A model generated the notes under the pieces. The model was not told the origin of the DNA. It worked only from the letters and a program-made list of their open reading frames with translations, and searched no databases. A program made the position numbers and the translations under genes. Shown here piece by piece: positions 1-64,000 of a stretch of DNA of 64,000 nucleotides. This stretch comes from Alphaproteobacteria bacterium (GTDB lineage: Bacteria; Pseudomonadota; Alphaproteobacteria; UBA7985; JAUIBT01): NCBI GenBank assembly GCA_030428255.1, contig JAUIBT010000016.1, positions 1 through 64,000 on the forward strand, read 5' to 3'. Each line of letters opens with the position of its first letter. Within the stretch, counting starts at the first letter, position 1.

Positions 1-125
1 GTTCTGCCGGTTCAAGGACTGGCGCCGCGTAGCGACCCGGTTCGACCGCAACATCAAGACCTTCATGGCCACTATCGCCATCGCAGCCTTCGTCACATGG
101 TGGCTCTAATGAGTCCGGACCCTAG
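1..125 (+). mobile_element. Right end of an IS5-family insertion sequence (cut by window edge)
   Basis: The first 109 bases encode the C-terminus of an IS5-type DDE transposase. One base after its stop comes TGAGTCCGGACCCTAG (110-125), which looks like the right terminal inverted repeat, with CTAG as a possible target duplication. The left end and most of the transposase lie outside the window, so neither completeness nor the matching left repeat can be judged. Confidence 0.75.
2..109 (+). CDS. IS5-family transposase, C-terminal 35 residues (partial)
   Basis: The frame starting at base 2 reads FCRFKDWRRVATRFDRNIKT, then a hydrophobic tail ending VTWWL and TAA. The R.KDWRR(I/V)ATR(Y/F)D(R)N pattern followed by a small hydrophobic end is the hallmark C-terminus of IS5/IS1031/IS427-type transposases. 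The catalytic DDE residues are upstream of the window. No frameshift is visible in this piece. Activity of the element cannot be judged from this fragment. Confidence 0.8.
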   Translation, partial: FCRFKDWRRVATRFDRNIKTFMATIAIAAFVTWWL

Positions 126-217
126 TATCGCAGACCAATCGCACCCTCCCAAGACCTGCGGGCTCTTGCTCGGCGCTCGCTCGGCACTTGGCCGGCAATT
201 AGTCGGTTCTTGGGGGG

Positions 218-793
218 CTATTCCTGGGTCAGGGCAGCCAGATAGGTTTTGACCTCGTCTGAGGTCCAGTCGGCAGGACCAAAATACTGCATGCGGCCTT
301 TGCCGTCCTTGCCAAAGATGATCGTCACCGGCAGCCCCCGCGCGCCCAAAGGCACCAGCACGTCGGGATCGCTGGCGAAGGTGAAACGCACCGGCGCGCC
401 CCAGTTATTGTTGGCCAAAAAGCCCTCGACCCGCTCGGTCTCAACGTCCATGGTCGAGACCGCCACCACCGCAACGCCTTGGTCCTTCATGTCTTTGGCC
501 AGCGAAATCAGGTCGGGCATCTCACGCAAACAAGGCTGACACCAGGTCGCCCAGAAATTCACCACCGTGACCTTACCTGGTTCCAAGTCCAGTGGCCGCC
601 CTGCTGCATCGGCGACTTTAAAGCTGTCGGCCGTCCAATCGGGTTTGAATGGGTCCATCCAGTCCAGACGCTCAACTTTGGCAGCGCTGGAGGTCTGTTG
701 CCCTTCGCGAAACTGCTTGCCGGTCCACAGGCCTGCGGCTAAGGCCAAGCCCGCCACAACAACCACCAAGCCAACACGAATCAAAGAGCCCAT
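218..793 (-). CDS. TlpA/ResA-like membrane-anchored thioredoxin-fold protein
   Basis: 191 residues. An N-terminal hydrophobic segment (about 5-24) with no clear lipobox or cleavage site suggests a periplasmic protein tethered to the inner membrane. The thioredoxin domain carries WCQPC at 84-88 and the cis-proline loop (GLPVT, Pro155). Proteins of this type reduce or exchange disulfides in the periplasm, often for cytochrome c maturation. It lies 48 bp downstream of a second thioredoxin-like gene on the same strand and 4 kb from the ccm operon, which fits a redox role in heme-protein assembly. The exact substrate is not predictable. Start ATG at 793. Confidence 0.88.
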   Translation of the reverse strand: MGSLIRVGLVVVVAGLALAAGLWTGKQFREGQQTSSAAKVERLDWMDPFKPDWTADSFKVADAAGRPLDLEPGKVTVVNFWATWCQPCLREMPDLISLAKDMKDQGVAVVAVSTMDVETERVEGFLANNNWGAPVRFTFASDPDVLVPLGARGLPVTIIFGKDGKGRMQYFGPADWTSDEVKTYLAALTQE

Positions 794-841
794 CTTGTCC
801 GCCTCCTCCTCGTTGAGCTGATCAGCAGGAGCGCGCGCTCC

Positions 842-1447
842 TTAGATCGATTGCATAAAGTCCAGCACGTCCTTGGACTCGCGGCGATCCCAATAGGCCG
901 CGCCGCGAAGGCCACCCAAGATGCGCCCGTGGCGATCCATCAAGAAAGCCGTGGGCGTCGCACCGGATCCAAAGACTTGAAATAGTTGCTGAGTCTGATC
1001 TTGAAAGAGCGGCAGGTTGTACCAGCCCTTGGCCTGCATGAAACCGCCAACCTCGGGCATGGCCCGGTCATCGATTGAAATCGTCAACAGCGACAAGCGG
1101 GTTGGGTCGATACCGGCTGCGGCGGTGTTCAACAGTGGCATATCAATCTGACAGGCGGTGCACCAGGTGGCCCAAAAGACGATCAGTGCCGGTCGGCCAT
1201 AATAGCGCTGCAGCGTCAGCCATTGATTGTTGGCATCGTAGAAGCCTTGAGTCGGCGCGGGTGTACCGCCAGGGATGGTCAAATATCGATCTCGCCAATA
1301 CCCCGACAAGGGCGGTTGCTGCACGGGTGGCAGCGGCTGGGACTGCGCCGCGCGCCCTAAACCCAAAGTAGCAAATGCACCTACACTGGTTCCCAAGGTA
1401 GCGCGCAAAAACCTGCGTCGATCCAAGCTCGCTGTGTTATCAGTCAT
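842..1447 (-). CDS. Tat-exported TlpA-family thioredoxin-like protein
   Basis: 201 residues. The N-terminus has a twin-arginine signal (DRRRFLRA, about 9-16) followed by a hydrophobic core and a Ser/Gln-Pro-rich linker. The thioredoxin fold has the motif FWATWCTACQ (WCTAC at 95-99); the CTAC active site differs from the CPxC of typical TlpA. Divergent from argH, an arrangement seen for tlpA in other alphaproteobacteria. Probably cotranscribed with the next thioredoxin-like gene downstream. Folding before export (Tat) and a CxxC site suggest a periplasmic thiol-disulfide protein; its partner is unknown. Confidence 0.87.
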   Translation of the reverse strand: MTDNTASLDRRRFLRATLGTSVGAFATLGLGRAAQSQPLPPVQQPPLSGYWRDRYLTIPGGTPAPTQGFYDANNQWLTLQRYYGRPALIVFWATWCTACQIDMPLLNTAAAGIDPTRLSLLTISIDDRAMPEVGGFMQAKGWYNLPLFQDQTQQLFQVFGSGATPTAFLMDRHGRILGGLRGAAYWDRRESKDVLDFMQSI

Positions 1448-1599
1448 CGTTTGCGCCCACCCATGGCTGTAAAATCAAGGCTCGAGCGACGAAAATCGTC
1501 GTTTGACTAGACTGCTCACCAATAGGGCGCAGTCATGGCAAAGGTTGGCCATATTTTTCTTGGCCTTATACCTCTCAGACCTAAGCTGCAAGGCTTTCA

Positions 1600-3051
1600 A
1601 TGACCAGACACAAGACCGCGATGACCGACCAAACCCAGCACAATGCCAGCCAAAACCCAGACTCAGCAGCCGCCAACAGCATGTGGGGCGGACGGTTTTC
1701 CGAGAGCAATGCCGCCATCATGCAGGCTATCAATGCCTCGATTGATGTCGATAAGCGGCTCTATGCGCAAGACATTCAGGGCTCCATGGCGCACGCTCGC
1801 ATGCTGGCCAAGCAAGGGATCATCACTGGCGATGATGCCGAGGTGATTTGCAAAGGCCTCGCTCAGATCAAGACCGAGATCCAAGAAGGCCGCTTTGTCT
1901 TCAGTCAAGAGCTGGAAGACATCCACATGAATGTCGAAGCGCGCTTGAAAGCTATCGTTGGCGAGCCCGCTGGACGCCTGCACACCGCCCGCTCGCGCAA
2001 CGATCAGGTAGCGACCGACTTCCGGCTCTGGCTGCGCGATCAAATCGACTACAGCGTGGGTCAGATCGACAAGCTGCTGACCGCTTTGCTGGACCAAGCC
2101 GAAAAACACGCCGAGACGGTGATGCCCGGTTACACCCACTTGCAGCCCGCCCAGCCCGTCACCTTTGGCCACCACCTGATGGCCTACGTCGAGATGCTGA
2201 CCCGCGACAAAGAGCGGTTGCAAGACGCCCGCAAGCGCTTGAACCGCTCGCCGCTGGGCTCCGCTGCCATGGCTGGTACCGGCTTTGCCATCGACCGCGA
2301 GGCCACCGCTGCCGCCTTGGGTTTCGACGGCCCGACACGCAACTCCATGGACGCTGTAGCGGACCGCGATTTTGCGCTGGAGTTCCTGGCCGCAGGCGCC
2401 ATCTGCCTCATTCACCTCTCGCGCCTGGCTGAAGAGCTGGTGATCTGGTCCACGCCCTCGATTGGCTTTGTGACTATGAGCGATAAGTTTTCAACCGGCT
2501 CCTCCATCATGCCGCAAAAGCGCAACCCGGATGCGGCCGAACTGATCCGCGCCAAGCCTGGCCGCTTGCTGGGAGCCTTCCAAACGCTGGCGGTAGTGAT
2601 GAAGGGCCTGCCCATGACCTATGCCAAGGATATGCAGGAGGATAAGGAGATCACCTTTGCTGCTGCCGACGCCTTGGACTTGTCGCTGGCGGCCATGGCC
2701 GGCATGATCGAGGACCTGACCGCTCACCCTGCTGCCATGCGTGCGGCCTGCCAGAAGGGCCACCTGACCGCAACCGACCTGGCTGACTGGCTGGTGCGCG
2801 AGCTGGGCATGCCGTTTCGCGACGCGCACCACGTCACCGGCCGGGTTGTGGTGGTCGCCGATCAAAAAGATTGCCCGATTTGGGATTTGGAGTTGGCTGA
2901 CCTACAGTCGGTTGAGCCGCGCATTACAGCTCAGGTGTTTGAGGTCTTGTCCATCGACGCATCGGTGGCCAGCCGCAGGTCGTTCGGCGGCACCGCGCCA
3001 GAGCGTGTCAAGGCCGCAGTGGCTGAAGCCCGCGCGCGCCTGAACGTCTGA
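1600..3051 (+). CDS. argH: Argininosuccinate lyase
   Basis: 483 residues, normal for ArgH plus a short N-terminal extension. It splits argininosuccinate to arginine and fumarate, the last step of arginine synthesis. Visible hallmarks are MWGGRF near the N-terminus, [26 protein letters not shown] and the fumarase/aspartase-superfamily signature [15 protein letters not shown] 1600 has AAGG about 8 bases upstream; ATG 1621 (MTDQTQ) is an alternative. It is the first gene of an argH-lipoprotein-lysA group that is conserved in alphaproteobacteria. Confidence 0.97.
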
Positions 3052-3091
3052 TGTCGAACCCAGGCAACCCAATGCAGAGGAGACCCGTCGT

Positions 3092-3340
3092 ATGACTCCA
3101 GTATTTCGCACGTCAGCATTTCGCACGTCAACATTTCACACGGCAGCATTTCACACGGCGGCATATCGCGCGTTATTGCCGCGCTGTTTGCGCACGGTCC
3201 TGGCTTTGCTGGTGCTGACCAGCCTGGCGGCCTGCGGCGTCAAATCACCGCCAAAATACACTTACCCTGGCAGCGAGAAACAGGTAGAACGCAACAGCTA
3301 CCCGCCCCTGCCCGAAGGCTACAACCTGCCCAATCTCTAG
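3092..3340 (+). CDS. lptM: LptM-like small lipoprotein with an N-terminal pentapeptide repeat
   Basis: 82 residues. The core resembles LptM/YifL-type lipoproteins: hydrophobic segment, lipobox LAAC (Cys about 49), GVKSPPKYTYPG, then a short Pro-rich tail. LptM homologues associate with the LptD/LptE outer-membrane complex in E. coli; the role here is inferred. A good SD (AGAGGAGA) sits before ATG 3092, so the start is well placed. That makes residues 4-28 an extra segment before the signal peptide, built from five five-residue units (VFRTS, AFRTS, TFHTA, AFHTA, AYRAL). The place between argH and lysA is the usual one. Confidence 0.82.
   Translation: MTPVFRTSAFRTSTFHTAAFHTAAYRALLPRCLRTVLALLVLTSLAACGVKSPPKYTYPGSEKQVERNSYPPLPEGYNLPNL
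3101..3175 (+). repeat. Five 15-bp tandem units inside lptM
   Basis: Units start at 3101, 3116, 3131, 3146 and 3161. The first two are GTATTTCGCACGTCA and GCATTTCGCACGTCA; the next two carry TTTCACACGGC; the last is more diverged. The period is exactly five codons, so the repeat stays in frame with the lipoprotein and adds an N-terminal extension ahead of its signal sequence. Confidence 0.85.
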
Positions 3341-3401
3341 CGGCCGGTGCAGCCCCAGCGCAATCTGACCTGCAACCTGCCCACTCATCTGAGCCTCTGC
3401 C

Positions 3402-4688
3402 ATGACCGCCCGACTGCTTGACCCTGCTTTTTCCTATGCTGACCAGGATCTTCACGCCGAAGATGTAAAAGTGGCAGACATCGCTCAGGCGGTGGGAACG
3501 CCTTTCTACCTCTATTCAACTGCGGCCATGGCACGCCAGTATCGCCGCTTGCGCGACGCGCTGTCGGGCATGGATGCGTTGATCTGCTATGCGGTCAAAG
3601 CCAACAGCAACCAGGCCGTTATCGCCACCATGCAGACCATGGGCGCGGGCGCAGATGTGGTTTCACAAGGCGAGCTGTTGCGCGCGCTGGCTGCGGGCGT
3701 GCCTGCCGACAAGATCGTTTTTGCTGGCGTTGGCAAGCGACCTGAAGAAATGCGCTTGGGTCTGGAAAACGGCATCTTGCAATTCAACGTCGAATCCTGG
3801 CCCGAGCTGGACGCGCTGGAGCAGGAAGCCGCCGCGTTAGGCTTGGTCGCCCCGGTTGCCCTGCGCATCAACCCCGACGTAGACGCCAAGACCCACGCCA
3901 AAATCACCACCGGCACGGCAGAAAACAAGTTCGGCGTCACCATAGCCCAAGCCCGCGAGATCGCCGCTTCCATCAAGGGCCGCAAGCACCTGCGCCTTGA
4001 GGCTCTGGCCATGCACATCGGCTCGCAATTGGTGGATATGGCCCCCTATGACGCTGCCTTTGCGCGCATGGCCAATTTGGCGCGCGAGCTACAAGCCGAA
4101 GGTCACGCGCTGCGCCGCTTGGATGTTGGCGGCGGCTTGGGCATCGACTACGGCGCGGGCGCACCGCCTGCTGACGACCAAGTAGAGGTCTATGCCAGCA
4201 TGGTACGCCGTCACTTCGCCGACTTTGGGCTGCCTTTGGTGCTGGAGCCTGGCCGCTATCTGATCGGCAATGCGGGGCTGATGGTCAGCCAGGTCGTCTA
4301 CATCAAGAAGGGCGAGAACAAGCAGTTCGCCATTCTGGACAGCGCCATGAATGATCTGATCCGCCCGACCCTCTATGATGCACATCACAGCTTGGTGCCC
4401 CTGCGCCAAGAGCCCGCCCGCACCGCTCAGTCTTACGATCTGGTGGGCCCGGTTTGCGAGACTGGCGACACCTTTGCCCAGAGCGCTGAGCTGGTGGGCC
4501 TGGAAGCGGGCGACCTGGTGGCCTTTCAGTCTGCTGGTGCCTATTCGGCGGTCATGGCCTCAACCTATAACTCGCGCCGCTTGGTGCCCGAGGTGCTGGT
4601 TAAGGGCGGCTCCTGGTCGCAAGTGCGCGCGCGCCAGAGCTTTGAGGATCTGATCGCCCAAGACAGCCTGCCTGACTGGTTGGGGTGA
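3402..4688 (+). CDS. lysA: Diaminopimelate decarboxylase
   Basis: 428 residues, typical length. PLP enzyme converting meso-diaminopimelate to L-lysine. Seen: the PLP-lysine region ICYAVKANSN, the barrel motif HIGSQL, the phosphate-binding GGGLGIDY, LEPGRYLIG, and the C-terminal active-site CETGDTFA. The start ATG at 3402 is about 60 bp after lptM, so the two are probably cotranscribed. Convergent with the YcgN-family gene, whose stop lies 25 bp downstream. Confidence 0.97.
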   Translation: MTARLLDPAFSYADQDLHAEDVKVADIAQAVGTPFYLYSTAAMARQYRRLRDALSGMDALICYAVKANSNQAVIATMQTMGAGADVVSQGELLRALAAGVPADKIVFAGVGKRPEEMRLGLENGILQFNVESWPELDALEQEAAALGLVAPVALRINPDVDAKTHAKITTGTAENKFGVTIAQAREIAASIKGRKHLRLEALAMHIGSQLVDMAPYDAAFARMANLARELQAEGHALRRLDVGGGLGIDYGAGAPPADDQVEVYASMVRRHFADFGLPLVLEPGRYLIGNAGLMVSQVVYIKKGENKQFAILDSAMNDLIRPTLYDAHHSLVPLRQEPARTAQSYDLVGPVCETGDTFAQSAELVGLEAGDLVAFQSAGAYSAVMASTYNSRRLVPEVLVKGGSWSQVRARQSFEDLIAQDSLPDWLG

Positions 4689-4713
4689 TAGCCTTAGGAC
4701 GATCAGCGTCGCG

Positions 4714-5211
4714 CTAATCGCGTGACGGATCAACGTTGGCCCAATCGACGATCCGCTCAGGCAAAGCCTCGTCGTCGATGTGCTCTTCACTGATCACTCG
4801 ATGGCTGCAAGAAGCCCCGGCGCGATGCACGCTTTGAGGATCACCCGAAACCAGCGGGTGCCAGTCATAGAGCGGGCGGCCCTCAGACAGCAGGCGATAG
4901 GCGCAGGTCGGCGGCAGCCAATGCGCAACCGAGTCCAAGGTGTCGGCCGACAACTGAATACAATCCGGCACGAACATTTTGCGCCGCGCATAGTCGCTGC
5001 AGCGGCAGGTTTCCGTATCCAGCAATTTGCAGGCCACGTCGGTAAAATAAGTCTCACCACTGTCGGCGTCCTCAAGCTTGAGCAAGCAGCACTTACCGCA
5101 GCCATCGCACAGACTCTCCCACTGCTGGGGCGTAAGCTGGGACAGTGGCTTGCGCTCCCAAAACTGGTCTGTTGGGCTCAAGCCGAGGTCTGATTTTGGT
5201 CGGCGGGCCAT
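4714..5211 (-). CDS. YcgN family (UPF0260) cysteine-cluster protein
   Basis: 165 residues. Contains the Zn/Fe-binding-like cysteine cluster of this family: CDGCGKCCLLK, then CKLLDTETCRCSDY and C in FVPDC, with LPPTCAYRLL and DWHPLVSGD further on. Function of the family is not established. It begins 3 bp after the stop of ccmI and is likely the last gene of the ccm operon. That is an interesting neighbour for a cysteine-cluster protein but no proof of a role in cytochrome assembly. Confidence 0.88.
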   Translation of the reverse strand: MARRPKSDLGLSPTDQFWERKPLSQLTPQQWESLCDGCGKCCLLKLEDADSGETYFTDVACKLLDTETCRCSDYARRKMFVPDCIQLSADTLDSVAHWLPPTCAYRLLSEGRPLYDWHPLVSGDPQSVHRAGASCSHRVISEEHIDDEALPERIVDWANVDPSRD

Positions 5212-5214
5212 GGG

Positions 5215-6378
5215 CTAGTTCCGCTCCGCCGCGTCGAGCCGCGCCAGCAAGTCCGCGCGTTGGGCGTGATCGTCGGGCAGCTTTGCGATCGCAGCTCGGG
5301 CGTCCTCAAACCGCTTCAGCACCAGGTAGGCGTTGGCCAAACGCGCCCAGCCGTCAAAATCCTCGGACTCGTCGGCCAACCGGTCCGCCAAGCGCTGTAC
5401 CATGCCTTCAATCATGGCGTTGCGATCTTGCGCGCTCATATCCTGAGCGGCGACCACGTCTTCAGCCGTCGGGCCTGGCTGATCGGGTGCCTCGCTGGCC
5501 TCCTTAGCCAGTTGGCGAATGGTGGCTATGCGCTGGTCCAAAGCCAGCGACAAGGGCTGATCATCAGGCACTTGCTTGCGCAAAGTCGCCAACAAGCCCA
5601 GCGCTTGATCGAAGCGCTGATCTTCGGTCAAAATGAGCGCGGAAATAAACAGCCCGCGCGGATTGCCAGGATCCAGTTGCAACGAACGCCCAACGGCCTG
5701 CCGCGCTGCCGGAGGCACCACGCCTTGCGCCATTCCTAGGCTAAAGATCATTTCCCCGAATTCAGCCCAAAGATCGGCATTGTCCGGCGCAATCTGGGTG
5801 GCCAGACGCATGGCCTCAAGGCCCTTGATCGGCTCATCCCCCACGACATAGCGCCGTGCAAGCTCCCGGCTCATCTCCAGGCGCTGCTCATCGTCAAGCG
5901 CTTGCCCAGCATCGCCAAGTTGGCGTTCCAGGTAGCGCAAGCGTGCGGCGTGATCGCTGGTCTGCGGGTCGGCTGCGGCCTCCAGGCGCGCCTCATATCC
6001 CAGCGCTGGGAGGCTTGGCTGCCCAAAGCGCATATAGAGCGCCAAGCTGGTTAGGATCAGCACCGCCATGCCCAAGGCCATGCCAAGATTGGCTATCCAA
6101 GCGGGGATGCGAGACGGTGGCGCTTTCAGGTCGCTGTCGAAATCGCCCGGCAGAGCCAGCATACGCCGCTTGACCTCCAAGCGCGCAGCCTCGGCTTGAT
6201 CGCTCGGCAGCACGCCACGGTCTTGGTCGCGGTCGATCTCCTCGAGCTGATCTCGGTAGACTTGCAGGCTCTTTTCGGCCCCAATCATCCGTGTCGGCGA
6301 CTTACGTTCAAACAGCAAGGGGCGCAGGATCAAGGCCAGGCTTGCTAGGCAAACCAGTGCCATAAGAGCAAAAATCAT
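5215..6378 (-). CDS. ccmI: Cytochrome c biogenesis protein CcmI (CycH)
   Basis: 387 residues from ATG 6378, which forms an ATGA overlap with the ccmH stop. Two membrane segments (about 1-20 and about 95-115) flank a cytoplasmic linker with the YRDQLEEIDRD motif typical of CcmI; the remainder is a periplasmic TPR-like region. CcmI is a chaperone for apocytochrome c delivery to the CcmF-CcmH ligation complex. The longest open frame extends 52 codons upstream into ccmH and is not the true start. Confidence 0.92.
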   Translation of the reverse strand: MIFALMALVCLASLALILRPLLFERKSPTRMIGAEKSLQVYRDQLEEIDRDQDRGVLPSDQAEAARLEVKRRMLALPGDFDSDLKAPPSRIPAWIANLGMALGMAVLILTSLALYMRFGQPSLPALGYEARLEAAADPQTSDHAARLRYLERQLGDAGQALDDEQRLEMSRELARRYVVGDEPIKGLEAMRLATQIAPDNADLWAEFGEMIFSLGMAQGVVPPAARQAVGRSLQLDPGNPRGLFISALILTEDQRFDQALGLLATLRKQVPDDQPLSLALDQRIATIRQLAKEASEAPDQPGPTAEDVVAAQDMSAQDRNAMIEGMVQRLADRLADESEDFDGWARLANAYLVLKRFEDARAAIAKLPDDHAQRADLLARLDAAERN

Positions 6379-6869
6379 GGCTGGCTGTCCTCTTGCAACA
6401 TGGCGTCCAGGCGCGCTTGTTCGCTCGCATCCAACGGTGCGGGTCCTTGCTGTGCTCCGCCTCGGCCCCGCCGCCGCAACGCGACCGCCAAGCCAAAGCC
6501 CGCAATCGCCAGCAGGATGATCGGCAGCAGCCACAAAGGCGCGGTTCGCCAGTCAAATGGCGGCTTCAGCAGCACATAATCGCCATAGCGATCGACAAAG
6601 TACTGCTTGATGCTGGCCTCGTCTTGCCCCTGAACCAAAAGCTCGCGCACCTTAAGGCGCATGTCTTTTGCCACGCCGGCATCGCTGTCGTCCAGCGACT
6701 GGTTCTGGCACACCACGCAACGCAGTTGCTTGGAGATGTGACGCGCCGTGGCTTCAAGCTGTGGGTCGTCCAACATCTCGTCGGGCTGCACCGCCAGGCT
6801 AGGGCCAATCGCCAAGCCGCAGTTGATCAGCGCCGCAAGTACCAGAGCCAACAAAGAACGGTTGGTCAT
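6375..6869 (-). CDS. ccmH: Cytochrome c maturation protein CcmH (CycL)
   Basis: 164 residues. Signal peptide (about 1-27), then the redox motif LRCVVCQNQS with Cys51 and Cys54, and one C-terminal membrane segment (about 105-130) after the conserved YGDYVLLKPPF. CcmH reduces or holds the apocytochrome CxxCH thiols before heme attachment. It is translationally coupled by ATGA overlaps to ccmG upstream and ccmI downstream. Confidence 0.95.
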   Translation of the reverse strand: MTNRSLLALVLAALINCGLAIGPSLAVQPDEMLDDPQLEATARHISKQLRCVVCQNQSLDDSDAGVAKDMRLKVRELLVQGQDEASIKQYFVDRYGDYVLLKPPFDWRTAPLWLLPIILLAIAGFGLAVALRRRGRGGAQQGPAPLDASEQARLDAMLQEDSQP

Positions 6870-7420
6870 GATTTTTCTTCCGCACGCAGGGCCAGCACCA
6901 AGGGGATGATGGTTTCGTTAATGATCAAGGGGTCGAGCGGGCCTTGATGGCGATAGCGTACCCGGCCTTGTTGATCGACGATAAAGGTCTCTGGCACGCC
7001 AGTGGTGCCGAAATCCAGGCCAACCTTGTTGAACTCGTCAACACCGATTCGCGTGTAGGGATTGCCCAAAGCCTGCAACCAAGCCAGCGCGTCTTCGGGC
7101 TTGTCCTTCCAGGCAATACCATGGACCGGCAGCTTGGCCTCCTTGGCTAAGGTGGTGAGATGCGGGTGCTCAATGCGGCAAGGTACACACCAAGAGGCGA
7201 AGAAATTCAACAACTTGACTTGCCCATCGTCCAAATCACTGGTGGCCAAGCTTGGACTGCCTGATCCCGCAAGGTCTGGCAAGGCAAACACCGGCATGGC
7301 TTTGTCGATCAACTGAGATGGCAAGGCGTTGGGGTCGCGCTTGTCGTTTAGCCCCCAGGCCCAGACCGCCAACAGCACCACAAAGATGGCCAGAGGCGCA
7401 AAGAACAACCAGCGATTCAT
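6866..7420 (-). CDS. ccmG: Thiol:disulfide interchange protein CcmG (DsbE)
   Basis: 184 residues from ATG 7420 (GTG at 7423 is also possible). N-terminal membrane anchor (about 4-22), thioredoxin domain with WCVPC at 77-81, the CcmG-specific GIAWKD(K) stretch and the GVPETF cis-proline loop. Periplasmic reductant for apocytochrome and CcmH thiols. The start overlaps the ccmF stop as TGATG. Confidence 0.95.
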   Translation of the reverse strand: MNRWLFFAPLAIFVVLLAVWAWGLNDKRDPNALPSQLIDKAMPVFALPDLAGSGSPSLATSDLDDGQVKLLNFFASWCVPCRIEHPHLTTLAKEAKLPVHGIAWKDKPEDALAWLQALGNPYTRIGVDEFNKVGLDFGTTGVPETFIVDQQGRVRYRHQGPLDPLIINETIIPLVLALRAEEKS

Positions 7421-9441
7421 CACGCTGCGCCTCCATCAACCTTGGCCGTGGCCAGCGCTGGACTGCCGGTCGCGCCCTTGGCCGGAGCCTGAACCCGGCG
7501 CGGAATTCCCAAGCGCAAGCGGCGATCTGACAGGGAGAAAAGCCCGCCGATCACCATCACGATACCGCCCAACCAAATCCAAGGCACATAGGCTCTAAAA
7601 TAGGCTCGCACAACGCGCTTGCCGTCTTGCTCGTCGCCCAAAGCGACGTAGTAGTCGCCGTTCCAGCGCGAGATGATAGCCGCTTCGGTCGTGCCCATGG
7701 CCCGCACGGGATATGCACGCTTTTCCGGAGCTAGGGCCAGCCAGTCGTTCTGGCAGTTGCGTAACACGGTCAAATCGCCGACTTGCGCACTGTAGTTCGG
7801 CCCCTGGGCTTGGTTCACGCCATTAAAGCGCACGCAATGTTGTCCCAAATCAGCCGTATCGCCAGGCGCCATAGCGGTAATGGTCTCCAAGGACCAGGAA
7901 GTCGAGCCCACCATGCCGATTATTGCAATGCCCAAGCCTGCGTGCGCCAAGCTCATGCCATGGGCGGCATTGGGCGTGCGCAAGATGCGCCGTCCCAAAC
8001 CCGCAAATCTGCCCTTCCAGACGCCGACGCGATCCAGCCACTCGACGGCTGCGGCTGTGATCAACCAGACCGCCAGGCCAATGCCAACATAGGGCAACCA
8101 AGCGCCGCCGCGACGCAGGAACAGCACCGCAATGACAACCAAGGTCGTAATCCCGAGAACCAGGCCGAGCCGCTGTGCGACGGCTCCAGCATCCGCGCGC
8201 TTCCAGGTCAAGAAGGGGCCGATGCCCATCAGAATAACCACCGGGACCATAATCGGCACGAAGGTGCGATCATAGAAGGGGCCAGCAACGGTGATCTTCT
8301 GACCACTCATGGCCTCGACCACCAGGGGCCAAAGCGTGCCATAGAAGACAATGGCGGCGGCAATGGCGAGCAAGATGTTGTTAATCAGCAAGGCCCCCTC
8401 ACGGCTGATGGGCGCAAAAATCCCGCCGGGCTTAAAGATCGGCGCGCGAATAGCAAACAGGCCCAACGAGCCGCCAATGGACAAAGCCAAAAGCATCAAG
8501 ATGTAGCGCCCGCGCTCGGGATCGACCGCAAAGGCATGGACGGAGGTCAACAGGCCCGAGCGGACAATAAAAGTGCCAACCAGGCTCAAAGAGAAGGTCA
8601 AGACGGCGAACAGTATGGTCCAAACCTTCATGGCATCGCGCTTTTCCACCACGATCGCGCAGTGCAGCAAGGCCGTCCCGCTGAGCCAGGGCATGAAGGA
8701 GACATTCTCAACCGGGTCCCAGAACCACCAGCCGCCCCAACCGAGTTCGTAGTAGGCCCACCAAGACCCCAGGGTGATGCCCGCGGTCAAGAAGACCCAA
8801 GCTGTCAGCGTCCAAGGCCGCACCCAGCGCCCCCAAGCCGGGTCAACGCGGCCTTCGATCAGCGCGGCGACGGCAAAAGAAAAGGCCATGGAAAACCCGA
8901 CGTAGCCCAGATAAAGCATGGGCGGGTGCAGGGCCAGGCCGATATCTTGCAGCAAAGGGTTGAGGCCTTCGCCGTCGATGGGCAGGGTGGCTTGGCGCAA
9001 AAAGGGATTGGATGTCAGCACCATAAAGCTTAGGAACCCCAGCGCGATCACGCCTTGCACGCCCAGCACTCGCGCCTTGAGTGTTGTCGGTAGGCCGCGC
9101 CCGGCCAGCACCAAACAGGCCGAAAACAGGGTCAATATCAGCGTCCAAAGCAGCAAGGAGCCCTCGTGGTTGCCCCAGGTCCCTGCAATGCGATAGATCA
9201 GCGGCTTGTCTTGGTGCGAGTTCTGCCACACGGTCCGCAAGCTGAAATCCGAGACGATATAAGCCTGCATCAAGGCAGCGAAGGCCAGGACCACCAGGGC
9301 AAAGGTAACAAGCGTGGCTTGGTCTGCGGCCTGCATGACGGCCAGGTGGCGGCGTTGAGCACCCCAGAACCCGAAAATCACCTGCGCGGCCGCGATACAG
9401 GTGGCCAAAATCAGCGCGTAGTGCCCCAGTTCGGTCAGCAT
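7420..9441 (-). CDS. ccmF: Heme lyase subunit CcmF (CycK)
   Basis: 673 residues from ATG 9441, which overlaps the ccmE stop (ATGA); the longer open frame starting at 9465 is not supported. Multi-pass inner-membrane protein of the heme-handling family. The tryptophan-rich WWD motif is visible as GWGGWWFWDPVEN, with GTWGNHEGS and FYGTLWPL also typical. It takes heme from holo-CcmE and, with CcmH and CcmI, attaches it to apocytochrome c. Confidence 0.97.
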   Translation of the reverse strand: MLTELGHYALILATCIAAAQVIFGFWGAQRRHLAVMQAADQATLVTFALVVLAFAALMQAYIVSDFSLRTVWQNSHQDKPLIYRIAGTWGNHEGSLLLWTLILTLFSACLVLAGRGLPTTLKARVLGVQGVIALGFLSFMVLTSNPFLRQATLPIDGEGLNPLLQDIGLALHPPMLYLGYVGFSMAFSFAVAALIEGRVDPAWGRWVRPWTLTAWVFLTAGITLGSWWAYYELGWGGWWFWDPVENVSFMPWLSGTALLHCAIVVEKRDAMKVWTILFAVLTFSLSLVGTFIVRSGLLTSVHAFAVDPERGRYILMLLALSIGGSLGLFAIRAPIFKPGGIFAPISREGALLINNILLAIAAAIVFYGTLWPLVVEAMSGQKITVAGPFYDRTFVPIMVPVVILMGIGPFLTWKRADAGAVAQRLGLVLGITTLVVIAVLFLRRGGAWLPYVGIGLAVWLITAAAVEWLDRVGVWKGRFAGLGRRILRTPNAAHGMSLAHAGLGIAIIGMVGSTSWSLETITAMAPGDTADLGQHCVRFNGVNQAQGPNYSAQVGDLTVLRNCQNDWLALAPEKRAYPVRAMGTTEAAIISRWNGDYYVALGDEQDGKRVVRAYFRAYVPWIWLGGIVMVIGGLFSLSDRRLRLGIPRRVQAPAKGATGSPALATAKVDGGAA

Positions 9442-9887
9442 CAGCAGCCTCCTCCGCCTTGCCAAACGCCTTGCTGTTTCAGCTTGTCGGCGACATCTTT
9501 TGGCATGTAGTTTTCGTCGTGCTTGGCCAGAACTTTGTCGGCCTCAAAGACGCCGCTGGCGTTCAGCTTGCCCTCGGCGACCACGCCCTGCCCCTCGCGG
9601 AACAGGTCTGGCAGGATGATGTTGGTGCGCACCAGCAAGCTAGCTTGGCAGTCAGTCACCTTGAAGTCGGTTTGACTGCCCTGCTTGACGACCGAGCCCG
9701 TCTCAACCAGTCCACCCAGGCGATAGCGTTGCGATCCTGCCTGATCGTCGGCCACCAGCTCGCTGGGCGTGCGGAAAAAGGCTGCGGTGGAGCTGAAGGC
9801 CAGCGCCATAAAGACCACAGCAACAGCGGCAAAGCCGAGACCAACCGAGATGAAGAGCAAGCGCTGCGTTTTGCGTGAATACGCCAT
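9441..9887 (-). CDS. ccmE: Heme chaperone CcmE (CycJ)
   Basis: 148 residues. One N-terminal membrane anchor (about 9-31) and an OB-fold periplasmic domain. The covalent heme-binding histidine is His123 in VLAKHDENYMP. The C-terminal tail ends in a run of glycines and a cysteine (GGGGC), which is unusual but short. It carries heme from CcmC to CcmF. Confidence 0.95.
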   Translation of the reverse strand: MAYSRKTQRLLFISVGLGFAAVAVVFMALAFSSTAAFFRTPSELVADDQAGSQRYRLGGLVETGSVVKQGSQTDFKVTDCQASLLVRTNIILPDLFREGQGVVAEGKLNASGVFEADKVLAKHDENYMPKDVADKLKQQGVWQGGGGC

Positions 9888-9898
9888 GATCGACCTTT

Positions 9899-10117
9899 CT
9901 AGTCCTGGGGAGTGCCGGTTGAATTCGTTTGCTCGGGTTCGCCGCCTGCGATCTCTGTGCGCCTGTCTTCCTGCGCCTTGAGGCGTGCGAGCGCGGCGCG
10001 GCGGCTTTTAAGCTGCTGGCGTGACCAGACCAGCAAGCCACCGAGCACCAGCGCTACAACCAAATAGGAGCCCCAAACATAGGCGGCGTATCCGCCCATC
10101 GCAAAAAAGTCAGCCAC
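9899..10117 (-). CDS. ccmD: Heme exporter protein CcmD
   Basis: 72 residues: a short N-terminus FFAMGGYAAYVWGSY with the conserved Tyr/aromatic pattern, one membrane helix (about 17-35) and a basic, charged cytoplasmic tail. CcmD stabilises the CcmC-CcmE complex. It lies 11 bp upstream of ccmE in the operon, the expected place. Recognition rests on position and topology more than on long motifs. Confidence 0.88.
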   Translation of the reverse strand: MADFFAMGGYAAYVWGSYLVVALVLGGLLVWSRQQLKSRRAALARLKAQEDRRTEIAGGEPEQTNSTGTPQD

Positions 10118-10205
10118 TGGCTAAGCCTTTCAATTTGTTAACTTGTGCTGCCGGATTGGCAGGCCCAAATCGGCCGTGTTTGGCCCTGCTTGTTCCCACG
10201 CGATG

Positions 10206-10955
10206 CTAGCTTGCAACCGCCTCCGAAGTCTGCTCACGCCGCATCAGGGCCAAGCGGCTAGAGCGCAAGCGCACCGCCGCCATCTCAGAGTGCATCCGCA
10301 CGATCAGCAAAGCGAAATATAACACCTGGAACGTCAGCCCCATGATCAGAAGCGGCCACAGCATGGAGGGCTCAATCGTTGGCCCGTCCATGCGGAAGAC
10401 CGAGGCTGACTGATGCAAGGTGTTCCACCATTCGACCGAAAACTTGATGATCGGCAGGATCAAAACGCCGACAAGCGCGAAGATGTTGGCGATGCGCCGC
10501 CCCTGGGCCGGGTCCTCGAAGGCTTGGGACAAAGCGATGTGCGCCAGATAGATAAAGAACAGGATCAAAACGGATGTCATGCGCCCGTCCCACTCCCAAT
10601 AGGTGCCCCACATGGGCTTGCCCCACAATGATCCCGTCACCAAAGCGCAAAAAGTAAAAGCAGCGCCGATGGGCGCAGAGGCCACAGCGGCAATTTCTGC
10701 CAATGGGTGGCGCCACACCAGAGCAACAAAACTCGCAATCGCCATGGAGGCATAGACAAACATCGCCATCCAGGCAGCGGGCACATGAACGTACATGATC
10801 CGCACCGTGTCGCCCTGCTGATAGTCTGGCTGGACGAAGATCAGCGCCCAGGGCAACCCGACGGCCAGGCCCAAAATAACCAGCCCCCAGAGCCAAGGTG
10901 CTATGCGGTCGGCCAGAGCGAAGAAGCGCGCTGGCTGCGCAAAACGTGTAAACAT
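10206..10955 (-). CDS. ccmC: Heme transporter CcmC
   Basis: 249 residues from ATG 10955, the natural start just before MFTRFAQPARFF; the open frame runs 51 codons further upstream without a homologous look. Six membrane segments and the heme-handling motif MWGTYWEWDGRMTS, plus MYVHVPAAW. CcmC loads heme onto CcmE. It is the first ccm gene of this operon; ccmA and ccmB, often immediately upstream in related bacteria, are absent. Confidence 0.95.
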   Translation of the reverse strand: MFTRFAQPARFFALADRIAPWLWGLVILGLAVGLPWALIFVQPDYQQGDTVRIMYVHVPAAWMAMFVYASMAIASFVALVWRHPLAEIAAVASAPIGAAFTFCALVTGSLWGKPMWGTYWEWDGRMTSVLILFFIYLAHIALSQAFEDPAQGRRIANIFALVGVLILPIIKFSVEWWNTLHQSASVFRMDGPTIEPSMLWPLLIMGLTFQVLYFALLIVRMHSEMAAVRLRSSRLALMRREQTSEAVAS

Positions 10956-11156
10956 TTGAACGGTGGTCCTCTCGTCCTGTGGCAAAGGCATCCTTGGCGC
11001 CTCGCACGCAAGGCACCGCCCTTTGCTATACTCCCTCTCAAGGCAGCATACCAGCCCTGGCCCCGCCCACTGGCAGAGCCGTGAATGCGTCATAGTCTCG
11101 CGCCACAATCGCGAACCGGCTTGCGAAAGCCCAGGGCGTTTGCCAAGTCTGCTAGC

Positions 11157-11202
11157 CAGGCTTGTTAGACATGTGGGGCAACGAATTTATCTGACAAGCC
11201 TG
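11157..11202 (+). promoter_or_regulatory. Long hairpin in the leader of the YcjX-like gene
   Basis: The arms CAGGCTTGTTAGA (11157-11169) and TCTGACAAGCCTG (11190-11202) pair over 13 positions, with one G-U pair in RNA, around a 20-base loop. The structure ends 11 bases before the first possible ATG (11214). No T-run follows, so a plain terminator is unlikely. It could be an operator or a translation-control hairpin. Confidence 0.5.
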
Positions 11203-11213
11203 AGCGAACTGCT

Positions 11214-12731
11214 ATGCTCTCCACGCCTTTGCAAAAAGGCCGTTCACTCGCCACAAACCTTTGCGCGTCCTTTGCTTTCATGGCTCTGCCCACCGCTCCA
11301 TCGGCTTCGTCCGCCAGCCTTCTTCAGTCTTCCAGCGCCGGTCTTTCCGGTCTGGTAACAGGCTTGCGCGACCACCTCACGGCCCCTTTCAGCGAACCGA
11401 GCCTGCGTCTAGGCGTGACCGGTCTGTCGCGCTCTGGCAAAACGGTTTTTATCACCGCCTTGGTTCACAACATCTTGACCGGTCGGCGCTTGCCTTTGTT
11501 TCGGCCCTCGGCGGACGCGCGCATTCTTGCCGCCGTTCTACGCCCGCAACCCAATCTGGACCTGCCGCGCTTTGCTTACGAGGCCAATATCGACGGCCTG
11601 CTTGGCCCGCAGCCGGTTTGGCCCGAGAGCACTTGGCGGCTTAGCCAACTGCGGCTTGCGATCTCCTACCGACCCAACAGCCTGATCAAGCGCGCCCTGC
11701 CCGGCCCGCACCTGCTTAACTTGGATCTGATCGACTACCCGGGCGAATGGCTGCTGGACTTGCCCTTGCTGAGCATGAGCTTTGAAGACTGGTCCGATCA
11801 GGTGATTGAAGCTGCCAAGCAACCCGCGCGTGCCGCCTTGGCCCAGCCCTGGCTCGATGCGCTCGGCCGCCTGGATCTCAACGCCGAGCAGGATGAACGC
11901 GCCTTTATTGAGGTCGCTCAGCTCTATTCCAGCTACCTACGCGCCTGTCGTGCCAAGAACCTGTTGATCTCCCAGCTTCAGCCAGGGCGCTTTCTCATGC
12001 CAGGCGACCTTGAAGGCTCGCCCAGCTTGACCTTCTCGCCGCTGCCACGGCCGCGTGGGAACTTGAAGAAAGCGGGCTTCTTCGCGGCCTGCGCACAGCG
12101 CTATGAGGCTTACAAGAAATTCGTCGTGCGGCCCTTCTTCCAAGATCACTTTTCCAAACTGGATCGGCAGATCGTCCTGACTGACTTGTTGGGCGCAGCG
12201 GCCAGCGGCCCCGAGGCTGTCGCCGATCTGCAAACGGCCATGACCACGGTCTTGCAGGCCTTCCGGCCCGGTGGCAATTCCTGGCTGTCGCAGCTCATGC
12301 GCGGACGGCGCATCGAAAAGATCTTGTTTGCCAGCACCAAGGCCGACCACCTGCCACGTGGCCAGCACCCGCGCCTGGCGGGCATGCTGGAGGAACTAGC
12401 CTTTGAGCCGGCCAACAACGCGCGCTTTAAGGGGGCGGATGTCGCCTTTCAGGCCCTGTCCGCCATCCGCTCCACCCGCCAAGCCAGGCTGCGTGAAGCT
12501 GGACAGACCTATGACGGCTTAACCGGCTGGTTGCAGGGCCACAGCCAACCCAAGGTCTTCTACCCTGGTGAGTTGCCCGCTACCTTGGCCGAACTCAAGC
12601 GCGGGATTGACTCGCCCCTTGCCCAAACCCGCTTTTTGCCGCCGCCGCGCATGGACCAGGAGCCCCAGGGGTTGCCACATATCGGATTGGACCGTGCCCT
12701 GGACTTCTTGCTGGGAGATTTGCTGTCATGA
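11214..12731 (+). CDS. YcjX-family (DUF463) P-loop NTPase
   Basis: 505 residues from the first ATG; ATG 11281 is a possible later start. Walker A is GLSRSGKT (about 70-77), following LRLGVTG, and ILFASTKADHLP resembles the switch/TKAD region of the family. YcjX-type proteins are stress-associated NTPases, often next to YcjF and in some bacteria in the psp regulon. The stop overlaps the start of the YcjF-like gene (ATGA), so the pair is one operon. The biochemical role is not known. Confidence 0.9.
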   Translation: MLSTPLQKGRSLATNLCASFAFMALPTAPSASSASLLQSSSAGLSGLVTGLRDHLTAPFSEPSLRLGVTGLSRSGKTVFITALVHNILTGRRLPLFRPSADARILAAVLRPQPNLDLPRFAYEANIDGLLGPQPVWPESTWRLSQLRLAISYRPNSLIKRALPGPHLLNLDLIDYPGEWLLDLPLLSMSFEDWSDQVIEAAKQPARAALAQPWLDALGRLDLNAEQDERAFIEVAQLYSSYLRACRAKNLLISQLQPGRFLMPGDLEGSPSLTFSPLPRPRGNLKKAGFFAACAQRYEAYKKFVVRPFFQDHFSKLDRQIVLTDLLGAAASGPEAVADLQTAMTTVLQAFRPGGNSWLSQLMRGRRIEKILFASTKADHLPRGQHPRLAGMLEELAFEPANNARFKGADVAFQALSAIRSTRQARLREAGQTYDGLTGWLQGHSQPKVFYPGELPATLAELKRGIDSPLAQTRFLPPPRMDQEPQGLPHIGLDRALDFLLGDLLS

Positions 12732-13972
12732 AGCCCGGCGAGACTTTCGATCTCGGGGATCGCAAGATCCAAGCCATCGAGCAAGACGGCAGTCAGATTT
12801 GGGACACGCTTGGCCACAACGTCAGTGGTGACGAGCCTGAAGCCCAGCCCAACAGTGCGTCGGCCTCTGCGTCCAAGGCCCCAGAGGCCACTGCAAGCGA
12901 GCCAACAACCACGCCAACTGCCAGCGCTCCGCCGCCGCTGACCGGCAGCCCAAAGCAGGCCGCCTTGGCGCCGGGAACGATCAGACCCGCAGCCGAGCCC
13001 AAGCCTGCGGCCAACCCCGCCCCCAAAGGCCCAAACAGAAGCTCCGCCAGTCAAGCCGCGCTGCAAAAGGCCGCCGAGCGCGCCCAACAACAGCAATCCT
13101 ACGGTTGGTTCGCGCTGCTGGCCGTCACCCTAGCCGCCCTGTTCGCCTTGCTGCTGATCGCCGACACCATCAGCGGCATGGTCTGGTTGTTCGGACTTTC
13201 CAGCGCGCTGGGGCTCTTGGCCAGCGTCTTGCTCGCCGCTGCCGTAACCAGCCTGGTCATCCTCATAGGGCGCGAATGGCGCGCCATTTCGCGGATGAGC
13301 CGCCAGCGCCACCTACGCCAACTCTGCGAGGCCGCCTTGTCCGAAGCCGGCGCTCCCGGTGCCGAACAAGCCATGGACGCGGTCGAAGACGCCTATGCCC
13401 GCCAGGACAACACCGCCTGGATGCTGGCGCAGTTTCGCGAGTTGGCTCCGCGCGAGGGCTATAACGCCGTGGATCGCCTGGAAGTTTTCGAGCGTGAGGT
13501 GCTGCGCAAGCTCGACAGCCAAGCCGTTGATATCATTGAAGAGAATGCGCGCAACACGGCGGTCATCACCACCATTTCCCCCTTTGCCGTCTTTGATGCG
13601 CTGTTTACGCTTTGGCGCAATCTGCGCATGATCCGGCAGGTGGCGACGGTCTACGGCGTTGCCCCCGGCTTTTGGGGCTCGCTGCGCTTGCTGCGTCAGG
13701 TCTTTGCCAACGTGCTGTTGACCGGTGGGCTGGAGGCCGCGGATGGCGCGTTGAACCAACTGCTTGGCGGCTCCTTGACGGCCAAGCTCTCGACCAAGCT
13801 CAGCGAGGGGCTGGTCAACGGCATGCTGTCGGCTCGCCTGGGGCTAGCAGCGATGGACCAGTGCCGCCCCCTGCCCTTCAAGCACAACCGCCGCCCGCGC
13901 CTGTCCGACATCGGCGCACGGCTGGTGTCCTCGGTACGCAAGTCGATCATGAAAAGCGGCAATCGCGACTAA
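12728..13972 (+). CDS. YcjF-like TIGR01620/DUF697 membrane protein
   Basis: 414 residues. An acidic, Ala/Pro-rich low-complexity N-terminus (to about 125) precedes two hydrophobic segments (about 127-150 and 155-180), then a helical domain with the DUF697-like pattern NTAVITTISPFAVFDALFTL. It partners the YcjX-like NTPase directly upstream, with which it overlaps by 4 bp. Its stop codon overlaps that of the opposing flavoprotein gene (CTAA, 13969-13972), a tight convergent junction. Confidence 0.87.
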   Translation: MKPGETFDLGDRKIQAIEQDGSQIWDTLGHNVSGDEPEAQPNSASASASKAPEATASEPTTTPTASAPPPLTGSPKQAALAPGTIRPAAEPKPAANPAPKGPNRSSASQAALQKAAERAQQQQSYGWFALLAVTLAALFALLLIADTISGMVWLFGLSSALGLLASVLLAAAVTSLVILIGREWRAISRMSRQRHLRQLCEAALSEAGAPGAEQAMDAVEDAYARQDNTAWMLAQFRELAPREGYNAVDRLEVFEREVLRKLDSQAVDIIEENARNTAVITTISPFAVFDALFTLWRNLRMIRQVATVYGVAPGFWGSLRLLRQVFANVLLTGGLEAADGALNQLLGGSLTAKLSTKLSEGLVNGMLSARLGLAAMDQCRPLPFKHNRRPRLSDIGARLVSSVRKSIMKSGNRD

Positions 13973-15954
13973 AGCGCTAGGGCCGCTTTGCGCCCCTCAT
14001 AGATCGCGTAGGCCGCGTTGCGCGGCGCGTTGGCATCGCCAATCATCACGGGCTCCAACCCGGCAGCCAGCAACTCGTCGCGCAGGCCCATATCAGCCTG
14101 ATGGACCGTCGCCAGCACCAGGCTGTCGGCGGCCAAGGCCTCGCGGCTACCGTCCAGCAGGTTGAGCAACTCGGCACCCTGCGGCCCCCAATGGCTCACC
14201 GCGCGCTCTGTGAAGAAGCGCACGCCAAGCTGGGTCAGCCTCTGGCGCATCGGAAAATCGCTTGCCGAGCGTTGCAGTTCCTTGCCCACCAGCGCGTCGG
14301 GCGTCACCAGGCTAACCTTGTGGCCTTGCTCGGCCAGGTGCCAGGCGGTGCCGCAGCCTTTCCAAAAGCCGCCCTCGTCCAAGACGATCACCCGCTCGCC
14401 TAGCCGAGCCTGGCGCGCCATGACCTCAAGGCTGGAATAGACGCCGCCGCTGTCGATGCCGGGCAGTCGCTCCAGGTGCGGTAGTGCTTTTTGAAAGCCC
14501 GTCTCGCGCGGCAAGGAGCCGGTGGCCAGGATGAGGCTGCCCGCGCCCCAGTCCAAGATATCCCCCGCCTCCCAATAGGCGTGATAGCGCAGATCGACGC
14601 CCAGTCGCTCCAGTTCGCGGCCATACCAGGCCAGCAAGTCGGTAATTTGCGCCCGGCGCGGTTGCAGGCCCGCCAGCCGGAACTGGCCGCCCAGCTCACC
14701 ACTGGCCTCTACCAAAGTCACCGCCCGACCGCGTTCGGCAGCCACCCTTGCGGCCTCCAGACCGGCAGGGCCTGCGCCCACCACCAGCACCCGTTCCGCT
14801 GTCGCGGTGCTAGCCCGCAGGTAGGGTTCTTGCCCCCACAGGTGCTCGCGGCCCGTCGCTGGGTTGACCAGGCAGGAAATCCAATAGTCGCGCGACCGTC
14901 GCCCCCAGCACTGCTGATTGCAAGAAATGCAGCCGCGAATCTGCTCGGCCTGATCGGCTTCGGCCTTGCGTGCCAACTCGGGATCGGCGATCTGCCCGCG
15001 CACGATGGACACCAGGTCAGCCTCGCCCGCGCCCAAGATAGTATTGGCGTTTTCAGGCGTGCGGATATGGGCCTCAGAGGTAACTTTCGCAAAGCTCAAG
15101 GCCGACTTGAGCTGGCGTGTCAGCTCCACGCTCAGCTTTTCGGGATAGAAGGCCGTGGGCATGAGCTTGTAGAAATCGAAATAGCCGCCGAACCCGCAGG
15201 TCACATAGTCCATCAACTGATCGCGGTCGTGCAGCACTAGGATCTCCGCCAGGCTCTCGCCGCTCAGCGCCACCGGCACGTCGGGTTCATCGCTGACCGC
15301 TAGACCGACGATAAAGTCAGGCCCGCAAGCCGCGCGAATGCGTTGCAAAACCTCGCGTGAGAAGCGCGTCCGGTTTTCTAAGCTGCCACCCCAACGGTCG
15401 TCGCGCTGGTTAGAAAAGGGCGTCCAGAACTGGTCGAGCATGCCGTGGTAGGCCGCCCAGACCTCGACCCCGTCAAATCCGGCGCGCTGGCAGCGTTGCG
15501 CCGCCTGCACAAAGCCTGAAATGGTCTCCTCAATCTCGGCTTCGCTCATAGTGTGGCTGCCGTCGCTGTCGTGCCACGACGGACCGCCCGACGGCGACCA
15601 AGCTGCGTGCCAAGACAGGTCGCCATCCCCGTGCGCGCCGACATGATAGAGCTGTTGGATCATCACCGCGCCTTCAGCCTGGCAGGCCTCGGTCATGCGG
15701 CGAAAGCCAGGGATCACGGCGTCATCATTGACGCGAAAGTTGCCCCGCGTCAGCACAGCGGCAGGATGCACAGGCATAGGCTCGACCACGATCATGCCAG
15801 CGCCGCCGCGTGCGCGGGCCAGGTAATAGCCCAAATGCTGATCACCTGGCAGCCCTTGCGCGCTCATGTTCGTGGTGTGAGCGCCGAAGACGATGCGGTT
15901 TTTCAGCGTCTTATGGCGCAGAGATAGCGGTTGAAAGACGTGCGGAAAAGCCAT
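13969..15954 (-). CDS. OYE/TMADH-type iron-sulfur flavoprotein, demethylase- or dienoyl-CoA-reductase-like
   Basis: 661 residues. Domain order: Old Yellow Enzyme barrel (about 5-335, FMN), cysteine cluster C342-x2-C345-x3-C349-x11-C361 as in FadH-type enzymes (one 4Fe-4S), then FAD/NAD(P)-binding folds with [19 protein letters not shown] (about 391). Family members include 2,4-dienoyl-CoA reductase, trimethylamine dehydrogenase and the N-methylproline/dimethylglycine demethylases. The neighbours (a proline-racemase-family protein and a P5C-reductase-like protein) point to an amino-acid betaine or N-methyl amine, by inference only. Last gene of the operon that starts at 19875. Confidence 0.85.
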   Translation of the reverse strand: MAFPHVFQPLSLRHKTLKNRIVFGAHTTNMSAQGLPGDQHLGYYLARARGGAGMIVVEPMPVHPAAVLTRGNFRVNDDAVIPGFRRMTEACQAEGAVMIQQLYHVGAHGDGDLSWHAAWSPSGGPSWHDSDGSHTMSEAEIEETISGFVQAAQRCQRAGFDGVEVWAAYHGMLDQFWTPFSNQRDDRWGGSLENRTRFSREVLQRIRAACGPDFIVGLAVSDEPDVPVALSGESLAEILVLHDRDQLMDYVTCGFGGYFDFYKLMPTAFYPEKLSVELTRQLKSALSFAKVTSEAHIRTPENANTILGAGEADLVSIVRGQIADPELARKAEADQAEQIRGCISCNQQCWGRRSRDYWISCLVNPATGREHLWGQEPYLRASTATAERVLVVGAGPAGLEAARVAAERGRAVTLVEASGELGGQFRLAGLQPRRAQITDLLAWYGRELERLGVDLRYHAYWEAGDILDWGAGSLILATGSLPRETGFQKALPHLERLPGIDSGGVYSSLEVMARQARLGERVIVLDEGGFWKGCGTAWHLAEQGHKVSLVTPDALVGKELQRSASDFPMRQRLTQLGVRFFTERAVSHWGPQGAELLNLLDGSREALAADSLVLATVHQADMGLRDELLAAGLEPVMIGDANAPRNAAYAIYEGRKAALAL

Positions 15955-15966
15955 GTCAGCACCGAT

Positions 15967-16755
15967 TTAGTCGTCAAAACGTTTCAAAAGGCCGTCAAGG
16001 CCCGCTTGCAAAGCCTCATAGCTGCCCGCCTCGCCCAGCTTGTCCCGCAGTTCGGCGTTGAAGCCGCCCGGCGTACTGAGGTCCGCCAGCAAGCCCTTCA
16101 ACACGCCCGGTCTGCGCAAGGGGGCAGCTAACAGGCTACCGCCGATCAGTTGGCGCAAAAAGGCCTCGCTGCCCAGTGCGTCGCCTTGGCCTGCTGCTTC
16201 CAAGCGCGCGGCCAGCCAGACCTGGGTCTCGGACAACAGCTTGACCACCGGCGAAAGGACCGCTTGAGCTGACATATACGCATGCAGCGCCTCGTCGCTC
16301 TCGATGGAGAAAATGCGGTTGTCATCGCCAAATAGGGCCTCAAGCGCCGCTGACCAGGGCTGGCACAAGACGGGCGAGCCACCCAGAGCGATGCAGGGAA
16401 AGGGGATCATCAGCGCTTCGATTTTGGCCGGAGCCACCAGGCGCGCCACCTCCTGGATATCCATATCCGCCATGAAGGAGACGACCTTTTGATCGGCACG
16501 AAAGGTTAGCGCTCCGAGAGCTTCAGGGGCCTGAACGCCGGTGGTGCCGATGAAAATCAGGTCTGAGCCGTCCACCACGGCCTGATTATCCGCCACCCTG
16601 ACCTGCTCAAAATCGGCGCTTAGGCCCTTGGCGTTCGCTGCCCCGCGCCGCGAGACCAGCAGCGGGTAATCGCGCCGTGCCAGGCTAGTTGCGACGGCGG
16701 TCGCGATGGTGCCGAGGCCAAGAAAGCCCAAGCGCGGCTCTGCGGTCTGTGTCAT
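15967..16755 (-). CDS. Pyrroline-5-carboxylate-reductase-like NAD(P)-binding protein
   Basis: 262 residues. N-terminal Rossmann motif GFLGLGTIATAVATSL, then a helical dimerisation-like C-terminal half, as in the ProC superfamily. The C-terminal conserved block is divergent (SLLAAPLRR, TPGGFNAEL), so it is a paralogue rather than the housekeeping ProC. It could reduce a cyclic imine formed by the neighbouring oxidative enzymes; the substrate is inferred from context only. It sits between the racemase-family gene and the 661-residue flavoprotein, with short gaps (44 and 12 bp). Confidence 0.78.
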   Translation of the reverse strand: MTQTAEPRLGFLGLGTIATAVATSLARRDYPLLVSRRGAANAKGLSADFEQVRVADNQAVVDGSDLIFIGTTGVQAPEALGALTFRADQKVVSFMADMDIQEVARLVAPAKIEALMIPFPCIALGGSPVLCQPWSAALEALFGDDNRIFSIESDEALHAYMSAQAVLSPVVKLLSETQVWLAARLEAAGQGDALGSEAFLRQLIGGSLLAAPLRRPGVLKGLLADLSTPGGFNAELRDKLGEAGSYEALQAGLDGLLKRFDD

Positions 16756-16799
16756 GTGGTTCTCCTTATATGCGGCGGCACGCCCCCTTGGTCGTCGCC

Positions 16800-17828
16800 C
16801 TAGCTAAGCCCCCAAGTATCGCTCAACTTATAGCCCTCTGGCCAGGGGTCTTCTGGGTCCAGCATGTGCTGATGCAAGCCTGTAATCCAGGCACGCCCGG
16901 TAATTTGCGGCACGATGGCGGGCGTCGCGCCGACCTGGCAGGTCTCCACGATCTCTCCCACAAAGGTCGAACCGATGATCGAGCGCCCGACCAAGCGATC
17001 GCCAAGGCGCATGCGCCCGCGTGCGGCCTCCACCGCCATGCGCGCGGAAACGCCTGTCCCGCAGGGCGAACGGTCCAACTTGCCCGGCTGGATCGCCACC
17101 GCAGAGCGCAGCGTTAGCCCTTGCTCACAGGTCTCAAGCGGGCTCATGAGATTGCAAAAGGAGATGTGTCGCCAGTCGGGGTTGGCGGGATGGTGAAAGC
17201 CGAGCTGCTCGTTGGCGGCGGCGGTGATGCGTATACCGATGGTCGCCAAGTCGCGCGCCTCGTTGGGCTCAATCGCAAAGCCCAGCGCCTTAGCATCGAC
17301 GATCACAAAACTGTCGCCACCAAAGGCCGTATCGACGGTGAGCGTGCCGAGCCCTTCGACCTCCAAAGCCGCATCCAGATGACAGGCAAAGGAGGGTAGA
17401 TTGCGCACAGAAATCGACTTTGCCTTGCCGTTTTCGCACTGCGCGCGCACGCGCACCAACCCGCCGGGTGCCTCTAAGGTCAGCTCGGTCACGGGTTCAT
17501 GCATGGGAATGAGGCCGGTGTCCAACAACACGGTTGATACGCAGATCGAGTTCGAGCCGGACATGGGCGGCGTATCTTCGGGCTCCATGACGATGAATGC
17601 CGCGTCAGCCTCAGGGTGCTTGGATGGCACCAGCAAATTGACGTGGCGAAAGACGCCGCCGCGTGGCTCGTTCAGAACAAAGCGCCTCAGGTTTTGGTCC
17701 TCGGCGATATAGCTGCGCTGCGCCCAAATGCTATCGCCCGGTGGCGGCGCAACCCCGCCGGTGATGACATCGCCGACCTCGCCCTCTGCGTGGCACGAGA
17801 CATAGTGAATGACCTTGGAACTGCGCAT
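16800..17828 (-). CDS. Proline racemase/3-hydroxyproline dehydratase family protein (Ser/Cys pair)
   Basis: 342 residues. The family uses two facing catalytic residues, usually Cys and Cys. Here the first motif is MSGSN (Ser90) in place of MCGHG, while the second is intact as [11 protein letters not shown] (Cys256). Replacement of the first Cys by Ser or Thr is known in hydroxyproline dehydratases and some epimerases, so simple proline racemisation is unlikely. Substrate is probably a proline-type amino acid or derivative. Its ATG lies one base after the stop of the upstream 681-residue flavoprotein gene, indicating translational coupling. Confidence 0.85.
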
Positions 17829-17829
17829 A

Positions 17830-19875
17830 TCAAGCGTCCTTTAGCAAGCGCAACGCATCATAGATGGCCGCGTGGGTATTCCGTGCTGACACAGCATCGC
17901 CGATACGGAACAGTTGGAAGCTGCCCTCTGGATTGCGTACCAACCTTTGCGGCTTGCCGGCGATCAGCGCGTCGTGATCCACCGCGCCACCGTTGCTCGA
18001 CAGGGGCTTGAGCGCGAAATACAGCTCGTCAAGCGGGCGCGTGCCATAGTTGAGCACGACTTGATCGACCTCTTGCTGTTGACTGAAATCAGAGTAGTCG
18101 GTGCCGATGGTGGCCGACAGGCGATTGCCAGCGCGCACCACGCCCAACAGACGCCGAGTCACGGTAAAGCGCACGTCTTTATCTTGCAGGGCGCGCATGT
18201 AAGGCACCAAGTTCATCGCCATAATCTCGGGCGCGAAGCTGCGGTCTGGGGTAAGGATTTCGACCTTTGACCCGGCAGCAGCGGCCACCTCAGCCGCTTG
18301 CAAAGCGGCATGGTCTCCGGCCTCGTCATAGATCAAGACGCTCTGCGCGGGCTTAACGTCGCCCGCGATCATGTCCCAAGCGCTGATGGTCAGGCTCTGC
18401 TCGTCTTGGGTCTCGAACAGGGTCGTATTGGGCACGCCACCGGTGGCGACAATGACCAGATCTGGCTCCTCGGCCAACACGGTGTCGGCTTCCGCCCATG
18501 TGTTGAAATGAAAGGCCACATCGCGCGCCGCACACTGGGCCATGCGCCAATCAATAATCGCCAGCATTTCACGCCGTCGCGGCGATTGAGCCGCCAGCCG
18601 CACCTGCCCGCCGGGGTCTGCTGCTGCCTCAAAGACGGTCACCTGATGCCCGCGCTCGGCCGCCACCCGAGCCGCCTCCAGGCCCGCTGGTCCGGCCCCG
18701 ACCACCACCACCCGGCGCAGGCGCTCGGCAGGCGAGATGCGGTGCGGCATGGTCAGCTCGCGGCCCGTAGCCGGGTTATGAATGCACAGCGCCTCGCCCG
18801 CTTGATAGATGCGGTCCAGGCAATAGGTTGCGCCGACGCAAGGGCGAATGTCCGCCTCACGCCCTTCGCGCAACTTTTGCACGATATGAGGATCAGCGAT
18901 GTGCGCGCGCGTCATGCCCACCATGTCCAGCAAGCCTTCGGCAACAGCATGGCGCGCGGTGGCCAGATCGGGAATGCGCGAGGCGTGAAAGGTTGGCATG
19001 CCCGTGGCTGCGCGTACGGCGCCTGCAAAATCCAAGTGCGGCGCGCTCTTCATGCCTTGCACCGGGATGATATCGGTCATGGCCGGGTCGGTATGGATGC
19101 GCCCGCGGATCACGTTGAGAAAGTCCACCATGCCACTGTCAGCCAAGCGCTTTGAGATCTCAACGCCCTCTTCAGCACTGATGCCACCGGCTTGCGCCTC
19201 GTCGGCCGTGTAGCGCAGGCCGACGATAAATTCAGGCCCGACCCGCTCGCGAATAGCGCGCAGCACGTCAAAGGAAAACCGCAGACGTGTGTCGAGGCTC
19301 TCCGCGCCATAGGGGCCTTCTAGCTGGTTGGTCAGCGGCGACCAGAACTGGTCCAAAAGGTGGCCATAGGCCTGTAACTCAATGCCGTCCATGCCCCCGG
19401 CCTGCATGCGCTCGGCCGCATCGGCATAGTCCTTGATAATCCGCTCGATGTCCCAATCCTCCAGCACCTTGGGAAAGGCACGGTGAGCGGGCTCTCTGTC
19501 AGGCCCCGCCGAGACCGAGGGCAGCCAGTCGCCCTTATTCCAGCCCGTGCGTCGCCCCAAGTGGGTCAGTTGGATCATCACCGCGCAGCCGTGCTGGTGG
19601 CAGGAGTCCGTCAGCTCGCGCAGCCAGGGCACCACCTCGTCTTTGTATGCCAGGATGTTGTTGAACACCGGCGGGCTGTCTTTGGACACCGCTGCCGAGC
19701 CCGCCGTCATGGTCATGGCGATACCCGCCTTGGCGCGCTCGGCATGATAGGCGCGATAGCGCTGCTTGGGCATGCCGTCTTCGGGGTAGGCCGGTTCGTG
19801 ACTGGTGGTCATGATCCGATTTTTCAGCGTCAAATGCTTGAGCTGATAGGGTTGCAACAAAGGATCTTGCGACAT
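17830..19875 (-). CDS. OYE/TMADH-type flavoprotein, N-methyl amine demethylase-like
   Basis: 681 residues from ATG 19875, which has GGAGG 5 bases upstream; the frame continues five codons further to a TTG. OYE barrel, a cysteine region and C-terminal FAD/NAD domains ([20 protein letters not shown]). The cluster reads C346-x2-A349-x2-C352-x11-C364: the spacing follows trimethylamine dehydrogenase but the second ligand is Ala. It resembles DgcA/StcD-type demethylases of dimethylglycine and N-methylproline. First gene of an operon with the racemase-family, P5CR-like and second flavoprotein genes, divergent from a TetR gene. Confidence 0.85.
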
Positions 19876-19920
19876 GCGACCTCCGACCAACGGCTGAATG
19901 AAGCTTGCATGCTGCGGCCA

Positions 19921-19971
19921 CTCGACACAAGTGTCAAGCCTCTTGTGCAGTAGTGTCGAGTCTTCTAAACT
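19921..19971. promoter_or_regulatory. Divergent promoter/operator between the TetR gene and the demethylase operon
   Basis: CTCGACAC (19921-19928) and GTGTCGAG (19953-19960) form an inverted repeat, and GACAC-AA-GTGTC (19924-19935) a second, shorter one; both suit a TetR dimer. For the plus strand, TTGTGC (19943) and TAAACT (19966) are 17 bp apart. On the minus strand TTGACA (19937-19932) could be a -35, but its -10 is poor. The predicted plus-strand start falls on or next to the TetR ATG. Confidence 0.55.
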
Positions 19972-19977
19972 TAGCCC

Positions 19978-20613
19978 ATGACTGCTACGCCCTCCCCTAT
20001 GACGCCCTCACCCAGCCAAGCGACTTTGTGGCTGGATGCCGCCTATGACCTGTTGTTGGAAGGCGGTGCTAGCGCGGTCAAGATCTTGCCCCTCGCCCAA
20101 CGGCTGGGCCAATCGCGCACCAGCTTTTACTGGCACTTCAAGGACCGCCAAGCCCTGTTGGACGCCCTGATCGACCGCTGGGAGCAGCTCAACACCGGGC
20201 GGCTGATTGCCCGCGCCGAGGCCTATGCCCAAGACATAGGCGAGGCCTGCTATAACGTCTTTGATTGCTGGATTGATCAGAGCCTGTTCGACACCCGCCT
20301 TGAGTTGGCGATCCGCGCCTGGGCCAACGCCGAGCCAGCGCTCAAACGCCGGGTCGAGGCAGCCGACCGGCAGCGCCTGGCGGCCATAGTGGCGCTGTTC
20401 CGTCGCTTTGGTTATGCCCCGGCTGAGGCGGAGGTGCGCGCCATGACCATGCTCTATACCCAGCACGGCTACATGGCGCTGGGCACGGTCGAACCGCTGG
20501 ATCAACGCCTCGCGCGTATGCCGGCCTATATTGAGGTCTTTACCGGCCGCCGTCCGCAGCCCGAGCAGTTGGCCCGTTTTTGCGCCCGCCATGGCTTAGA
20601 CCAGGACGCCTGA
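19978..20613 (+). CDS. TetR/AcrR family transcriptional regulator
   Basis: 211 residues. N-terminal helix-turn-helix with the TetR pattern GGASAVKILPLAQRLG and SRTSFYWHFKDRQALLDAL; the rest is an effector-binding helical domain. Divergent from the flavoprotein operon across an 87-102 bp region with palindromes, so it most likely represses that operon and itself. No SD lies before ATG 19978, and the predicted transcription start is at the ATG, so a leaderless mRNA is possible. Ligand unknown. Confidence 0.92.
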   Translation: MTATPSPMTPSPSQATLWLDAAYDLLLEGGASAVKILPLAQRLGQSRTSFYWHFKDRQALLDALIDRWEQLNTGRLIARAEAYAQDIGEACYNVFDCWIDQSLFDTRLELAIRAWANAEPALKRRVEAADRQRLAAIVALFRRFGYAPAEAEVRAMTMLYTQHGYMALGTVEPLDQRLARMPAYIEVFTGRRPQPEQLARFCARHGLDQDA

Positions 20614-20620
20614 ACGCGAA

Positions 20621-20665
20621 ACCCAGACCTGAGCGACCCAGACCTGAGCGACCCAGACCTGAGCG
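20621..20665 (+). repeat. Three perfect 15-bp tandem units after the TetR gene
   Basis: The unit ACCCAGACCTGAGCG is repeated exactly at 20621, 20636 and 20651, starting 7 bases after the TetR stop. A fourth, diverged unit may follow (GCCTAGACGG). The repeat lies in the 74-bp gap between the convergent TetR and hydratase-like genes. No hairpin or T-run accompanies it. Confidence 0.9.
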
Positions 20666-20687
20666 GCCTAGACGGGGCGGCCTGACC

Positions 20688-21548
20688 CTACCAGGCGGCG
20701 GAGCCGACCAGGGCCACCTCACCGGCAAAATTGCGGACCTGCACTTGGGCGGTTGCATCCTGGCGCTCTGAGGCCAGCGCTTGGATGGGCCGATTGACGA
20801 AGCACGGCTGCTGACTGCGGAACTCAAAGCGGGTCATGGGATCCGGGCTCAACTCTGCGGCAGCTTGCGCGGCCAGGAAGCCCATCAGCGGCCCGTGCAC
20901 CACCACGTCGGGGTAGAACTCGTGGTCTTGGCAAAAGCTGCGGTCATAGTGGATGCGATGCCCGTTCCAGGTCAGCGCCGAGAAGCGAAACAGCATGATC
21001 TCATCGGGCAGATAGTCCCGCTTGATCTGCTCGGAAAACGGTTCGGCTGGCCGCCCAAGCGTCTCGGGTGCCATGGCCGTTGGTGACTCGCGATAGACTA
21101 CCGTGCGGGTCTCGACCAGCGATCCGCCAGAACTAGAGGAAAAGGCGCGCTCGAGAATGACAAAAATCAGTGTGCCACTGCGGCCGGTCTTTTGGGTCAC
21201 GGATTTTATGGTTGAGCGGCGCTCGACCTGATCGCCGATCAAAATCGGCGCATTGAAGTGGATGTCCGATCCGGCCCACATGCGGCGCGGCAGCGCCACT
21301 GGCGGCATAAAAGGCCCGCGTTTGGCATGCCCGTCATGGCCCAGCTCTGGGGCGGCGGTCAACTCGTTGCAAAAGAACAGGTGAGCCAGCGGCGGCAGCG
21401 GCGCGCCGATTTTCAGCGACTCTTGCGACCAGCCAAAGGTCGCCGCCATTTGCTGCATGCGCCCCAAGCTGGCCAGATCGCCCTGAGTTTCTTCGCGTCC
21501 GACCCATGTTTGCAGGTCGTCGATTGAGGGAATTGCTTCAGTGGTCAT
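20688..21548 (-). CDS. HTD2/MaoC-type hydratase, mesaconyl-C4-CoA hydratase-like
   Basis: 286 residues in a double hot-dog arrangement. The C-terminal half has the hydratase pattern RIHYDRSF...EFYPDVVVHGPLMG, and the N-terminal half has the FAS1-like dehydratase look (PLAHLFFC, GRSGTLIFV). Such proteins include fungal HTD2 and bacterial mesaconyl-C4-CoA hydratase. Next to a class III CoA-transferase this suggests hydration of a branched unsaturated dicarboxylyl-CoA; the substrate is inferred. Its start overlaps the MmgE/PrpD gene end by 11 bp. Last gene of the operon from 25168. Confidence 0.8.
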   Translation of the reverse strand: MTTEAIPSIDDLQTWVGREETQGDLASLGRMQQMAATFGWSQESLKIGAPLPPLAHLFFCNELTAAPELGHDGHAKRGPFMPPVALPRRMWAGSDIHFNAPILIGDQVERRSTIKSVTQKTGRSGTLIFVILERAFSSSSGGSLVETRTVVYRESPTAMAPETLGRPAEPFSEQIKRDYLPDEIMLFRFSALTWNGHRIHYDRSFCQDHEFYPDVVVHGPLMGFLAAQAAAELSPDPMTRFEFRSQQPCFVNRPIQALASERQDATAQVQVRNFAGEVALVGSAAW

Positions 21549-22866
21549 GCTCCGCTCCTTCCATAAGCAGTTTGTGTATGCGTGGCAGACGGCTGCCCGG
21601 CATAAGAAGATCTAGGCAGGCCGAGATCAGAGCCTCGCCCTGCGCTTGGTCCACCGCTCCCAAGGCCAGCAGGCGGCGGGCTTTGGCAACCACGGCCGCG
21701 CGGTCCAAAGGCTTGGCCGGATCGCCCAGCGCTTGATCGGTCTCAGCCCGCCAACGCTGACCATCGCGCGTTTGTACATCTAGGTGTGCGCCCCAAGCAC
21801 CCGGATAGGCGGTCGCGAAGTCCGGGCCGACCGCCAGTTCCACCGTAGCTTGCCCGGCCTGCAGGCCAGCCCGCGCCGCTTCATCAAAGCTATCAAAGCC
21901 GATCTGGCCCTGTGTCAGCGCCTGTAAAACGGTATGCTGGAGCGAGAACTTCGCCTGATAGGCGGTCTCGGGCAGCGGGCGATCACAGACATCCAACGCC
22001 GCCGGATAGGTGGTCAAGGCCGCGCCCGCCAGGTCCGCCAGCGCAAGAGGCCCGCCCGCCTGAGCCACAATATCCAGCGCGCAATCAATCGCCGGGTGGG
22101 TGTGGCGACAGCAGGGATAAGGCTTCATCGAGGTCAAACCAAGCGCCCAAGGCGCGGTGGGCGTTGCGGTCACTGCCTCGGGTCGCGGGTCCGGGCAGGC
22201 GCCGGCGTAAAGCCCTTGCTCGCCCTCCAAAATATGCGCCGGGCCGGTAAAGCCGTGCAAAGCCAGCTCGGCAGCGGTCATTCCCGCCTCGCAAGCCCGC
22301 GCTGTGTGCAGGTGCTTGGACATGGCAGCGTCGGGCAAGAACTGCCACAATCCTGCGCTTTGCGTGCCCGCATTGCCCAGCGCCCAGACCGCCTGTTGCT
22401 CGTCGAGGTCCATCAGATAGGCCGAGGCCATGGCTGCACCGAAGGGACCACAAGTGGCCGTGTTGTGCCAAACGCGATAGTGCGCCGGTCCGACCGAATC
22501 CCCAATGCGACAACAGGCTTCATAGCCTTGCAGCACTGCGGTCAAAAAGTCCCGGCCGCTGGCTTGGGTCTCAAGCGCCTTGGCCAGAGCGGGCGGCACC
22601 ACCACGGTTCCAGGATGCGTAACCGAGCTGCGGTGCAGGTCATCCATCTCGACGATATGCGCCAGGCCGCCGAACAAGAAGGCCTGCATGGCTGGTGCCT
22701 CGCCGCGATGGCTGACAAATTGCTTGAGCGCCAGGGCTTGTGGGGTGTGGCGACCGGCCAGCGCGCAGGCCAGAGTATCCAGCACGAACAGGCTGGCCGC
22801 CTCAAGGTCGTCGGCTGAGACCGGTTTGGCGCGGATCAGGCGCACCAGTTCTTGGGTTAGGCTCAT
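21538..22866 (-). CDS. MmgE/PrpD family protein
   Basis: 442 residues from ATG 22866, which overlaps the CoA-transferase stop as ATGA; the frame upstream of it is not coding. Typical MmgE/PrpD features: VLDTLACALAG near the N-terminus, EMDDLHRSSVTHPGTVVVPP, and the CCRIG and HNTATCGPFGAA blocks. Family members dehydrate 2-methylcitrate or decarboxylate cis-aconitate, but many are uncharacterised. In this operon it probably acts on a related tricarboxylic or branched acid; that is inference. Confidence 0.87.
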   Translation of the reverse strand: MSLTQELVRLIRAKPVSADDLEAASLFVLDTLACALAGRHTPQALALKQFVSHRGEAPAMQAFLFGGLAHIVEMDDLHRSSVTHPGTVVVPPALAKALETQASGRDFLTAVLQGYEACCRIGDSVGPAHYRVWHNTATCGPFGAAMASAYLMDLDEQQAVWALGNAGTQSAGLWQFLPDAAMSKHLHTARACEAGMTAAELALHGFTGPAHILEGEQGLYAGACPDPRPEAVTATPTAPWALGLTSMKPYPCCRHTHPAIDCALDIVAQAGGPLALADLAGAALTTYPAALDVCDRPLPETAYQAKFSLQHTVLQALTQGQIGFDSFDEAARAGLQAGQATVELAVGPDFATAYPGAWGAHLDVQTRDGQRWRAETDQALGDPAKPLDRAAVVAKARRLLALGAVDQAQGEALISACLDLLMPGSRLPRIHKLLMEGAEHDH

Positions 22867-24008
22867 GACTGGCTTCCAAAGCGTGCGCGGATCTCTGCGC
22901 TGTGTTGTCCGATGCTCGGGACCGCACCCAGGCGGGTTTCGTGCCCCGCCCAAGACACCGCAGGCGCGGGAATATCGGCTTTGTGCTCGGGCGTGACCGC
23001 GATGGTCGCGCGGGCCATCTGCGGGTGGGCGGACAGGCCATCAACGCCATTAACCCGCGCATAGGCCAGCTTGGCCCGCTCCATGCGCGCTTCCAGCTCC
23101 TCAAGCGGCAGGGCTGAGAAGACGGCGTTGATCTCGCTATCCAGCGCTGGCCGGTTGGCCACCCGCGCGTCATTGGAGATAAAGCGGTCTTGGCTGGCAA
23201 GTTCAGGCTGACCCAAGACCTCGCCGCAGAGCCGCCGCCACTCGCGCTCGTTCTGGATCGAGAACATGAGCGGGCGGCCGTCCGCGCTGGCATAAGCCCC
23301 ATAGGGCGCGATCGAAGGATGGTTCAGCCCCACCCGCTGCGGGGCCTTGCCACCACAGTCAAAGTGCAGCAAAGGCACCGCCATAATGTCGGCCATTGAG
23401 GCAAAGAGAGAGGACTTGAGGTGCGCGCCGCGCCCGGTCTTCTCGCGCAGCATCAGGGCCTCAAGGATAGCGGCGTGCGCAAACATCCCCGTTGCGATGT
23501 CAGCAATCGACACTCCAACGCGCCCCGGAGCCTCAGGCGAACCGGTGATGTCGGCCAGGCCAGTTTCGCACTGCACCAACAGGTCATAGCCGCGCCGCTG
23601 GGCATAAGGGCCCTCTTCGCCATAGCCGGAGATATCACAAGTGATCAGGCGCGGGTTCAGGGCTGCAAGCGCAGCGTTGCCCAGCCCGTTGCGCTCGGCC
23701 GCACCCACCGACATGTTTTGGATAAACACATCCGCTTTGGCCAGCATGGCCAGCATGATCGCCTTGTCCGCAGGGTCTTTGATATCGAGGACCACCGACT
23801 TCTTGCCGCGATTGAGCCAAACGAAATAGGAGCTTTGGCCGTGGACGACGGAGTCATAGTTGCGACCAAAATCACCTTCGGGCCGCTCGATCTTGATGAC
23901 CTCCGCCCCCATATCGGCCAGGCGCGAGGATGCGAAAGGCGCGGCAACGGCCTGCTCCAAGCTGACCACCAACACACCGTCCAGCAGGTTTTGAGGACTG
24001 TCCGTCAT
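22863..24008 (-). CDS. Class III (CaiB/BaiF) CoA-transferase
   Basis: 381 residues. ATG 24008 has GAGG 8 bases upstream; a GTG at 24020 overlapping the previous stop is an alternative. N-terminal LLDGVLVVSLEQAVAAPF, GAEVIKIERPEGDFGR and WLNRGKKSVVLDIK are characteristic of the family, followed by DISGYGEEGP. These enzymes move CoA between carboxylic acids, including mesaconate, formate/oxalate and carnitine. The conserved catalytic Asp is likely in the GYDLLVQ region. The neighbouring mesaconyl-C4-CoA-hydratase-like gene makes a mesaconyl-CoA role possible. Confidence 0.9.
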   Translation of the reverse strand: MTDSPQNLLDGVLVVSLEQAVAAPFASSRLADMGAEVIKIERPEGDFGRNYDSVVHGQSSYFVWLNRGKKSVVLDIKDPADKAIMLAMLAKADVFIQNMSVGAAERNGLGNAALAALNPRLITCDISGYGEEGPYAQRRGYDLLVQCETGLADITGSPEAPGRVGVSIADIATGMFAHAAILEALMLREKTGRGAHLKSSLFASMADIMAVPLLHFDCGGKAPQRVGLNHPSIAPYGAYASADGRPLMFSIQNEREWRRLCGEVLGQPELASQDRFISNDARVANRPALDSEINAVFSALPLEELEARMERAKLAYARVNGVDGLSAHPQMARATIAVTPEHKADIPAPAVSWAGHETRLGAVPSIGQHSAEIRARFGSQS

Positions 24009-24016
24009 GCTCTGCC

Positions 24017-25168
24017 TCACAGCACCAACAGGTCTGTTGGCCGGTGCGACAAGGGCGCGTTGCCGTCGGCGGTCACTTCAACGCTGTGGCCAAAGCACAT
24101 GGCGGTTTGGCTGTCACTGTCCATAATGATCATGTGAGAAAAGATGACCATACCGGGTTCGATCACCACCGGATTATCCTCATACATCATGGGCCAATCC
24201 ATCCAAGTTGGCGTAAAGGTGGTGCCCAAGGAATAGCCGCAAGCGTTGAGGCGATGTTGCGACAGGCCGAAATCGTCCAGCACCCTCACGTGCTCGGCGA
24301 AGGCTTGGCCGAAGGTATTGCCAGGCACTTGACTGGCGCAGGTCGCCTCCAAGGCCGCGACCGAGGCTGCGTGCAGCTCGCGATGGCGCTCGCTGGCCTC
24401 GCCAATACACAGCGTGCGCATCATGGCGGCGTGATAATGCCGATAGCTGCCCGCCCATTCCAGGGTCAGTTGGTCCGGGTTTTGCAGCACGCGACGGCCC
24501 GACTGATAGCGGCAAAGCAAGGCGTGATCACCCGAGCCGATGATGAACTCGTTGCCGGGGTAATCGCCGCCGCCGGAAAAAATCACGTTGTGCATTGCAC
24601 CCAAGATGCGGCCCTCGTCAGCGCCAGCATGCGTCTGCTCAACCGCAGCGTCCCAGGCCAGATCGGCCAGCTCGCCCGCCTTACGGACATAGACCAGTTC
24701 GGCTGCTGACTTAACCACCCGCAGCCGATCCACCAGCCCGCTGGCATCGACCAGATCCGCTTGGCCTTCAAAAGCAGCATCCAGGCGCTTGCCCAGGGCA
24801 GCGGTCAGGCCATAGGCTTGGTACTCGACGCCCAGCCGCTTACCGCCAAGTCCGCGCGCCTTGGCTAGGCTCACCAGGTCTCGCTCTGGCTTGGCCTCAA
24901 CACCATCTTTCCAGATGGTCAGGTCGTCAACGATCGAGGTCAGCTCGACCTGACGCTTGTCCGCAGAGCGGGTCAAAATGGCGTAATCGCCGTTGGCCGT
25001 GACCAACAAGCACTGGAAAAAGCAGTAGCCGAAGGTGTCATAGCCGGTCAGGTAGAACATGCTCTCTTGCTTGAACAGCAACAGGCCGTCCAGTTTGGCA
25101 GCCTGCATAGCGCTCACCAGCGCAGCGCGGCGGCGCGCAAATTCTTCGGATGTGAAATGGAGCGACAT
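24017..25168 (-). CDS. M24 (pita-bread fold) protein without the metal ligands, creatinase/DoeA-like
   Basis: 383 residues: a creatinase N-terminal domain (about 10-145) and a pita-bread catalytic domain (about 155-375). The usual Asp/Asp/His/Glu/Glu metal ligands are not conserved: the first block reads LEWAGSYRHYHAAMMRT (about 236), the His block is GYSLG (311-315), and the last block is CFGHSVEV. GYS(L/I)G is typical of non-peptidase members such as ectoine hydrolase, and creatinase also works without metal. It probably hydrolyses a C-N bond in a small amidine, lactam or betaine-like compound. It is the first gene of the second operon of the island. Confidence 0.82.
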   Translation of the reverse strand: MSLHFTSEEFARRRAALVSAMQAAKLDGLLLFKQESMFYLTGYDTFGYCFFQCLLVTANGDYAILTRSADKRQVELTSIVDDLTIWKDGVEAKPERDLVSLAKARGLGGKRLGVEYQAYGLTAALGKRLDAAFEGQADLVDASGLVDRLRVVKSAAELVYVRKAGELADLAWDAAVEQTHAGADEGRILGAMHNVIFSGGGDYPGNEFIIGSGDHALLCRYQSGRRVLQNPDQLTLEWAGSYRHYHAAMMRTLCIGEASERHRELHAASVAALEATCASQVPGNTFGQAFAEHVRVLDDFGLSQHRLNACGYSLGTTFTPTWMDWPMMYEDNPVVIEPGMVIFSHMIIMDSDSQTAMCFGHSVEVTADGNAPLSHRPTDLLVL

Positions 25169-25370
25169 GGGGCGACCTCGGCGATGTCAACAGGAGTGAG
25201 ACTCGTCGCAGGATAAGAGCCAATTTTGAGATGGAAAGATCTTTGTCTTTCCAATTGCTCGCAAGCGCCAAAAACCAGGGGCTGGCGGCTCGCACCGCAG
25301 CATACACCCTCACTGGGCGGACGCGCCTTAGTGAGGCGTTCTTTCGAACTTTGAGATTTGTCGTTTTTAA

Positions 25371-25526
25371 TTAAATCAGGGTAATCAAAGATATACCAAG
25401 CAAACAGCCCAGCACAATCAGGCCAGCGATTAGCGCAACTTGATGACGGAATTTCTGGCACCAATGATCAAAGCGTGACGCGTCGTTCGCGATGGAACGC
25501 TCTTCTTGAAGCAGCGGGCTCGGCAT
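25371..25526 (-). CDS. 51-residue single-pass membrane protein
   Basis: A strong SD (GGGAGGAG) sits 4-6 bases before ATG 25526. The product is 51 residues with a charged N-terminus (QEERSIANDASRFDHW) and one C-terminal membrane helix (about 30-51, ending in ISLITLI and TAA). The open frame extends 75 codons further upstream but that part is not supported. It stands alone between the catabolic island and glyA. No family recognised; a small stress or membrane regulatory peptide is one possibility. Confidence 0.6.
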   Translation of the reverse strand: MPSPLLQEERSIANDASRFDHWCQKFRHQVALIAGLIVLGCLLGISLITLI

Positions 25527-25971
25527 AGTCTCCTCCCAAACAAGGCAGGTGGCGTTTTTGTCGCGGGTACTGAACAGAATGTCACACCCCAGGTCAACAC
25601 TAGATGCGCGTTCACCGTCGCGATTGTCAAAAAATTTACTGATCTGGGCGTTGGCACTGTGAAATTCACTGTAAAATATCGGATAGAAGGCCAGGTCTCT
25701 GCGCAAATCAGCATCAAACGCTCGTCTAATGCGCCATCCCCATCGCTGCACCGGTCAAATATCGACTCGGCGACTCGGAATTCGAATCTTGCTACACTTG
25801 GAGTCCCGCTGGGTGGTACCTGCGATTGCGCGCAGGCAGCTCGGCGGATCTGCGGCTATGCCGCACCGACTTGCCAAACACAAAAAAGCCCTGCCGGCGC
25901 AGGTGGCACCGACAAGGCTTGGATCTTGCATCCCCGGTCACAGCCCCCGAACTCGGGGCCCCCGTCGGGAT
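25527..25971. other. Intergenic region upstream of the small membrane protein
   Basis: This 445-bp stretch holds the SD of the 51-residue gene and, at its far end, the glyA terminator. The AT-rich part around 25620-25690 may contain the promoter of the small gene. No other gene is convincing; the frames that cross it are continuations of the small gene or antisense to glyA. Confidence 0.5.
25882..25920 (-). terminator. Rho-independent terminator of glyA
   Basis: In the minus-strand transcript AAGCCUUGUCGG pairs with CCGGCAGGGCUU (12 pairs including two G-U), loop about 11-12 bases, followed directly by six U. It lies about 50 bp beyond the glyA stop and is the clearest intrinsic terminator in the window. 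Confidence 0.85.
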
Positions 25972-27270
25972 TTAGGCCAGAGGCTGGTCGTAAATCGGGA
26001 AGCGGTCACACAGGGCTTTGACCTGCTGCGCCACCTCAGCTTCAACCGCGGCATTGCCCTCCTCACCGTTGGCGGCCAGGCCGTCCAGCACGGTTGCGAT
26101 CAGCTTGCCAATCAGACGGAACTCGTCTTCCTTAAAGCCGCGGGTCGTGCCCGCTGGGCTGCCCAAACGAATGCCAGAGGTGATCATCGGCTTTTCGGTA
26201 TCGAAGGGAACCGAGTTCTTGTTGCAGGTGATGTGGGCGCGATCCAGCGCCTTTTCAGCCGCGTTGCCCTTCACGCCTTTGGGGCGCAGGTCCACCAACA
26301 ACAGGTGGGTCGCGGTACCGCCGGAGACCAAATCCAGGCCATGCTCTTGCAAGGTCTCGCCCAGAGCTTGAGCATTGCGCACGACTTGCTCGCAGTAGGC
26401 TTTGAAGTCAGGCTTCAACGCTTCGCCAAAGGCAACCGCCTTGGCAGCAATGACGTGCATCAACGGGCCGCCTTGCAGACCGGGGAAGACCGCCGAATTG
26501 ATCTTCTTGCCCAGATCGGTGTCGTTGCTCAAGATGATGCCACCGCGCGGACCGCGCAGGGTCTTGTGGGTGGTCGATGTAACGACGTGCGCGTGCTGCA
26601 AGGGGCTGGGGTGACAGCCGCCGGCAACCAGGCCCGCGAAATGTGCCATGTCAACGTGCAGGTAGGCCCCCACGCTGTCGGCGATCTCGCGGAAGGCTTT
26701 GAAGTCGATGATTTGCGGATAAGCCGAGCCGCCCGCGATGATCAGCTTGGGCTTGTGCTCTTCAGCCAGCGCGCGCACTTGCGCCATGTCAATCTGCTTG
26801 TCTTGCTCGCGCAGGCCATAGGTGATGGCGTTAAACCACTTGCCCGACTGGTTGACCTTGGCGCCGTGGGTCAGGTGACCGCCGTGATCCAAAGACAGGC
26901 CCATAATGGTCTCGCCCGGCTTGACCAGCGCCATGACCACCGCCTGGTTGGCTTGCGCTCCAGAGTGCGGCTGCACATTGGCAAAGCTGCAATTGAACAG
27001 CTCTTTCAGGCGGTCGATAGCCAGTTGCTCGGCCACGTCCACATATTCACAGCCACCGTAGTAGCGGCGGCCAGGGTAGCCCTCGGCATACTTGTTGGTG
27101 TGAACCGAGCCCATGGTCTGCATGACCGCGGCTGACACGATATTCTCGGACGCAATCAACTCGATGAAGTCTTGCTGGCGCTTCAGCTCGTCGGCCAAGG
27201 TGGCATAGAGCTCGGGGTCAGCTTGGGCAACGGAGGCGGTCCAGAAGCCCTGAGGCACTTGATAGTCCAT
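25972..27270 (-). CDS. glyA: Serine hydroxymethyltransferase
   Basis: 432 residues, typical length. Converts serine and tetrahydrofolate to glycine and methylene-THF. Seen: [32 protein letters not shown], and the PLP-lysine motif [16 protein letters not shown]. Starts at ATG 27270 and is followed by a strong terminator. It lies downstream of rpiB on the same strand with a 133-bp gap, so it may have its own promoter. No glycine riboswitch-like sequence was seen in that gap. Confidence 0.98.
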
Positions 27271-27403
27271 AAGAATAACCTGTTGTCTGATCTTTGATCG
27301 GGATTGTGTGTTGAGGCTGGCCGGAGGATCGCCCGATCAGCGCTGCGTTGCTACTCTCGCTGGCCAAGCGCGCCGCATGAGGCTGCGGCAAACGCGTGGC
27401 GGT

Positions 27404-27838
27404 CTAGCGTTCTTGACTGAGCTTATCGACCCGCCGCTGATGACGCCCACCTTCGTAGGCGACTTCGTTGAAGGCAGTCACGACATCTTTGGCGGTTTCA
27501 ATGCCAATTAAGCGCGCGCCAAGCACCAAAACGTTGGCATCGTTGTGGGCGCGGGTCAGCCGTGCGCCGGTCACGTCGTGGCACAGAGCGCCGCGAATAT
27601 GGCGATGGCGATTGAGAGCAATCGAAATGCCAATGCCCGTTCCGCACATGGCCAGGCCACGCGCCTGGGGATCGGCGCCGAGCGCATCGGCCAATTTGTC
27701 GGCAAAATCGGGGTAATCCACCGAGCTGGCCTCGTAGGGCCCCAAGTCCACTACGTCGTGGCCCAAGTCCTTAAGGTGCTCGTGCAAGGCAGATTTCAAC
27801 TCTAGCGCGGCGTGATCGCTGGCAAGGTAATAGCGCAT
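27404..27838 (-). CDS. rpiB: Ribose-5-phosphate isomerase B
   Basis: 144 residues from ATG 27838 (a TTG lies two codons upstream). RpiB/LacAB fold with the N-terminal LASDHAALELK, the Asp-Tyr-Pro-Asp (VDYPDFA) region and the active-site stretch AMCGTGIGISIALNRH, followed by NVLVLGARLIG. Interconverts ribose-5-phosphate and ribulose-5-phosphate. The preceding gene (3-hydroxyisobutyryl-CoA hydrolase-like) ends 38 bp upstream, so the two are probably cotranscribed. Confidence 0.95.
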   Translation of the reverse strand: MRYYLASDHAALELKSALHEHLKDLGHDVVDLGPYEASSVDYPDFADKLADALGADPQARGLAMCGTGIGISIALNRHRHIRGALCHDVTGARLTRAHNDANVLVLGARLIGIETAKDVVTAFNEVAYEGGRHQRRVDKLSQER

Positions 27839-27876
27839 GCTCAAAGGTCTTTCCGTGAAGGTGGCGGCGCGTGAAC

Positions 27877-28944
27877 TTAAAGGAAGGCGATGCGGTCGGC
27901 CGGAAAGCTGAGCGCCCGGGCAACCGTATCCGGGCTCACGTCATCGACCTGGATCGGATGCCAATGGGGGTTGTGGTCCTTGTCCACCAGGACCGAGCGA
28001 ATGCCTTCAAAAAAGTCGCTCTTTTCGGGGCGGTTGGGATCAAACAGCCACTGGGCAACATTGAACTCAAGCTGCAAGCACTCTTTGAAACTGCGCCCTT
28101 CGGCGTTGCGTTGCAAAGCGAGAGCCAGCACCATGGATGTCGGGCTGCGGGTCTGCATGACATCGGCCATAGCAGTGGCCTCGCTGCTGCCTTCGTTGGC
28201 CAGGCGATGATAGATCTCGGACACGCGGTCGGCCGAAAAACAGCGCTTGATCAAGGGGCGCTGCGCGGCCAGCTCAGAAGGGCCTGCCGCTTCAGCGGGT
28301 TCAGCAAAGCGCGCGATGGCAGTATCAGCCCCCTCCTGGCCTGCCGCTTCCAACAGAGCCTCCAGCCGATCTTGAGGCACAAAGTGGGTCGCCAGACCAA
28401 CGGCCAGCGCGTCGGCCGCGTTCAGGCGCGCGCCGGTCAAGCCCATGTAGGTGCCGACTTGATCGGGCAAACGGCTCAGGAAATAGGTCGCGCCCACATC
28501 GGGAATAAAGCCGATGGCGGTCTCAGGCATGGCGATCTTGGTGGTTTCGCTCACCACCCGCTTGCCAGCATTAATGGCCAAACCCATGCCGCCGCCCATG
28601 CATACGCCGTTCATCAGGACACTGAAGGGCTTCTTCAGATCGGATAAGAAGGCGTTGAGCTGGTACTCGTTATAGAAAAAATCGCGCGTGATGGCCGCTT
28701 TGCTGCCCTTGGGCGCGGCCACGGCCTCCATATAGAGGGTCTTGACGTCACCGCCGGCACACAGCCCCTTTTCCAGCGAACCCATCATGAGATACTGGCT
28801 CACACTGTCGTCGGCTTCCCACCTCTGGAGCTGGCTCGTGAGCCCATCAACCATGGACATATCCAGCGCATTCAGCGCTCGCGGCCGGTTGAGTTGTATC
28901 AGGCCGAGGCCATTGGATAGGGTGAAATTAAGAGTATCGGTCAT
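27877..28944 (-). CDS. Enoyl-CoA hydratase/isomerase family, 3-hydroxyisobutyryl-CoA hydrolase-like
   Basis: 355 residues from ATG 28944; the frame extends 34 codons upstream without homologous features. Crotonase core with NRPRALNALDMSMV, oxyanion region GGDVKTLY, then MGGGMGLAINAGKRV and MPETAIGFIPDVGATYFLSRLP. The GIGLFPDVG-like block and the length above 340 residues match HIBCH-type hydrolases of valine breakdown rather than simple enoyl-CoA hydratases. No other valine-degradation gene is nearby. Confidence 0.9.
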   Translation of the reverse strand: MTDTLNFTLSNGLGLIQLNRPRALNALDMSMVDGLTSQLQRWEADDSVSQYLMMGSLEKGLCAGGDVKTLYMEAVAAPKGSKAAITRDFFYNEYQLNAFLSDLKKPFSVLMNGVCMGGGMGLAINAGKRVVSETTKIAMPETAIGFIPDVGATYFLSRLPDQVGTYMGLTGARLNAADALAVGLATHFVPQDRLEALLEAAGQEGADTAIARFAEPAEAAGPSELAAQRPLIKRCFSADRVSEIYHRLANEGSSEATAMADVMQTRSPTSMVLALALQRNAEGRSFKECLQLEFNVAQWLFDPNRPEKSDFFEGIRSVLVDKDHNPHWHPIQVDDVSPDTVARALSFPADRIAFL

Positions 28945-29201
28945 GACCTTGCGATTTCCTGATCGGCTCTGTCTGTCTGTTGGGGCCCGCTGCCCGCAGT
29001 TCGCGCTCAGCTTTAGCGCATCTTCTGGCCGCTTGGGAATAGGCAAGCTGCCTCATCCCGGTCAAGATGACAGAAAATTGTCGCAATTGGCAGCTGCGTG
29101 CCGGACGGCGGGGCGACAGCGTGTGGCAATTGCAGAACTGCGCAAAGATCGCTACACCTGGCCGCCCTCCATACTTGCAATTCGCCCTACACGAGCCCGC
29201 C

Positions 29202-30215
29202 ATGACCGACCGCAGCTTTCCCGCCCAGCCCAACCAGTTCCCAGCGGTTCGCTTGCGCCGTCGGCGGTCCAGCGATTGGATGCGTCGGCTGGTGCAGGAA
29301 AACCATTTGCAGGTCGAGGATCTAATCTGGCCGATTTTCGTACAGGAAGAAAACGGGCGCAGCCCGGTGCCAAGCCTGCCCGGTGTCGATCGCATTGGCC
29401 CCGATCTGTGGGTTGAGGTCGCGGGCGAGGCTCGCGCGCTGGGTATTCCGGCCCTGGCGCTGTTCCCCGTCGTGCCCGCGCACCGCAAAACGCTGACCTG
29501 CGAAGAAGCCTGGCGCACCGATAACCTTGTCTGCCAGGCCATGCGCCGCATCCGCAGCCAAGTCGAAGGATTAGGCCTGATCGCCGACGTAGCGCTGGAC
29601 CCTTACAACGCCACCGGCCAAGATGGGCTGCTGTCCGACAGCGGCGAGGTGTTGAATGACGAGACGATCGAGGCTCTGGTCAAACAGTCCTTGGCCCAAG
29701 CTGAAGCGGGCGCGCACATCCTAGCCCCGTCGGACATGATGGATGGACGCATTGCCGCGATCCGCGCAGCGCTGGACGCTGCAGGCCACAGCGACGTGGC
29801 GCTCATGTCCTATGCCGCCAAATTTGCATCGGCCTTCTATGGGCCCTTCCGCGATGCGGTGGGTTCGTCGGGGGCTTTGAAGGGCGACAAAAAAAGCTAC
29901 CAGCTCAATCCGGCCAACGCACGCGAAGCCGAGCTTGAGGCGCGCTATGATATAGACGAAGGCGCGGACATGCTGATTGTCAAGCCGGGCTTGCCCTATT
30001 TGGACATCCTCTATCGCATCAGCCAGACCAGCCCCGTGCCGGTCTACGCCTATCAAGTCAGCGGTGAATACGCCATGATGAAGGCTGCGGCAGCCAACGG
30101 CTGGCTGGACGAGCAAGCCATCGTTGCCGAAACCTTGATGGCCTTTAAGCGCGCTGGTGCCGACGGGGTTTGGTCCTACGCGGCGCTGGATTTGGCGCGC
30201 GCGCTTCGATCATAA
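29202..30215 (+). CDS. hemB: Delta-aminolevulinic acid dehydratase (porphobilinogen synthase)
   Basis: 337 residues from ATG 29202. Condenses two aminolevulinate molecules to porphobilinogen. The metal region reads DVALDPYNATGQDG, the Asp-rich (Mg/K-type) form without zinc cysteines. The Schiff-base lysines are in YAAKFASAFYGPF and MLIVKPGLPYLD. It stands alone, divergent from the HIBCH-like gene, with a 257-bp shared upstream region, and is followed by a bidirectional terminator. Confidence 0.97.
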   Translation: MTDRSFPAQPNQFPAVRLRRRRSSDWMRRLVQENHLQVEDLIWPIFVQEENGRSPVPSLPGVDRIGPDLWVEVAGEARALGIPALALFPVVPAHRKTLTCEEAWRTDNLVCQAMRRIRSQVEGLGLIADVALDPYNATGQDGLLSDSGEVLNDETIEALVKQSLAQAEAGAHILAPSDMMDGRIAAIRAALDAAGHSDVALMSYAAKFASAFYGPFRDAVGSSGALKGDKKSYQLNPANAREAELEARYDIDEGADMLIVKPGLPYLDILYRISQTSPVPVYAYQVSGEYAMMKAAAANGWLDEQAIVAETLMAFKRAGADGVWSYAALDLARALRS

Positions 30216-30232
30216 GAGCGAGCCCGCACAAC

Positions 30233-30271
30233 AAAAAAAGGCCGGGGTCTGAGCGGACCGCGGCCTGTTTG
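30233..30271. terminator. Bidirectional terminator between hemB and the lipoprotein gene
   Basis: AGGCCGGGGTCT and GGACCGCGGCCT (30239-30266) form an 11-12 bp stem with one mismatch around GAGC. On the minus strand it is followed by seven U, on the plus strand by the weaker TGTTTGT. It lies between convergent genes and can serve both. Confidence 0.8.
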
Positions 30272-30309
30272 TCGTAGGGATCTGGCCCCTGGGGCATTTG
30301 CCGTCAGCG

Positions 30310-30966
30310 CTAACTGCAAACAAAGGGCATGTTCTTGTTACCGTTCGGCATCTCAACCGCCGCTTGATTGCGCGCAGTGAGGCCCAATTCTTCGCAGCTT
30401 GCACTGGCTTGCGCGCGTGCCTCTTGTTCAGTCACGCTGTCTGCGAAGGTCACGTAGCCACGGTTGTCGTTCAAGAACACCTGCACATCAGAGCTGCTTG
30501 AAAGACTGGAACCGGCGTTTGAAAACCCGCCCGTGTTGGTTTTAATCTCTGCGCCTGCGCCTGCAAAATTCGGGCCTTGGCTTGCGCTCAAATTAACGTA
30601 TTGGCCGGGCATGGGGCTCAGGCGGTAGAGGCCTTCGGGTGACTTCTCCGCCCTCATGCGCTCACCGGTAGCGGCGTTGTAATAGATATGGCCGGGCTTT
30701 AGAACTTCTTCAGAGCGCACAAAACTGCGCTTGCCGTTGACATAGCTGGGAATCAAAATATGCCCGCTTTGCTCCGAGAAATAGATGGGATCCGCAGGTT
30801 TTACCGGCTTAGCGTTGGGGTCGATTTTCGACCGCTCGATCACGCGCTCAGCGGTCACGCGATAGGGATGGCGATTGGCAAAGGGGGCTTTGGCTCCGGG
30901 CTTGGGTGCGCAAGCGCTGATGGCCAGCGTTCCGCCCAGCGCTAAAAATAGCAGCGCGTATTTCAT
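30310..30966 (-). CDS. Outer-membrane-type lipoprotein of unknown function
   Basis: 218 residues from ATG 30966, which has AGGGA upstream; the longer frame starts in non-coding sequence. Signal peptide MKYALLFLALGGTLAISAC with a lipobox ending at Cys19. The mature part is polar and Ser/Asn/Gly-rich in the middle, ends in NKNMPFVCS, and has two further cysteines near the end. No family recognised. It follows hflX with a perfect 8-bp inverted repeat in between. Confidence 0.75.
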   Translation of the reverse strand: MKYALLFLALGGTLAISACAPKPGAKAPFANRHPYRVTAERVIERSKIDPNAKPVKPADPIYFSEQSGHILIPSYVNGKRSFVRSEEVLKPGHIYYNAATGERMRAEKSPEGLYRLSPMPGQYVNLSASQGPNFAGAGAEIKTNTGGFSNAGSSLSSSSDVQVFLNDNRGYVTFADSVTEQEARAQASASCEELGLTARNQAAVEMPNGNKNMPFVCS

Positions 30967-31060
30967 AAAATTCCCTAACAAATTCGCAATAGAGGCTTGG
31001 CGGCTTGCCAAAAATGAGCTGGCAATGGCGCTAAACCAATCATTCATGGGAAAGATATGG

Positions 31061-31084
31061 CCATAGAATGAGCCGTTTCTATGG
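31061..31084 (-). terminator. Inverted repeat just after hflX (possible terminator/attenuator)
   Basis: CCATAGAA (31061-31068) and TTCTATGG (31077-31084) are perfect 8-bp arms with an 8-base spacer, starting 3 bp beyond the hflX stop. Only a weak pyrimidine run follows, so termination is uncertain. Confidence 0.45.
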
Positions 31085-31086
31085 CA

Positions 31087-32502
31087 TCAAAGGTAGGAAA
31101 GTCTGATGTCTGAGCGGTTTTCTAGCAGCTTTTCGAGCTGTCCGCGCGCTTTGACAGAAAGTTGGCCACGCAGCAACAGCTTCCCCCCCTCATCGGCCGA
31201 TGCAGCTTCACAAACCTGTTCTTCGACATGGTTCGCAATCTTATAGAGCTGACCGCGCAGCGCCCCGTCACCCAGCGCGAGTTCGACCTCAAAGCGCTGA
31301 TCATCTTGACCCAGGCGCTGGGCGATAATCGTCAGTAACTGCTGCAATCCCTCGCCTTGCACGGCCGAGATGGTCAACAGGTCCGAGGGTACAGCCCCTT
31401 GACGTGCTTCGGGTGACAGGCAGTCGATCTTATTACCCACCTCCAACACGCGGGTGTTACAGGCTTGCTCGCCAATCAGCTCGTGCAAAATGCCCAGTAC
31501 GTCGCGTCGCTGCGCACCGGTGTTTGGGTGCGAGAGGTCGCGAACATGCAGAACCAGATCGGCGCTTTCGACCTCCTCCAGCGTTGCCTTGAAGGCCTCG
31601 ATCAGCTCGGTCGGAAGATCGGCGATAAAGCCAACTGAGTCCACCAGCAAACACTGGCCACCACCCGGCAACTCAAGGCGACGGTGCGTCGGGTCCAAGG
31701 TGGCAAACAGCATGTCCTTTGCCATGACACCACCGGCGGTTAGGGCATTGAACAGGGTCGATTTTCCGGCGTTGGTATAGCCGACCAGCACCACAATCGG
31801 ATAGGGCGCACGCTGGCGCGCTTTGCGATGCAGAGCACGGGTCTGGCGGACCTTGGCCAGCTCCTTTCGCAGCCGCACGATGCGATCATCAATGCGTCTT
31901 CGGTCCAGCTCCAACTGCATCTCGCCCGGGCCGCCGCGCATGCCCCGCCCGCCGCGCTGTCGATCCAAGCCAGTCCAGGCCCGCACCAGGCGCGAGCGCT
32001 GGTAGGTCTGGGCCGCGAGTTCGACTTGAAGCTGGCCTTCTCTGGTCTGAGCACGCTGGCCGAAAATCTCAATGATCATGCCGACGCGATCCATGACCTT
32101 CACGCCCAGCGCCTTTTCTAGGTTGCGCTGTTGCAAGGGCGAGAGGTTGGCGTTGACCACCACCAGCTCAGCAGCTTCGGCTTGAATGCTGTCTTTGAGG
32201 CTCTCAATATGGCCGCCGCCCAGCAGGCTTGCTGCGCGCGGCTTGGTGACGCGCACCATGGGGCTTTGAGCCACACGCACACCCATGGCTTGGCACAGAT
32301 TTTGGGCTTCCTGCAAGCGCTCCTGACTGCTGCGGCCGTCGGCCAAGCGCGCATCTTGCAGCTCGCGACGTGGCAGGCCTTCGGGCTGCACAAGGATTGC
32401 GCAAACAGGCGCGCCCTCGTCTTGACCTGGACCAGCCTGACGTTGGCCAAGGTCGTGAGAGACGTTATCATTGGGATCGCTGTGACCTGGGACGTCAGCC
32501 AT
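31087..32502 (-). CDS. hflX: GTPase HflX
   Basis: 471 residues. N-terminal HflX domain with the GGGHIESLK pattern, a glycine-rich linker (RQRGGRGMRGGPGEMQLE), and a G domain with VLVGYTNAGKSTLFNALT (G1), LLVDSVGFIADLP (G3; Ser in place of the usual Thr) and VGNKIDCL (G4). Ribosome-associated GTPase that splits stalled or heat-damaged ribosomes. It follows hfq by 35 bp, the classic hfq-hflX operon. Confidence 0.96.
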   Translation of the reverse strand: MADVPGHSDPNDNVSHDLGQRQAGPGQDEGAPVCAILVQPEGLPRRELQDARLADGRSSQERLQEAQNLCQAMGVRVAQSPMVRVTKPRAASLLGGGHIESLKDSIQAEAAELVVVNANLSPLQQRNLEKALGVKVMDRVGMIIEIFGQRAQTREGQLQVELAAQTYQRSRLVRAWTGLDRQRGGRGMRGGPGEMQLELDRRRIDDRIVRLRKELAKVRQTRALHRKARQRAPYPIVVLVGYTNAGKSTLFNALTAGGVMAKDMLFATLDPTHRRLELPGGGQCLLVDSVGFIADLPTELIEAFKATLEEVESADLVLHVRDLSHPNTGAQRRDVLGILHELIGEQACNTRVLEVGNKIDCLSPEARQGAVPSDLLTISAVQGEGLQQLLTIIAQRLGQDDQRFEVELALGDGALRGQLYKIANHVEEQVCEAASADEGGKLLLRGQLSVKARGQLEKLLENRSDIRLSYL

Positions 32503-32537
32503 GACGCGCTTCCCCGGTCAACCTGCTTTGAGCGCTG

Positions 32538-32780
32538 CTAGTCGTCTTTTTGCTCTTCATGCAAGTTGACAGGCGCGCTGGGCATCACCGTCGAGATGGC
32601 GTGCTTATAAACCAGCTGCACGTGGGTGTCGCGACGCAAAAGCACGGAATAGTTGTCGAACCAAGTCACAATGCCTTGCAGTTTGACGCCGTTAACCAGG
32701 AACACTGTGACGGGAATTTTGCCCTTGCGGATATGATTGAGGAATACGTCTTGGACGTTTTGGCTTTTTTCGGCGGCCAT
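32538..32780 (-). CDS. hfq: RNA chaperone Hfq
   Basis: 80 residues, the compact alphaproteobacterial form. Sm1 motif ([21 protein letters not shown]) and Sm2 motif ([13 protein letters not shown]) are intact; the acidic tail EEQKDD is short. It forms the hexamer that mediates sRNA-mRNA pairing. Operon with hflX downstream. The region upstream (32781-33067) contains several short palindromes and probably the promoter. Confidence 0.97.
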
Positions 32781-32820
32781 TTTATTGGACTCCAGTTGTT
32801 TGTTTATATCGTTTGGAGGA

Positions 32821-32910
32821 GTCGAGTGGTTCGACTTGGACAGACATCCTCAACCAGACTTAGGAAAGATTGTGGTAAAAACCAGTGCGGATGTGGATTT
32901 CTCCACAATC
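32821..32910. promoter_or_regulatory. Palindromes and DnaA-box-like sites upstream of hfq
   Basis: GTCGA-GTGGT-TCGAC (32821-32835), the 8-bp arms GATTGTGG (32868) and CCACAATC (32903), and the inner palindrome TGTGGA-TTTC-TCCACA (32892-32907). The last contains two outward-facing near matches to TTATCCACA. It lies 40-130 bp upstream of the hfq start on the opposite strand. Confidence 0.4.
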
Positions 32911-33067
32911 TGACCCAATTTTCTGGTGTTCGTCAACGCTAGCGCGAAGCGGACCCGTCGCGCAAGGGGCCAGGACAAGCCTTCCTTTGGCCCCTGACCT
33001 GCCCAGGGCAAGAAACGGCCACTAACCGGTGCGTCGGCGCATCAAAGCCTTTGGCTCGGCTCTGGGG

Positions 33068-34717
33068 CTACAAGCCCAACTGAGCTGCCAGCTCAGCATC
33101 TTTGCCATAGATATCGGGGTAGAGTTGCAATCCGCCTTGACGATCAATCAGCGCGGTATAATAGACAAGATCAACCGTCACGGGCTGTTTGAGCGGCTGA
33201 ATGCGCGTCTGCCCGGACTGCATGGCGCGACGTACTTGCGCGCGCGACCAACCCTGGTCGGACTTCAAGATCCAGGACGCCAACTTCTCTGCGTCAGCCA
33301 AGCGCACGCAGCCTGAAGAAATCATCCGCACCTTTTCTCCGAACAGTTCGCGTTCGGGCGTATCGTGCAAATAGATGTCTTGCGGGTTTGTCAGCGAAAA
33401 GCGCACGCCACCCATGGCGTTCTTGGGACCCGGACGTTGGCGGAAGGTAAAGGGTAGGTTCGAGGCGCTGTAGCGGTTCCAATCAACCGTTAAGGGATTG
33501 ACCGCTCGACCGTTTCGGAAAGCTTGCAAACCCATCTTGTCAACCAGGGCTTTGGCATCGTGCTTAAGCAGCGGCAACAAGTCTTCGCTGGCCGCGACCG
33601 TCGGCACGCTCCAGTCAGGACTGAACTTCAGATTAACGATCCGATCACTTAGCGTCGGCGTCGCACGATCGGGTTGGCCGACAATGACCGCCATACTCAT
33701 AACGTGCTGACCACGATCAAAGGCATCCAGGGTATAGCCGGGCAAATTCACGCGCACATGCCGCCCCGCCGTCTGACTGCTGGTTTGGGCCTGGCGGAAA
33801 CGGTGCATGTTCAAGGCCACAAGGCGCTTGGCGCTCTCATCCATGGGCAGAGTTAGAACGGCCTTTCGCAGCCCTTGGAACTGAGCGGTTTGCGGGCGCA
33901 AGCGTTCTAGGGCGCCGGCAAAATCACCCGAGGCAAGGGCTGCCTCGAGTAGAGGCAAGCCTTGTCGCGATTGGGTCGTTAGACCGCCGCGCAATTCTGG
34001 CAGGTATAACAGCATGCCTTGGGTCAGCGCCAGCTCGCTGCGCGCGACGGCATGCAGGCTGGCGGCCTGCTCAAGCGCGATGCCCTCAGCCGGAACATAG
34101 CGACGCGGCGGCAGGCCATCCGCCCAAGAATTCGCCAGCGTCTCGGCGGCGATTTGCGCTTCTGAGGACCAAGCGCCTCGATACCAGATGGGCTGATAGC
34201 CATAGGTGGTATAGAAGCGGTCAAGCTGGCCAGCCCAATCTGGATGAGTCTCGGCCCGCTTGGCGATCAGTGCGCGCAGTTGGCGGCCGACCTCTGCGCT
34301 GGAGTAGCGCTGGGGTGCGAGATCGAGGTAGGGTTCAGGCGTGGACTGGTAATCTAGTGCTCCTGCCTGGCTTGCTGGGTCGGAGTCAACTTGCGGGTAG
34401 GCGTAGGTCTCAGATGGGCTCGCTACCGCCGCCGGGCTCACTTGGGTCTCGACAACTGGGTAGGATTGATCTGCTTGGGGCTGAGCGGACGACGGCAGCG
34501 GGGCTGGCGAGCTATAGGGCTTTGTTTGGCTCACGCGCAGATCTTCGGCTACTCCATAAGGCCCCGAACGGTCGATCAACCCGCAGCCACTGGCCAACAG
34601 CACAGCCGATAGCATGAGCCAGGGCCCGCGTTTAGGAAGCAGAGCCGCCCCAAAAAGCTTGAGTGTAGGCTTGGAGCCAAAACGGCACCCCTGGGCTGTT
34701 GAAATCCCCAAATCCAT
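33068..34717 (-). CDS. L,D-transpeptidase, YcbB (LdtD)-like lipoprotein
   Basis: 549 residues from ATG 34717. A long N-region leads to the lipobox LLASGC, a Pro/Gln/Ser-rich linker, a peptidoglycan-binding-like helical domain, and a YkuD catalytic domain near the C-terminus. The active site is MISSGCVRLADAEKLA, with the upstream HDTPERELFG; Cys, His and Arg are all present. The YcbB type has a large substrate-capping insertion, consistent with the length. It would make 3-3 cross-links or attach proteins to peptidoglycan in the periplasm. Confidence 0.9.
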   Translation of the reverse strand: MDLGISTAQGCRFGSKPTLKLFGAALLPKRGPWLMLSAVLLASGCGLIDRSGPYGVAEDLRVSQTKPYSSPAPLPSSAQPQADQSYPVVETQVSPAAVASPSETYAYPQVDSDPASQAGALDYQSTPEPYLDLAPQRYSSAEVGRQLRALIAKRAETHPDWAGQLDRFYTTYGYQPIWYRGAWSSEAQIAAETLANSWADGLPPRRYVPAEGIALEQAASLHAVARSELALTQGMLLYLPELRGGLTTQSRQGLPLLEAALASGDFAGALERLRPQTAQFQGLRKAVLTLPMDESAKRLVALNMHRFRQAQTSSQTAGRHVRVNLPGYTLDAFDRGQHVMSMAVIVGQPDRATPTLSDRIVNLKFSPDWSVPTVAASEDLLPLLKHDAKALVDKMGLQAFRNGRAVNPLTVDWNRYSASNLPFTFRQRPGPKNAMGGVRFSLTNPQDIYLHDTPERELFGEKVRMISSGCVRLADAEKLASWILKSDQGWSRAQVRRAMQSGQTRIQPLKQPVTVDLVYYTALIDRQGGLQLYPDIYGKDAELAAQLGL

Positions 34718-35181
34718 GAAATGTCTCAAATTGGATTTTAAAAAATATCATCTGGAGGTCGCATAGCAATTCGACCAGAAGGCGACCAAGATCCGTCCTA
34801 ATAAGAAGATGCAGCCGCATTTGGGGTGGTATTGTGGCCGCTTGCTCAGGCAAGCCCGACGAACCAGAGCCTTCGATGGGTTAAATCGCGCGCAAATTTC
34901 TGTGCGCTCTGCCCCACCTTGAATCCTAGCGGCACCGCTTAAGTTGAGTAAGGCCTGCGCGCTGATATACTGAAAATGGCTCGTTTTTGATTGAAGACTC
35001 ACTCGAACCACCAACCAAAGGTTGCATTTTGCAATTTAGTATGCAAATTCAGAGCAAATCCATGTGGAAAAAAGCGATTTGCACTGCGAGGCCTCCCTCA
35101 ACCAGTCAAGGATGACTGCAGAAGAACCGGGCGCAACTCCGCGCAGATCGGTTCCGAATATCGGTTTAGGAGACGACATTA
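34718..35181. other. Divergent intergenic region, long leader of the OmpA-like lipoprotein gene
   Basis: The 464 bp contain a good promoter for the plus-strand gene and a leader of about 200 bases. Two small hairpins are visible in the leader: TTGCA-TTT-TGCAA near 35024-35036, and GCAAATC/GATTTGC (35054-35082), whose loop holds a TGTGGAAAA DnaA-box match. No gene seen. Confidence 0.5.
34944..34971 (+). promoter_or_regulatory. Sigma-70-type promoter for the OmpA-like lipoprotein gene
   Basis: TTGAGT (34944-34949) and TATACT (34966-34971) with a 16-bp spacer. The expected start near 34978 leaves about 200 nucleotides of untranslated leader before ATG 35182. Confidence 0.5.
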
Positions 35182-36234
35182 ATGCGCTTAGGATTGTTCG
35201 CAGTTCCCGCGGTGGTGCTCTTGGGGCTTTCGGCGTGTCAACCGCTGGATAGCGCAGACACCGTTGAAACCGCAGAGGTCGCCGTTCCCGTTCGTGACGG
35301 CATTTGTACCCCTCGGGTTGTTCAAGCTCAACCCAACCTTCCCCCTCAGACCATCATGGACGACCCGGATTGCGCACCTGCAACCGTTGTCGCGCCCATT
35401 CAGTCTGTTGCGGCTTACACAACAGAGCCCCTGGTTACCATCAGCGGTGACGTCGCTTTTGACGTGAACAGCGCCACCATCAAGGAGCGCTTCAAGAGCG
35501 AACTTGATGATATCGCGGCGCGCTTGATCTCGTCTGGTGGAAACTCCTTCACCGTTGTTGGTCACACCGACATTCGCGGTTCAGAAAAGTATAACCAGGA
35601 ACTGTCTGAAAAGCGTGCTCGTGCGGTTGCAGACTACTTGGTCGCTCGCGGTGTTCCGCGTGCTTACTTGCAGGTGCGTGGCGATGGCGAGGCCAGCCCG
35701 CTTGATCCCGGCATCAGCGATGAGGCCCACCGCCGCAATCGCCGCGTTGAGATCATCGGCACCGGTGGTGCCAGCATGGCTGGCGCGCCCAGCTACCAGC
35801 AGCAATTGCCTGTCGGCGCTCAAGGCTACAGCTATACCCAAGCCGCGCCGCGCTATAGCTACTCTGGTGCACAGCCAACCCCTGCCAACATGGCCCCGGT
35901 TCCTGCACAAATGCAGGCTTCGCCCGCAATCACCAACTATACGCAAGCGCCAAACGGTGGCTACATGGCACCTGGCTACGCACCAGGTTATGCGCCTGCA
36001 TACGGCACCCAGCCTGCATACGGCACCCAGCCAGCCTATGGCGCAGCGCCAGGCTACAATGCAGTCCCACAGTGTGGTGCCTACCCGCTGCAACCCTGTC
36101 CGCAAGCTCCCTACCCTTACCAGCCGGCGCCTCAAACCTCTCAGATGCAGCCTGACGAGACTGAGCAAGCCTCTGGTGAAAAGGGCGGAAACCGCTTTTT
36201 CTCGATGTTCGGATCGTACAAGAACAACGGTTAA
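35182..36234 (+). CDS. OmpA-domain outer membrane lipoprotein (Pal-like) with a Tyr/Pro-rich tail
   Basis: 350 residues; AGGAGA precedes the ATG. Lipobox LGLSAC (Cys19), then an OmpA-like domain (about 85-195) with FDVNSATIK, VVGHTDIRGS and NRRVEI, the features that bind diaminopimelate in peptidoglycan. The C-terminal 150 residues are low-complexity: Tyr/Pro/Gln-rich, with APGYAPGYAPAYGTQPAYG repeats and a basic end. Probably tethers the outer membrane to peptidoglycan. The tail may be surface-exposed or may bind other wall proteins. Confidence 0.9.
   Translation: MRLGLFAVPAVVLLGLSACQPLDSADTVETAEVAVPVRDGICTPRVVQAQPNLPPQTIMDDPDCAPATVVAPIQSVAAYTTEPLVTISGDVAFDVNSATIKERFKSELDDIAARLISSGGNSFTVVGHTDIRGSEKYNQELSEKRARAVADYLVARGVPRAYLQVRGDGEASPLDPGISDEAHRRNRRVEIIGTGGASMAGAPSYQQQLPVGAQGYSYTQAAPRYSYSGAQPTPANMAPVPAQMQASPAITNYTQAPNGGYMAPGYAPGYAPAYGTQPAYGTQPAYGAAPGYNAVPQCGAYPLQPCPQAPYPYQPAPQTSQMQPDETEQASGEKGGNRFFSMFGSYKNNG
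35995..36030 (+). repeat. Two perfect 18-bp units in the OmpA-lipoprotein tail
   Basis: CCTGCATACGGCACCCAG occurs at 35995 and again at 36013, followed by a diverged third copy. It encodes the six-residue repeat PAYGTQ. Confidence 0.85.
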
Positions 36235-36281
36235 GGTCTTAGCCTAGCGACAGCGCCGCAAGCGGCGAATTCAAGCCAACA

Positions 36282-36321
36282 GACAAAGCCCCTTTGCGTG
36301 ACCGCGCAGAGGGGCTTTGTC
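36282..36321 (+). terminator. Strong hairpin after the OmpA-like lipoprotein gene
   Basis: GACAAAGCCCCT pairs perfectly with AGGGGCTTTGTC (12 bp) and the stem continues inward by about five pairs. Only a short GTTTCC follows. It lies 47 bp downstream of the stop. Confidence 0.7.
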
Positions 36322-36593
36322 GTTTCCGCACCCAAAGCGCCGGTCTTGCAATTCATAAAAGTGGCAGTCTGCGTGTTGTCCACCTGCCTGTTCCACCCCG
36401 GTTTTGTGCAAGCGACGTTGCACAAGAGATCCCAAAACCGTCGCAATTTCTTGGACCGTCCTGCACCTAGCCTCTCCACTGTTGCTGCTGTCCTGCCCTC
36501 GTATGCAGCCTATTGGGCTGGCAGATCGGCAGGCCCGTGCGTGACTCGCACGCCATGACACCCTGACCAAAGCAATCCAAAGACTCCGAGAAT

Positions 36594-36638
36594 CCCCGCA
36601 GACCAAAGACCCCGCAGACTAAAGACCCCGTAGAAAGG
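36594..36638 (+). repeat. 16-bp tandem units in the VWA gene leader
   Basis: CCCCGCAGACCAAAGA (36594) and CCCCGCAGACTAAAGA (36610) are followed by a shortened third copy (36626) that runs into the ribosome binding region of the next gene at 36646. Confidence 0.8.
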
Positions 36639-36645
36639 TGCCCTC

Positions 36646-38247
36646 ATGTTCCGCTTCACCCTACATCTCGCTCCCCTCGCCTCGCGTGCTTTTCGCCGTC
36701 GCATGCTCAGCTCCTCAGCTTTCGCTTTGCTAGGGCTCAGCTTGGCGCAAGCCGCTGCTGCTGCCTCACTCAGCATGAGCCTGGATTTCGACCGGCCTGT
36801 GATCAAGTCTGGCCAGAGCAGCCAAGACGTTTACGCCCTTATCCGCCTGAAGGCTGACAAACCGACAACCAAAGACCAGCGAGAGGATGTCGATCTCAAC
36901 GTCGCCCTTGTGCTGGATCAATCGGGCTCAATGGAAGAGGCCGGCAAGCTGACTTACGCCAAGCGGGCAGCCAAAGATTTCGTTTCGCGCCTCGACGAAA
37001 ATGACCGAGTAGCCCTGGTGGCTTTTTCCAGCGAGGTCTTCTTGCTGTCGTCTTCGGATACCCCCGATGTGCCAAAACTCAATCGCTTAATCAGCAGCCT
37101 TGAGCCGACAAACGCCACCAACATCTCTGGCGGCATCGACATGGGAGGGCGCCAAGTCAGCCACGATCTGTTGGGCCGCGGCATCAATCGCGTGATCCTG
37201 TTGTCCGACGGCCTGGCTAATCGCGGCATTACCGACGAACAGGACATTGGCCACTTCGCGCGCAGATGGCGCGAAAAAGGCGTCAGCATCACGGCGATGG
37301 GCCTGGGTGCTGACTATGATGAGGATTTCCTAGCCACCATCGCCAACAATGGCCAAGGCAATTATCACTTCATCGAAAGCCCTGCGCAGATGGCACGTGT
37401 TTTTGACCAAGAAATCCGCTCGCTACAATCCACCACCGCGCAGGATGTCGAGTTGCGCTTTGACATCAACAAGCAGATCGTCAGCCAGGCGCATTATTTC
37501 TCCATCGACGAAGAGCCCCTGTCCAAGCTGGCGGATCTGGGAACCTTTTTCGGCGGCGAACAGCGCGCCTTCTTGGTCAAACTGACCTTGAATGACTTGG
37601 AGGCAGGCACATTGGATCTGGGCTCGGTGCAGTTGGCCTACGTCGATGCGCAGTCCGGCCTGCGTGAGACCCAGACCATCGCCTTAACTGTTGGCACATC
37701 GGACGACGAGACAGCGCTGAAGGTCAACGGCGAGATTGAGGCTGAAGTTGCCTTGATGCGGGCCAACCAGATCGAGCAAGAAGCCTTGCGCCTGGCCCGC
37801 GAGCAAGACAACACGGCCGCTGCGGACTACATGGCCAACGCGCTGCCGAAACTGCAAGAACTCGCGCCCGCCGCGCCTGGCGTCGCCAAGAAATTGCAAG
37901 GTCTGGCTTTGCAAGCCGAGGAGTACTCAACGCTCGACCAGCAAAGCGACGCCGAGCAAAAGCTCTATCTGAAGGCCCGCCAGAACGCCACGGTCAGCGT
38001 CCGCAAGGGCAAGGGTGCGCTGGACCTGCTGAAAGAAGGCGACAGCGGCTTTATGGTCGAACGGCTTCAAGACGCGCTTAAGGCCCAGCTTGGCGCGCAA
38101 TCTGGGAGCGTCAACCTGGATACCATGTCCCCAGGTGAGTTCGACGCCGAGACCGCCGAAGCTGTGCGCGCCTTCCAACGCACCCAAGGCTTGAGCGACG
38201 ACGGCCTGGCTGGTCCCTTGACCCTCGAAGCGCTTGGTCTGCGCTAA
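36646..38247 (+). CDS. Exported von Willebrand factor A protein with a C-terminal peptidoglycan-binding domain
   Basis: 533 residues. Signal peptide (about 1-40, ending AAAAA), then a VWA domain (about 85-265) with an intact MIDAS: DQSGSM, the Thr/Asn region TNATNISGG, and LLSDGLANRG. A beta-rich and helical middle follows, and a PG_binding_1 domain (about 465-533: GDSGFMVERLQDAL, FDAETAEAVRAFQ, GLAGPLTLEAL). The combination suggests a periplasmic metal-dependent adhesion or assembly factor docked to peptidoglycan. No MoxR-type ATPase is next to it. It ends with a GC-rich hairpin at 38260-38285. Confidence 0.85.
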   Translation: MFRFTLHLAPLASRAFRRRMLSSSAFALLGLSLAQAAAAASLSMSLDFDRPVIKSGQSSQDVYALIRLKADKPTTKDQREDVDLNVALVLDQSGSMEEAGKLTYAKRAAKDFVSRLDENDRVALVAFSSEVFLLSSSDTPDVPKLNRLISSLEPTNATNISGGIDMGGRQVSHDLLGRGINRVILLSDGLANRGITDEQDIGHFARRWREKGVSITAMGLGADYDEDFLATIANNGQGNYHFIESPAQMARVFDQEIRSLQSTTAQDVELRFDINKQIVSQAHYFSIDEEPLSKLADLGTFFGGEQRAFLVKLTLNDLEAGTLDLGSVQLAYVDAQSGLRETQTIALTVGTSDDETALKVNGEIEAEVALMRANQIEQEALRLAREQDNTAAADYMANALPKLQELAPAAPGVAKKLQGLALQAEEYSTLDQQSDAEQKLYLKARQNATVSVRKGKGALDLLKEGDSGFMVERLQDALKAQLGAQSGSVNLDTMSPGEFDAETAEAVRAFQRTQGLSDDGLAGPLTLEALGLR

Positions 38248-38348
38248 AGGATCTGCAGCGAGCCTGGCGCCACGGCGCGGGGCTCGATCTGTGGGCTACT
38301 TGTCCCGCCCGATCCGCATGGCAAGCCGCTCCCCCTTGAAATCCTGGT

Positions 38349-38410
38349 CGGCGTAGCTCAGCTATAGAGCTGTGCTGCCCGCCAGGAAGGTTCGATTTCC
38401 CACAACTCTC
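38349..38410 (+). pseudogene. Degenerate tRNA-like sequence upstream of clpX
   Basis: GTAGCTC-AGCTATA-GAGC (about 38353-38370) is a perfect D-arm, and GGAAGGTTCGATTTCC (38385-38400) looks like a T-arm with the GTTCGAT loop. The anticodon stem does not pair, the spacing between the arms is too short, and the acceptor ends do not match, so a functional tRNA is unlikely. GAGCTGTG and CACAACTC (38401-38408) could pair at 7 of 8 positions. Either a decayed tRNA or a structured leader. Confidence 0.45.
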
Positions 38411-38513
38411 ATTTCATCACATCCAAGCTTCACGAAAGTTAGCTATTGTCAGCCTTGCGTGCGGCGCGCTAACCTAGTGCCATTGATACGCTGACTAGCA
38501 TAGAGACACCTTC

Positions 38514-39770
38514 ATGAGCTCCACCGGAGATAAATCCGACGCAAAATCAACGCTTTACTGCTCGTTCTGCGGCAAGAGCCAGCACGAAGTTAAAAAGCTG
38601 ATCGCGGGACCGACCGTCTTCATCTGTGATGAATGCGTTGAGCTGTGTATGGATATCATCCGCGAGGAGACCAAAACGCAGCAGCTCAAGGCTTCGGGCG
38701 CGGTCCCGACCCCCAAAGAAATTTTTAAGATTTTGGACGATTACGTCATCGGCCAAAGCGCGGCCAAGCGCATGCTGGCGGTGGCGGTGCATAACCACTA
38801 CAAGCGCCTGGAGCACGCCGCCAAGAACAAAGACGTTGAGCTGGCCAAGTCCAACATCTTGCTGATTGGCCCCACCGGCTGCGGAAAGACCTTGTTGGCG
38901 CAAACCTTAGCGCGCATCTTGGACGTGCCCTTCACCATGGCCGACGCCACCACGCTGACCGAGGCAGGTTACGTGGGTGAGGATGTGGAAAATATCATCC
39001 TCAAGCTGTTGCAGGCCTCTGATTACAACGTCGAAAAGGCCGAGCGCGGCATCGTCTATATCGACGAAATCGACAAAGTGAGCCGCAAGTCCGACAACCC
39101 CTCCATTACCCGCGATGTCTCGGGCGAAGGCGTGCAGCAGGCCTTGCTGAAGCTGATGGAAGGCACTGTAGCTGCTGTGCCCCCGCAAGGCGGGCGCAAG
39201 CACCCACAACAAGAGTTCTTGCAGGTTGATACCTCTAACATCTTGTTCATCTGTGGCGGCGCCTTTGCCGGGCTTGAAAAGATCATCTCTGCGCGTGGAC
39301 AAGGCAAGCAGATCGGCTTTGGTGCTGATGTGCGCGATCCAGACGACCGCAAGGTGGGCGAGCTGCTGGCAGGGGTCGAGCCAGAGGACCTGCAAAAATA
39401 TGGCCTAATCCCAGAATTCATCGGCCGTTTGCCGGTGCTGGCGACCTTGCATGATTTGGATGAAGACGCGCTGATCAAGATTTTGACCGAACCGCGCAAT
39501 GCGTTGTTGAAACAGTACCAACGCTTGTTCGAGATGGAAAACGTCTCTTTGCACTTCAACGACGAAGCACTGGCGGCTGTTGCCAAGCGTGCCATCGCAC
39601 GCAAGACTGGTGCGCGCGGCCTGCGCTCGATTATGGAAGATATCTTGCTGGATACCATGTTCGATCTGCCCGACCTTAAGGGCGTCGAAGAAGTTGTGAT
39701 TAATCAAGAAGTTGTCAGCAGCGAAGCGAAGCCACTCTTGATTTATTCAGATGTCGAGGCCAGCGCCTAA
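38514..39770 (+). CDS. clpX: ATP-dependent Clp protease ATP-binding subunit ClpX
   Basis: 418 residues. N-terminal zinc-binding domain ([13 protein letters not shown]... ICDECVELC), Walker [13 protein letters not shown], Walker [11 protein letters not shown], and the ClpP-docking IGF loop (KQIGFGADV). Unfolds substrates for ClpP. In most alphaproteobacteria clpP lies immediately upstream; here the preceding gene is the VWA protein and clpP is not in the window. lon follows 273 bp downstream on the same strand. Confidence 0.98.
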
Positions 39771-40043
39771 CAGGACCCAAGGCTACAAGAGCCTCGGCAG
39801 CACCTGGCTCTCAGCTTGCAAGGCTCTGGCGCTGCGTTTTGCCTTGTGCGAACCTGCAAGCGGGCTCGATTCGACCTCAGTTGCGACAAGCATGTGGAAA
39901 ATCGCCCCATGCGTTCGCTTGATATTGAAAAGCCCTGCGCGGCGCTTACATCTGCCCTAATCCCCGCAGTCTCACTCTAAGAGACGCAGTCGCCAAGTCC
40001 GCGCCTCAAACGCAGGATTTGTGCCCCAAGTTTGGAGACTTGA

Positions 40044-42473
40044 ATGAGCCTCATGGCCAACCCAACGACGGAAAAGCTCAACGTCCCGGTTCTGCCGCTA
40101 CGCGATCTCGTGGTCTTTCCCCATATGATCGTCACACTGTTTGTCGGTCGTGACAAGTCAGTCAAAGCCCTGGAAGAGATGGACGGAGAGGGCAAAGAAA
40201 TTCTGCTGCTGACCCAGAAGAATGACGAGCAAGACGATCCCGCCCCCGAAGACCTGCATACCTTCGGGACCATCGCGAATGTCTTGCAGTACATCCGCCT
40301 TCCCGACGATACCATCAAGGTCTTGGTCGAGGGTGTCGGTCGCGCCCAGGTCCAAGACCTTCGCGACACTGGCGAGCGCTTCGAGGCGGACGTGGTGTTG
40401 CCGACCGAAGTGCTGGAGCCTAACGAGGAAACCGAGGCGCTGAAGCGTTCGGTCGTCAGTCAGTTTGAGCAGTACGTCAAGCTGAACAAAAAGGTCGTGC
40501 CTGAGGTCATGGTGACTGTCGGGCAGATCCAAGACCCCTCCAAGCTGGCCGACGTTGTCGCCGCTCAGTTGTCGATTGAATTGCCCGAAAAGCAAGACCT
40601 GCTGGAAAGCCTGGACATCGCCGAGCGTCTGGAAAAGTCGCTGATGCACATGGAAGGCGAAATCGGCGTTCTGAAGGTGGAAAAGCGCATCCGCAGCCGC
40701 GTCAAGCGCCAGATGGAGAAGACCCAGCGCGAGTACTACTTGAATGAGCAAATGAAGGCCATTCAAAAGGAGCTGGGCGAAGGCGAAGACGGCAAGGACG
40801 AGCTGGGCGAACTGGAAGAGCAGATCAAGGCTAAAGCGCTGAGCGATGAAGCGCGCGAGAAAGCCGAGGCCGAGCTTAAGAAGCTGCGCAACATGAGCCC
40901 CATGTCCGCAGAAGCCACCGTGGTGCGCAACTATCTGGATTGGATTGTTGGGATTCCTTGGTCGGAATCCACTGAAGTCAAAGAAGATTTGGCGGCCGCC
41001 CAAGCCATCCTCGACGAAGACCACTACGGGCTTGAAAAGGTCAAAGAGCGTATCGTCGAATATCTGGCCGTGCAAAAGCGCACCCAGAAGATGAAGGGCC
41101 CGATCTTGTGTTTGGTCGGCCCTCCTGGGGTCGGCAAGACCTCTTTGGGCAAGTCGATTGCCCGCGCCACTGGCCGTAATTTTGTGCGCATGTCCCTGGG
41201 CGGCGTGCGCGACGAGAGCGAAGTGCGCGGCCACCGTCGTACCTACATTGGCTCCATGCCCGGCAAAATCATTCAGGGCATGAAGAAAGCCAAATCGTCT
41301 AACCCTCTGTTCTTGCTCGATGAAATTGAGAAGTTGGGCCAAGACTGGCGCGGCGACCCGTCGTCTGCCTTGCTGGAAGTGCTGGACCCAGCACAGAACA
41401 GCACCTTCAATGACCACTATCTGGAAGTGGACTACGACCTGTCGGACGTCATGTTCATCACCACGGCCAACTCGTTGCGCATGCCGCAACCGCTGCTGGA
41501 TCGTATGGAGATCATTCGCCTGTCCGGCTACACCGAAGAAGAAAAGATTGAGATCGCTAAGCGCCACCTGATCCCCAAGTCGGTCAGCGACCACGGCCTG
41601 GCGCCTGAGGAGCTGATCATCGAGGATTCTGCCCTGCGCGACTTGGTGCGCTACTACACCCGTGAGGCGGGCGTGCGCAACCTGGAGCGCGAGCTGCAGA
41701 AGCTGGCGCGCAAAACCGTCAAGGCGCTTGAGGTCGATGGCAAGGACAAGCTGGTCATCTCAGCGGATAATCTGAATGACTATTCCGGCGTCCGCCGCTT
41801 CCGCTATGGCATGGCCGAGACTGAGGACACCGTCGGCATGACCACCGGCCTGGCCTACACCGAAGTCGGCGGCGATCTGCTGACCATCGAGAGCGTCACT
41901 GTGCCTGGCAAGGGGCGCGTTGTGGCCACCGGTCAGTTGGGTGACGTGATGAAGGAGTCGGTGCAAGCCGCTGAATCCTATGTCAAATCGCGTGCGCCGA
42001 TGTTTGGCATCAAGCCGACCATCTTCACCAAGCGCGATATCCACGTTCACGTGCCCGAGGGAGCAACACCCAAAGACGGCCCGTCGGCTGGTGTGGCTAT
42101 GGTGACCTCGATCGTCTCGTTGTTGACCGGCGTTCCTGTGCGCCACGACATCGCCATGACCGGTGAAGTTACTCTGCGTGGTCGCGTTCTGCCCATCGGC
42201 GGACTGAAAGAAAAGCTGTTGGCGGCCCTACGCGGCGGCATCAAAACTGTGCTGATCCCGGAGGAGAACGAAAAGGATCTGGCGGAGATCCCGGCCATCG
42301 TCACCGAAGGCCTGGAGATCATCCCGGTAGGCAACGCCGATCAGGTCTTGCAGCACGCGCTTAGTCATCCCTTGACCCCTATCGAGTGGGACGAGGAGAG
42401 CGAAGCCAAAGACGCGATCAAGCCCGAAGTTGCGACCTCGCCAACCTCCAGCGCCTCTCGCCTCACGCATTGA
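40044..42473 (+). CDS. lon: Lon protease
   Basis: 809 residues, full length: N-terminal substrate-binding domain ([15 protein letters not shown]), AAA+ domain (Walker [15 protein letters not shown], Walker [12 protein letters not shown]) and S16 protease domain with the Ser-Lys dyad in DGPSAGVAM and [14 protein letters not shown] lies about 8 bases before ATG 40044. Degrades misfolded and regulatory proteins. The HU gene that often follows lon is absent here. Confidence 0.98.
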
Positions 42474-42482
42474 AAGCACCGG

Positions 42483-42512
42483 ATGGATCAAGTGGTTCGC
42501 CACCTGATCCAT
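42483..42512 (+). promoter_or_regulatory. Hairpin with a TTCG loop after lon
   Basis: ATGGATCA-A-GTGG, loop TTCG, CCAC-C-TGATCCAT: 12 pairs with one internal mismatch. It starts 10 bp after the lon stop and covers the start codon of the small open frame. No T-run; a 3' end-stabilising or processing structure is possible. Confidence 0.55.
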
Positions 42513-42818
42513 CTCAATCGGAGCCAGCCGCTGCGCTTGTGCCGACAAGCTCCGGACTCGCGGGACGCCCAACCTACCTTGGGTGGTTTTGGGACTAGGA
42601 CACCTGTAGCCAACCCGGCTAGCGAGGCTGAACCGTCTGCAAACGCTAGCCAGCAGCCGTCAAGCGAACCGAAGATTCAGGTGCCGCACCAGAAGCCGAC
42701 TCACGAGGGAGCGGATCACCCGGCTGCAGATCACCGGTCTGCGGATCACCGGGCGATGCCTCAGGGCGAAGTCAAACAGGCGCGCAAACGCTCCGGAGTG
42801 TGGCCCTTTTCTCGTTAA
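42483..42818 (+). CDS. Possible 111-residue low-complexity protein after lon
   Basis: The frame runs from an ATG inside the TTCG hairpin to TAA 42818 and has no SD. The second half is polar and repetitive (ADHPA, ADHRS, ADHRA) and ends in KQARKRSGVWPFSR, with GC-ending codons as in its neighbours. The first half looks less protein-like. It could be a real small gene with a later start, or decayed sequence; no family recognised. Confidence 0.3.
   Translation: MDQVVRHLIHLNRSQPLRLCRQAPDSRDAQPTLGGFGTRTPVANPASEAEPSANASQQPSSEPKIQVPHQKPTHEGADHPAADHRSADHRAMPQGEVKQARKRSGVWPFSR
42711..42755 (+). repeat. Three 15-bp tandem units in the post-lon frame
   Basis: Units begin at 42711, 42726 and 42741 and share the core G(C/T)RGATCACC; in frame they encode ADHPA, ADHRS and ADHRA. 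Confidence 0.75.
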
Positions 42819-43360
42819 GGCAAACTGCGCGCAGTTGGATTCGATTGCGCCAAGGTCGCCTTGGCTGAGCTTGCAATCAAATCAAGGTGTCGTAGCGAAG
42901 CCGCATCGCACCGCGCCATGCGCGTCTTTGCGTCGACATGCATTGCAACGACGGGACAAACGGCAAGGCTTTCACGTCGGCGCAGTGATTGCATAGGAGC
43001 GGGGTCGACAATGCCCTTCGAGGTGGCATCGGGCGAGAGGTTTTGATCACCCCCCAGCACGGCCGAGCAGTCGGTGCCAATAGAAACAAACTGCGTTGGC
43101 CAGACTGTTCAGCCATGCGGCCCAACATGCGTTGCGACACGCGATCGCCGCCGGTAGCCCAGGCACCATGACGAAGCATCGCGTTGACACCCACATATGC
43201 AGCGCCTGTTCCTGGGTGAAAAGCAGGCCAGCGGCCGGTGCATCGGTGACGCCTTGGCACTACGGGCTTGAGCATGTTGCCGCCGGCTGCAGGCGCAGAT
43301 TTACGTTTACAAACAGGCTCCAAAGACCGAACCCCGGGAACCTCGCCCGCGCAGGGCCCT
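42819..43360. other. 542-bp region without a confident gene
   Basis: Contains the 14-bp palindrome AACTGCGCGCAGTT (42823-42836). On the minus strand two frames in succession look weakly protein-like (about 43230-43120, then 43110-42815, the latter reading DCSAVLGGDQNLSPDATS), as if from one gene with a frameshift. Nothing recognisable; probably a decayed gene. Confidence 0.35.
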
Positions 43361-45232
43361 CTAGGTCTCGCCGTGCTGCAGACGCAGCTTACGGCGCAGG
43401 TGACGCAAGGTCCGCAGACGCGTCAAACGTTGCTTGGTCTGCGAGCGACCCTTACGGTTCCGTGGTGCGCGCCCGTCGCGACCCTGTGCCGATTTGCCAG
43501 CCTTACGCGAGCCGCCACGGGTTTTCTTTGCGCGTTTGTTCTCTTTTTTATCCCCTGCTTCGCCATCAGCTTCGCCCACGTCGACCGTCGAGACCGGTTT
43601 GCGCTCCGCCTTGCCAGCGCCGCTGCTGCCGTTCGCAGCCCCGCGCTCGCTGATAACGTCAACGTACCAGCCTTCCTCCCCAACGAAGAAGGCAGGCACA
43701 TGCGCCTCAAAGGCAGACCTTGCGCGCCGCATTTGATCGCTGTCATCGTCGCGATAGAAGTCCGCTGGATTGCTCGGCATGTCCTGCACATCGCGATCCG
43801 CAGGATGGGTCGAACGCGCTCGGCGGCGTTCTTCGCGCGTCAGTTTGCGGTCATTGGTATCCTCGCCGCTGGGGCGGTTGTCGCGGCTTTGATCGCGACC
43901 GGAGCTCTTGTCGCGCTCTGCACGCTTGCTGTGTTCTGAACTCTTGTCGTGTTCTGGGCTTGCTTCGGCGCGTCCCTCGCCCCGATTGCGGCCACCGCGC
44001 CCTCCAGACTCGCCGTCCTTGTTCCCCCGTCCGTCGCGGCGTCCATCGCGCCGTCCATCCCGGCGGCCTCGACGGTCGCTTCGCTCTTCGTTCTTCTCTT
44101 GCTCCGAGGGGGCCAGCGCCTCAATCTCCAGCCGCTCAATGTCGGTCTTGATCAGCTCTTGAATCGCTTCGACCAGCTTGTCGTCATCCGGCGTCGCGAT
44201 TGTAAACGCGCGCCCTTCCTTGCCCGCTCGCCCGGTACGACCAATGCGGTGGACATAATCTTCAGCGTTAAAGGGGACATCAAAGTTGAATACGTGGCTC
44301 AAGTCGGAAATATCAATGCCGCGCGCGGCAACATCCGAGCAGACCAACAGCTTGGCATTGCCTTGGCGGAAATAGTCAAGCGACTGGGTGCGCTGAGACT
44401 GGCTTAGATCGCCGTGCAGCGCCACCGCCTTGTGACCGTGACGCTCCAGGCTATCGACCAAAACCGAAATGTCGCGCTTGCGATTACAGAATACAAAGCC
44501 GTTCTTGACATCTTCGACTTCCAGCAAATGGCGCAGCGCCTTTCGCTTGTCGCGCTTGCCGACCTCGCACAAGAAGTGCTTGACCGTTACGGCCGTCGAT
44601 TGGGGTGCAGAAACGGTGATCTCGCGCGGATTGGATAGGAACTTGTCCGCGATTTTCTTGATCGCTGGGGCCATAGTGGCCGAGAAAAACAACGTCTGGC
44701 GATTGTACGGCAGCGAGGCAACGATGGTTTCAACATCGGGAATAAAGCCCATGTCCATCATGCGATCGGCCTCGTCGATCACCAGGATCTTAACGTCGTT
44801 CAACATGATGCGGCCGCGCTCACACAGGTCCATCAAGCGGCCCGGCGTGGCGATCAGGACATCGACGCCCTTGTCGATGGCTTGCTCTTGTTCACGCATC
44901 GAGGTGCCACCGATCAGCAAAGCCATTTGCAGATCGCTGTACTTGCCGTAGGCGATGAAGTTTTCAGCGATTTGCTGCGCCAGCTCGCGTGTGGGGCTCA
45001 AGATCAACGAGCGGGGCATGCGCGCGCGTGAGCGGCCATGCGCCAAAATGTCGATCATTGGCAATGTGAAGGAGGCGGTTTTGCCTGTTCCGGTCTGTGC
45101 GCATCCCAAGACGTCGCGTGCCATCAAGATGGCGGGGATGGCTTTTTCTTGGATCGGGGTCGGACTGCCGTAGCCCTTTTCAGAAATGGCGCGAAGGAGT
45201 TCGTCGCTAAGACCGAGGTTTTCAAATCCCAT
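43361..45232 (-). CDS. rhlE: DEAD-box RNA helicase, RhlE-like
   Basis: 623 residues from ATG 45232 (MGFENLGLSD); the longer frame is leader. Helicase core 1-380: Q motif GYGSPTPIQ, AQTGTGKT, PTRELAQQI, VIDEADRM, SAT, and HRIGRTGRAGKEG. The remaining about 240 residues are disordered: RRDG and RGG-like repeats, Glu/Lys/Ser-rich stretches and a basic C-terminus (KRAKKTRGGSRKAGKS). It unwinds structured RNA in ribosome assembly or mRNA decay; such tails bind RNA or condense. A leader of about 190 bases precedes it. Confidence 0.93.
   Translation of the reverse strand: MGFENLGLSDELLRAISEKGYGSPTPIQEKAIPAILMARDVLGCAQTGTGKTASFTLPMIDILAHGRSRARMPRSLILSPTRELAQQIAENFIAYGKYSDLQMALLIGGTSMREQEQAIDKGVDVLIATPGRLMDLCERGRIMLNDVKILVIDEADRMMDMGFIPDVETIVASLPYNRQTLFFSATMAPAIKKIADKFLSNPREITVSAPQSTAVTVKHFLCEVGKRDKRKALRHLLEVEDVKNGFVFCNRKRDISVLVDSLERHGHKAVALHGDLSQSQRTQSLDYFRQGNAKLLVCSDVAARGIDISDLSHVFNFDVPFNAEDYVHRIGRTGRAGKEGRAFTIATPDDDKLVEAIQELIKTDIERLEIEALAPSEQEKNEERSDRRGRRDGRRDGRRDGRGNKDGESGGRGGRNRGEGRAEASPEHDKSSEHSKRAERDKSSGRDQSRDNRPSGEDTNDRKLTREERRRARSTHPADRDVQDMPSNPADFYRDDDSDQMRRARSAFEAHVPAFFVGEEGWYVDVISERGAANGSSGAGKAERKPVSTVDVGEADGEAGDKKENKRAKKTRGGSRKAGKSAQGRDGRAPRNRKGRSQTKQRLTRLRTLRHLRRKLRLQHGET
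44028..44075 (-). repeat. 12-bp units encoding RRDG in the rhlE tail
   Basis: Three close 12-bp copies (from 44028, 44040 and 44052) and a fourth diverged one encode repeated Arg-Arg-Asp-Gly in the disordered C-terminal extension. Confidence 0.75.
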
Positions 45233-45533
45233 GGAGAATGTGGCTCGTAGTAGGGCTTCGGGCAAAAGGTCGGGCGAGCGCGGTTTCAACCGCGTGCCAG
45301 GACGCCAGGAAGCCTTTGGTTCTTGTGCTCTGCGGCCGCAAGGGGGCGCAACAGAGAGGCGGGTCGCGCTTCTCTCGCTAAGCGCAGCGGGCGGCCCAAA
45401 CCAAATTACAGGCCTTCAATCACCCGACCCTATACTCTGGTGCGCGGCAAACAGCAAGGCTTGGCTTCTCAAGGGTGGCAAAAAGTGCCGTGAAGCCAAG
45501 ATTCGCGAACCAAATGCGGTAAGGACCGCTCGA
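45233..45533. other. Leader and promoter region of rhlE
   Basis: 301 bp without a gene. It holds the promoter at 45429-45457 (minus strand) and in the leader a hairpin with perfect GCGCTT/AAGCGC arms around 45368-45387. Long structured leaders are common on cold-induced helicase genes. Confidence 0.5.
45429..45457 (-). promoter_or_regulatory. Probable promoter of rhlE
   Basis: On the minus strand TTGCTG (45457-45452) and TATAGG (45434-45429) with a 17-bp spacer. The start would be near 45422, about 190 bases before the rhlE ATG. Confidence 0.45.
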
Positions 45534-46841
45534 TTATCCCTGCTTTTGCAGCGCGTCGGCGGCTACAGCGATGGCCTGCTCTGTTAGCGCCAAGTCTTCC
45601 TCACTGTGAGCAACCGACATGTACAGCTTGCCCGCCGACTTGAAAATGCCTTGCGCGCGCAGAGCCGCATTCCAAGCCGCACTCTGCCCCGCATCCCCCT
45701 TTAGGCCATCGCGATAGCTCAGCACGCGCTGGCCAGTGAACACCACGTCAAATAGATAGGGCTCGCCAACGATCTGGTGCGCAACCCCGACCCGTTCCAA
45801 GTTCTGGTGGATACAGCCCATGATGCGTTTGCCCTTGGCCTCCAGGGCTTCATAGGTGCCGGGGCGCCGCAAGATCTCCAGGGTCTTGAGCCCCGCAACG
45901 GCCGCCATAGGGTTGCCGCTCAAGGTGCCGACTTGGAACAAGAACCCCGCCTCGCCGACCTTGGCCTTGTCGAAATGAGCCATGATGTCGGCCCGTCCAG
46001 CAATGGCGGCCAAAGGGAAGCCGCCGCCGATGGTCTTGCCCAAGGTCGCAACGTCTGGAGTCACGCCGTACAAGGTTTGCGCACCGCCGTAACCAAAGCG
46101 AAATCCAGTCACCACCTCATCGAAGATCAAAACCATGCCGTGCGCATCGGCTTCGGCGCGCAACATGGCCAAAAACCCTGGCTCGGGCGGGATTAGGCGC
46201 TGTAAGGGCTCAACAATAATGCCTGCAATTTCGTGGGCGTGTTCCGCGATGATCTGGCGGGTGGCCTCGAAGTCATTAAAGGGCGCGACCAGAACGCCAT
46301 CGCTGGCCGAAGCTGGCAGGCCTGCTGTGTCAGGCATCGCCAAGGGGAAATTGACCAGAGTCTTGGGGGCCATGCTCATCAGGGCCTCAGCCGACATACC
46401 GTGATAGCCGCCTTCAAATTTCAGGATCTTCTCGCGCCCTGTGTGAGCCCGCGCCAGGCGCATGGCGTACATATCCGCCTCCCCGCCTGTCGAAACATAG
46501 CGCAACTGATCCGCACAGGGCAGCGCCGCACAAATGACCTCGGCCAGTTCGATCCCCGCCGTGTTGTTGGCAAAGAATGTCAGACCCTTGCCGAGTTGCT
46601 CACGAATGGCCTCATCGACCTCAGGATGGCCGTGGCCCAGCAACATGGGGCCTGACCCGATCAGATAGTCGATATACTCGCGTCCGGCCTCGTCCCAAAT
46701 GCGCGACCCCTGTCCGCGCTGAATGATGACCTCGGGCTCAAAGTTGCCAAAGCCACCGGCGGGCAGGATCTGACGCGCGCGCGCCTGCCAAGCGTCAAGT
46801 TGGTCGAGATGGGCATCCGAAGTGGGCGTAGCGAGCGGCAT
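45534..46841 (-). CDS. Class III aminotransferase, glutamate-1-semialdehyde-aminomutase-like
   Basis: 435 residues from ATG 46841. PLP fold type I: GSGPMLLGHGHPEV, FEGGYHGMS, the PLP Asp in LIFDEVVTGFRFGYGGAQ, and the PLP Lys in TLGKTIGGGFPLAAIAG. The pattern is HemL-like, but this lineage normally makes aminolevulinate by the HemA (ALA synthase) route, so an aminotransferase acting on another amino acid or polyamine is more likely. It stands alone upstream of rhlE on the same strand. Substrate unknown. Confidence 0.88.
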   Translation of the reverse strand: MPLATPTSDAHLDQLDAWQARARQILPAGGFGNFEPEVIIQRGQGSRIWDEAGREYIDYLIGSGPMLLGHGHPEVDEAIREQLGKGLTFFANNTAGIELAEVICAALPCADQLRYVSTGGEADMYAMRLARAHTGREKILKFEGGYHGMSAEALMSMAPKTLVNFPLAMPDTAGLPASASDGVLVAPFNDFEATRQIIAEHAHEIAGIIVEPLQRLIPPEPGFLAMLRAEADAHGMVLIFDEVVTGFRFGYGGAQTLYGVTPDVATLGKTIGGGFPLAAIAGRADIMAHFDKAKVGEAGFLFQVGTLSGNPMAAVAGLKTLEILRRPGTYEALEAKGKRIMGCIHQNLERVGVAHQIVGEPYLFDVVFTGQRVLSYRDGLKGDAGQSAAWNAALRAQGIFKSAGKLYMSVAHSEEDLALTEQAIAVAADALQKQG

Positions 46842-47196
46842 GAGGCGGGCCTTTTTTAAAGTGACGCTAAATTTCTTAGCAATCGGGCCTCCAGCTTGCG
46901 CGGACAAATCCGACACGAAGGCGGCAGGGCGCGCTACGGCTAGCTCTGGTTTGCGGCCCAAAAAGACCGCAAGGTCCAGCAAATGCGATCACAAGGCTTC
47001 ACAACCTGACAGCATATACAACTCAAGATGAATTCTAGCTGAACAAATCTGGAAATTTCGCTGAAATTTTACATGTGAAGCGGTACAAGCGGCGCAAAAT
47101 TGGCTTAGGCCTTCCACTGCAAACGACACAGCAAAGTTGGTAACGGCGTGTTCCAAGCGCGCTCTGCCACCCCAACCCAAGATACGAGATAGTCCC
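46842..47196. other. Divergent intergenic region before the protease/OmpA locus
   Basis: 355 bp, AT-rich around 47010-47110, likely holding promoters for both directions. No clear consensus boxes, RNA gene or repeats seen. Confidence 0.4.
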
Positions 47197-47775
47197 TTGT
47201 CTGACTTCAAACCAACCGCACTGGATCTGCTAGCAGGCTCGTCGCTGGCTGAAGAAGCTGAGGCGCACCCCGCGCAAGGCTCGGAGCAGCACAGCACGCA
47301 TGGCGGTTCGGCCATCACCCTCAGCACGCTGATGGAAATGGCAGACAGAAATGAGCGCGTGACACGGCTTCAGCATGACGGTGGCCCCATCTCGTTCTCT
47401 CTCGCCAGAGCCTATATGTCCATGCTGCACCACCGCCAGCAAGCCGGCCGCCCCCACGCAGTCAGCCTGCATGCCGTAGCAGCAGGCAGCGACGGCATTC
47501 GCTTGCGCAAGATCGGCAAGCACGCGCTGGAAATCAAACCGAGCAATGATGCATTGTTCATCATCTTGAACTTGGATGCTTCGACTTCAGGTGATGCAGC
47601 CGCTCACCCCACTGCCATCGATCTTGTTGGCAGCATGGGCGATATCTTGTCGCTGGATCTGCCTGCCCCCATTGGCAGCGTCATTCAAATGGGCCTTCCC
47701 ATCGGTGACGGTCAGGCCCAGACATTCCAACGTTTGATTGATGACCCAGCAACGCTTATACAGCTATCGACCTAA
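47197..47775 (+). CDS. Hypothetical protein, first gene of the Lon-like/OmpA locus
   Basis: 192 residues if it starts at TTG 47197 (LSDFKPTALDLLAG); TTG 47137 would add 20 residues and neither has a strong SD. No signal peptide or membrane helix, so cytoplasmic. The N-terminal 45 residues are acidic and His/Ser-rich; the rest looks globular (ISFSLARAYMSMLHHRQQAG, GIRLRKIGKHALEIKPSND, then a hydrophobic beta-rich end). No family recognised. It lies 77 bp upstream of the Lon-like gene on the same strand. Confidence 0.6.
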   Translation: MSDFKPTALDLLAGSSLAEEAEAHPAQGSEQHSTHGGSAITLSTLMEMADRNERVTRLQHDGGPISFSLARAYMSMLHHRQQAGRPHAVSLHAVAAGSDGIRLRKIGKHALEIKPSNDALFIILNLDASTSGDAAAHPTAIDLVGSMGDILSLDLPAPIGSVIQMGLPIGDGQAQTFQRLIDDPATLIQLST

Positions 47776-47852
47776 GTATTTGCGCTGCCCAGCCTTCAGC
47801 CTCATCGTGATCTAGCGACAGGGTTTGGCCGCGCCCTAGCCCGAGGCCGAGC

Positions 47853-49016
47853 GTGACAAGCACCGCGATCCTAATTCCGACCACTGCTGGCCTGCGGCGC
47901 GTGTGCTCGGCACGCTTTCGCGAAGAGCTCCCGCTCAGCCAAATTCGCCTGGACGGCAGCTTTACACCCTTTCCCCAGTCGCAAGCGGCTCACCAATTGG
48001 TCTCCGGTCCATTGCGCGGCTTATCTGCCGAAGGACTCAGTTTCGACTTAGCCCTGGATGGCGAGATCGAGGACGGCCGCTCTTGGGAACTTGGCTTTGC
48101 GACAGCTTGGAGCTTTGCTCGCTTTTGGCCGGACCATCTGACCGGCGATGTTGATCAAGCCGAGCGTGTGATTTGGGTTACCGGCGCGATCGACATGGAT
48201 CTGGCTCCGCAAGCCGCCGCCTACTTTCTGTCCACTAAGCTCGCCTTAAGCGCTGACCTGTTCGACGCTATTGACGCCAAAGGCCAAGAGCTTTGGGTCA
48301 TAGCACCGCCGAAGCTGGGCTCCGACGACGAAGCCGCCTTAGCCGCATTGAGCGCAAAGGGCCAAGCCCGCGTTCTGCGGCCCAGCCACGTGCAGGATGT
48401 GTTGGAAGCGCTGGGGCCGCTCAATGAGCCCGGCATCGCAAGCCCCCCGCCCGCTGATCATACAACAGAGCCACTGCCCGCGGCGTCGCCGGAGGTCCCA
48501 GGCAGCTCGAGCCCTTTGGCGCCTTCGCATGCAAAGCCCGCCTTTGGCCGACCTATGATCATGGCTCTGGCGCTGGGCGGGCTTGGACTGCTTGCCGGGG
48601 TCGGACTACTGCTTTGGAGCTTGGCACCCAGCCCGCAAGCCCCGCAACTAGGCCTGATTGCCCACCATCTCAGTGAAGGGGATAAGACTTGCGTCGACCT
48701 GATTTTCGGCCAAACACAGGTCGTACCGGGCCAAGCGCAAGACCTAGATCTCAGCGCGCCTCTTCTCCTAACCAGTCAGGGCCTTTGCCAGCTCGAACTC
48801 ATCAATCCCGGCCCAGTAGCGCTGGCCCTCAGCTTGCCCACGGCCCTTAGCCGTCTTGCCGTCCATGACCTGTATCGCAATGAGGCGAAAATCGACATGC
48901 CAGCGGGCGCACGTCTGACAATTTCCCTCTCCGCTTTTCCACCTAAGCAGCAAGTGGTGATGATGGCCGACAGCGAAGCTGGAACCCAAGGCCAATTCAT
49001 CATAGATTTTCAATAA
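47853..49016 (+). CDS. Membrane protein with an N-terminal Lon/S16-like domain and a periplasmic two-Cys domain
   Basis: 387 residues from GTG 47853, with GAGG 8-9 bases upstream. Residues 1-190 follow the Lon protease domain: EDGRSWELGFATAWSF (Ser77, compare DGPSAG), WVTGAIDMDL (compare MTGEITL), LSTKLAL (Lys129, compare GGLKEKL), LWVIAPPK, and a final VQDVLEALG. There is no AAA+ part. A Pro-rich linker leads to one membrane helix (about 233-255), then a periplasmic domain (about 275-387) whose TC.D.IF...C....N..P...L..AL..L......LY pattern recurs in the next protein. Assignment by eye; activity is not certain. Confidence 0.65.
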   Translation: MTSTAILIPTTAGLRRVCSARFREELPLSQIRLDGSFTPFPQSQAAHQLVSGPLRGLSAEGLSFDLALDGEIEDGRSWELGFATAWSFARFWPDHLTGDVDQAERVIWVTGAIDMDLAPQAAAYFLSTKLALSADLFDAIDAKGQELWVIAPPKLGSDDEAALAALSAKGQARVLRPSHVQDVLEALGPLNEPGIASPPPADHTTEPLPAASPEVPGSSSPLAPSHAKPAFGRPMIMALALGGLGLLAGVGLLLWSLAPSPQAPQLGLIAHHLSEGDKTCVDLIFGQTQVVPGQAQDLDLSAPLLLTSQGLCQLELINPGPVALALSLPTALSRLAVHDLYRNEAKIDMPAGARLTISLSAFPPKQQVVMMADSEAGTQGQFIIDFQ

Positions 49017-49073
49017 GTTGTGCCGCAGATCTGGTTGCGGCGCTCAGCGTACCTTACGCCAGGAGCCTCGCCC

Positions 49074-49832
49074 ATGGCCTACCGCCGCAGCCCCCAGCGC
49101 ATTCGCCTAAAAGCCCAAGCAGCGATCCGCAATCCGCGGCCCTTGGGGTTAGGTTTTGGGCTCTTGTTCGCGGCCCTTGGTTTGTCTTGGATGCTTCAGG
49201 TTCAGCCTTTGGGCGCACAAGACCTTAACGCGATGATCAACGATCAACCCACCCAAGGTCAAACGACTCAAGACCAAACAACCCAGCCGCAAGCACCTGT
49301 CAGCCCCCCCAGCGCCACGGTGAGCCCGAGCGACGACACCAATACGGCTGCCACGCAGCCCACCAACCAAGCCAGCACGCAAGACCCTGGCGACCAAGAG
49401 AACTTCACGCCAGCCAACCGCTGTCCGCGCTGCGCCCTCTTCTCCGCCATCCAAATGGCCGAGTCTGGCACCTCCTGCCAAGACGTGATCTTCCAAGGCG
49501 CGGCTTCCTACTCTGTAACCGGCGATTTTGAAAACAGTGATATGCTTGAGGTCGATGCCCGCACGTCCTGCCGCATCTCCTTTTTCAATGACTCGCCTGA
49601 CCGCAGCATCGTCATCAAACTGGACCGTGCCTTGCGCGAACTGATCCTGGCGCCGTCGCCCGATCTCTATTCCGGCTATTTGCTGACCCCGCGCAGCTCG
49701 ATTGATCTCATCTTGCGCCCTGGCCAGATCCACCGCTCAGTTGAAGCCAAGAATATCGTCACCTGGAAGGACGCGACCCAAGTCGGCGACGCTGCCGACA
49801 GCCTGTTCAAAATCCGCATCCGCGCGAACTAG
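49074..49832 (+). CDS. Exported protein with the same two-Cys domain as its upstream neighbour
   Basis: 252 residues from ATG 49074 (GGAG upstream). Arg-rich N-terminus, signal sequence or anchor (about 25-50, ending LGAQ), a QTTQ/TQP-rich linker, then CPRC and a domain with SCQDVIF...SCRISFFNDSPDRSIVIKL.RAL..L....DLY, clearly parallel to the C-terminal domain of the Lon-like protein. Directly after the signal region it carries DLNAMINDQ, close to motifs in the two following proteins. Probably periplasmic. No known family recognised. 13 bp before the protease gene. Confidence 0.65.
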   Translation: MAYRRSPQRIRLKAQAAIRNPRPLGLGFGLLFAALGLSWMLQVQPLGAQDLNAMINDQPTQGQTTQDQTTQPQAPVSPPSATVSPSDDTNTAATQPTNQASTQDPGDQENFTPANRCPRCALFSAIQMAESGTSCQDVIFQGAASYSVTGDFENSDMLEVDARTSCRISFFNDSPDRSIVIKLDRALRELILAPSPDLYSGYLLTPRSSIDLILRPGQIHRSVEAKNIVTWKDATQVGDAADSLFKIRIRAN

Positions 49833-49844
49833 AGGAGCCGCATC

Positions 49845-50840
49845 ATGCGATACCGCTCAATGCTTCCCCCTACCAAAGCCCAAGCCCTTGCAGTGAGCCT
49901 CTTTGCAGCGGTCTGCTCTGGCGCAGCCCAGGCCCAGCTCTATGACGTCTCCTTGTTTGGCCAGGCCAATCTGACCATTTCTAAGGAGTCCCTTGGTGGC
50001 GGCGCTGACGACGTCAGCAAGAAAGGCAACACCTATGAGCCCATTGCCAAGTTCAGCGAAAGCTCAAACCTGCGCCGCTATGCCAAGTCCGTCTTCCGCA
50101 TTGATTTCGTCACCACGGAAGACGGCAAACGCGGCGTGAGCGTATGCACCTCAACTTTGGTTGCGCCCCAAGTCTTGCTGACCAATGCGCACTGCCTGTC
50201 GACCGAAAGCTATCAGGTTGAAGAGGCCATCGCCTGGTACAATCTGATCGACCAGGACGGCAAAGAGGCCCAGACCTTCAAGATCCGCACCCGCGCCTTC
50301 GAGAGCGACGCGGCTTTGGATTATGCCTTGGTGGAAATCCTCGACCCGCTGCCCGAACACATTAAGCCCGTTCCGCTCAAGAAGAGCATCGCCGTCAACG
50401 CCCGCGATCCTTTGAAGATTGTTCACCACCCGCGCGGACTGCCCCAACGCCTGTCAAGCTACGGCTGCGTCGCAGTGACCGAGACCGGAGCGCCGGACGT
50501 CATCTTAGGCCACCGTTGCGATACGCAAGGCGGCTCCTCCGGCTCGCTGGTGCTGGACGAGAACCTGACGCCGGTTGCTCTGCATCACCGCGCGGGCCTG
50601 CAACCCGATGATCCCGGCTCTTTCAACAAAGCCACCTACCTGAGCACAATCTTGGCCAGCTCCGCCTATTTGGCGCGCATTGCCCAGGCGCAAACGCCCT
50701 CCCAAGACCAGCCGCAACCCCAAAGCAGTGATCAAGGCCAGACCAGCACTCAGGGCCAAACTGGCACACCGTCGTATCAACCCGAAGGCAATGCCAAGGG
50801 CAACGATACCGGAACGATCAATGACTTAATTAACAACTAA
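49845..50840 (+). CDS. Secreted trypsin-like (S1) serine protease
   Basis: 331 residues; a strong SD (AGAGGAG) precedes ATG 49845. Signal peptide to about residue 30 (AQA). The triad is complete: His116 in LLTNAHC, Asp159 in DAALDYALVEI, Ser232 in QGGSSGSLV. Four cysteines in the core can form disulfides. The C-terminal 60 residues are Gln/Ser/Thr-rich and end in NDTGTINDLINN, a motif shared with its neighbours. Likely a periplasmic or secreted protease processing a partner of this locus. Confidence 0.85.
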   Translation: MRYRSMLPPTKAQALAVSLFAAVCSGAAQAQLYDVSLFGQANLTISKESLGGGADDVSKKGNTYEPIAKFSESSNLRRYAKSVFRIDFVTTEDGKRGVSVCTSTLVAPQVLLTNAHCLSTESYQVEEAIAWYNLIDQDGKEAQTFKIRTRAFESDAALDYALVEILDPLPEHIKPVPLKKSIAVNARDPLKIVHHPRGLPQRLSSYGCVAVTETGAPDVILGHRCDTQGGSSGSLVLDENLTPVALHHRAGLQPDDPGSFNKATYLSTILASSAYLARIAQAQTPSQDQPQPQSSDQGQTSTQGQTGTPSYQPEGNAKGNDTGTINDLINN

Positions 50841-50948
50841 TTCAGTGTGTTATGCAAGAATTTGCCTAGCCATTCCACCCCCTTCTCGAACCCTCACGAA
50901 GAGCCAAGCCGATCCTTTCCCCAGATCGCTCAACCAAGGAAATGTCTT

Positions 50949-51860
50949 ATGTTCCAGCTAGTCTCCCCCAAGAAATCACTCCTCGCCATGGTGGCAGCAG
51001 CCAGCGCCCTGGTCGGTCTGGCCAGCACCTCTGCGCAGGCACAGACGCCGCCCGGCGATGACACCAACACCATCAACGCGATGATCGAGGCGCTGTCGCC
51101 TCAACAGGCCCACGGCAACACCTATGGCCAGCGGATCATCACCGTGCCCGTGCCAATCTATAAGCAGCACCAGCCCTATGCAAAAGGCAACCAGCCGGTC
51201 ATCTATCAGCCGATCCTGCTGAACTACAACCACACCTATGACCTGGCGGTTTTCTTTGATTTTGACCGCGCAACCATCAAGCCCGAGGCGCGCTCCTTGC
51301 TGAACAGCCTGGGCTATGCGCTGATCTCCCCGGGCCTTGCGAACTCCACCTATCTGCTGGCCGGGCACACTGACGCCAAGGGCAGCGACAGCTATAACCT
51401 ATGGCTGTCAAACCGCCGTGCAGCGGCTGTTAAGTGGTATCTGACCTCGCACTTCCCAATTGCGCCGCACCGTCTGTTGACCGCGGGCTTTGGTGAAAGC
51501 CGCTTGGCCGACCCCGCCCATCCGCGCGCAGCCGTCAACCGCCGCGTTGAGATCACTTTGATCGACCAGGGGTATATCGAGCAAGGCAACTTGCAGAATA
51601 TCCCCTCGCCCAAAGTTATTTATCCTAACGGCAACCCGAACTGTGACCCCAACACCTCTGGATATTTGCAAGACAGCCGTCCAGCGGACCAGAACTTGGA
51701 TGACTTCAACACCCCGCGCCTGCCGGTCGAGTGCTTGAACAACCCCGATGCTCCCATTGTGGTCCCAGTCCCAGCGCCGGTCGATACGCAAAACAGTCCT
51801 AAGGTGCAAGTCGTCCCGGCTGATCCGACGGACACCACCAACTCTATCATTGGCAACTAA
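50949..51860 (+). CDS. OmpA-domain periplasmic/outer-membrane protein
   Basis: 303 residues from ATG 50949 (AAGGAAA upstream). Signal peptide (about 1-33, ending AQA), then GDDTNTINAMIEAL, an OmpA domain (about 95-205) with FFDFDRATIKPEA, LLAGHTDAKGSDSYN and AVNRRVEITL, and a Pro/Val-rich tail ending DPTDTTNSIIGN. The DT..I motifs just after the signal sequence and at the C-terminus match those of the protease and the two-Cys protein. It would dock the complex to peptidoglycan. A strong terminator follows. Confidence 0.87.
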   Translation: MFQLVSPKKSLLAMVAAASALVGLASTSAQAQTPPGDDTNTINAMIEALSPQQAHGNTYGQRIITVPVPIYKQHQPYAKGNQPVIYQPILLNYNHTYDLAVFFDFDRATIKPEARSLLNSLGYALISPGLANSTYLLAGHTDAKGSDSYNLWLSNRRAAAVKWYLTSHFPIAPHRLLTAGFGESRLADPAHPRAAVNRRVEITLIDQGYIEQGNLQNIPSPKVIYPNGNPNCDPNTSGYLQDSRPADQNLDDFNTPRLPVECLNNPDAPIVVPVPAPVDTQNSPKVQVVPADPTDTTNSIIGN

Positions 51861-51888
51861 GCCAAGCCCATAGAGACGCTCAACGTCG

Positions 51889-51934
51889 CCGCCCCTTGAA
51901 CGCAGTCTTGCGCTTCGAGGGGCGGTTTCTTTGT
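51889..51934 (+). terminator. Terminator of the Lon-like/protease/OmpA locus
   Basis: CCGCCCCT (51889-51896) pairs with AGGGGCGG (51918-51925); the stem continues with GAA/TTC and CGCA/TGCG around GTCT, and TTTCTTTGTG follows. It separates the locus from the GH3 gene. Confidence 0.8.
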
Positions 51935-51950
51935 GTTACGCCAAAGGGCA

Positions 51951-51990
51951 CTACAAGGAACCTCAGGGAACTACAGGGAACTAAGGAGAG
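51951..51990 (+). repeat. Four 10-bp units in the GH3 gene leader
   Basis: CTACAAGGAA, CCTCAGGGAA, CTACAGGGAA and CTAAGGAGAG follow one another; each contains an SD-like AGG. They lie about 100 bp upstream of ATG 52089. Confidence 0.6.
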
Positions 51991-52088
51991 CCACAGGCCC
52001 TCACAGGGTCCGACTGGAATGCCACCGCTCCCCTTGGCTCCCTGCTCTCTTAGATTTGCCTCTTGAATTTACCCGTTTGGAATTGCCC

Positions 52089-53228
52089 ATGCCGCGCGCT
52101 ATTTTGCTGATAGTCTCAACCCTGGTTTGCCTTACGAGCATAGCGCCTGTGACAAAGGCCCAAAGCCCGACTGCGAACGCGACCCCAGTGGCGTACCCCG
52201 CCGCCGCGCTGAGCCCTGAGCAGATGGTCGGCAGTCTGATCATGATGGGATTTCGCGGCCAAACCCCACCAGACCCCGGCAGCGTGGCTATTGCCCAAGC
52301 GCTAAAGGATCGGCGTGTGGGCGCGGTTCTAACCGTCAAGCGCAACTTTGGCGACGGCCAAGCGGCGAAGATGCTGGCGACCGGCTTGCAGGAGGCCTCG
52401 CCCGATGGACTGCCGGTGCTGATCGGTATCGACCAAGAGGGCGGTTTGATCCAGCGCTTGGGGCCTGCACAAGGCTGGAAGCCCATGCCCAGCGCTGAGG
52501 CTATCGCTCGCGACCTGAGCCCCGCCGAGGCCGAAGCGCTCTATCGCCGCGTGGCCTGCACTCTGCGTCATTGGGGCTTTACCTATAATTTGGGGCCGGT
52601 GGTGGACCTAGTGCGTCAACCCAACAATCCGGTGATCGTCAAACTGCACCGTTCCTTTGGACGAGAGGCCGAGGCCGTCGCCACCTATGCAGCGGCGGCC
52701 GTGCGCGCGCACCGCGCCTGCGGTGTGCTGACGGCGCTCAAGCATTTTCCCGGGCACGGCTCCTCCCTGCAGGACAGCCACAAGGGTCTGACCGATGTCA
52801 CCAACTTGTGGCACCCAGAAGAAATGGACCCCTTCGCGCTGTTGATCCGTCAGGGCATGGCCGACAGCATCATGACCGCCCACATCAGCCACACCAAGGT
52901 TGACCCTGATTTGCCTGCCAGTCTGTCGCCGATCTTCATTGGCGAGGTCCTGCGGCAAACCTTGGGCTACCAGGGGCTGGTGATCAGCGACGACATGACC
53001 ATGGGCGCAATTGCCGACCACTACGGCAGTGTCGAGGCGGCGGTACAGGCGCTGGACGCTGGCGCGGACATGATCATGGTCGCAACCCCCATCGACGAAG
53101 CTCCTGAGCTGCCCGGCCAGATCATCGCTGGGGTCTTGGCCGCCGTGAAAAGCGGCAAACTGGACTGGTCGCGCATCGAGCAAGCCTTTGGCCGGGTCCA
53201 AGCCGCCCGCGCAGCACTGCATCGCTAA
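52089..53228 (+). CDS. Exported glycoside hydrolase family 3 (NagZ-like beta-N-acetylhexosaminidase)
   Basis: 379 residues from ATG 52089. Signal peptide (about 1-24, ending TKAQ). NagZ signature: IGIDQEGGLIQRL, then the His-Asp motif ALKHFPGHGSSLQDSHKG and the nucleophile region VISDDMTMGAI. Typical NagZ is cytoplasmic and recycles muropeptides; the export signal implies periplasmic action on peptidoglycan or another amino-sugar polymer. It is separated from the OmpA gene by a terminator. No ampG or anhydro-muropeptide gene nearby. Confidence 0.87.
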   Translation: MPRAILLIVSTLVCLTSIAPVTKAQSPTANATPVAYPAAALSPEQMVGSLIMMGFRGQTPPDPGSVAIAQALKDRRVGAVLTVKRNFGDGQAAKMLATGLQEASPDGLPVLIGIDQEGGLIQRLGPAQGWKPMPSAEAIARDLSPAEAEALYRRVACTLRHWGFTYNLGPVVDLVRQPNNPVIVKLHRSFGREAEAVATYAAAAVRAHRACGVLTALKHFPGHGSSLQDSHKGLTDVTNLWHPEEMDPFALLIRQGMADSIMTAHISHTKVDPDLPASLSPIFIGEVLRQTLGYQGLVISDDMTMGAIADHYGSVEAAVQALDAGADMIMVATPIDEAPELPGQIIAGVLAAVKSGKLDWSRIEQAFGRVQAARAALHR

Positions 53229-53443
53229 TCATAGCGCGGCGATTGGAGTCGTTCAGGGCTTCGCCTCTGCGCCCATCAGTGCTGCCAAGCGCTGATGCGA
53301 CCCACAAAGCCAAGGTGCTGGCGTGCAACTTTAGACTTGTTCCTTGACTCGCGGCGGCTGGCGGGTTCGAAAAGATATTCGCAACAAAAATCTGCCCCGC
53401 CGCCAAGCGAACCGGTCGAGGTCCCCGAAGAAGGAAGAAACGA

Positions 53444-54763
53444 ATGAACCAGCCGACACCCCTGACCAGCATCTGCGAAAACAGCCTCTTTCGCCCGGGC
53501 GACGTTTTCGTTCTTTTCGGCGAGCTGTTCGGACGCGGCTATGCCACAGGACTGGTCGAGGCCGCCAAAGCGACGGGCATGACCGTCATCGGCATCACTG
53601 TCGGACGCCGCGAAGCCAGCGGCGAGCTGCGCGCGCTGAACCCAGATGAACTGGCCGAAGCCGAGGCCAATCTTGGCGGACAGATCATCAACGTACCACT
53701 GATGGCGGGCTTTGATATGGACGCGCCGGAAGGCAACGACACGCCGACCAAAATGCTGAGCGGCATGACGCTGGACAATTGGCAGGATTACAAGCTGGAC
53801 TGGGCGCAGGTTGATCGCTGCCGCCAGGTTGGCACGGCGCGTTTCACACAAGCCTTAACGCAGGTTATGGAGGCGCTGGCAGGCATGATCCCGGCGGGCA
53901 AAAACGTCTATTTCGCCCACACCATGGCGGGCGGCATTCCCCGCGCCAAAGCCTTTTTGGCCATCGCCAATCGCATCTACAAAGGCCAAGGCGACCGCCA
54001 CCTCTCCTCGCAAGCTTTGCTGGACAGCGACTTGGGCAAGCTGATTTTGCAAAACTTTGACGAGGTGTCTGCCAACAGCTTTGGCCACTTGATCGAGGCC
54101 AGCAGCACACTGCGCGAGCGCCTGGAGGCCGAGGGCGGCCAAGTGCGCTACACCGCCTACGGCTACCACGGAACCCGCGTTTTGATCGGCAACGACTATC
54201 GCTGGCAGACCTACACCAACTACACCCAGGGCTATGCCAAGATGCGGCTGGAAGGCTTTGCCAAAGACGCCTGGAGCCGCGGCATCAAAGCTACTGTCTT
54301 TAACTGCCCTGAAATTCGCACCAACTCGTCGGATGTCTTCTCTGGCATCGAGCTGTCCTTGCTGCCGCTGCTGCAAGCTCTGCGCAAAGAGGGCGACAAT
54401 GCTTGGGTGCAAGGCCTGTGGCAGCAGTGCCAAGACCTGCTGCGCGACGGCGAAACGCTGGGCGATGTGCTGGCCAAGGTGCAGGACTATCTGCAAGACC
54501 CGGTTATGCAGCCCTTCAGCAATTTCGACGCTTGGCCCATGCCCAACAGCGCCGCGCAGGCCGACCTGACCGTCGGCACCTCCAAGACCATCCTTCAGAT
54601 GCACAAGGACAGCAAGCAGCTCATCAGTGATCTGTTAAGCAGCCATGTGTTGGACGCCAGCGGCGCGCTGATTTTCGGAGCAGCCGGTCAGGCCAGCGGC
54701 CCAGTGCTTTGGTTGGATCATGATATTGTGGCCCGCGCGCTGATCGCCCGACACGGCGGGTAG
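53444..54763 (+). CDS. Rossmann-like protein, possible FabMG-type enoyl-ACP reductase
   Basis: 439 residues; AAGGAAG lies 6-8 bases before ATG 53444. The N-terminus (GDVFVLFGELFGRGYATGLV, then GMTVIGITVGRR) looks like the first beta-alpha-beta of a nucleotide-binding SDR-type fold but is longer than SDR proteins. Conserved-looking stretches are YFAHTMAGGIPRAK and YTAYGYHGTRVLIG. I associate this pattern with the triclosan-resistant FabMG enoyl-ACP reductase group, from memory and not checked. Alone between the GH3 gene and the convergent GNAT gene. Confidence 0.45.
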   Translation: MNQPTPLTSICENSLFRPGDVFVLFGELFGRGYATGLVEAAKATGMTVIGITVGRREASGELRALNPDELAEAEANLGGQIINVPLMAGFDMDAPEGNDTPTKMLSGMTLDNWQDYKLDWAQVDRCRQVGTARFTQALTQVMEALAGMIPAGKNVYFAHTMAGGIPRAKAFLAIANRIYKGQGDRHLSSQALLDSDLGKLILQNFDEVSANSFGHLIEASSTLRERLEAEGGQVRYTAYGYHGTRVLIGNDYRWQTYTNYTQGYAKMRLEGFAKDAWSRGIKATVFNCPEIRTNSSDVFSGIELSLLPLLQALRKEGDNAWVQGLWQQCQDLLRDGETLGDVLAKVQDYLQDPVMQPFSNFDAWPMPNSAAQADLTVGTSKTILQMHKDSKQLISDLLSSHVLDASGALIFGAAGQASGPVLWLDHDIVARALIARHGG

Positions 54764-54812
54764 CGCGTGTTGAGTCGCCCATAAGCGGCGCTCGCTTGGC
54801 AGGCCGTGAGGG

Positions 54813-55307
54813 TCAGCGCCCCACTGCCAGAGACTTGGCATAGAAAATTCGCTCAAAGCCATCTTGATGCCCCCGACCCGTCTCGAAATAGCCCAGCGCG
54901 GGATAAAAGCGCTGGTTGGCTAGCATCTTGGTGTTGGTGTAGAGCTTGGCCGTCTTGCAGCCTTGGGCGCGGCCCCAGACCTCGCAGGCGGCCATGAGCT
55001 TGCGCCCCTCGCCCTGCCCTTGGACCGACGGCAGCACAGCGATATTTTCGATCAACAGACAATCCGCATCAATCAGCAGAATGGCATAGCCCAAGCGCTC
55101 CGAAGCCCGTTCTGGCTCGTCCTGAAGGCCCGCGCCCAGCCAAATCCAAGCTTCACCGTTTGCGATATGGCGCGCAAAGTCGGCGTCCATGGGCGCCGGG
55201 CGACGGCCCATCACAGAGATGTATTGGCTGTAGGCTGCCTTGGCGCACTCAGTCATCCAGGTGCTGTCGTCGGCCTCCGCCGGGCGTAGCTGCGCGGCTA
55301 GCATCAT
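54813..55307 (-). CDS. GNAT family N-acetyltransferase
   Basis: 164 residues. The acetyl-CoA-binding motif is IENIAVLPSVQGQGEGRKLM, followed by KLYTNTKMLANQRFYPALGY, which is typical of GNAT enzymes acting on small molecules. Its ATG overlaps the folC stop (ATGA), so it is the last gene of the trp-acc-fol operon. The substrate cannot be predicted. Confidence 0.9.
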   Translation of the reverse strand: MMLAAQLRPAEADDSTWMTECAKAAYSQYISVMGRRPAPMDADFARHIANGEAWIWLGAGLQDEPERASERLGYAILLIDADCLLIENIAVLPSVQGQGEGRKLMAACEVWGRAQGCKTAKLYTNTKMLANQRFYPALGYFETGRGHQDGFERIFYAKSLAVGR

Positions 55308-56572
55308 GCCAGCGCCAGACCGCGCGCGCCCATGACCTTGCCAATCAAATAGAGCGATCCACAGATTAAGACCCGCTCGCCAGGATGTTGTGTTGACAGC
55401 CGCTCAAGTGCGGCCTGAACGCTGGTCTCGACCTCAGCTATGCCGCCAAGCGCGCCCACACTCGCCGCCAGCTCGTCGCCGGTAAAGCTGTTGGGCTCGC
55501 CCGGTATGGTGACGGTCGTCATGCTGGCTGCGGGCTCAAGCAGTGGTTGGAGATAGTTGCCAGCGGCTTTGGTGTTGAGCATGCCCACCACCAAGTGCGT
55601 CGGCCCGTCCCAAGCGGCCAACTGTTGGGCCAGCATAGTGCCGGCCGCAGGGTTGTGACCGCCATCGACCCACACCTCCAAATCCAGGCCGTCGGCGGGG
55701 ATGGACTGCAAGCGCCCGGCCCAGCGTGTTTCAAGAATCGCCGCCTCGCGAGCCTTCATCGGCACGATGAAGTCAGGCTCCAGCATATCCAGCGCCGCCA
55801 TGGCGGTGGCCGCGTTGGCGACTTGGTGATCACCCAGCATACCCGGTGCCGGGTACTCTTTGGGCGCGACATAGAAGCGACGGTCGAGCTGGCCCCAGGG
55901 CAGATTGTGCCCCAGCGCGCGCACCCGCGAAAATCGCTGGTCGGCTACGTTTAAGAGCACTTGCAGCACGGCTTCATCCTGCGGCGCGACACAGACCGGG
56001 CTCATGGTCTTGATAATGCCGGCTTTCTCGCCCGCAATCTTCTCAAGCGTGTCACCCAGAAAGGCTTCGTGATCCATAGAAATGGGCGTGATGACGCTCA
56101 GCTTGGGCTCGTCAACCACATTGGTGGCGTCCAAGCGCCCCCCCAGACCCGTCTCAAGCAGCACGATATCCGCAGGCGTCTCAGCAAAGGCCAAGAGCGC
56201 GGCCACCGTCGTAATCTCGAAATAGGTGATGGTTTCGGGCCCGTTGGCCTCTTCCACCCGCTCAAGCAGCGTCAGAAGATCGGCTTCTGAGATCAGCGCT
56301 CCAGCCAAGCGGATGCGCTCGTGAAAGCGGATCAGGTGCGGCGAGGTGTAGGCGTGGACCTTATAACCCGCTGCCTCCAGCGCGCTGCGCATAAAGGCCA
56401 GGGTCGAGCCCTTGCCGTTGGTGCCCGCGAAATGCACCACCGGCGGCAGCTTGGTATGGGGATTGCCCAAGCGCTTAAGCAGGCGATAGACCCGATCCAG
56501 CGTCAGATCGATGACCTTGGGGTGCAGCGTCATGAGGCGCTGCAGCACCGCATCCGATTGAAAGTCGCTCAT
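55304..56572 (-). CDS. folC: Folylpolyglutamate synthase/dihydrofolate synthase
   Basis: 422 residues from ATG 56572. Mur-ligase family: P-loop HFAGTNGKGSTLAFM, TSPHLIRFHERIRL, LLETGLGGRLDATN, ITPISMDHEAFLG and VDGGHNPAAG. Adds glutamates to folate and, in the bifunctional form, glutamate to dihydropteroate. 13 bp after accD, the usual alphaproteobacterial order. Confidence 0.96.
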   Translation of the reverse strand: MSDFQSDAVLQRLMTLHPKVIDLTLDRVYRLLKRLGNPHTKLPPVVHFAGTNGKGSTLAFMRSALEAAGYKVHAYTSPHLIRFHERIRLAGALISEADLLTLLERVEEANGPETITYFEITTVAALLAFAETPADIVLLETGLGGRLDATNVVDEPKLSVITPISMDHEAFLGDTLEKIAGEKAGIIKTMSPVCVAPQDEAVLQVLLNVADQRFSRVRALGHNLPWGQLDRRFYVAPKEYPAPGMLGDHQVANAATAMAALDMLEPDFIVPMKAREAAILETRWAGRLQSIPADGLDLEVWVDGGHNPAAGTMLAQQLAAWDGPTHLVVGMLNTKAAGNYLQPLLEPAASMTTVTIPGEPNSFTGDELAASVGALGGIAEVETSVQAALERLSTQHPGERVLICGSLYLIGKVMGARGLALA

Positions 56573-56585
56573 GCAGGTTTGGGCC

Positions 56586-57539
56586 TCAGGCTTCACCAGC
56601 GCCATCAGCGTCAGGTTCGGCTGGCTGTTTCGCTGCTTCGTCCAAGCGGTCGCCCGGCACGTCTTCAGGGCGCGGCAGCTCCAGCAGGGAGTCGCCGAGC
56701 AAGAGCGATAGGACTTGCACCAGCTTGTCCTTCATGTCTTTGCGCGCCACAACAATGTCGATGATGCCTCGCTCTTGCAGGAATTCGGAGGTCTGGAAGC
56801 CATCGGGCAGGTCTTCTCCGGTGGTTTGCTTGATCACCCGCTTGCCCGCAAAGCCGATCTGGGCGCCGGGCTCGGCCAGGGTCAGATCGCCCAGCATGGC
56901 AAAAGAGGCCGACACGCCGCCCGTTGTGGGATCAGTCAGCACCACCAGGTAAGGCAAGCCTGCCTCTTTGACCATCTGCAAGGCCACCGTGGTGCGCGGC
57001 ATTTGCATCAGGCTCAAGATGCCTTCTTGCATGCGTGCGCCGCCAGACGCGGTAAAGATGATAAAGGGCGCTTTGGCTTCGATGGCCTTCTCGGCGGCCT
57101 TCACGAAGGTCTCGCCCATGGCCATGCCCATGGAGCCGCCCATGAAGGCAAAGTTCATGATGGCAATCACCACCTCGCGTCCACCCATGAGGCCGTGAGC
57201 AGCGCCCAACGAGTCTTTCTCACCGGTTTTGGTCTGGGCGTCCTTCAGGCGGTCGCCATAGCGCTTGAGATCCTTGAATTTCAACGGATCGGCCGCAACG
57301 CTTGGGATGTCGATCCGCTCAAATGCGCCCTGGTCAAACAGCAGCGCAAAGCGCTCCAGCATGGGCATGCGCATGTGGTGCTCGCAGTGCGGACAGCAGC
57401 GGTGCGTCTCGCTGAGCAGCGGGACATAGATCATCTGCTGGCACGAGGGACAGGAGGTCCACAGATCGTCCGGGACCTCTTTCTTTTTGGCAGAAAAGCC
57501 CGGAATGCGGGGGCGAACGTAGTCGGTCAACCAAGACAT
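56586..57539 (-). CDS. accD: Acetyl-CoA carboxylase carboxyltransferase subunit beta
   Basis: 317 residues. N-terminal zinc ribbon (CPSCQQM... CCPHCEHHM), carboxyltransferase core with MGGSMGMAMGE, FTASGGARMQEG and DPTTGGVSASFAMLGD. The C-terminal 35 residues are an acidic, Ala/Pro-rich tail. It is in the trpF-trpB-trpA-accD-folC order common to alphaproteobacteria. Confidence 0.97.
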   Translation of the reverse strand: MSWLTDYVRPRIPGFSAKKKEVPDDLWTSCPSCQQMIYVPLLSETHRCCPHCEHHMRMPMLERFALLFDQGAFERIDIPSVAADPLKFKDLKRYGDRLKDAQTKTGEKDSLGAAHGLMGGREVVIAIMNFAFMGGSMGMAMGETFVKAAEKAIEAKAPFIIFTASGGARMQEGILSLMQMPRTTVALQMVKEAGLPYLVVLTDPTTGGVSASFAMLGDLTLAEPGAQIGFAGKRVIKQTTGEDLPDGFQTSEFLQERGIIDIVVARKDMKDKLVQVLSLLLGDSLLELPRPEDVPGDRLDEAAKQPAEPDADGAGEA

Positions 57540-57593
57540 AAAACGGGGCTCCTGTTTGGGGCGAATGCGGACTGAGCGAAACGCGCCCTCATG

Positions 57594-58415
57594 CTAGCTG
57601 GCGGATCGCACGCCTTGAGCCAGCGACTGCACAAAATTTAAGACTTCAGGCACCAGGGCGGCGTCGGGTTTGCCGTCGTCGTCCAGGTGCTGCGCGATGG
57701 TCGAGACGATAGCCGATCCAACCACAGCGCCGTCAGAAATGCTAGCGAACTTGGCTGCGTCCTCAGGGGTCTTTATGCCAAAGCCGACTGCGATGGGCAA
57801 TTCGGTGGCACGGCGGATGCGCTCAATGTGGCCTTGAACCACGTTGGCGTCAGCCGAGGCCGTGCCCGTGATCCCCGCGATCGAGACGAAATAGACAAAG
57901 CCAGACGTATTTTTCACCACCGCAGGCAAGCGCTGATCGTTGGTCGTCGGCGTGGTCAGGCGAATAAAGTTAAGTCCGGCTGCAACCGCAGGAACGCAGA
58001 ACTCCTGGTCTTCTTCGGGGGGCAGATCCACCACAATCAGACCGTCAACCCCGGCCGCCAGGGCCGCTTCAATGAAGCGCTCGGGCCCATAGATATAGAT
58101 GGGGTTGTAATAGCCCATCAAGACGATGGGCGTCTCGTCATCCTGCTTGCGAAATTCGGTCACCATATCCAGCGTTTTCTGCAAGGTCATGCCGTGACCC
58201 AGCGCACGCTGCGACGACAACTGGATCGCTGGTCCGTCGGCCATGGGGTCAGAAAACGGCATACCCAGCTCAATCACATCGGCGCCCGCTTTGGGCAGGT
58301 GCGCCAGGATCTGGGCAGAGACTTCGGGGGTTGGGTCGCCAGCGGTTACAAAGGTCACCAACGCCTTACGGCCTTCAGCTTTCAGCGCCGCAAAGCGCTT
58401 TTCAATTCGTGACAT
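57594..58415 (-). CDS. trpA: Tryptophan synthase alpha subunit
   Basis: 273 residues. TIM barrel with [19 protein letters not shown] (catalytic Glu region), [11 protein letters not shown] (catalytic Asp) and the phosphate loop [10 protein letters not shown]. Splits indole-3-glycerol phosphate to indole for TrpB. 13 bp after trpB. Confidence 0.98.
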
Positions 58416-58428
58416 GCGATGCCCTGCC

Positions 58429-59646
58429 CTAGAATTCGTTCATATTGATGCCGAGCGCGCGCCCGACTGAGAAGATGTCTTTATCGCCGCGTCCGCACAT
58501 GTTCATGATGATGATATGGTCGGCAGGCAGCGACGGCGCGATCTTGGCGACATGTGCCAGCGCGTGGCTGGGCTCCAGCGCCGGGATGATGCCCTCTTCC
58601 CGGCAGCAAAGTTGGAAGGCGTCCAGCGCTTCATTGTCGGTGACGTAGACATAATTCACCCGACCAATTTCGTGCAGCCAGGAGTGCTCAGGGCCGATGC
58701 CAGGATAATCGAGGCCCGCAGAAATCGAGTGGCCTTCCAAGATTTGGCCGTCGTCATCTTGCAGCAAGTAGGTGCGGTTGCCGTGCAGCACGCCGGGTTT
58801 GCCACCGGTCAGCGAAGCGCAGTGCTCGTCTCCGTCCAAGCCGTGGCCACCGGCCTCTACGCCGATGATCTCAAGCTTGTCGTCCAAGAAGGGGTGGAAC
58901 AGGCCCATGGCGTTCGACCCGCCACCGATGCAAGCCACCAGCGTATCGGGCAAACGGCCCTCGGCCTCCAGGATCTGCTCCTTGGCTTCTTCGCCGATCA
59001 CTGATTGGAAGTCGCGAACCATCGCGGGGTAAGGGTGCGGACCCGCCGCAGTTCCGATGATGTAGAACGTGTCTTCAACGCGCGCTACCCACTCGCGCAG
59101 CGCCTCGTTCATGGCGTCCTTCAACGTGCCGTTGCCCGCTGTCACTGGCACGACCTTGGCGCCCAGCATCTTCATGCGGAACACGTTGGGAGCCTGGCGC
59201 TCGATGTCGGTCGCGCCCATGTAGACCACGCACTCCATCTTGAACAGAGCGCACACCGTAGCGGTAGCAACGCCATGTTGACCCGCACCGGTCTCAGCGA
59301 TGATGCGCTTTTTGCCCATGCGGCGCGCCAACAGGATCTGACCCAGCGTGTTGTTAATCTTGTGCGCGCCGGTGTGGTTCAGCTCGTCACGCTTCAGGTA
59401 GAGCTTGGCACCGCCAAAATAGCGCGTCAGGCCTTCAGCAAAGTAGAGCGGCGACGGACGCCCAACGTAGTGTTTGGAATAATAGTCAAAATCGCGCTGA
59501 AAACTGGGGTCCGCTTTGGCCTCGTTGTAAGCCTTCTCCACCGCCAAAATCAGGGGCATGAGGGTTTCGGCGACATAGCGCCCGCCAAAGATGCCAAAGT
59601 GGCCGTTCTCGTCCGGCCCGGTGCGGAAGGAGTTGACTTGGTTCAT
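58429..59646 (-). CDS. trpB: Tryptophan synthase beta subunit
   Basis: 405 residues. PLP-lysine motif [27 protein letters not shown], the PLP phosphate loop [10 protein letters not shown] and EPSHALAH. Joins indole and serine to tryptophan. Probably cotranscribed with trpF, 99 bp upstream. Confidence 0.98.
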
Positions 59647-59745
59647 TTGCAGATCTTTCTGTTCGCGCGTTCCCGCCGATTTAAGCGAGCCAGGCGCTCA
59701 TGTCTAGCCGTGAAGTGGTTCAAGGCAGCCCCAACCGACGGTCGC

Positions 59746-60387
59746 CTAGCCGTTTGCGCTCGCTGCGCGACAGAAGGCAGCGATCTTGTCCAGATCCTTA
59801 ACGCCCCTTTGTCCCTCGACGCCTGAGGAAACATCGACGATCTTTGCGCCGGTCTGTTCGATTGCTTGTGCCACGTTGTCAGGGGTCAGGCCGCCCGCCA
59901 ACAGCCACGGGCAAAAGGCTTGATAGTTGGCAACCAGCCTCCAATCAAATGCGACCGCATTGCCGCCCGGCAGCTCCGCGCCCTTGGGCGGCTTGGCGTC
60001 AAACAGTGCCAGATCAATGGCTTCTTCGTACTCGTCGGTCCAGTCAAAATCTTTGGCGGATTCAATTGGGAAGGACTTGCAGATCTTGACCCCGTGGCGT
60101 TCGCGCAGCCAGGCGCAAAACGCCGGGGTTTCCTCGCCGTGGAGCTGTATCACGTCGATTGGCAGATCAAATAGCAGCTCTTCAACAAAGCTTTCCGCCG
60201 GGTTGACCACCAAAGCCACCGTCTGGATACGCCCTTTGGCAGACTTGATCAGTTTTGCCGCCTTCGCCGCTGCGATGGCCCGCGGGCTTTTGTCATAGAA
60301 GACAAAGCCAGCATAGCTCGCGCCACTTTCGATGCTTGCCTCCAAAGCGTCCTGCGTTGTGATGCCACAAATCTTAACTTGTGCCAA
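59746..60387 (-). CDS. trpF: Phosphoribosylanthranilate isomerase
   Basis: 213 residues. Starts with AQVKICGITTQDAL (catalytic Cys), then YAGFVFYDKSPR, IQLHGEE, and the C-terminal DVSSGVEGQRGVKD with the catalytic Asp at its start. First enzyme of the trpFBA set in the operon that runs to folC. Confidence 0.97.
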   Translation of the reverse strand: MAQVKICGITTQDALEASIESGASYAGFVFYDKSPRAIAAAKAAKLIKSAKGRIQTVALVVNPAESFVEELLFDLPIDVIQLHGEETPAFCAWLRERHGVKICKSFPIESAKDFDWTDEYEEAIDLALFDAKPPKGAELPGGNAVAFDWRLVANYQAFCPWLLAGGLTPDNVAQAIEQTGAKIVDVSSGVEGQRGVKDLDKIAAFCRAASANG

Positions 60388-60443
60388 ATTCCCCTCCTCG
60401 TTTGGGCCCTCTAGCCTAAGCTTCTCGGCTTAAGCTTTGCGAT

Positions 60444-61265
60444 CTAGGCCACACGTGTTGCGCCCGGACGCCAGCCTGTGCGGATATAAAACACGATGGC
60501 TGAGACCGTTACCAAGCCGATCACAATCATAAAGGATAGAAGCATGCCAGCAAAAGACCAGACAAAATAGGATTTGTTGAGCGTGATGGTCCCGTACTCG
60601 TCCACTGCTTCAAGGACCATGGGATAATAAAGATCGATGATGCGGCGCAGCGCCATCAGCACAAAGAATGGCGGTAGAATGGTACCACCGGCAACCAGTA
60701 AAAGCTTCAGGTTGATGGCGCGCGAGGTCAACCAAGAATCGCTCAATGTATAGGGTGCATCGACGGCCGTCGCAGGGAACACGAAGCCCAAGCGCATAAA
60801 GGCCATCAAAGTTGCAAGCGCGCACAGCCAGAACACCAAGACCTGCAAGGCTGGAGCCCAGCTCCACAGGACCAACCACATAAAAATGCCCACCAGAAAC
60901 AACGGCAACATCAGCACGACGATAATGGTCAGGCTCTTTAGGAACCGCCAGTATCGCTCTATGCCCGCAGAAGATAGGTCCGGTATGATCTCAAGCCGGT
61001 CAAGCAAGAGCAGGCGATAAAGCGCAATCGCCACCCAACATTGAATGATCAAATTGACGACCAGCACCTCCAAGGTTTGCACCAACCAATTGGGCAACCA
61101 AGCAAAGTTCATATAGATGATCTGGTCCGCCCCGATATAGAGCCCAACGCTCAGCGTGTAAGGCAGCGCGCACAGCACGATGATGTGGAAGAACTTTTCC
61201 TTAAGCTCGGCATAGCAGTCCACAATTGTACTGCGCACCGGGATATCCGGATAAAGAACAGTCAT
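60444..61265 (-). CDS. Multi-pass inner membrane protein of unknown function
   Basis: 273 residues from ATG 61265 (GGTGAAACC upstream). Six hydrophobic segments, roughly at 30-50, 63-85, 115-135, 137-158, 190-215 and 240-265; many aromatic residues. The loop DLSSAGIERYWRFLKSL and the end FYIRTGWRPG are basic and probably cytoplasmic. No family recognised. It lies between lapA-like and trpF on the same strand, an insertion into the common ihfB-lapA-trpF order. Confidence 0.75.
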   Translation of the reverse strand: MTVLYPDIPVRSTIVDCYAELKEKFFHIIVLCALPYTLSVGLYIGADQIIYMNFAWLPNWLVQTLEVLVVNLIIQCWVAIALYRLLLLDRLEIIPDLSSAGIERYWRFLKSLTIIVVLMLPLFLVGIFMWLVLWSWAPALQVLVFWLCALATLMAFMRLGFVFPATAVDAPYTLSDSWLTSRAINLKLLLVAGGTILPPFFVLMALRRIIDLYYPMVLEAVDEYGTITLNKSYFVWSFAGMLLSFMIVIGLVTVSAIVFYIRTGWRPGATRVA

Positions 61266-61457
61266 GGTTTCACCGTCATCGTTTGGGGCTTTCTGGGTCG
61301 ATGTGCCGATTGATGTGGTCCAAATTGCGGATGCTCGCAAGCACTTGCCACCTTGCTGATGTCATGTGCGGCAAAGCCTGGGTCTGTCAACCGCCCATCC
61401 CCGCTGCATGTGAGATCATTGCAAGCTCGGGACCAAGAGCCGGCCCTAGGTCCGCAC

Positions 61458-61856
61458 TTAGCGGCGGCTGGCCAGCTTGGTCTGAACCAACAAAGCTTTG
61501 CTGCTGGCCGACTGACTGGGCTCGCGCAAGCTCTCCAGCTCGCGCTCGGCGGACTTCAGCGCCCGCCGCGTTTGACGCAGACGCCGCCGTGTCGCGCTGC
61601 CTGCCAGCCAGGTCATCACGGCCCCCCAAAGCAAACCGAAGCCCACGAAGGAAAACAGCCAAGCCCAGACTGGCAGGCTGAGAGCACCGTCGTAGAGCAC
61701 ATCGGCATCCAGGGCCAAAGGCTCGGGGTTAGACAGCACCAGGACCAGACCCAGGAAAAGACCCAAAAGGGAAAGGACGCTAAAAACAAATCGCACCACG
61801 CTGGAACCTGCTCCTGTCACTTGCACATGCTGGTTGATCTTGTCGCTGGCCGACAC
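61458..61856 (-). CDS. LapA (DUF1049)-domain membrane protein
   Basis: 132 residues from GTG 61856; GTG starts nearer the first helix are possible. Two membrane helices (about 22-42 and 64-85) around a short periplasmic loop with the conserved NPEPLALD and LPVWAWLF patterns, then a basic coiled-coil tail (RRRLRQTRRALKSAERELESLRE). Related to LapA, an LPS-assembly regulator; the role here is not tested. Position next to ihfB is common in alphaproteobacteria. Confidence 0.83.
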   Translation of the reverse strand: MSASDKINQHVQVTGAGSSVVRFVFSVLSLLGLFLGLVLVLSNPEPLALDADVLYDGALSLPVWAWLFSFVGFGLLWGAVMTWLAGSATRRRLRQTRRALKSAERELESLREPSQSASSKALLVQTKLASRR

Positions 61857-62188
61857 CCTGATCGGCGGCGACGGCGGCAGCCTTGACCCATGGTAGCGTC
61901 ATTCGCAGTCGGCTGCTACCGGGCCTCACCGTTTTGTATGGATTTGATTATGGCGACTTGCCCCACCAAGCTGGCATCTGGTCGTCGATCCTGCAAACCA
62001 GCCCTACTTTCACCAGATCGTCACCAGGCCGCGCGCTATGCTCGCTCGATCTAGACCAAGGCCAGTCTCGCGGTCCTCGTTTCGCACCAAATTTCGAGGC
62101 AACGCCAAAGACCTTCACTGCACTGGGTGTCCGAAGCTGGCTTGCACCACAGCAAGCGACGCCGCTTTGGTCCCAAGGCAGGTCCGGC
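61857..62188. other. Gap between ihfB and the LapA-like gene
   Basis: 332 bp with no convincing gene, repeat or terminator. Frames on the plus strand run through the opposite of ihfB and look like shadows. Confidence 0.45.
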
Positions 62189-62485
62189 TTAACCCTTGTC
62201 GGCCAGATCCGGATTGAGTCGCTGACGAAGCTGCTTGCCAGCCTTGAAGAGAGGCACCCGCTTTTCATCAACCTCGACCGCTTCGCCGGTTCGCGGATTG
62301 CGCGCCACGCGCGCGTCACGCTGCTTGACTGAGAAGGCACCGAAGCCGCGCAACTCCACGCGATTGCCTTCGCTGAGCGCCCCGCTTATCTCATCGAAGA
62401 TGGTCGCCACAAGGCTTTCAACATCGCGCAAAAGCAGGTGCGGGTTGGCATCAGCAATGCGCTGAATGAGTTCCGATCGAGTCAT
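62189..62485 (-). CDS. ihfB: Integration host factor beta subunit
   Basis: 98 residues. HU/IHF family: [17 protein letters not shown] at the start, [12 protein letters not shown], the DNA-inserting beta-arm [19 protein letters not shown] with the conserved Pro, and a basic C-terminus. MTRSELI and ANPHL are the IHF-beta style, not HU. Bends DNA for recombination and transcription. Confidence 0.95.
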
Positions 62486-62784
62486 AAGGCTTTCGAGACC
62501 TCGTTCTTATGGCAGCTCCTTGCAAGATCAAAGAACTGAGCGCCATATATTTGGCACCGCCGCGCAGCATGCCAAATCCGAGAGGCCTTCGCAAGTATGA
62601 GGTTAATTTAGCCCTCATTTCCGCAAACCGCCTGGGGAAAGCCTGCGACTCGAGCCGATCCAAGTCGGCCCAAGGCCAGCCTTAGGTCAACCCTTTGCCC
62701 CGCCAGGCACGCGCCCTGCCAGCGCCAGAGATCACGGGGCCTGAACGCAAAACACCTGAATTGCTGGGGCCAGTTTGCAGTATA
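62486..62784. other. Gap between ihfB and the YafK-like gene
   Basis: 299 bp. It should hold the ihfB promoter, but no convincing boxes, RNA or repeats were seen. Confidence 0.4.
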
Positions 62785-63648
62785 TCAATTGTTGCTGGCA
62801 GTTTGCGCGCTGGGATCCGTCGGCAGCGCGGCGATGTAACGGCCCGACTGCGAGGAAATCTGCGGCACCAACCGTTGACGCTCAAAGATCTCATAACCCG
62901 GCTGCAAGCTCGCCCAGAAGTCATACCAAGGGTGTTCCTTTTGCGCTGCCAGAGCCTTATCCGTCATACGGAAGGGAAAGGAGTGGAAATAGAACAGGCC
63001 ATTGCCGGCTTCGAAGTTCAAGCTGGCAACCGTGTAGATTTCCTCCATCGGGTCATCACGCATGGCAAAGCAACCTTCAGAGGTGCAATCGCCGTGCACC
63101 ATGAGGTTCGAGCCCGCCCAGCCTCTGGAGCGGTCATGCGCATTGGGGAAACCCAAATTGAACGACATGTGGAACTGGGATTGCGGTTTCATGTTGTGCG
63201 CCCGCACTTCATAAAACCCCTCGGGAGTTTGCAGATCACCTGGGCGCGTCTTGGGGCCAAGAGCACCGGAATAGTTACAGACCTCATAGCGTTTAACCAG
63301 CTTGTAGCCAGAGCGCCGCTTGTCTTTCGCCCACAGCTCAATCACGCTGTCCTGCTTGATGGCGCGCATGAAGACCGGTTGCGAAAAATCAACGCCCTTG
63401 CTGGCAAACATGCGCTGAACAGGCTCACGGTATCGGGCCACGGCGACCTGCGCCCGGTCGGGCCCATTGTTGTCGGTGGTGCGAATGGCCCCGCTGTCGA
63501 GTCCTCCGCCCGTACAACTGCTCAATGTCAGAACTGCGCCCAGCGGCAACACGAGCGCCAAGGCCCGCAAGGGGACCGCTAGCGGTCGATACGTCCGAGC
63601 GTGAAAAGTCCCAATCCACGTGATCGCAGAGCGAAAACCTAGCTTCAT
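62785..63648 (-). CDS. YafK-type L,D-transpeptidase-fold lipoprotein
   Basis: 287 residues from ATG 63648; the longer frame starts upstream without support. Lipobox LTLSSC about residue 45 (after AVPLRALALVLPLGA). The YkuD-like domain of the YafK subgroup has SFNLGFPNAHDRSRG, NLMVHGDCTSEGCFAM (catalytic Cys in EGC) and SLQPGYEIFE near the end. Members act on peptidoglycan-bound lipoprotein or are amidase-like; the activity here is not certain. It stands alone, divergent from the gene that begins at 63928. Confidence 0.88.
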   Translation of the reverse strand: MKLGFRSAITWIGTFHARTYRPLAVPLRALALVLPLGAVLTLSSCTGGGLDSGAIRTTDNNGPDRAQVAVARYREPVQRMFASKGVDFSQPVFMRAIKQDSVIELWAKDKRRSGYKLVKRYEVCNYSGALGPKTRPGDLQTPEGFYEVRAHNMKPQSQFHMSFNLGFPNAHDRSRGWAGSNLMVHGDCTSEGCFAMRDDPMEEIYTVASLNFEAGNGLFYFHSFPFRMTDKALAAQKEHPWYDFWASLQPGYEIFERQRLVPQISSQSGRYIAALPTDPSAQTASNN

Positions 63649-63927
63649 TTGTTCTTTGATATCCCTAGCCAAGAGGCGTTGATTTGTGTCGAGACCGCTA
63701 CGGCGCGCCATGCAAGGCGGCGATCGGTTCTAGGGCGCTTTAGCGCGTAATTGTGGCGAATTGCGGCAAAGCCTAACTGCCGCGCCTTGCCGCAGCAATG
63801 AGTTATTCACTTGCGTCTGTCCCACGCAAGAATATGTGAAGTGCAATGCCGCTCAATGCCCGTCTTGCGCCTTCAGCGCGACGGCGAGCAACCTGCTGAC
63901 AGCCGCTCCTTTACGAGAATCCAATCA

Positions 63928-64000
63928 ATGACCAACCCTTCTGCCGCCTCCCTCGCACCGCCAGCCTCGCAGCGCCACATGGATTTGGCGATCTGGATGT
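63928..64000 (+). CDS. Start of an unidentified gene (cut by window edge)
   Basis: ATG 63928 opens a frame without stops to the window end (24 codons): MTNPSAASLAPPASQRHMDL and AIWM. GAG lies about 12 bases upstream. The polar start and onset of hydrophobicity could precede a membrane protein, but too little is visible. Confidence 0.45.
   Translation, partial: MTNPSAASLAPPASQRHMDLAIWM

Follow-up and report, generated by a model that had tools for sequence, protein, structure and literature searches.

The window analysed here, a stretch of 64,000 nucleotides from an uncultured alphaproteobacterium, carries a five-gene locus whose second gene (g2) encodes a single-pass membrane protein with an N-terminal domain assigned to the Lon type (S16) by profile comparison and predicted structure. 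The chances appear about even that this locus and its relatives constitute an undescribed alphaproteobacterial trans-envelope signalling machine, in which an ATPase-free Lon-type protease would be switched across the inner membrane by its periplasmic domain and would act together with g1 and a protein X, both unnamed and probably cytoplasmic, as well as with enzymes of the cell wall, proteases of the trypsin or caspase type and a MotA/ExbB-like channel. To our knowledge, the sensor-linked Lon-type proteases devoid of an AAA+ domain are switched by soluble ligands. If the reading is true, an inner-membrane Lon-type protease with a periplasmic domain would offer a new, proteolytic route by which information on the envelope could reach the cytoplasm.

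The ORFs of the locus were all verified and are read in a single direction:

47197..47775, + strand: g1, a protein of ~192 amino acids, probably cytoplasmic, of an unnamed family
47853..49016, + strand: g2, a 387-amino-acid single-pass membrane protein with a predicted Lon-type domain, a transmembrane helix and an Ig-like Cys-pair domain
49020..49832, + strand: g3, an exported protein whose C-terminal domain is homologous to the g2 periplasmic domain
49845..50840, + strand: g4, an exported trypsin-fold serine protease
50949..51860, + strand: g5, an exported OmpA-domain protein, predicted to bind peptidoglycan
51888..51926 (about), + strand: intrinsic terminator, a hairpin followed by a U-tract
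51933..53228, + strand: g6, a flanking GH3 glycosidase located 3′ of the terminator (PF00933, E 4e-63)

The arrangement of five co-directional genes closed by a strong terminator, recognized in the original prediction, was confirmed, the hairpin having a folding energy of −36.7 kcal/mol and a z-score of −5.6 relative to 200 shuffles. Gene order and strand are kept in two other genomes of the genus (one of the two contigs begins at g2) with protein identities of 53–83%, and g6, whose amino-terminus is hydrophobic and signal-like by hydropathy, is found downstream of the locus in the three genus genomes. The start of g5 is most likely the ATG at 50949 shared with its orthologues; the GTG at 50847 proposed previously is probably too early.

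Early searches with g2, which covered 96 relatives, gene order in 11 genomes and 84,980 species scanned with a pattern, used too narrow a query and for this reason returned the window genus only. The family was opened by a diverged g2 copy on a mobilizable plasmid of Methylobacterium aquaticum, and a profile built from that copy identified members in about 6% of the alphaproteobacterial genomes sampled (25 of 389). On the plasmid the order g1-g2-g4-g5 (protease, OmpA) is the same as in the window, the protease adjoining g2 being 37% identical to g4, and the g1-g2 pair is present in about 18 further loci. Co-occurrence outside the genus was thus found for these subsets of genes; g3 was detected in the window genus only, which makes the complete five-gene set genus-specific. 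In other genera a core of X, g1 and g2 lies beside lytic transglycosylases (13 related loci), a MotA/ExbB-like protein with four transmembrane segments encoded in or near the operon, OmpA proteins (also near g2 in loci L137, L141 and L146) and caspases, whose genes are inside the examined stretch of five loci. Many of the related loci are long conserved operons. As the core has no Pfam or NCBIfam family and yet occurs in 25/389 genomes, a small gene set could explain long unannotated operons, some of which adjoin bacterial caspases.

The g1 protein has neither signal peptide nor transmembrane segment and is, for this reason, probably cytoplasmic. It is 85% identical in the congener and related to an 18-member family of other genera (hhalign probability 95.5, P 1.5e-8) which sits immediately 5′ of g2 in most loci. 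No match to g1 was found in Pfam, NCBIfam or the PDB, in agreement with its earlier description as an unknown cytoplasmic protein. Protein X, unnamed and ~550 amino acids long, is the commonest partner of g2 across the family (21 loci, versus 18 for g1); it was not found in the window or in the examined contigs of its genus. The X/g1 and g1/g2 genes overlap by 4 bases in several loci. Profile searches of the PDB with the X and g1 families gave no match, and none of X, g1 and g2 has a family name in Pfam or NCBIfam. The g1 protein, and in other genera X, are conserved genetic partners of g2. The trans-envelope module proposed originally, an idea that is partly supported, had missed this most widely conserved partner as well as the envelope machinery of other genomes.

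The segments of g2 relevant to its assignment are the following:

47853..48428, + strand: Lon-type (S16-like) domain lacking AAA+, residues 1–192, predicted (model pLDDT mostly >85)
48081..48083, + strand: Ser77, aligned with the Lon catalytic serine, in a GxSW motif; Ser in 24/24 members
48237..48239, + strand: Lys129, aligned with the Lon catalytic lysine; Lys in 24/24 members
48540..48614, + strand: transmembrane helix, about residues 230–254 (hydropathy 2.34 over 19 residues)
48636..49013, + strand: Ig-like domain, inferred to be periplasmic; a beta-sandwich in the AF2 model, Z about 6 to MSP/PapD-type folds

Comparison of the 24-member g2 family with Lon alignments by hhalign gave probabilities of 75–86 (P 6e-6 to 3e-5; controls ≤1), and a profile search of the PDB with the family matched almost exclusively Lon proteases (best E 4.7e-5). 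The AF2 model obtained with 23 homologues has a pLDDT of 80, and its residues 1–192 align with 28 Lon-family PDB entries at Z 11.8–13.7 in VIA-align, the next unrelated row being at 6.6. Foldseek on this model ranks matches of the Ig-like C-terminal domain first with no Lon in the top rows, and VIA-align over the Foldseek candidates does reveal Lon. With three sequences, hhalign gave no Lon signal, a PSSM test scored the same as decoys and shuffles, and the AF2 model (pLDDT 45) found Rossmann-like look-alikes at Z about 8; on that basis the Lon domain would have been rejected, a verdict reversed by the deeper family. Profile and structure hence agree on a Lon/S16-like fold in residues 1–190 of the protein starting at 47853, as had been predicted. 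The absence of AAA+ foreseen for this membrane protein was borne out by the 24 family members, none of which matches such a domain; downstream of the Lon-type domain the model has only a linker, the transmembrane helix and a beta domain of 126 amino acids.

Ser77 pairs in hhalign with the serine of the Lon GPSAG motif, Gly111 aligns with the Lon TG motif, and the spacing from Thr110-Gly111 to the lysine is 18–19 residues, as in Lon. Gly75, Ser77, Trp78, Gly111 and Lys129 are invariant (24/24) in a family most of whose members share about 20% identity with the protein of the window. In sequence, g2 resembles Lon mainly in the TG...K half, and the serine half is supported by structure and invariance. 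Conservation of the dyad in such diverged homologues speaks for a working active site in g2, a putative protease.

Nearly all g2 homologues have one transmembrane segment at the same place. The predicted orientation has the Lon-type domain in the cytoplasm and the Cys-pair domain, in which Cys280 is kept in 22 and Cys312 in 24 of the 24 members, in the periplasm. The g3 protein comprises a signal region near residues 41–66, a low-complexity linker and a C-terminal domain that is homologous to that of g2 (hhalign P 1.2e-5): g3 is a secreted relative of the g2 periplasmic domain. The original prediction of an exported two-Cys protein was right as to export and wrong as to number, since four cysteines (C135, C138, C153 and C184) are invariant in mature g3. 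The homology fits its proposal that the periplasmic domains of g2 and g3 belong together. DUF4384 was rejected as the identity of these domains (hhalign probability ≤1), and g3 matched no other neighbour family.

The complete S1 protease announced for g4 is well supported by a match to Trypsin_2 above the cut-off (E 1e-12) and by an invariant triad in the right order (His116, Asp159, Ser232). g4 also matches the glutamyl endopeptidase of PDB entry 1p3c (E 4e-4), and its conserved His247, which aligns near HN of 1p3c, suggests a glutamyl-endopeptidase-like (V8-like) specificity. Distant trypsin relatives (G334, G163 and G291) were discarded as their contexts are unrelated. The OmpA domain read in g5 was recovered with E 6e-18 (65.5 bits versus a cut-off of 27.2) and keeps an invariant Asp176 and Arg191, 15 residues apart, the usual ligand-binding pair; g5 is predicted to be an OmpA-type peptidoglycan-binding protein. 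Short motifs are found in the three exported proteins:

49224..49238, + strand: LNAMI motif in g3, just past the signal peptide, at the same place in three species (background 0.0003 per residue)
50817..50840, + strand: INDLINN motif in g4, at the exact C-terminus
51072..51086, + strand: INAMI motif (INAMIEALSP) in g5, at the mature N-terminus
51837..51851, + strand: TNSII motif in g5, at the C-terminus, kept in three species

The DNA form of the INDLINN motif occurs once per genome in the three genus genomes and nowhere else. The M. aquaticum g4 ends in MNAILRGR, and INAMIEALSP of g5 resembles IIRSLAP in OmpA proteins of other loci.

The reading that we favor for the locus itself, at slightly short of an even chance, is a module for regulated proteolysis that would sense the envelope and have at its center a Lon-type serine protease tethered to the membrane and devoid of an ATPase. 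The short motifs common to g3, g4 and g5 would allow g5 to keep the periplasmic parts at the wall. A change in the wall or periplasm, which cleavage by g4 would read or trigger, would alter how g3 binds the periplasmic domain of g2. Altered binding would gather g2 molecules and switch on the cytoplasmic Lon domain. Once active, this domain would cleave a partner protein in the cytoplasm, for which g1 is the likeliest candidate (g1 or X in the relatives), and so elicit a cellular response. The g3 and g4 steps may be local additions, as both proteins are outside the core of the wider family. A model for the switching is CalpL, an ATPase-free, sensor-coupled Lon protease that oligomerises and is activated upon second-messenger binding and cleaves its partner CalpT (PMC11417357).

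Like g2, CalpL (a SAVED-Lon of type III CRISPR systems, with CalpT/CalpS) and CARF-Lon join an AAA+-free Lon-type domain to a sensor and are encoded with partner proteins. g2 differs in having an Ig-like Cys-pair domain past a membrane helix instead of a cytosolic cyclic-nucleotide binder and in being partnered with g1/X in place of an anti-sigma/sigma pair. The PADLOC CARF_LON profile matches the g2 homologue of locus L137 in its Lon part (residues 96–201, E 3.5e-4); in the window g2 no SAVED or CARF sensor was matched by Pfam or PADLOC, the C-terminal domain being modelled as an Ig-like sandwich. With MtaLonC, LonA and LonB (MEROPS S16) g2 has in common the fold and the positions of the Ser-Lys dyad (18% identity to MtaLonC over 174–176 residues; Z up to 13.7 in the Lon group). 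It is unlike them in lacking AAA+, in its membrane tether, in the N-terminal location of the domain within a bitopic protein and in its serine motif (GxSWxLG versus GPSAG). That no described system with this gene set is known, as stated originally, agrees with the family libraries (Pfam, NCBIfam) and with a literature search that found nothing, subscription papers being mostly outside its coverage.

ComM, RadA and BrxL are soluble ATPases whose Lon-like domains, thought to be non-proteolytic oligomerisation scaffolds, serve outside ATP-dependent proteolysis. The g2 domain might likewise be such a scaffold, a membrane ring holding X and g1 and coupled to the periplasmic parts. ComM and BrxL are among its best structural matches (Z 12.2–13.2), the overlapping X, g1 and g2 genes fit a stable complex and g2 carries no fused AAA+ ATPase. 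We consider this unlikely: a scaffold would not need the Ser-Lys pair that, unlike in those proteins, is invariant in 24/24 diverged homologues.

Slightly more doubtful still is a role in conflict, against phages or otherwise, in which an envelope breach or invader signal would fire a cascade of the Lon-like, trypsin-like and, in relatives, caspase proteases. The caspase genes of five loci, the copy on a mobilizable plasmid and the CARF_LON and weak ZorA matches (ZorA E 0.006 for the MotA/ExbB-like protein) are in its favor, as are described trypsin or caspase systems that, as here, include OmpA-type peptidoglycan anchors (Kaur et al. 2020, PMC7159879). The locus differs from the latter by having no recognised vWA/MoxR, STAND or EAD parts, and under the terms searched PMC7159879 does not mention a Lon protease or peptidase. 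The MotA/ExbB-like and OmpA proteins of relatives recall Zorya (MotA-like ZorA, OmpA-domain ZorB), but Zorya does not include the Lon-like protein, X or g1, no ZorC, ZorD or ZorE partner was recognised, and the window locus lacks a channel gene, no channel family being matched in the window and the g5 similarity being of the generic OmpA/MotB kind. The remaining PADLOC matches are weak or concern OmpA, MotA/ExbB or caspase parts of a generic kind. Phage and viral collections had no match to g2, the locus is stably syntenic in its genus, and long conserved operons with lytic transglycosylases look more like cell-envelope machinery.

Least probable is a cluster for periplasmic protein quality and cell-wall remodelling, in which damaged periplasmic proteins would be degraded at the wall by g4, glycan would be remodelled by GH3 and lytic transglycosylases, and g2 would only link the complex to the inner membrane: the GH3 gene adjoining in 3/3 genomes, the transglycosylases of 13 related loci and the OmpA anchors agree with it, but it leaves the most conserved and probably cytoplasmic parts (X, g1 and the Lon domain) unexplained.

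The locus comprises five reading frames, which were confirmed on the sequence at their predicted positions, except that the start of the last one should probably be moved to 50949:

47197–47775, + strand: g1
47853–49016, + strand: g2, a protein with a Lon-type domain, a transmembrane (TM) segment and a domain with a cysteine pair
49020–49832, + strand: g3, an exported protein
49845–50840, + strand: g4, an exported trypsin-fold protease
50949–51860, + strand: g5, an OmpA-domain protein

Spacing is close (3 bases between g2 and g3, 12 between g3 and g4) and the row is closed by a strong terminator hairpin, as originally predicted. Only g4 (trypsin domain) and g5 (OmpA domain) matched Pfam; g1, g2 and g3 had no match there, and no convincing NCBIfam match was found for g1 to g4. 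Both other genomes of the genus share the genes, their order and the downstream GH3 gene (51933–53228 in the window), one of their contigs beginning at g2. The aminotransferase gene upstream of g1, intact in the window, is in fragments in congener G002 (L004, 7286–7802).

The Lon-like nature of the g2 N-terminal domain is borne out by the family profile and the predicted structure. From three sequences the AlphaFold model had a mean pLDDT of 45 and Rossmann-like best structural neighbours, and neither hhalign nor a PSSM test did better than decoys. The 24-member family aligned to true Lon alignments with hhalign probabilities of 75–86 (P 6e-6 to 3e-5), controls against it (DUF4384, g3, g4 and g5) scoring at or below 1. 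In a profile search of PDB sequences (best E 4.7e-5), roughly the first 40 of the 42 rows were Lon proteases. Modelled with 23 sequences, g2 reached a mean pLDDT of 80, with values exceeding 90 for a large part of residues 1–190; 28 Lon-family entries led its VIA-align comparison (Z 11.8–13.7 over 158–176 residues; next row 6.6). Thr10, Gly52, Gly75, Ser77, Trp78, Gly111, Lys129 and Cys312 are invariant in the 24 homologues, and in the alignment Ser77 and Lys129 correspond to the Ser and Lys of Lon, Gly111 to its TG motif. Because so diverged a domain keeps exactly these positions, it is probably catalytic. The proteolytic domain of an ordinary AAA+ Lon lies 5 kb upstream of the locus (41757–42365), a closeness that is probably due to chance since the congeners carry ordinary Lon on other contigs.

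By hydropathy, a single TM helix follows the Lon-type domain of the window protein, and nearly all homologues have one at the corresponding position. The C-terminal domain, a beta sandwich in the AlphaFold model, carries Cys280 (22 of 24 homologues) and Cys312 (all 24). By hhalign this domain shares homology with the C-terminal portion of g3 (P 1.2e-5, or 9e-5 when the wider family is used), whose conserved cysteines number four and not two as first described. The g3 product may be secreted and either partner the putative periplasmic domain of g2 or compete with it.

Co-occurrence extends beyond the genus. The single tblastn match of g2 among plasmids is in Methylobacterium aquaticum (36% identity, residues 6–140, E 2e-10), and the best plasmid match of g4 begins about 0.9 kb beyond it on that record (37% identity, E 1e-35). 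The annotated order there is caspase, three unnamed genes, g1 homologue (BLASTP E 6e-4), g2 homologue, serine protease and OmpA family protein, so that the order g1-g2-g4-g5 occurs both in the window's genus and in Hyphomicrobiales. When 389 genomes of the class were searched with a profile of the four N-domains (E 0.01 or better), 27 had relatives, including the window's and its congener; two matches are weak and 25 were taken as secure. One match (L140, 8639–11128) is part of an open frame of 829 aa that may be a fusion or a frame artefact. In a maximum-likelihood tree the window's genus and M. aquaticum, the group in which the trypsin gene was found, are united with support (99/97), provisionally because of long branches.

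Up to 20 kb was fetched around each match and the 494 predicted proteins were clustered. The recurrent arrangement is X-g1-g2, X being an unnamed protein of about 550 aa found by clustering in 21 loci and g1 by BLAST in 18, with 4-base overlaps (X/g1, g1/g2) in several. The window g1 belongs to this g1 family (hhalign probability 95.5, P 1.5e-8). In eight loci (L134–L137, L142, L146, L150, L152; about 20 kb each) the core sits inside a long, conserved gene row whose proteins almost all lack family names. Its members vary and include a CsgG/peptidoglycan-binding or DUF4384 protein, SLT lytic transglycosylases (NCBIfam E 1e-16), lipoproteins, a 4-TM protein weakly similar to ZorA (MotA/ExbB/TolQ; E 0.006), a short single-TM protein carrying NAMTEIALALAMAFF and a proline-rich single-TM protein. 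OmpA genes are nearby in L105, L137, L141 and L146, and caspases in L105, L139, L141, L144 and L146; caspase-domain genes adjoin the core on plasmid and chromosome alike:

L105, 2943–5063: caspase-domain gene
L146, 1345–3579: caspase-domain gene, first copy
L146, 16983–19211: caspase-domain gene, second copy

The window locus is a compact variant of this operon, none of whose wider families except OmpA occurs in the 64 kb.

Regulated proteolysis across the inner membrane is the best-supported reading, with a putative topology, activity, substrate and trigger for g2. The ATPase-free Lon domain would be controlled by the periplasmic domain, g1 (and X) being the nearest candidates for its substrate or regulator. 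CalpL, an ATPase-free Lon that cleaves its partner under the control of a sensor domain, provides a precedent (PMC11417357). A scaffold, defence or wall-maintenance role is also possible. No description of the g2 module was found in Pfam, NCBIfam, PADLOC or open-access full text.

The g4 protease retains its catalytic triad, in agreement with its description as a complete S1 enzyme, and a further His; the matching His of 1p3c-type enzymes is part of the Glu-specific pocket, and g4 may by analogy be Glu-specific. The OmpA ligand pair Asp176/Arg191 is kept in g5. A second OmpA-domain gene lies at 35449–35757 (354-aa open frame), and a short contig from another family of the same taxonomic order (L041, 126–5482; G006:C94) carries genes for a DUF4384 protein, an OmpA protein, a trypsin-like protease and a polysaccharide deacetylase in a row, and neither g1 nor g2.

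The motif [TILMV]N.[ILM][IL] occurs four times across g3–g5 (directly following the signal peptide of g3, at the g4 C-terminus, and at the mature N-terminus and C-terminus of g5), and in neither g1 nor g2. Its background is 0.0003 per residue, the count being no independent test as the motif was spotted by eye beforehand. Its positions are identical in all three species while the adjoining linkers differ, and it may serve in docking. In all three genomes of the genus, g4 alone carries the DNA form of the C-terminal INxLIxN-stop; the M. aquaticum protease ends in MNAILRGR, and OmpA proteins of other loci contain LNQIIRSLAP or IIRSLAP.
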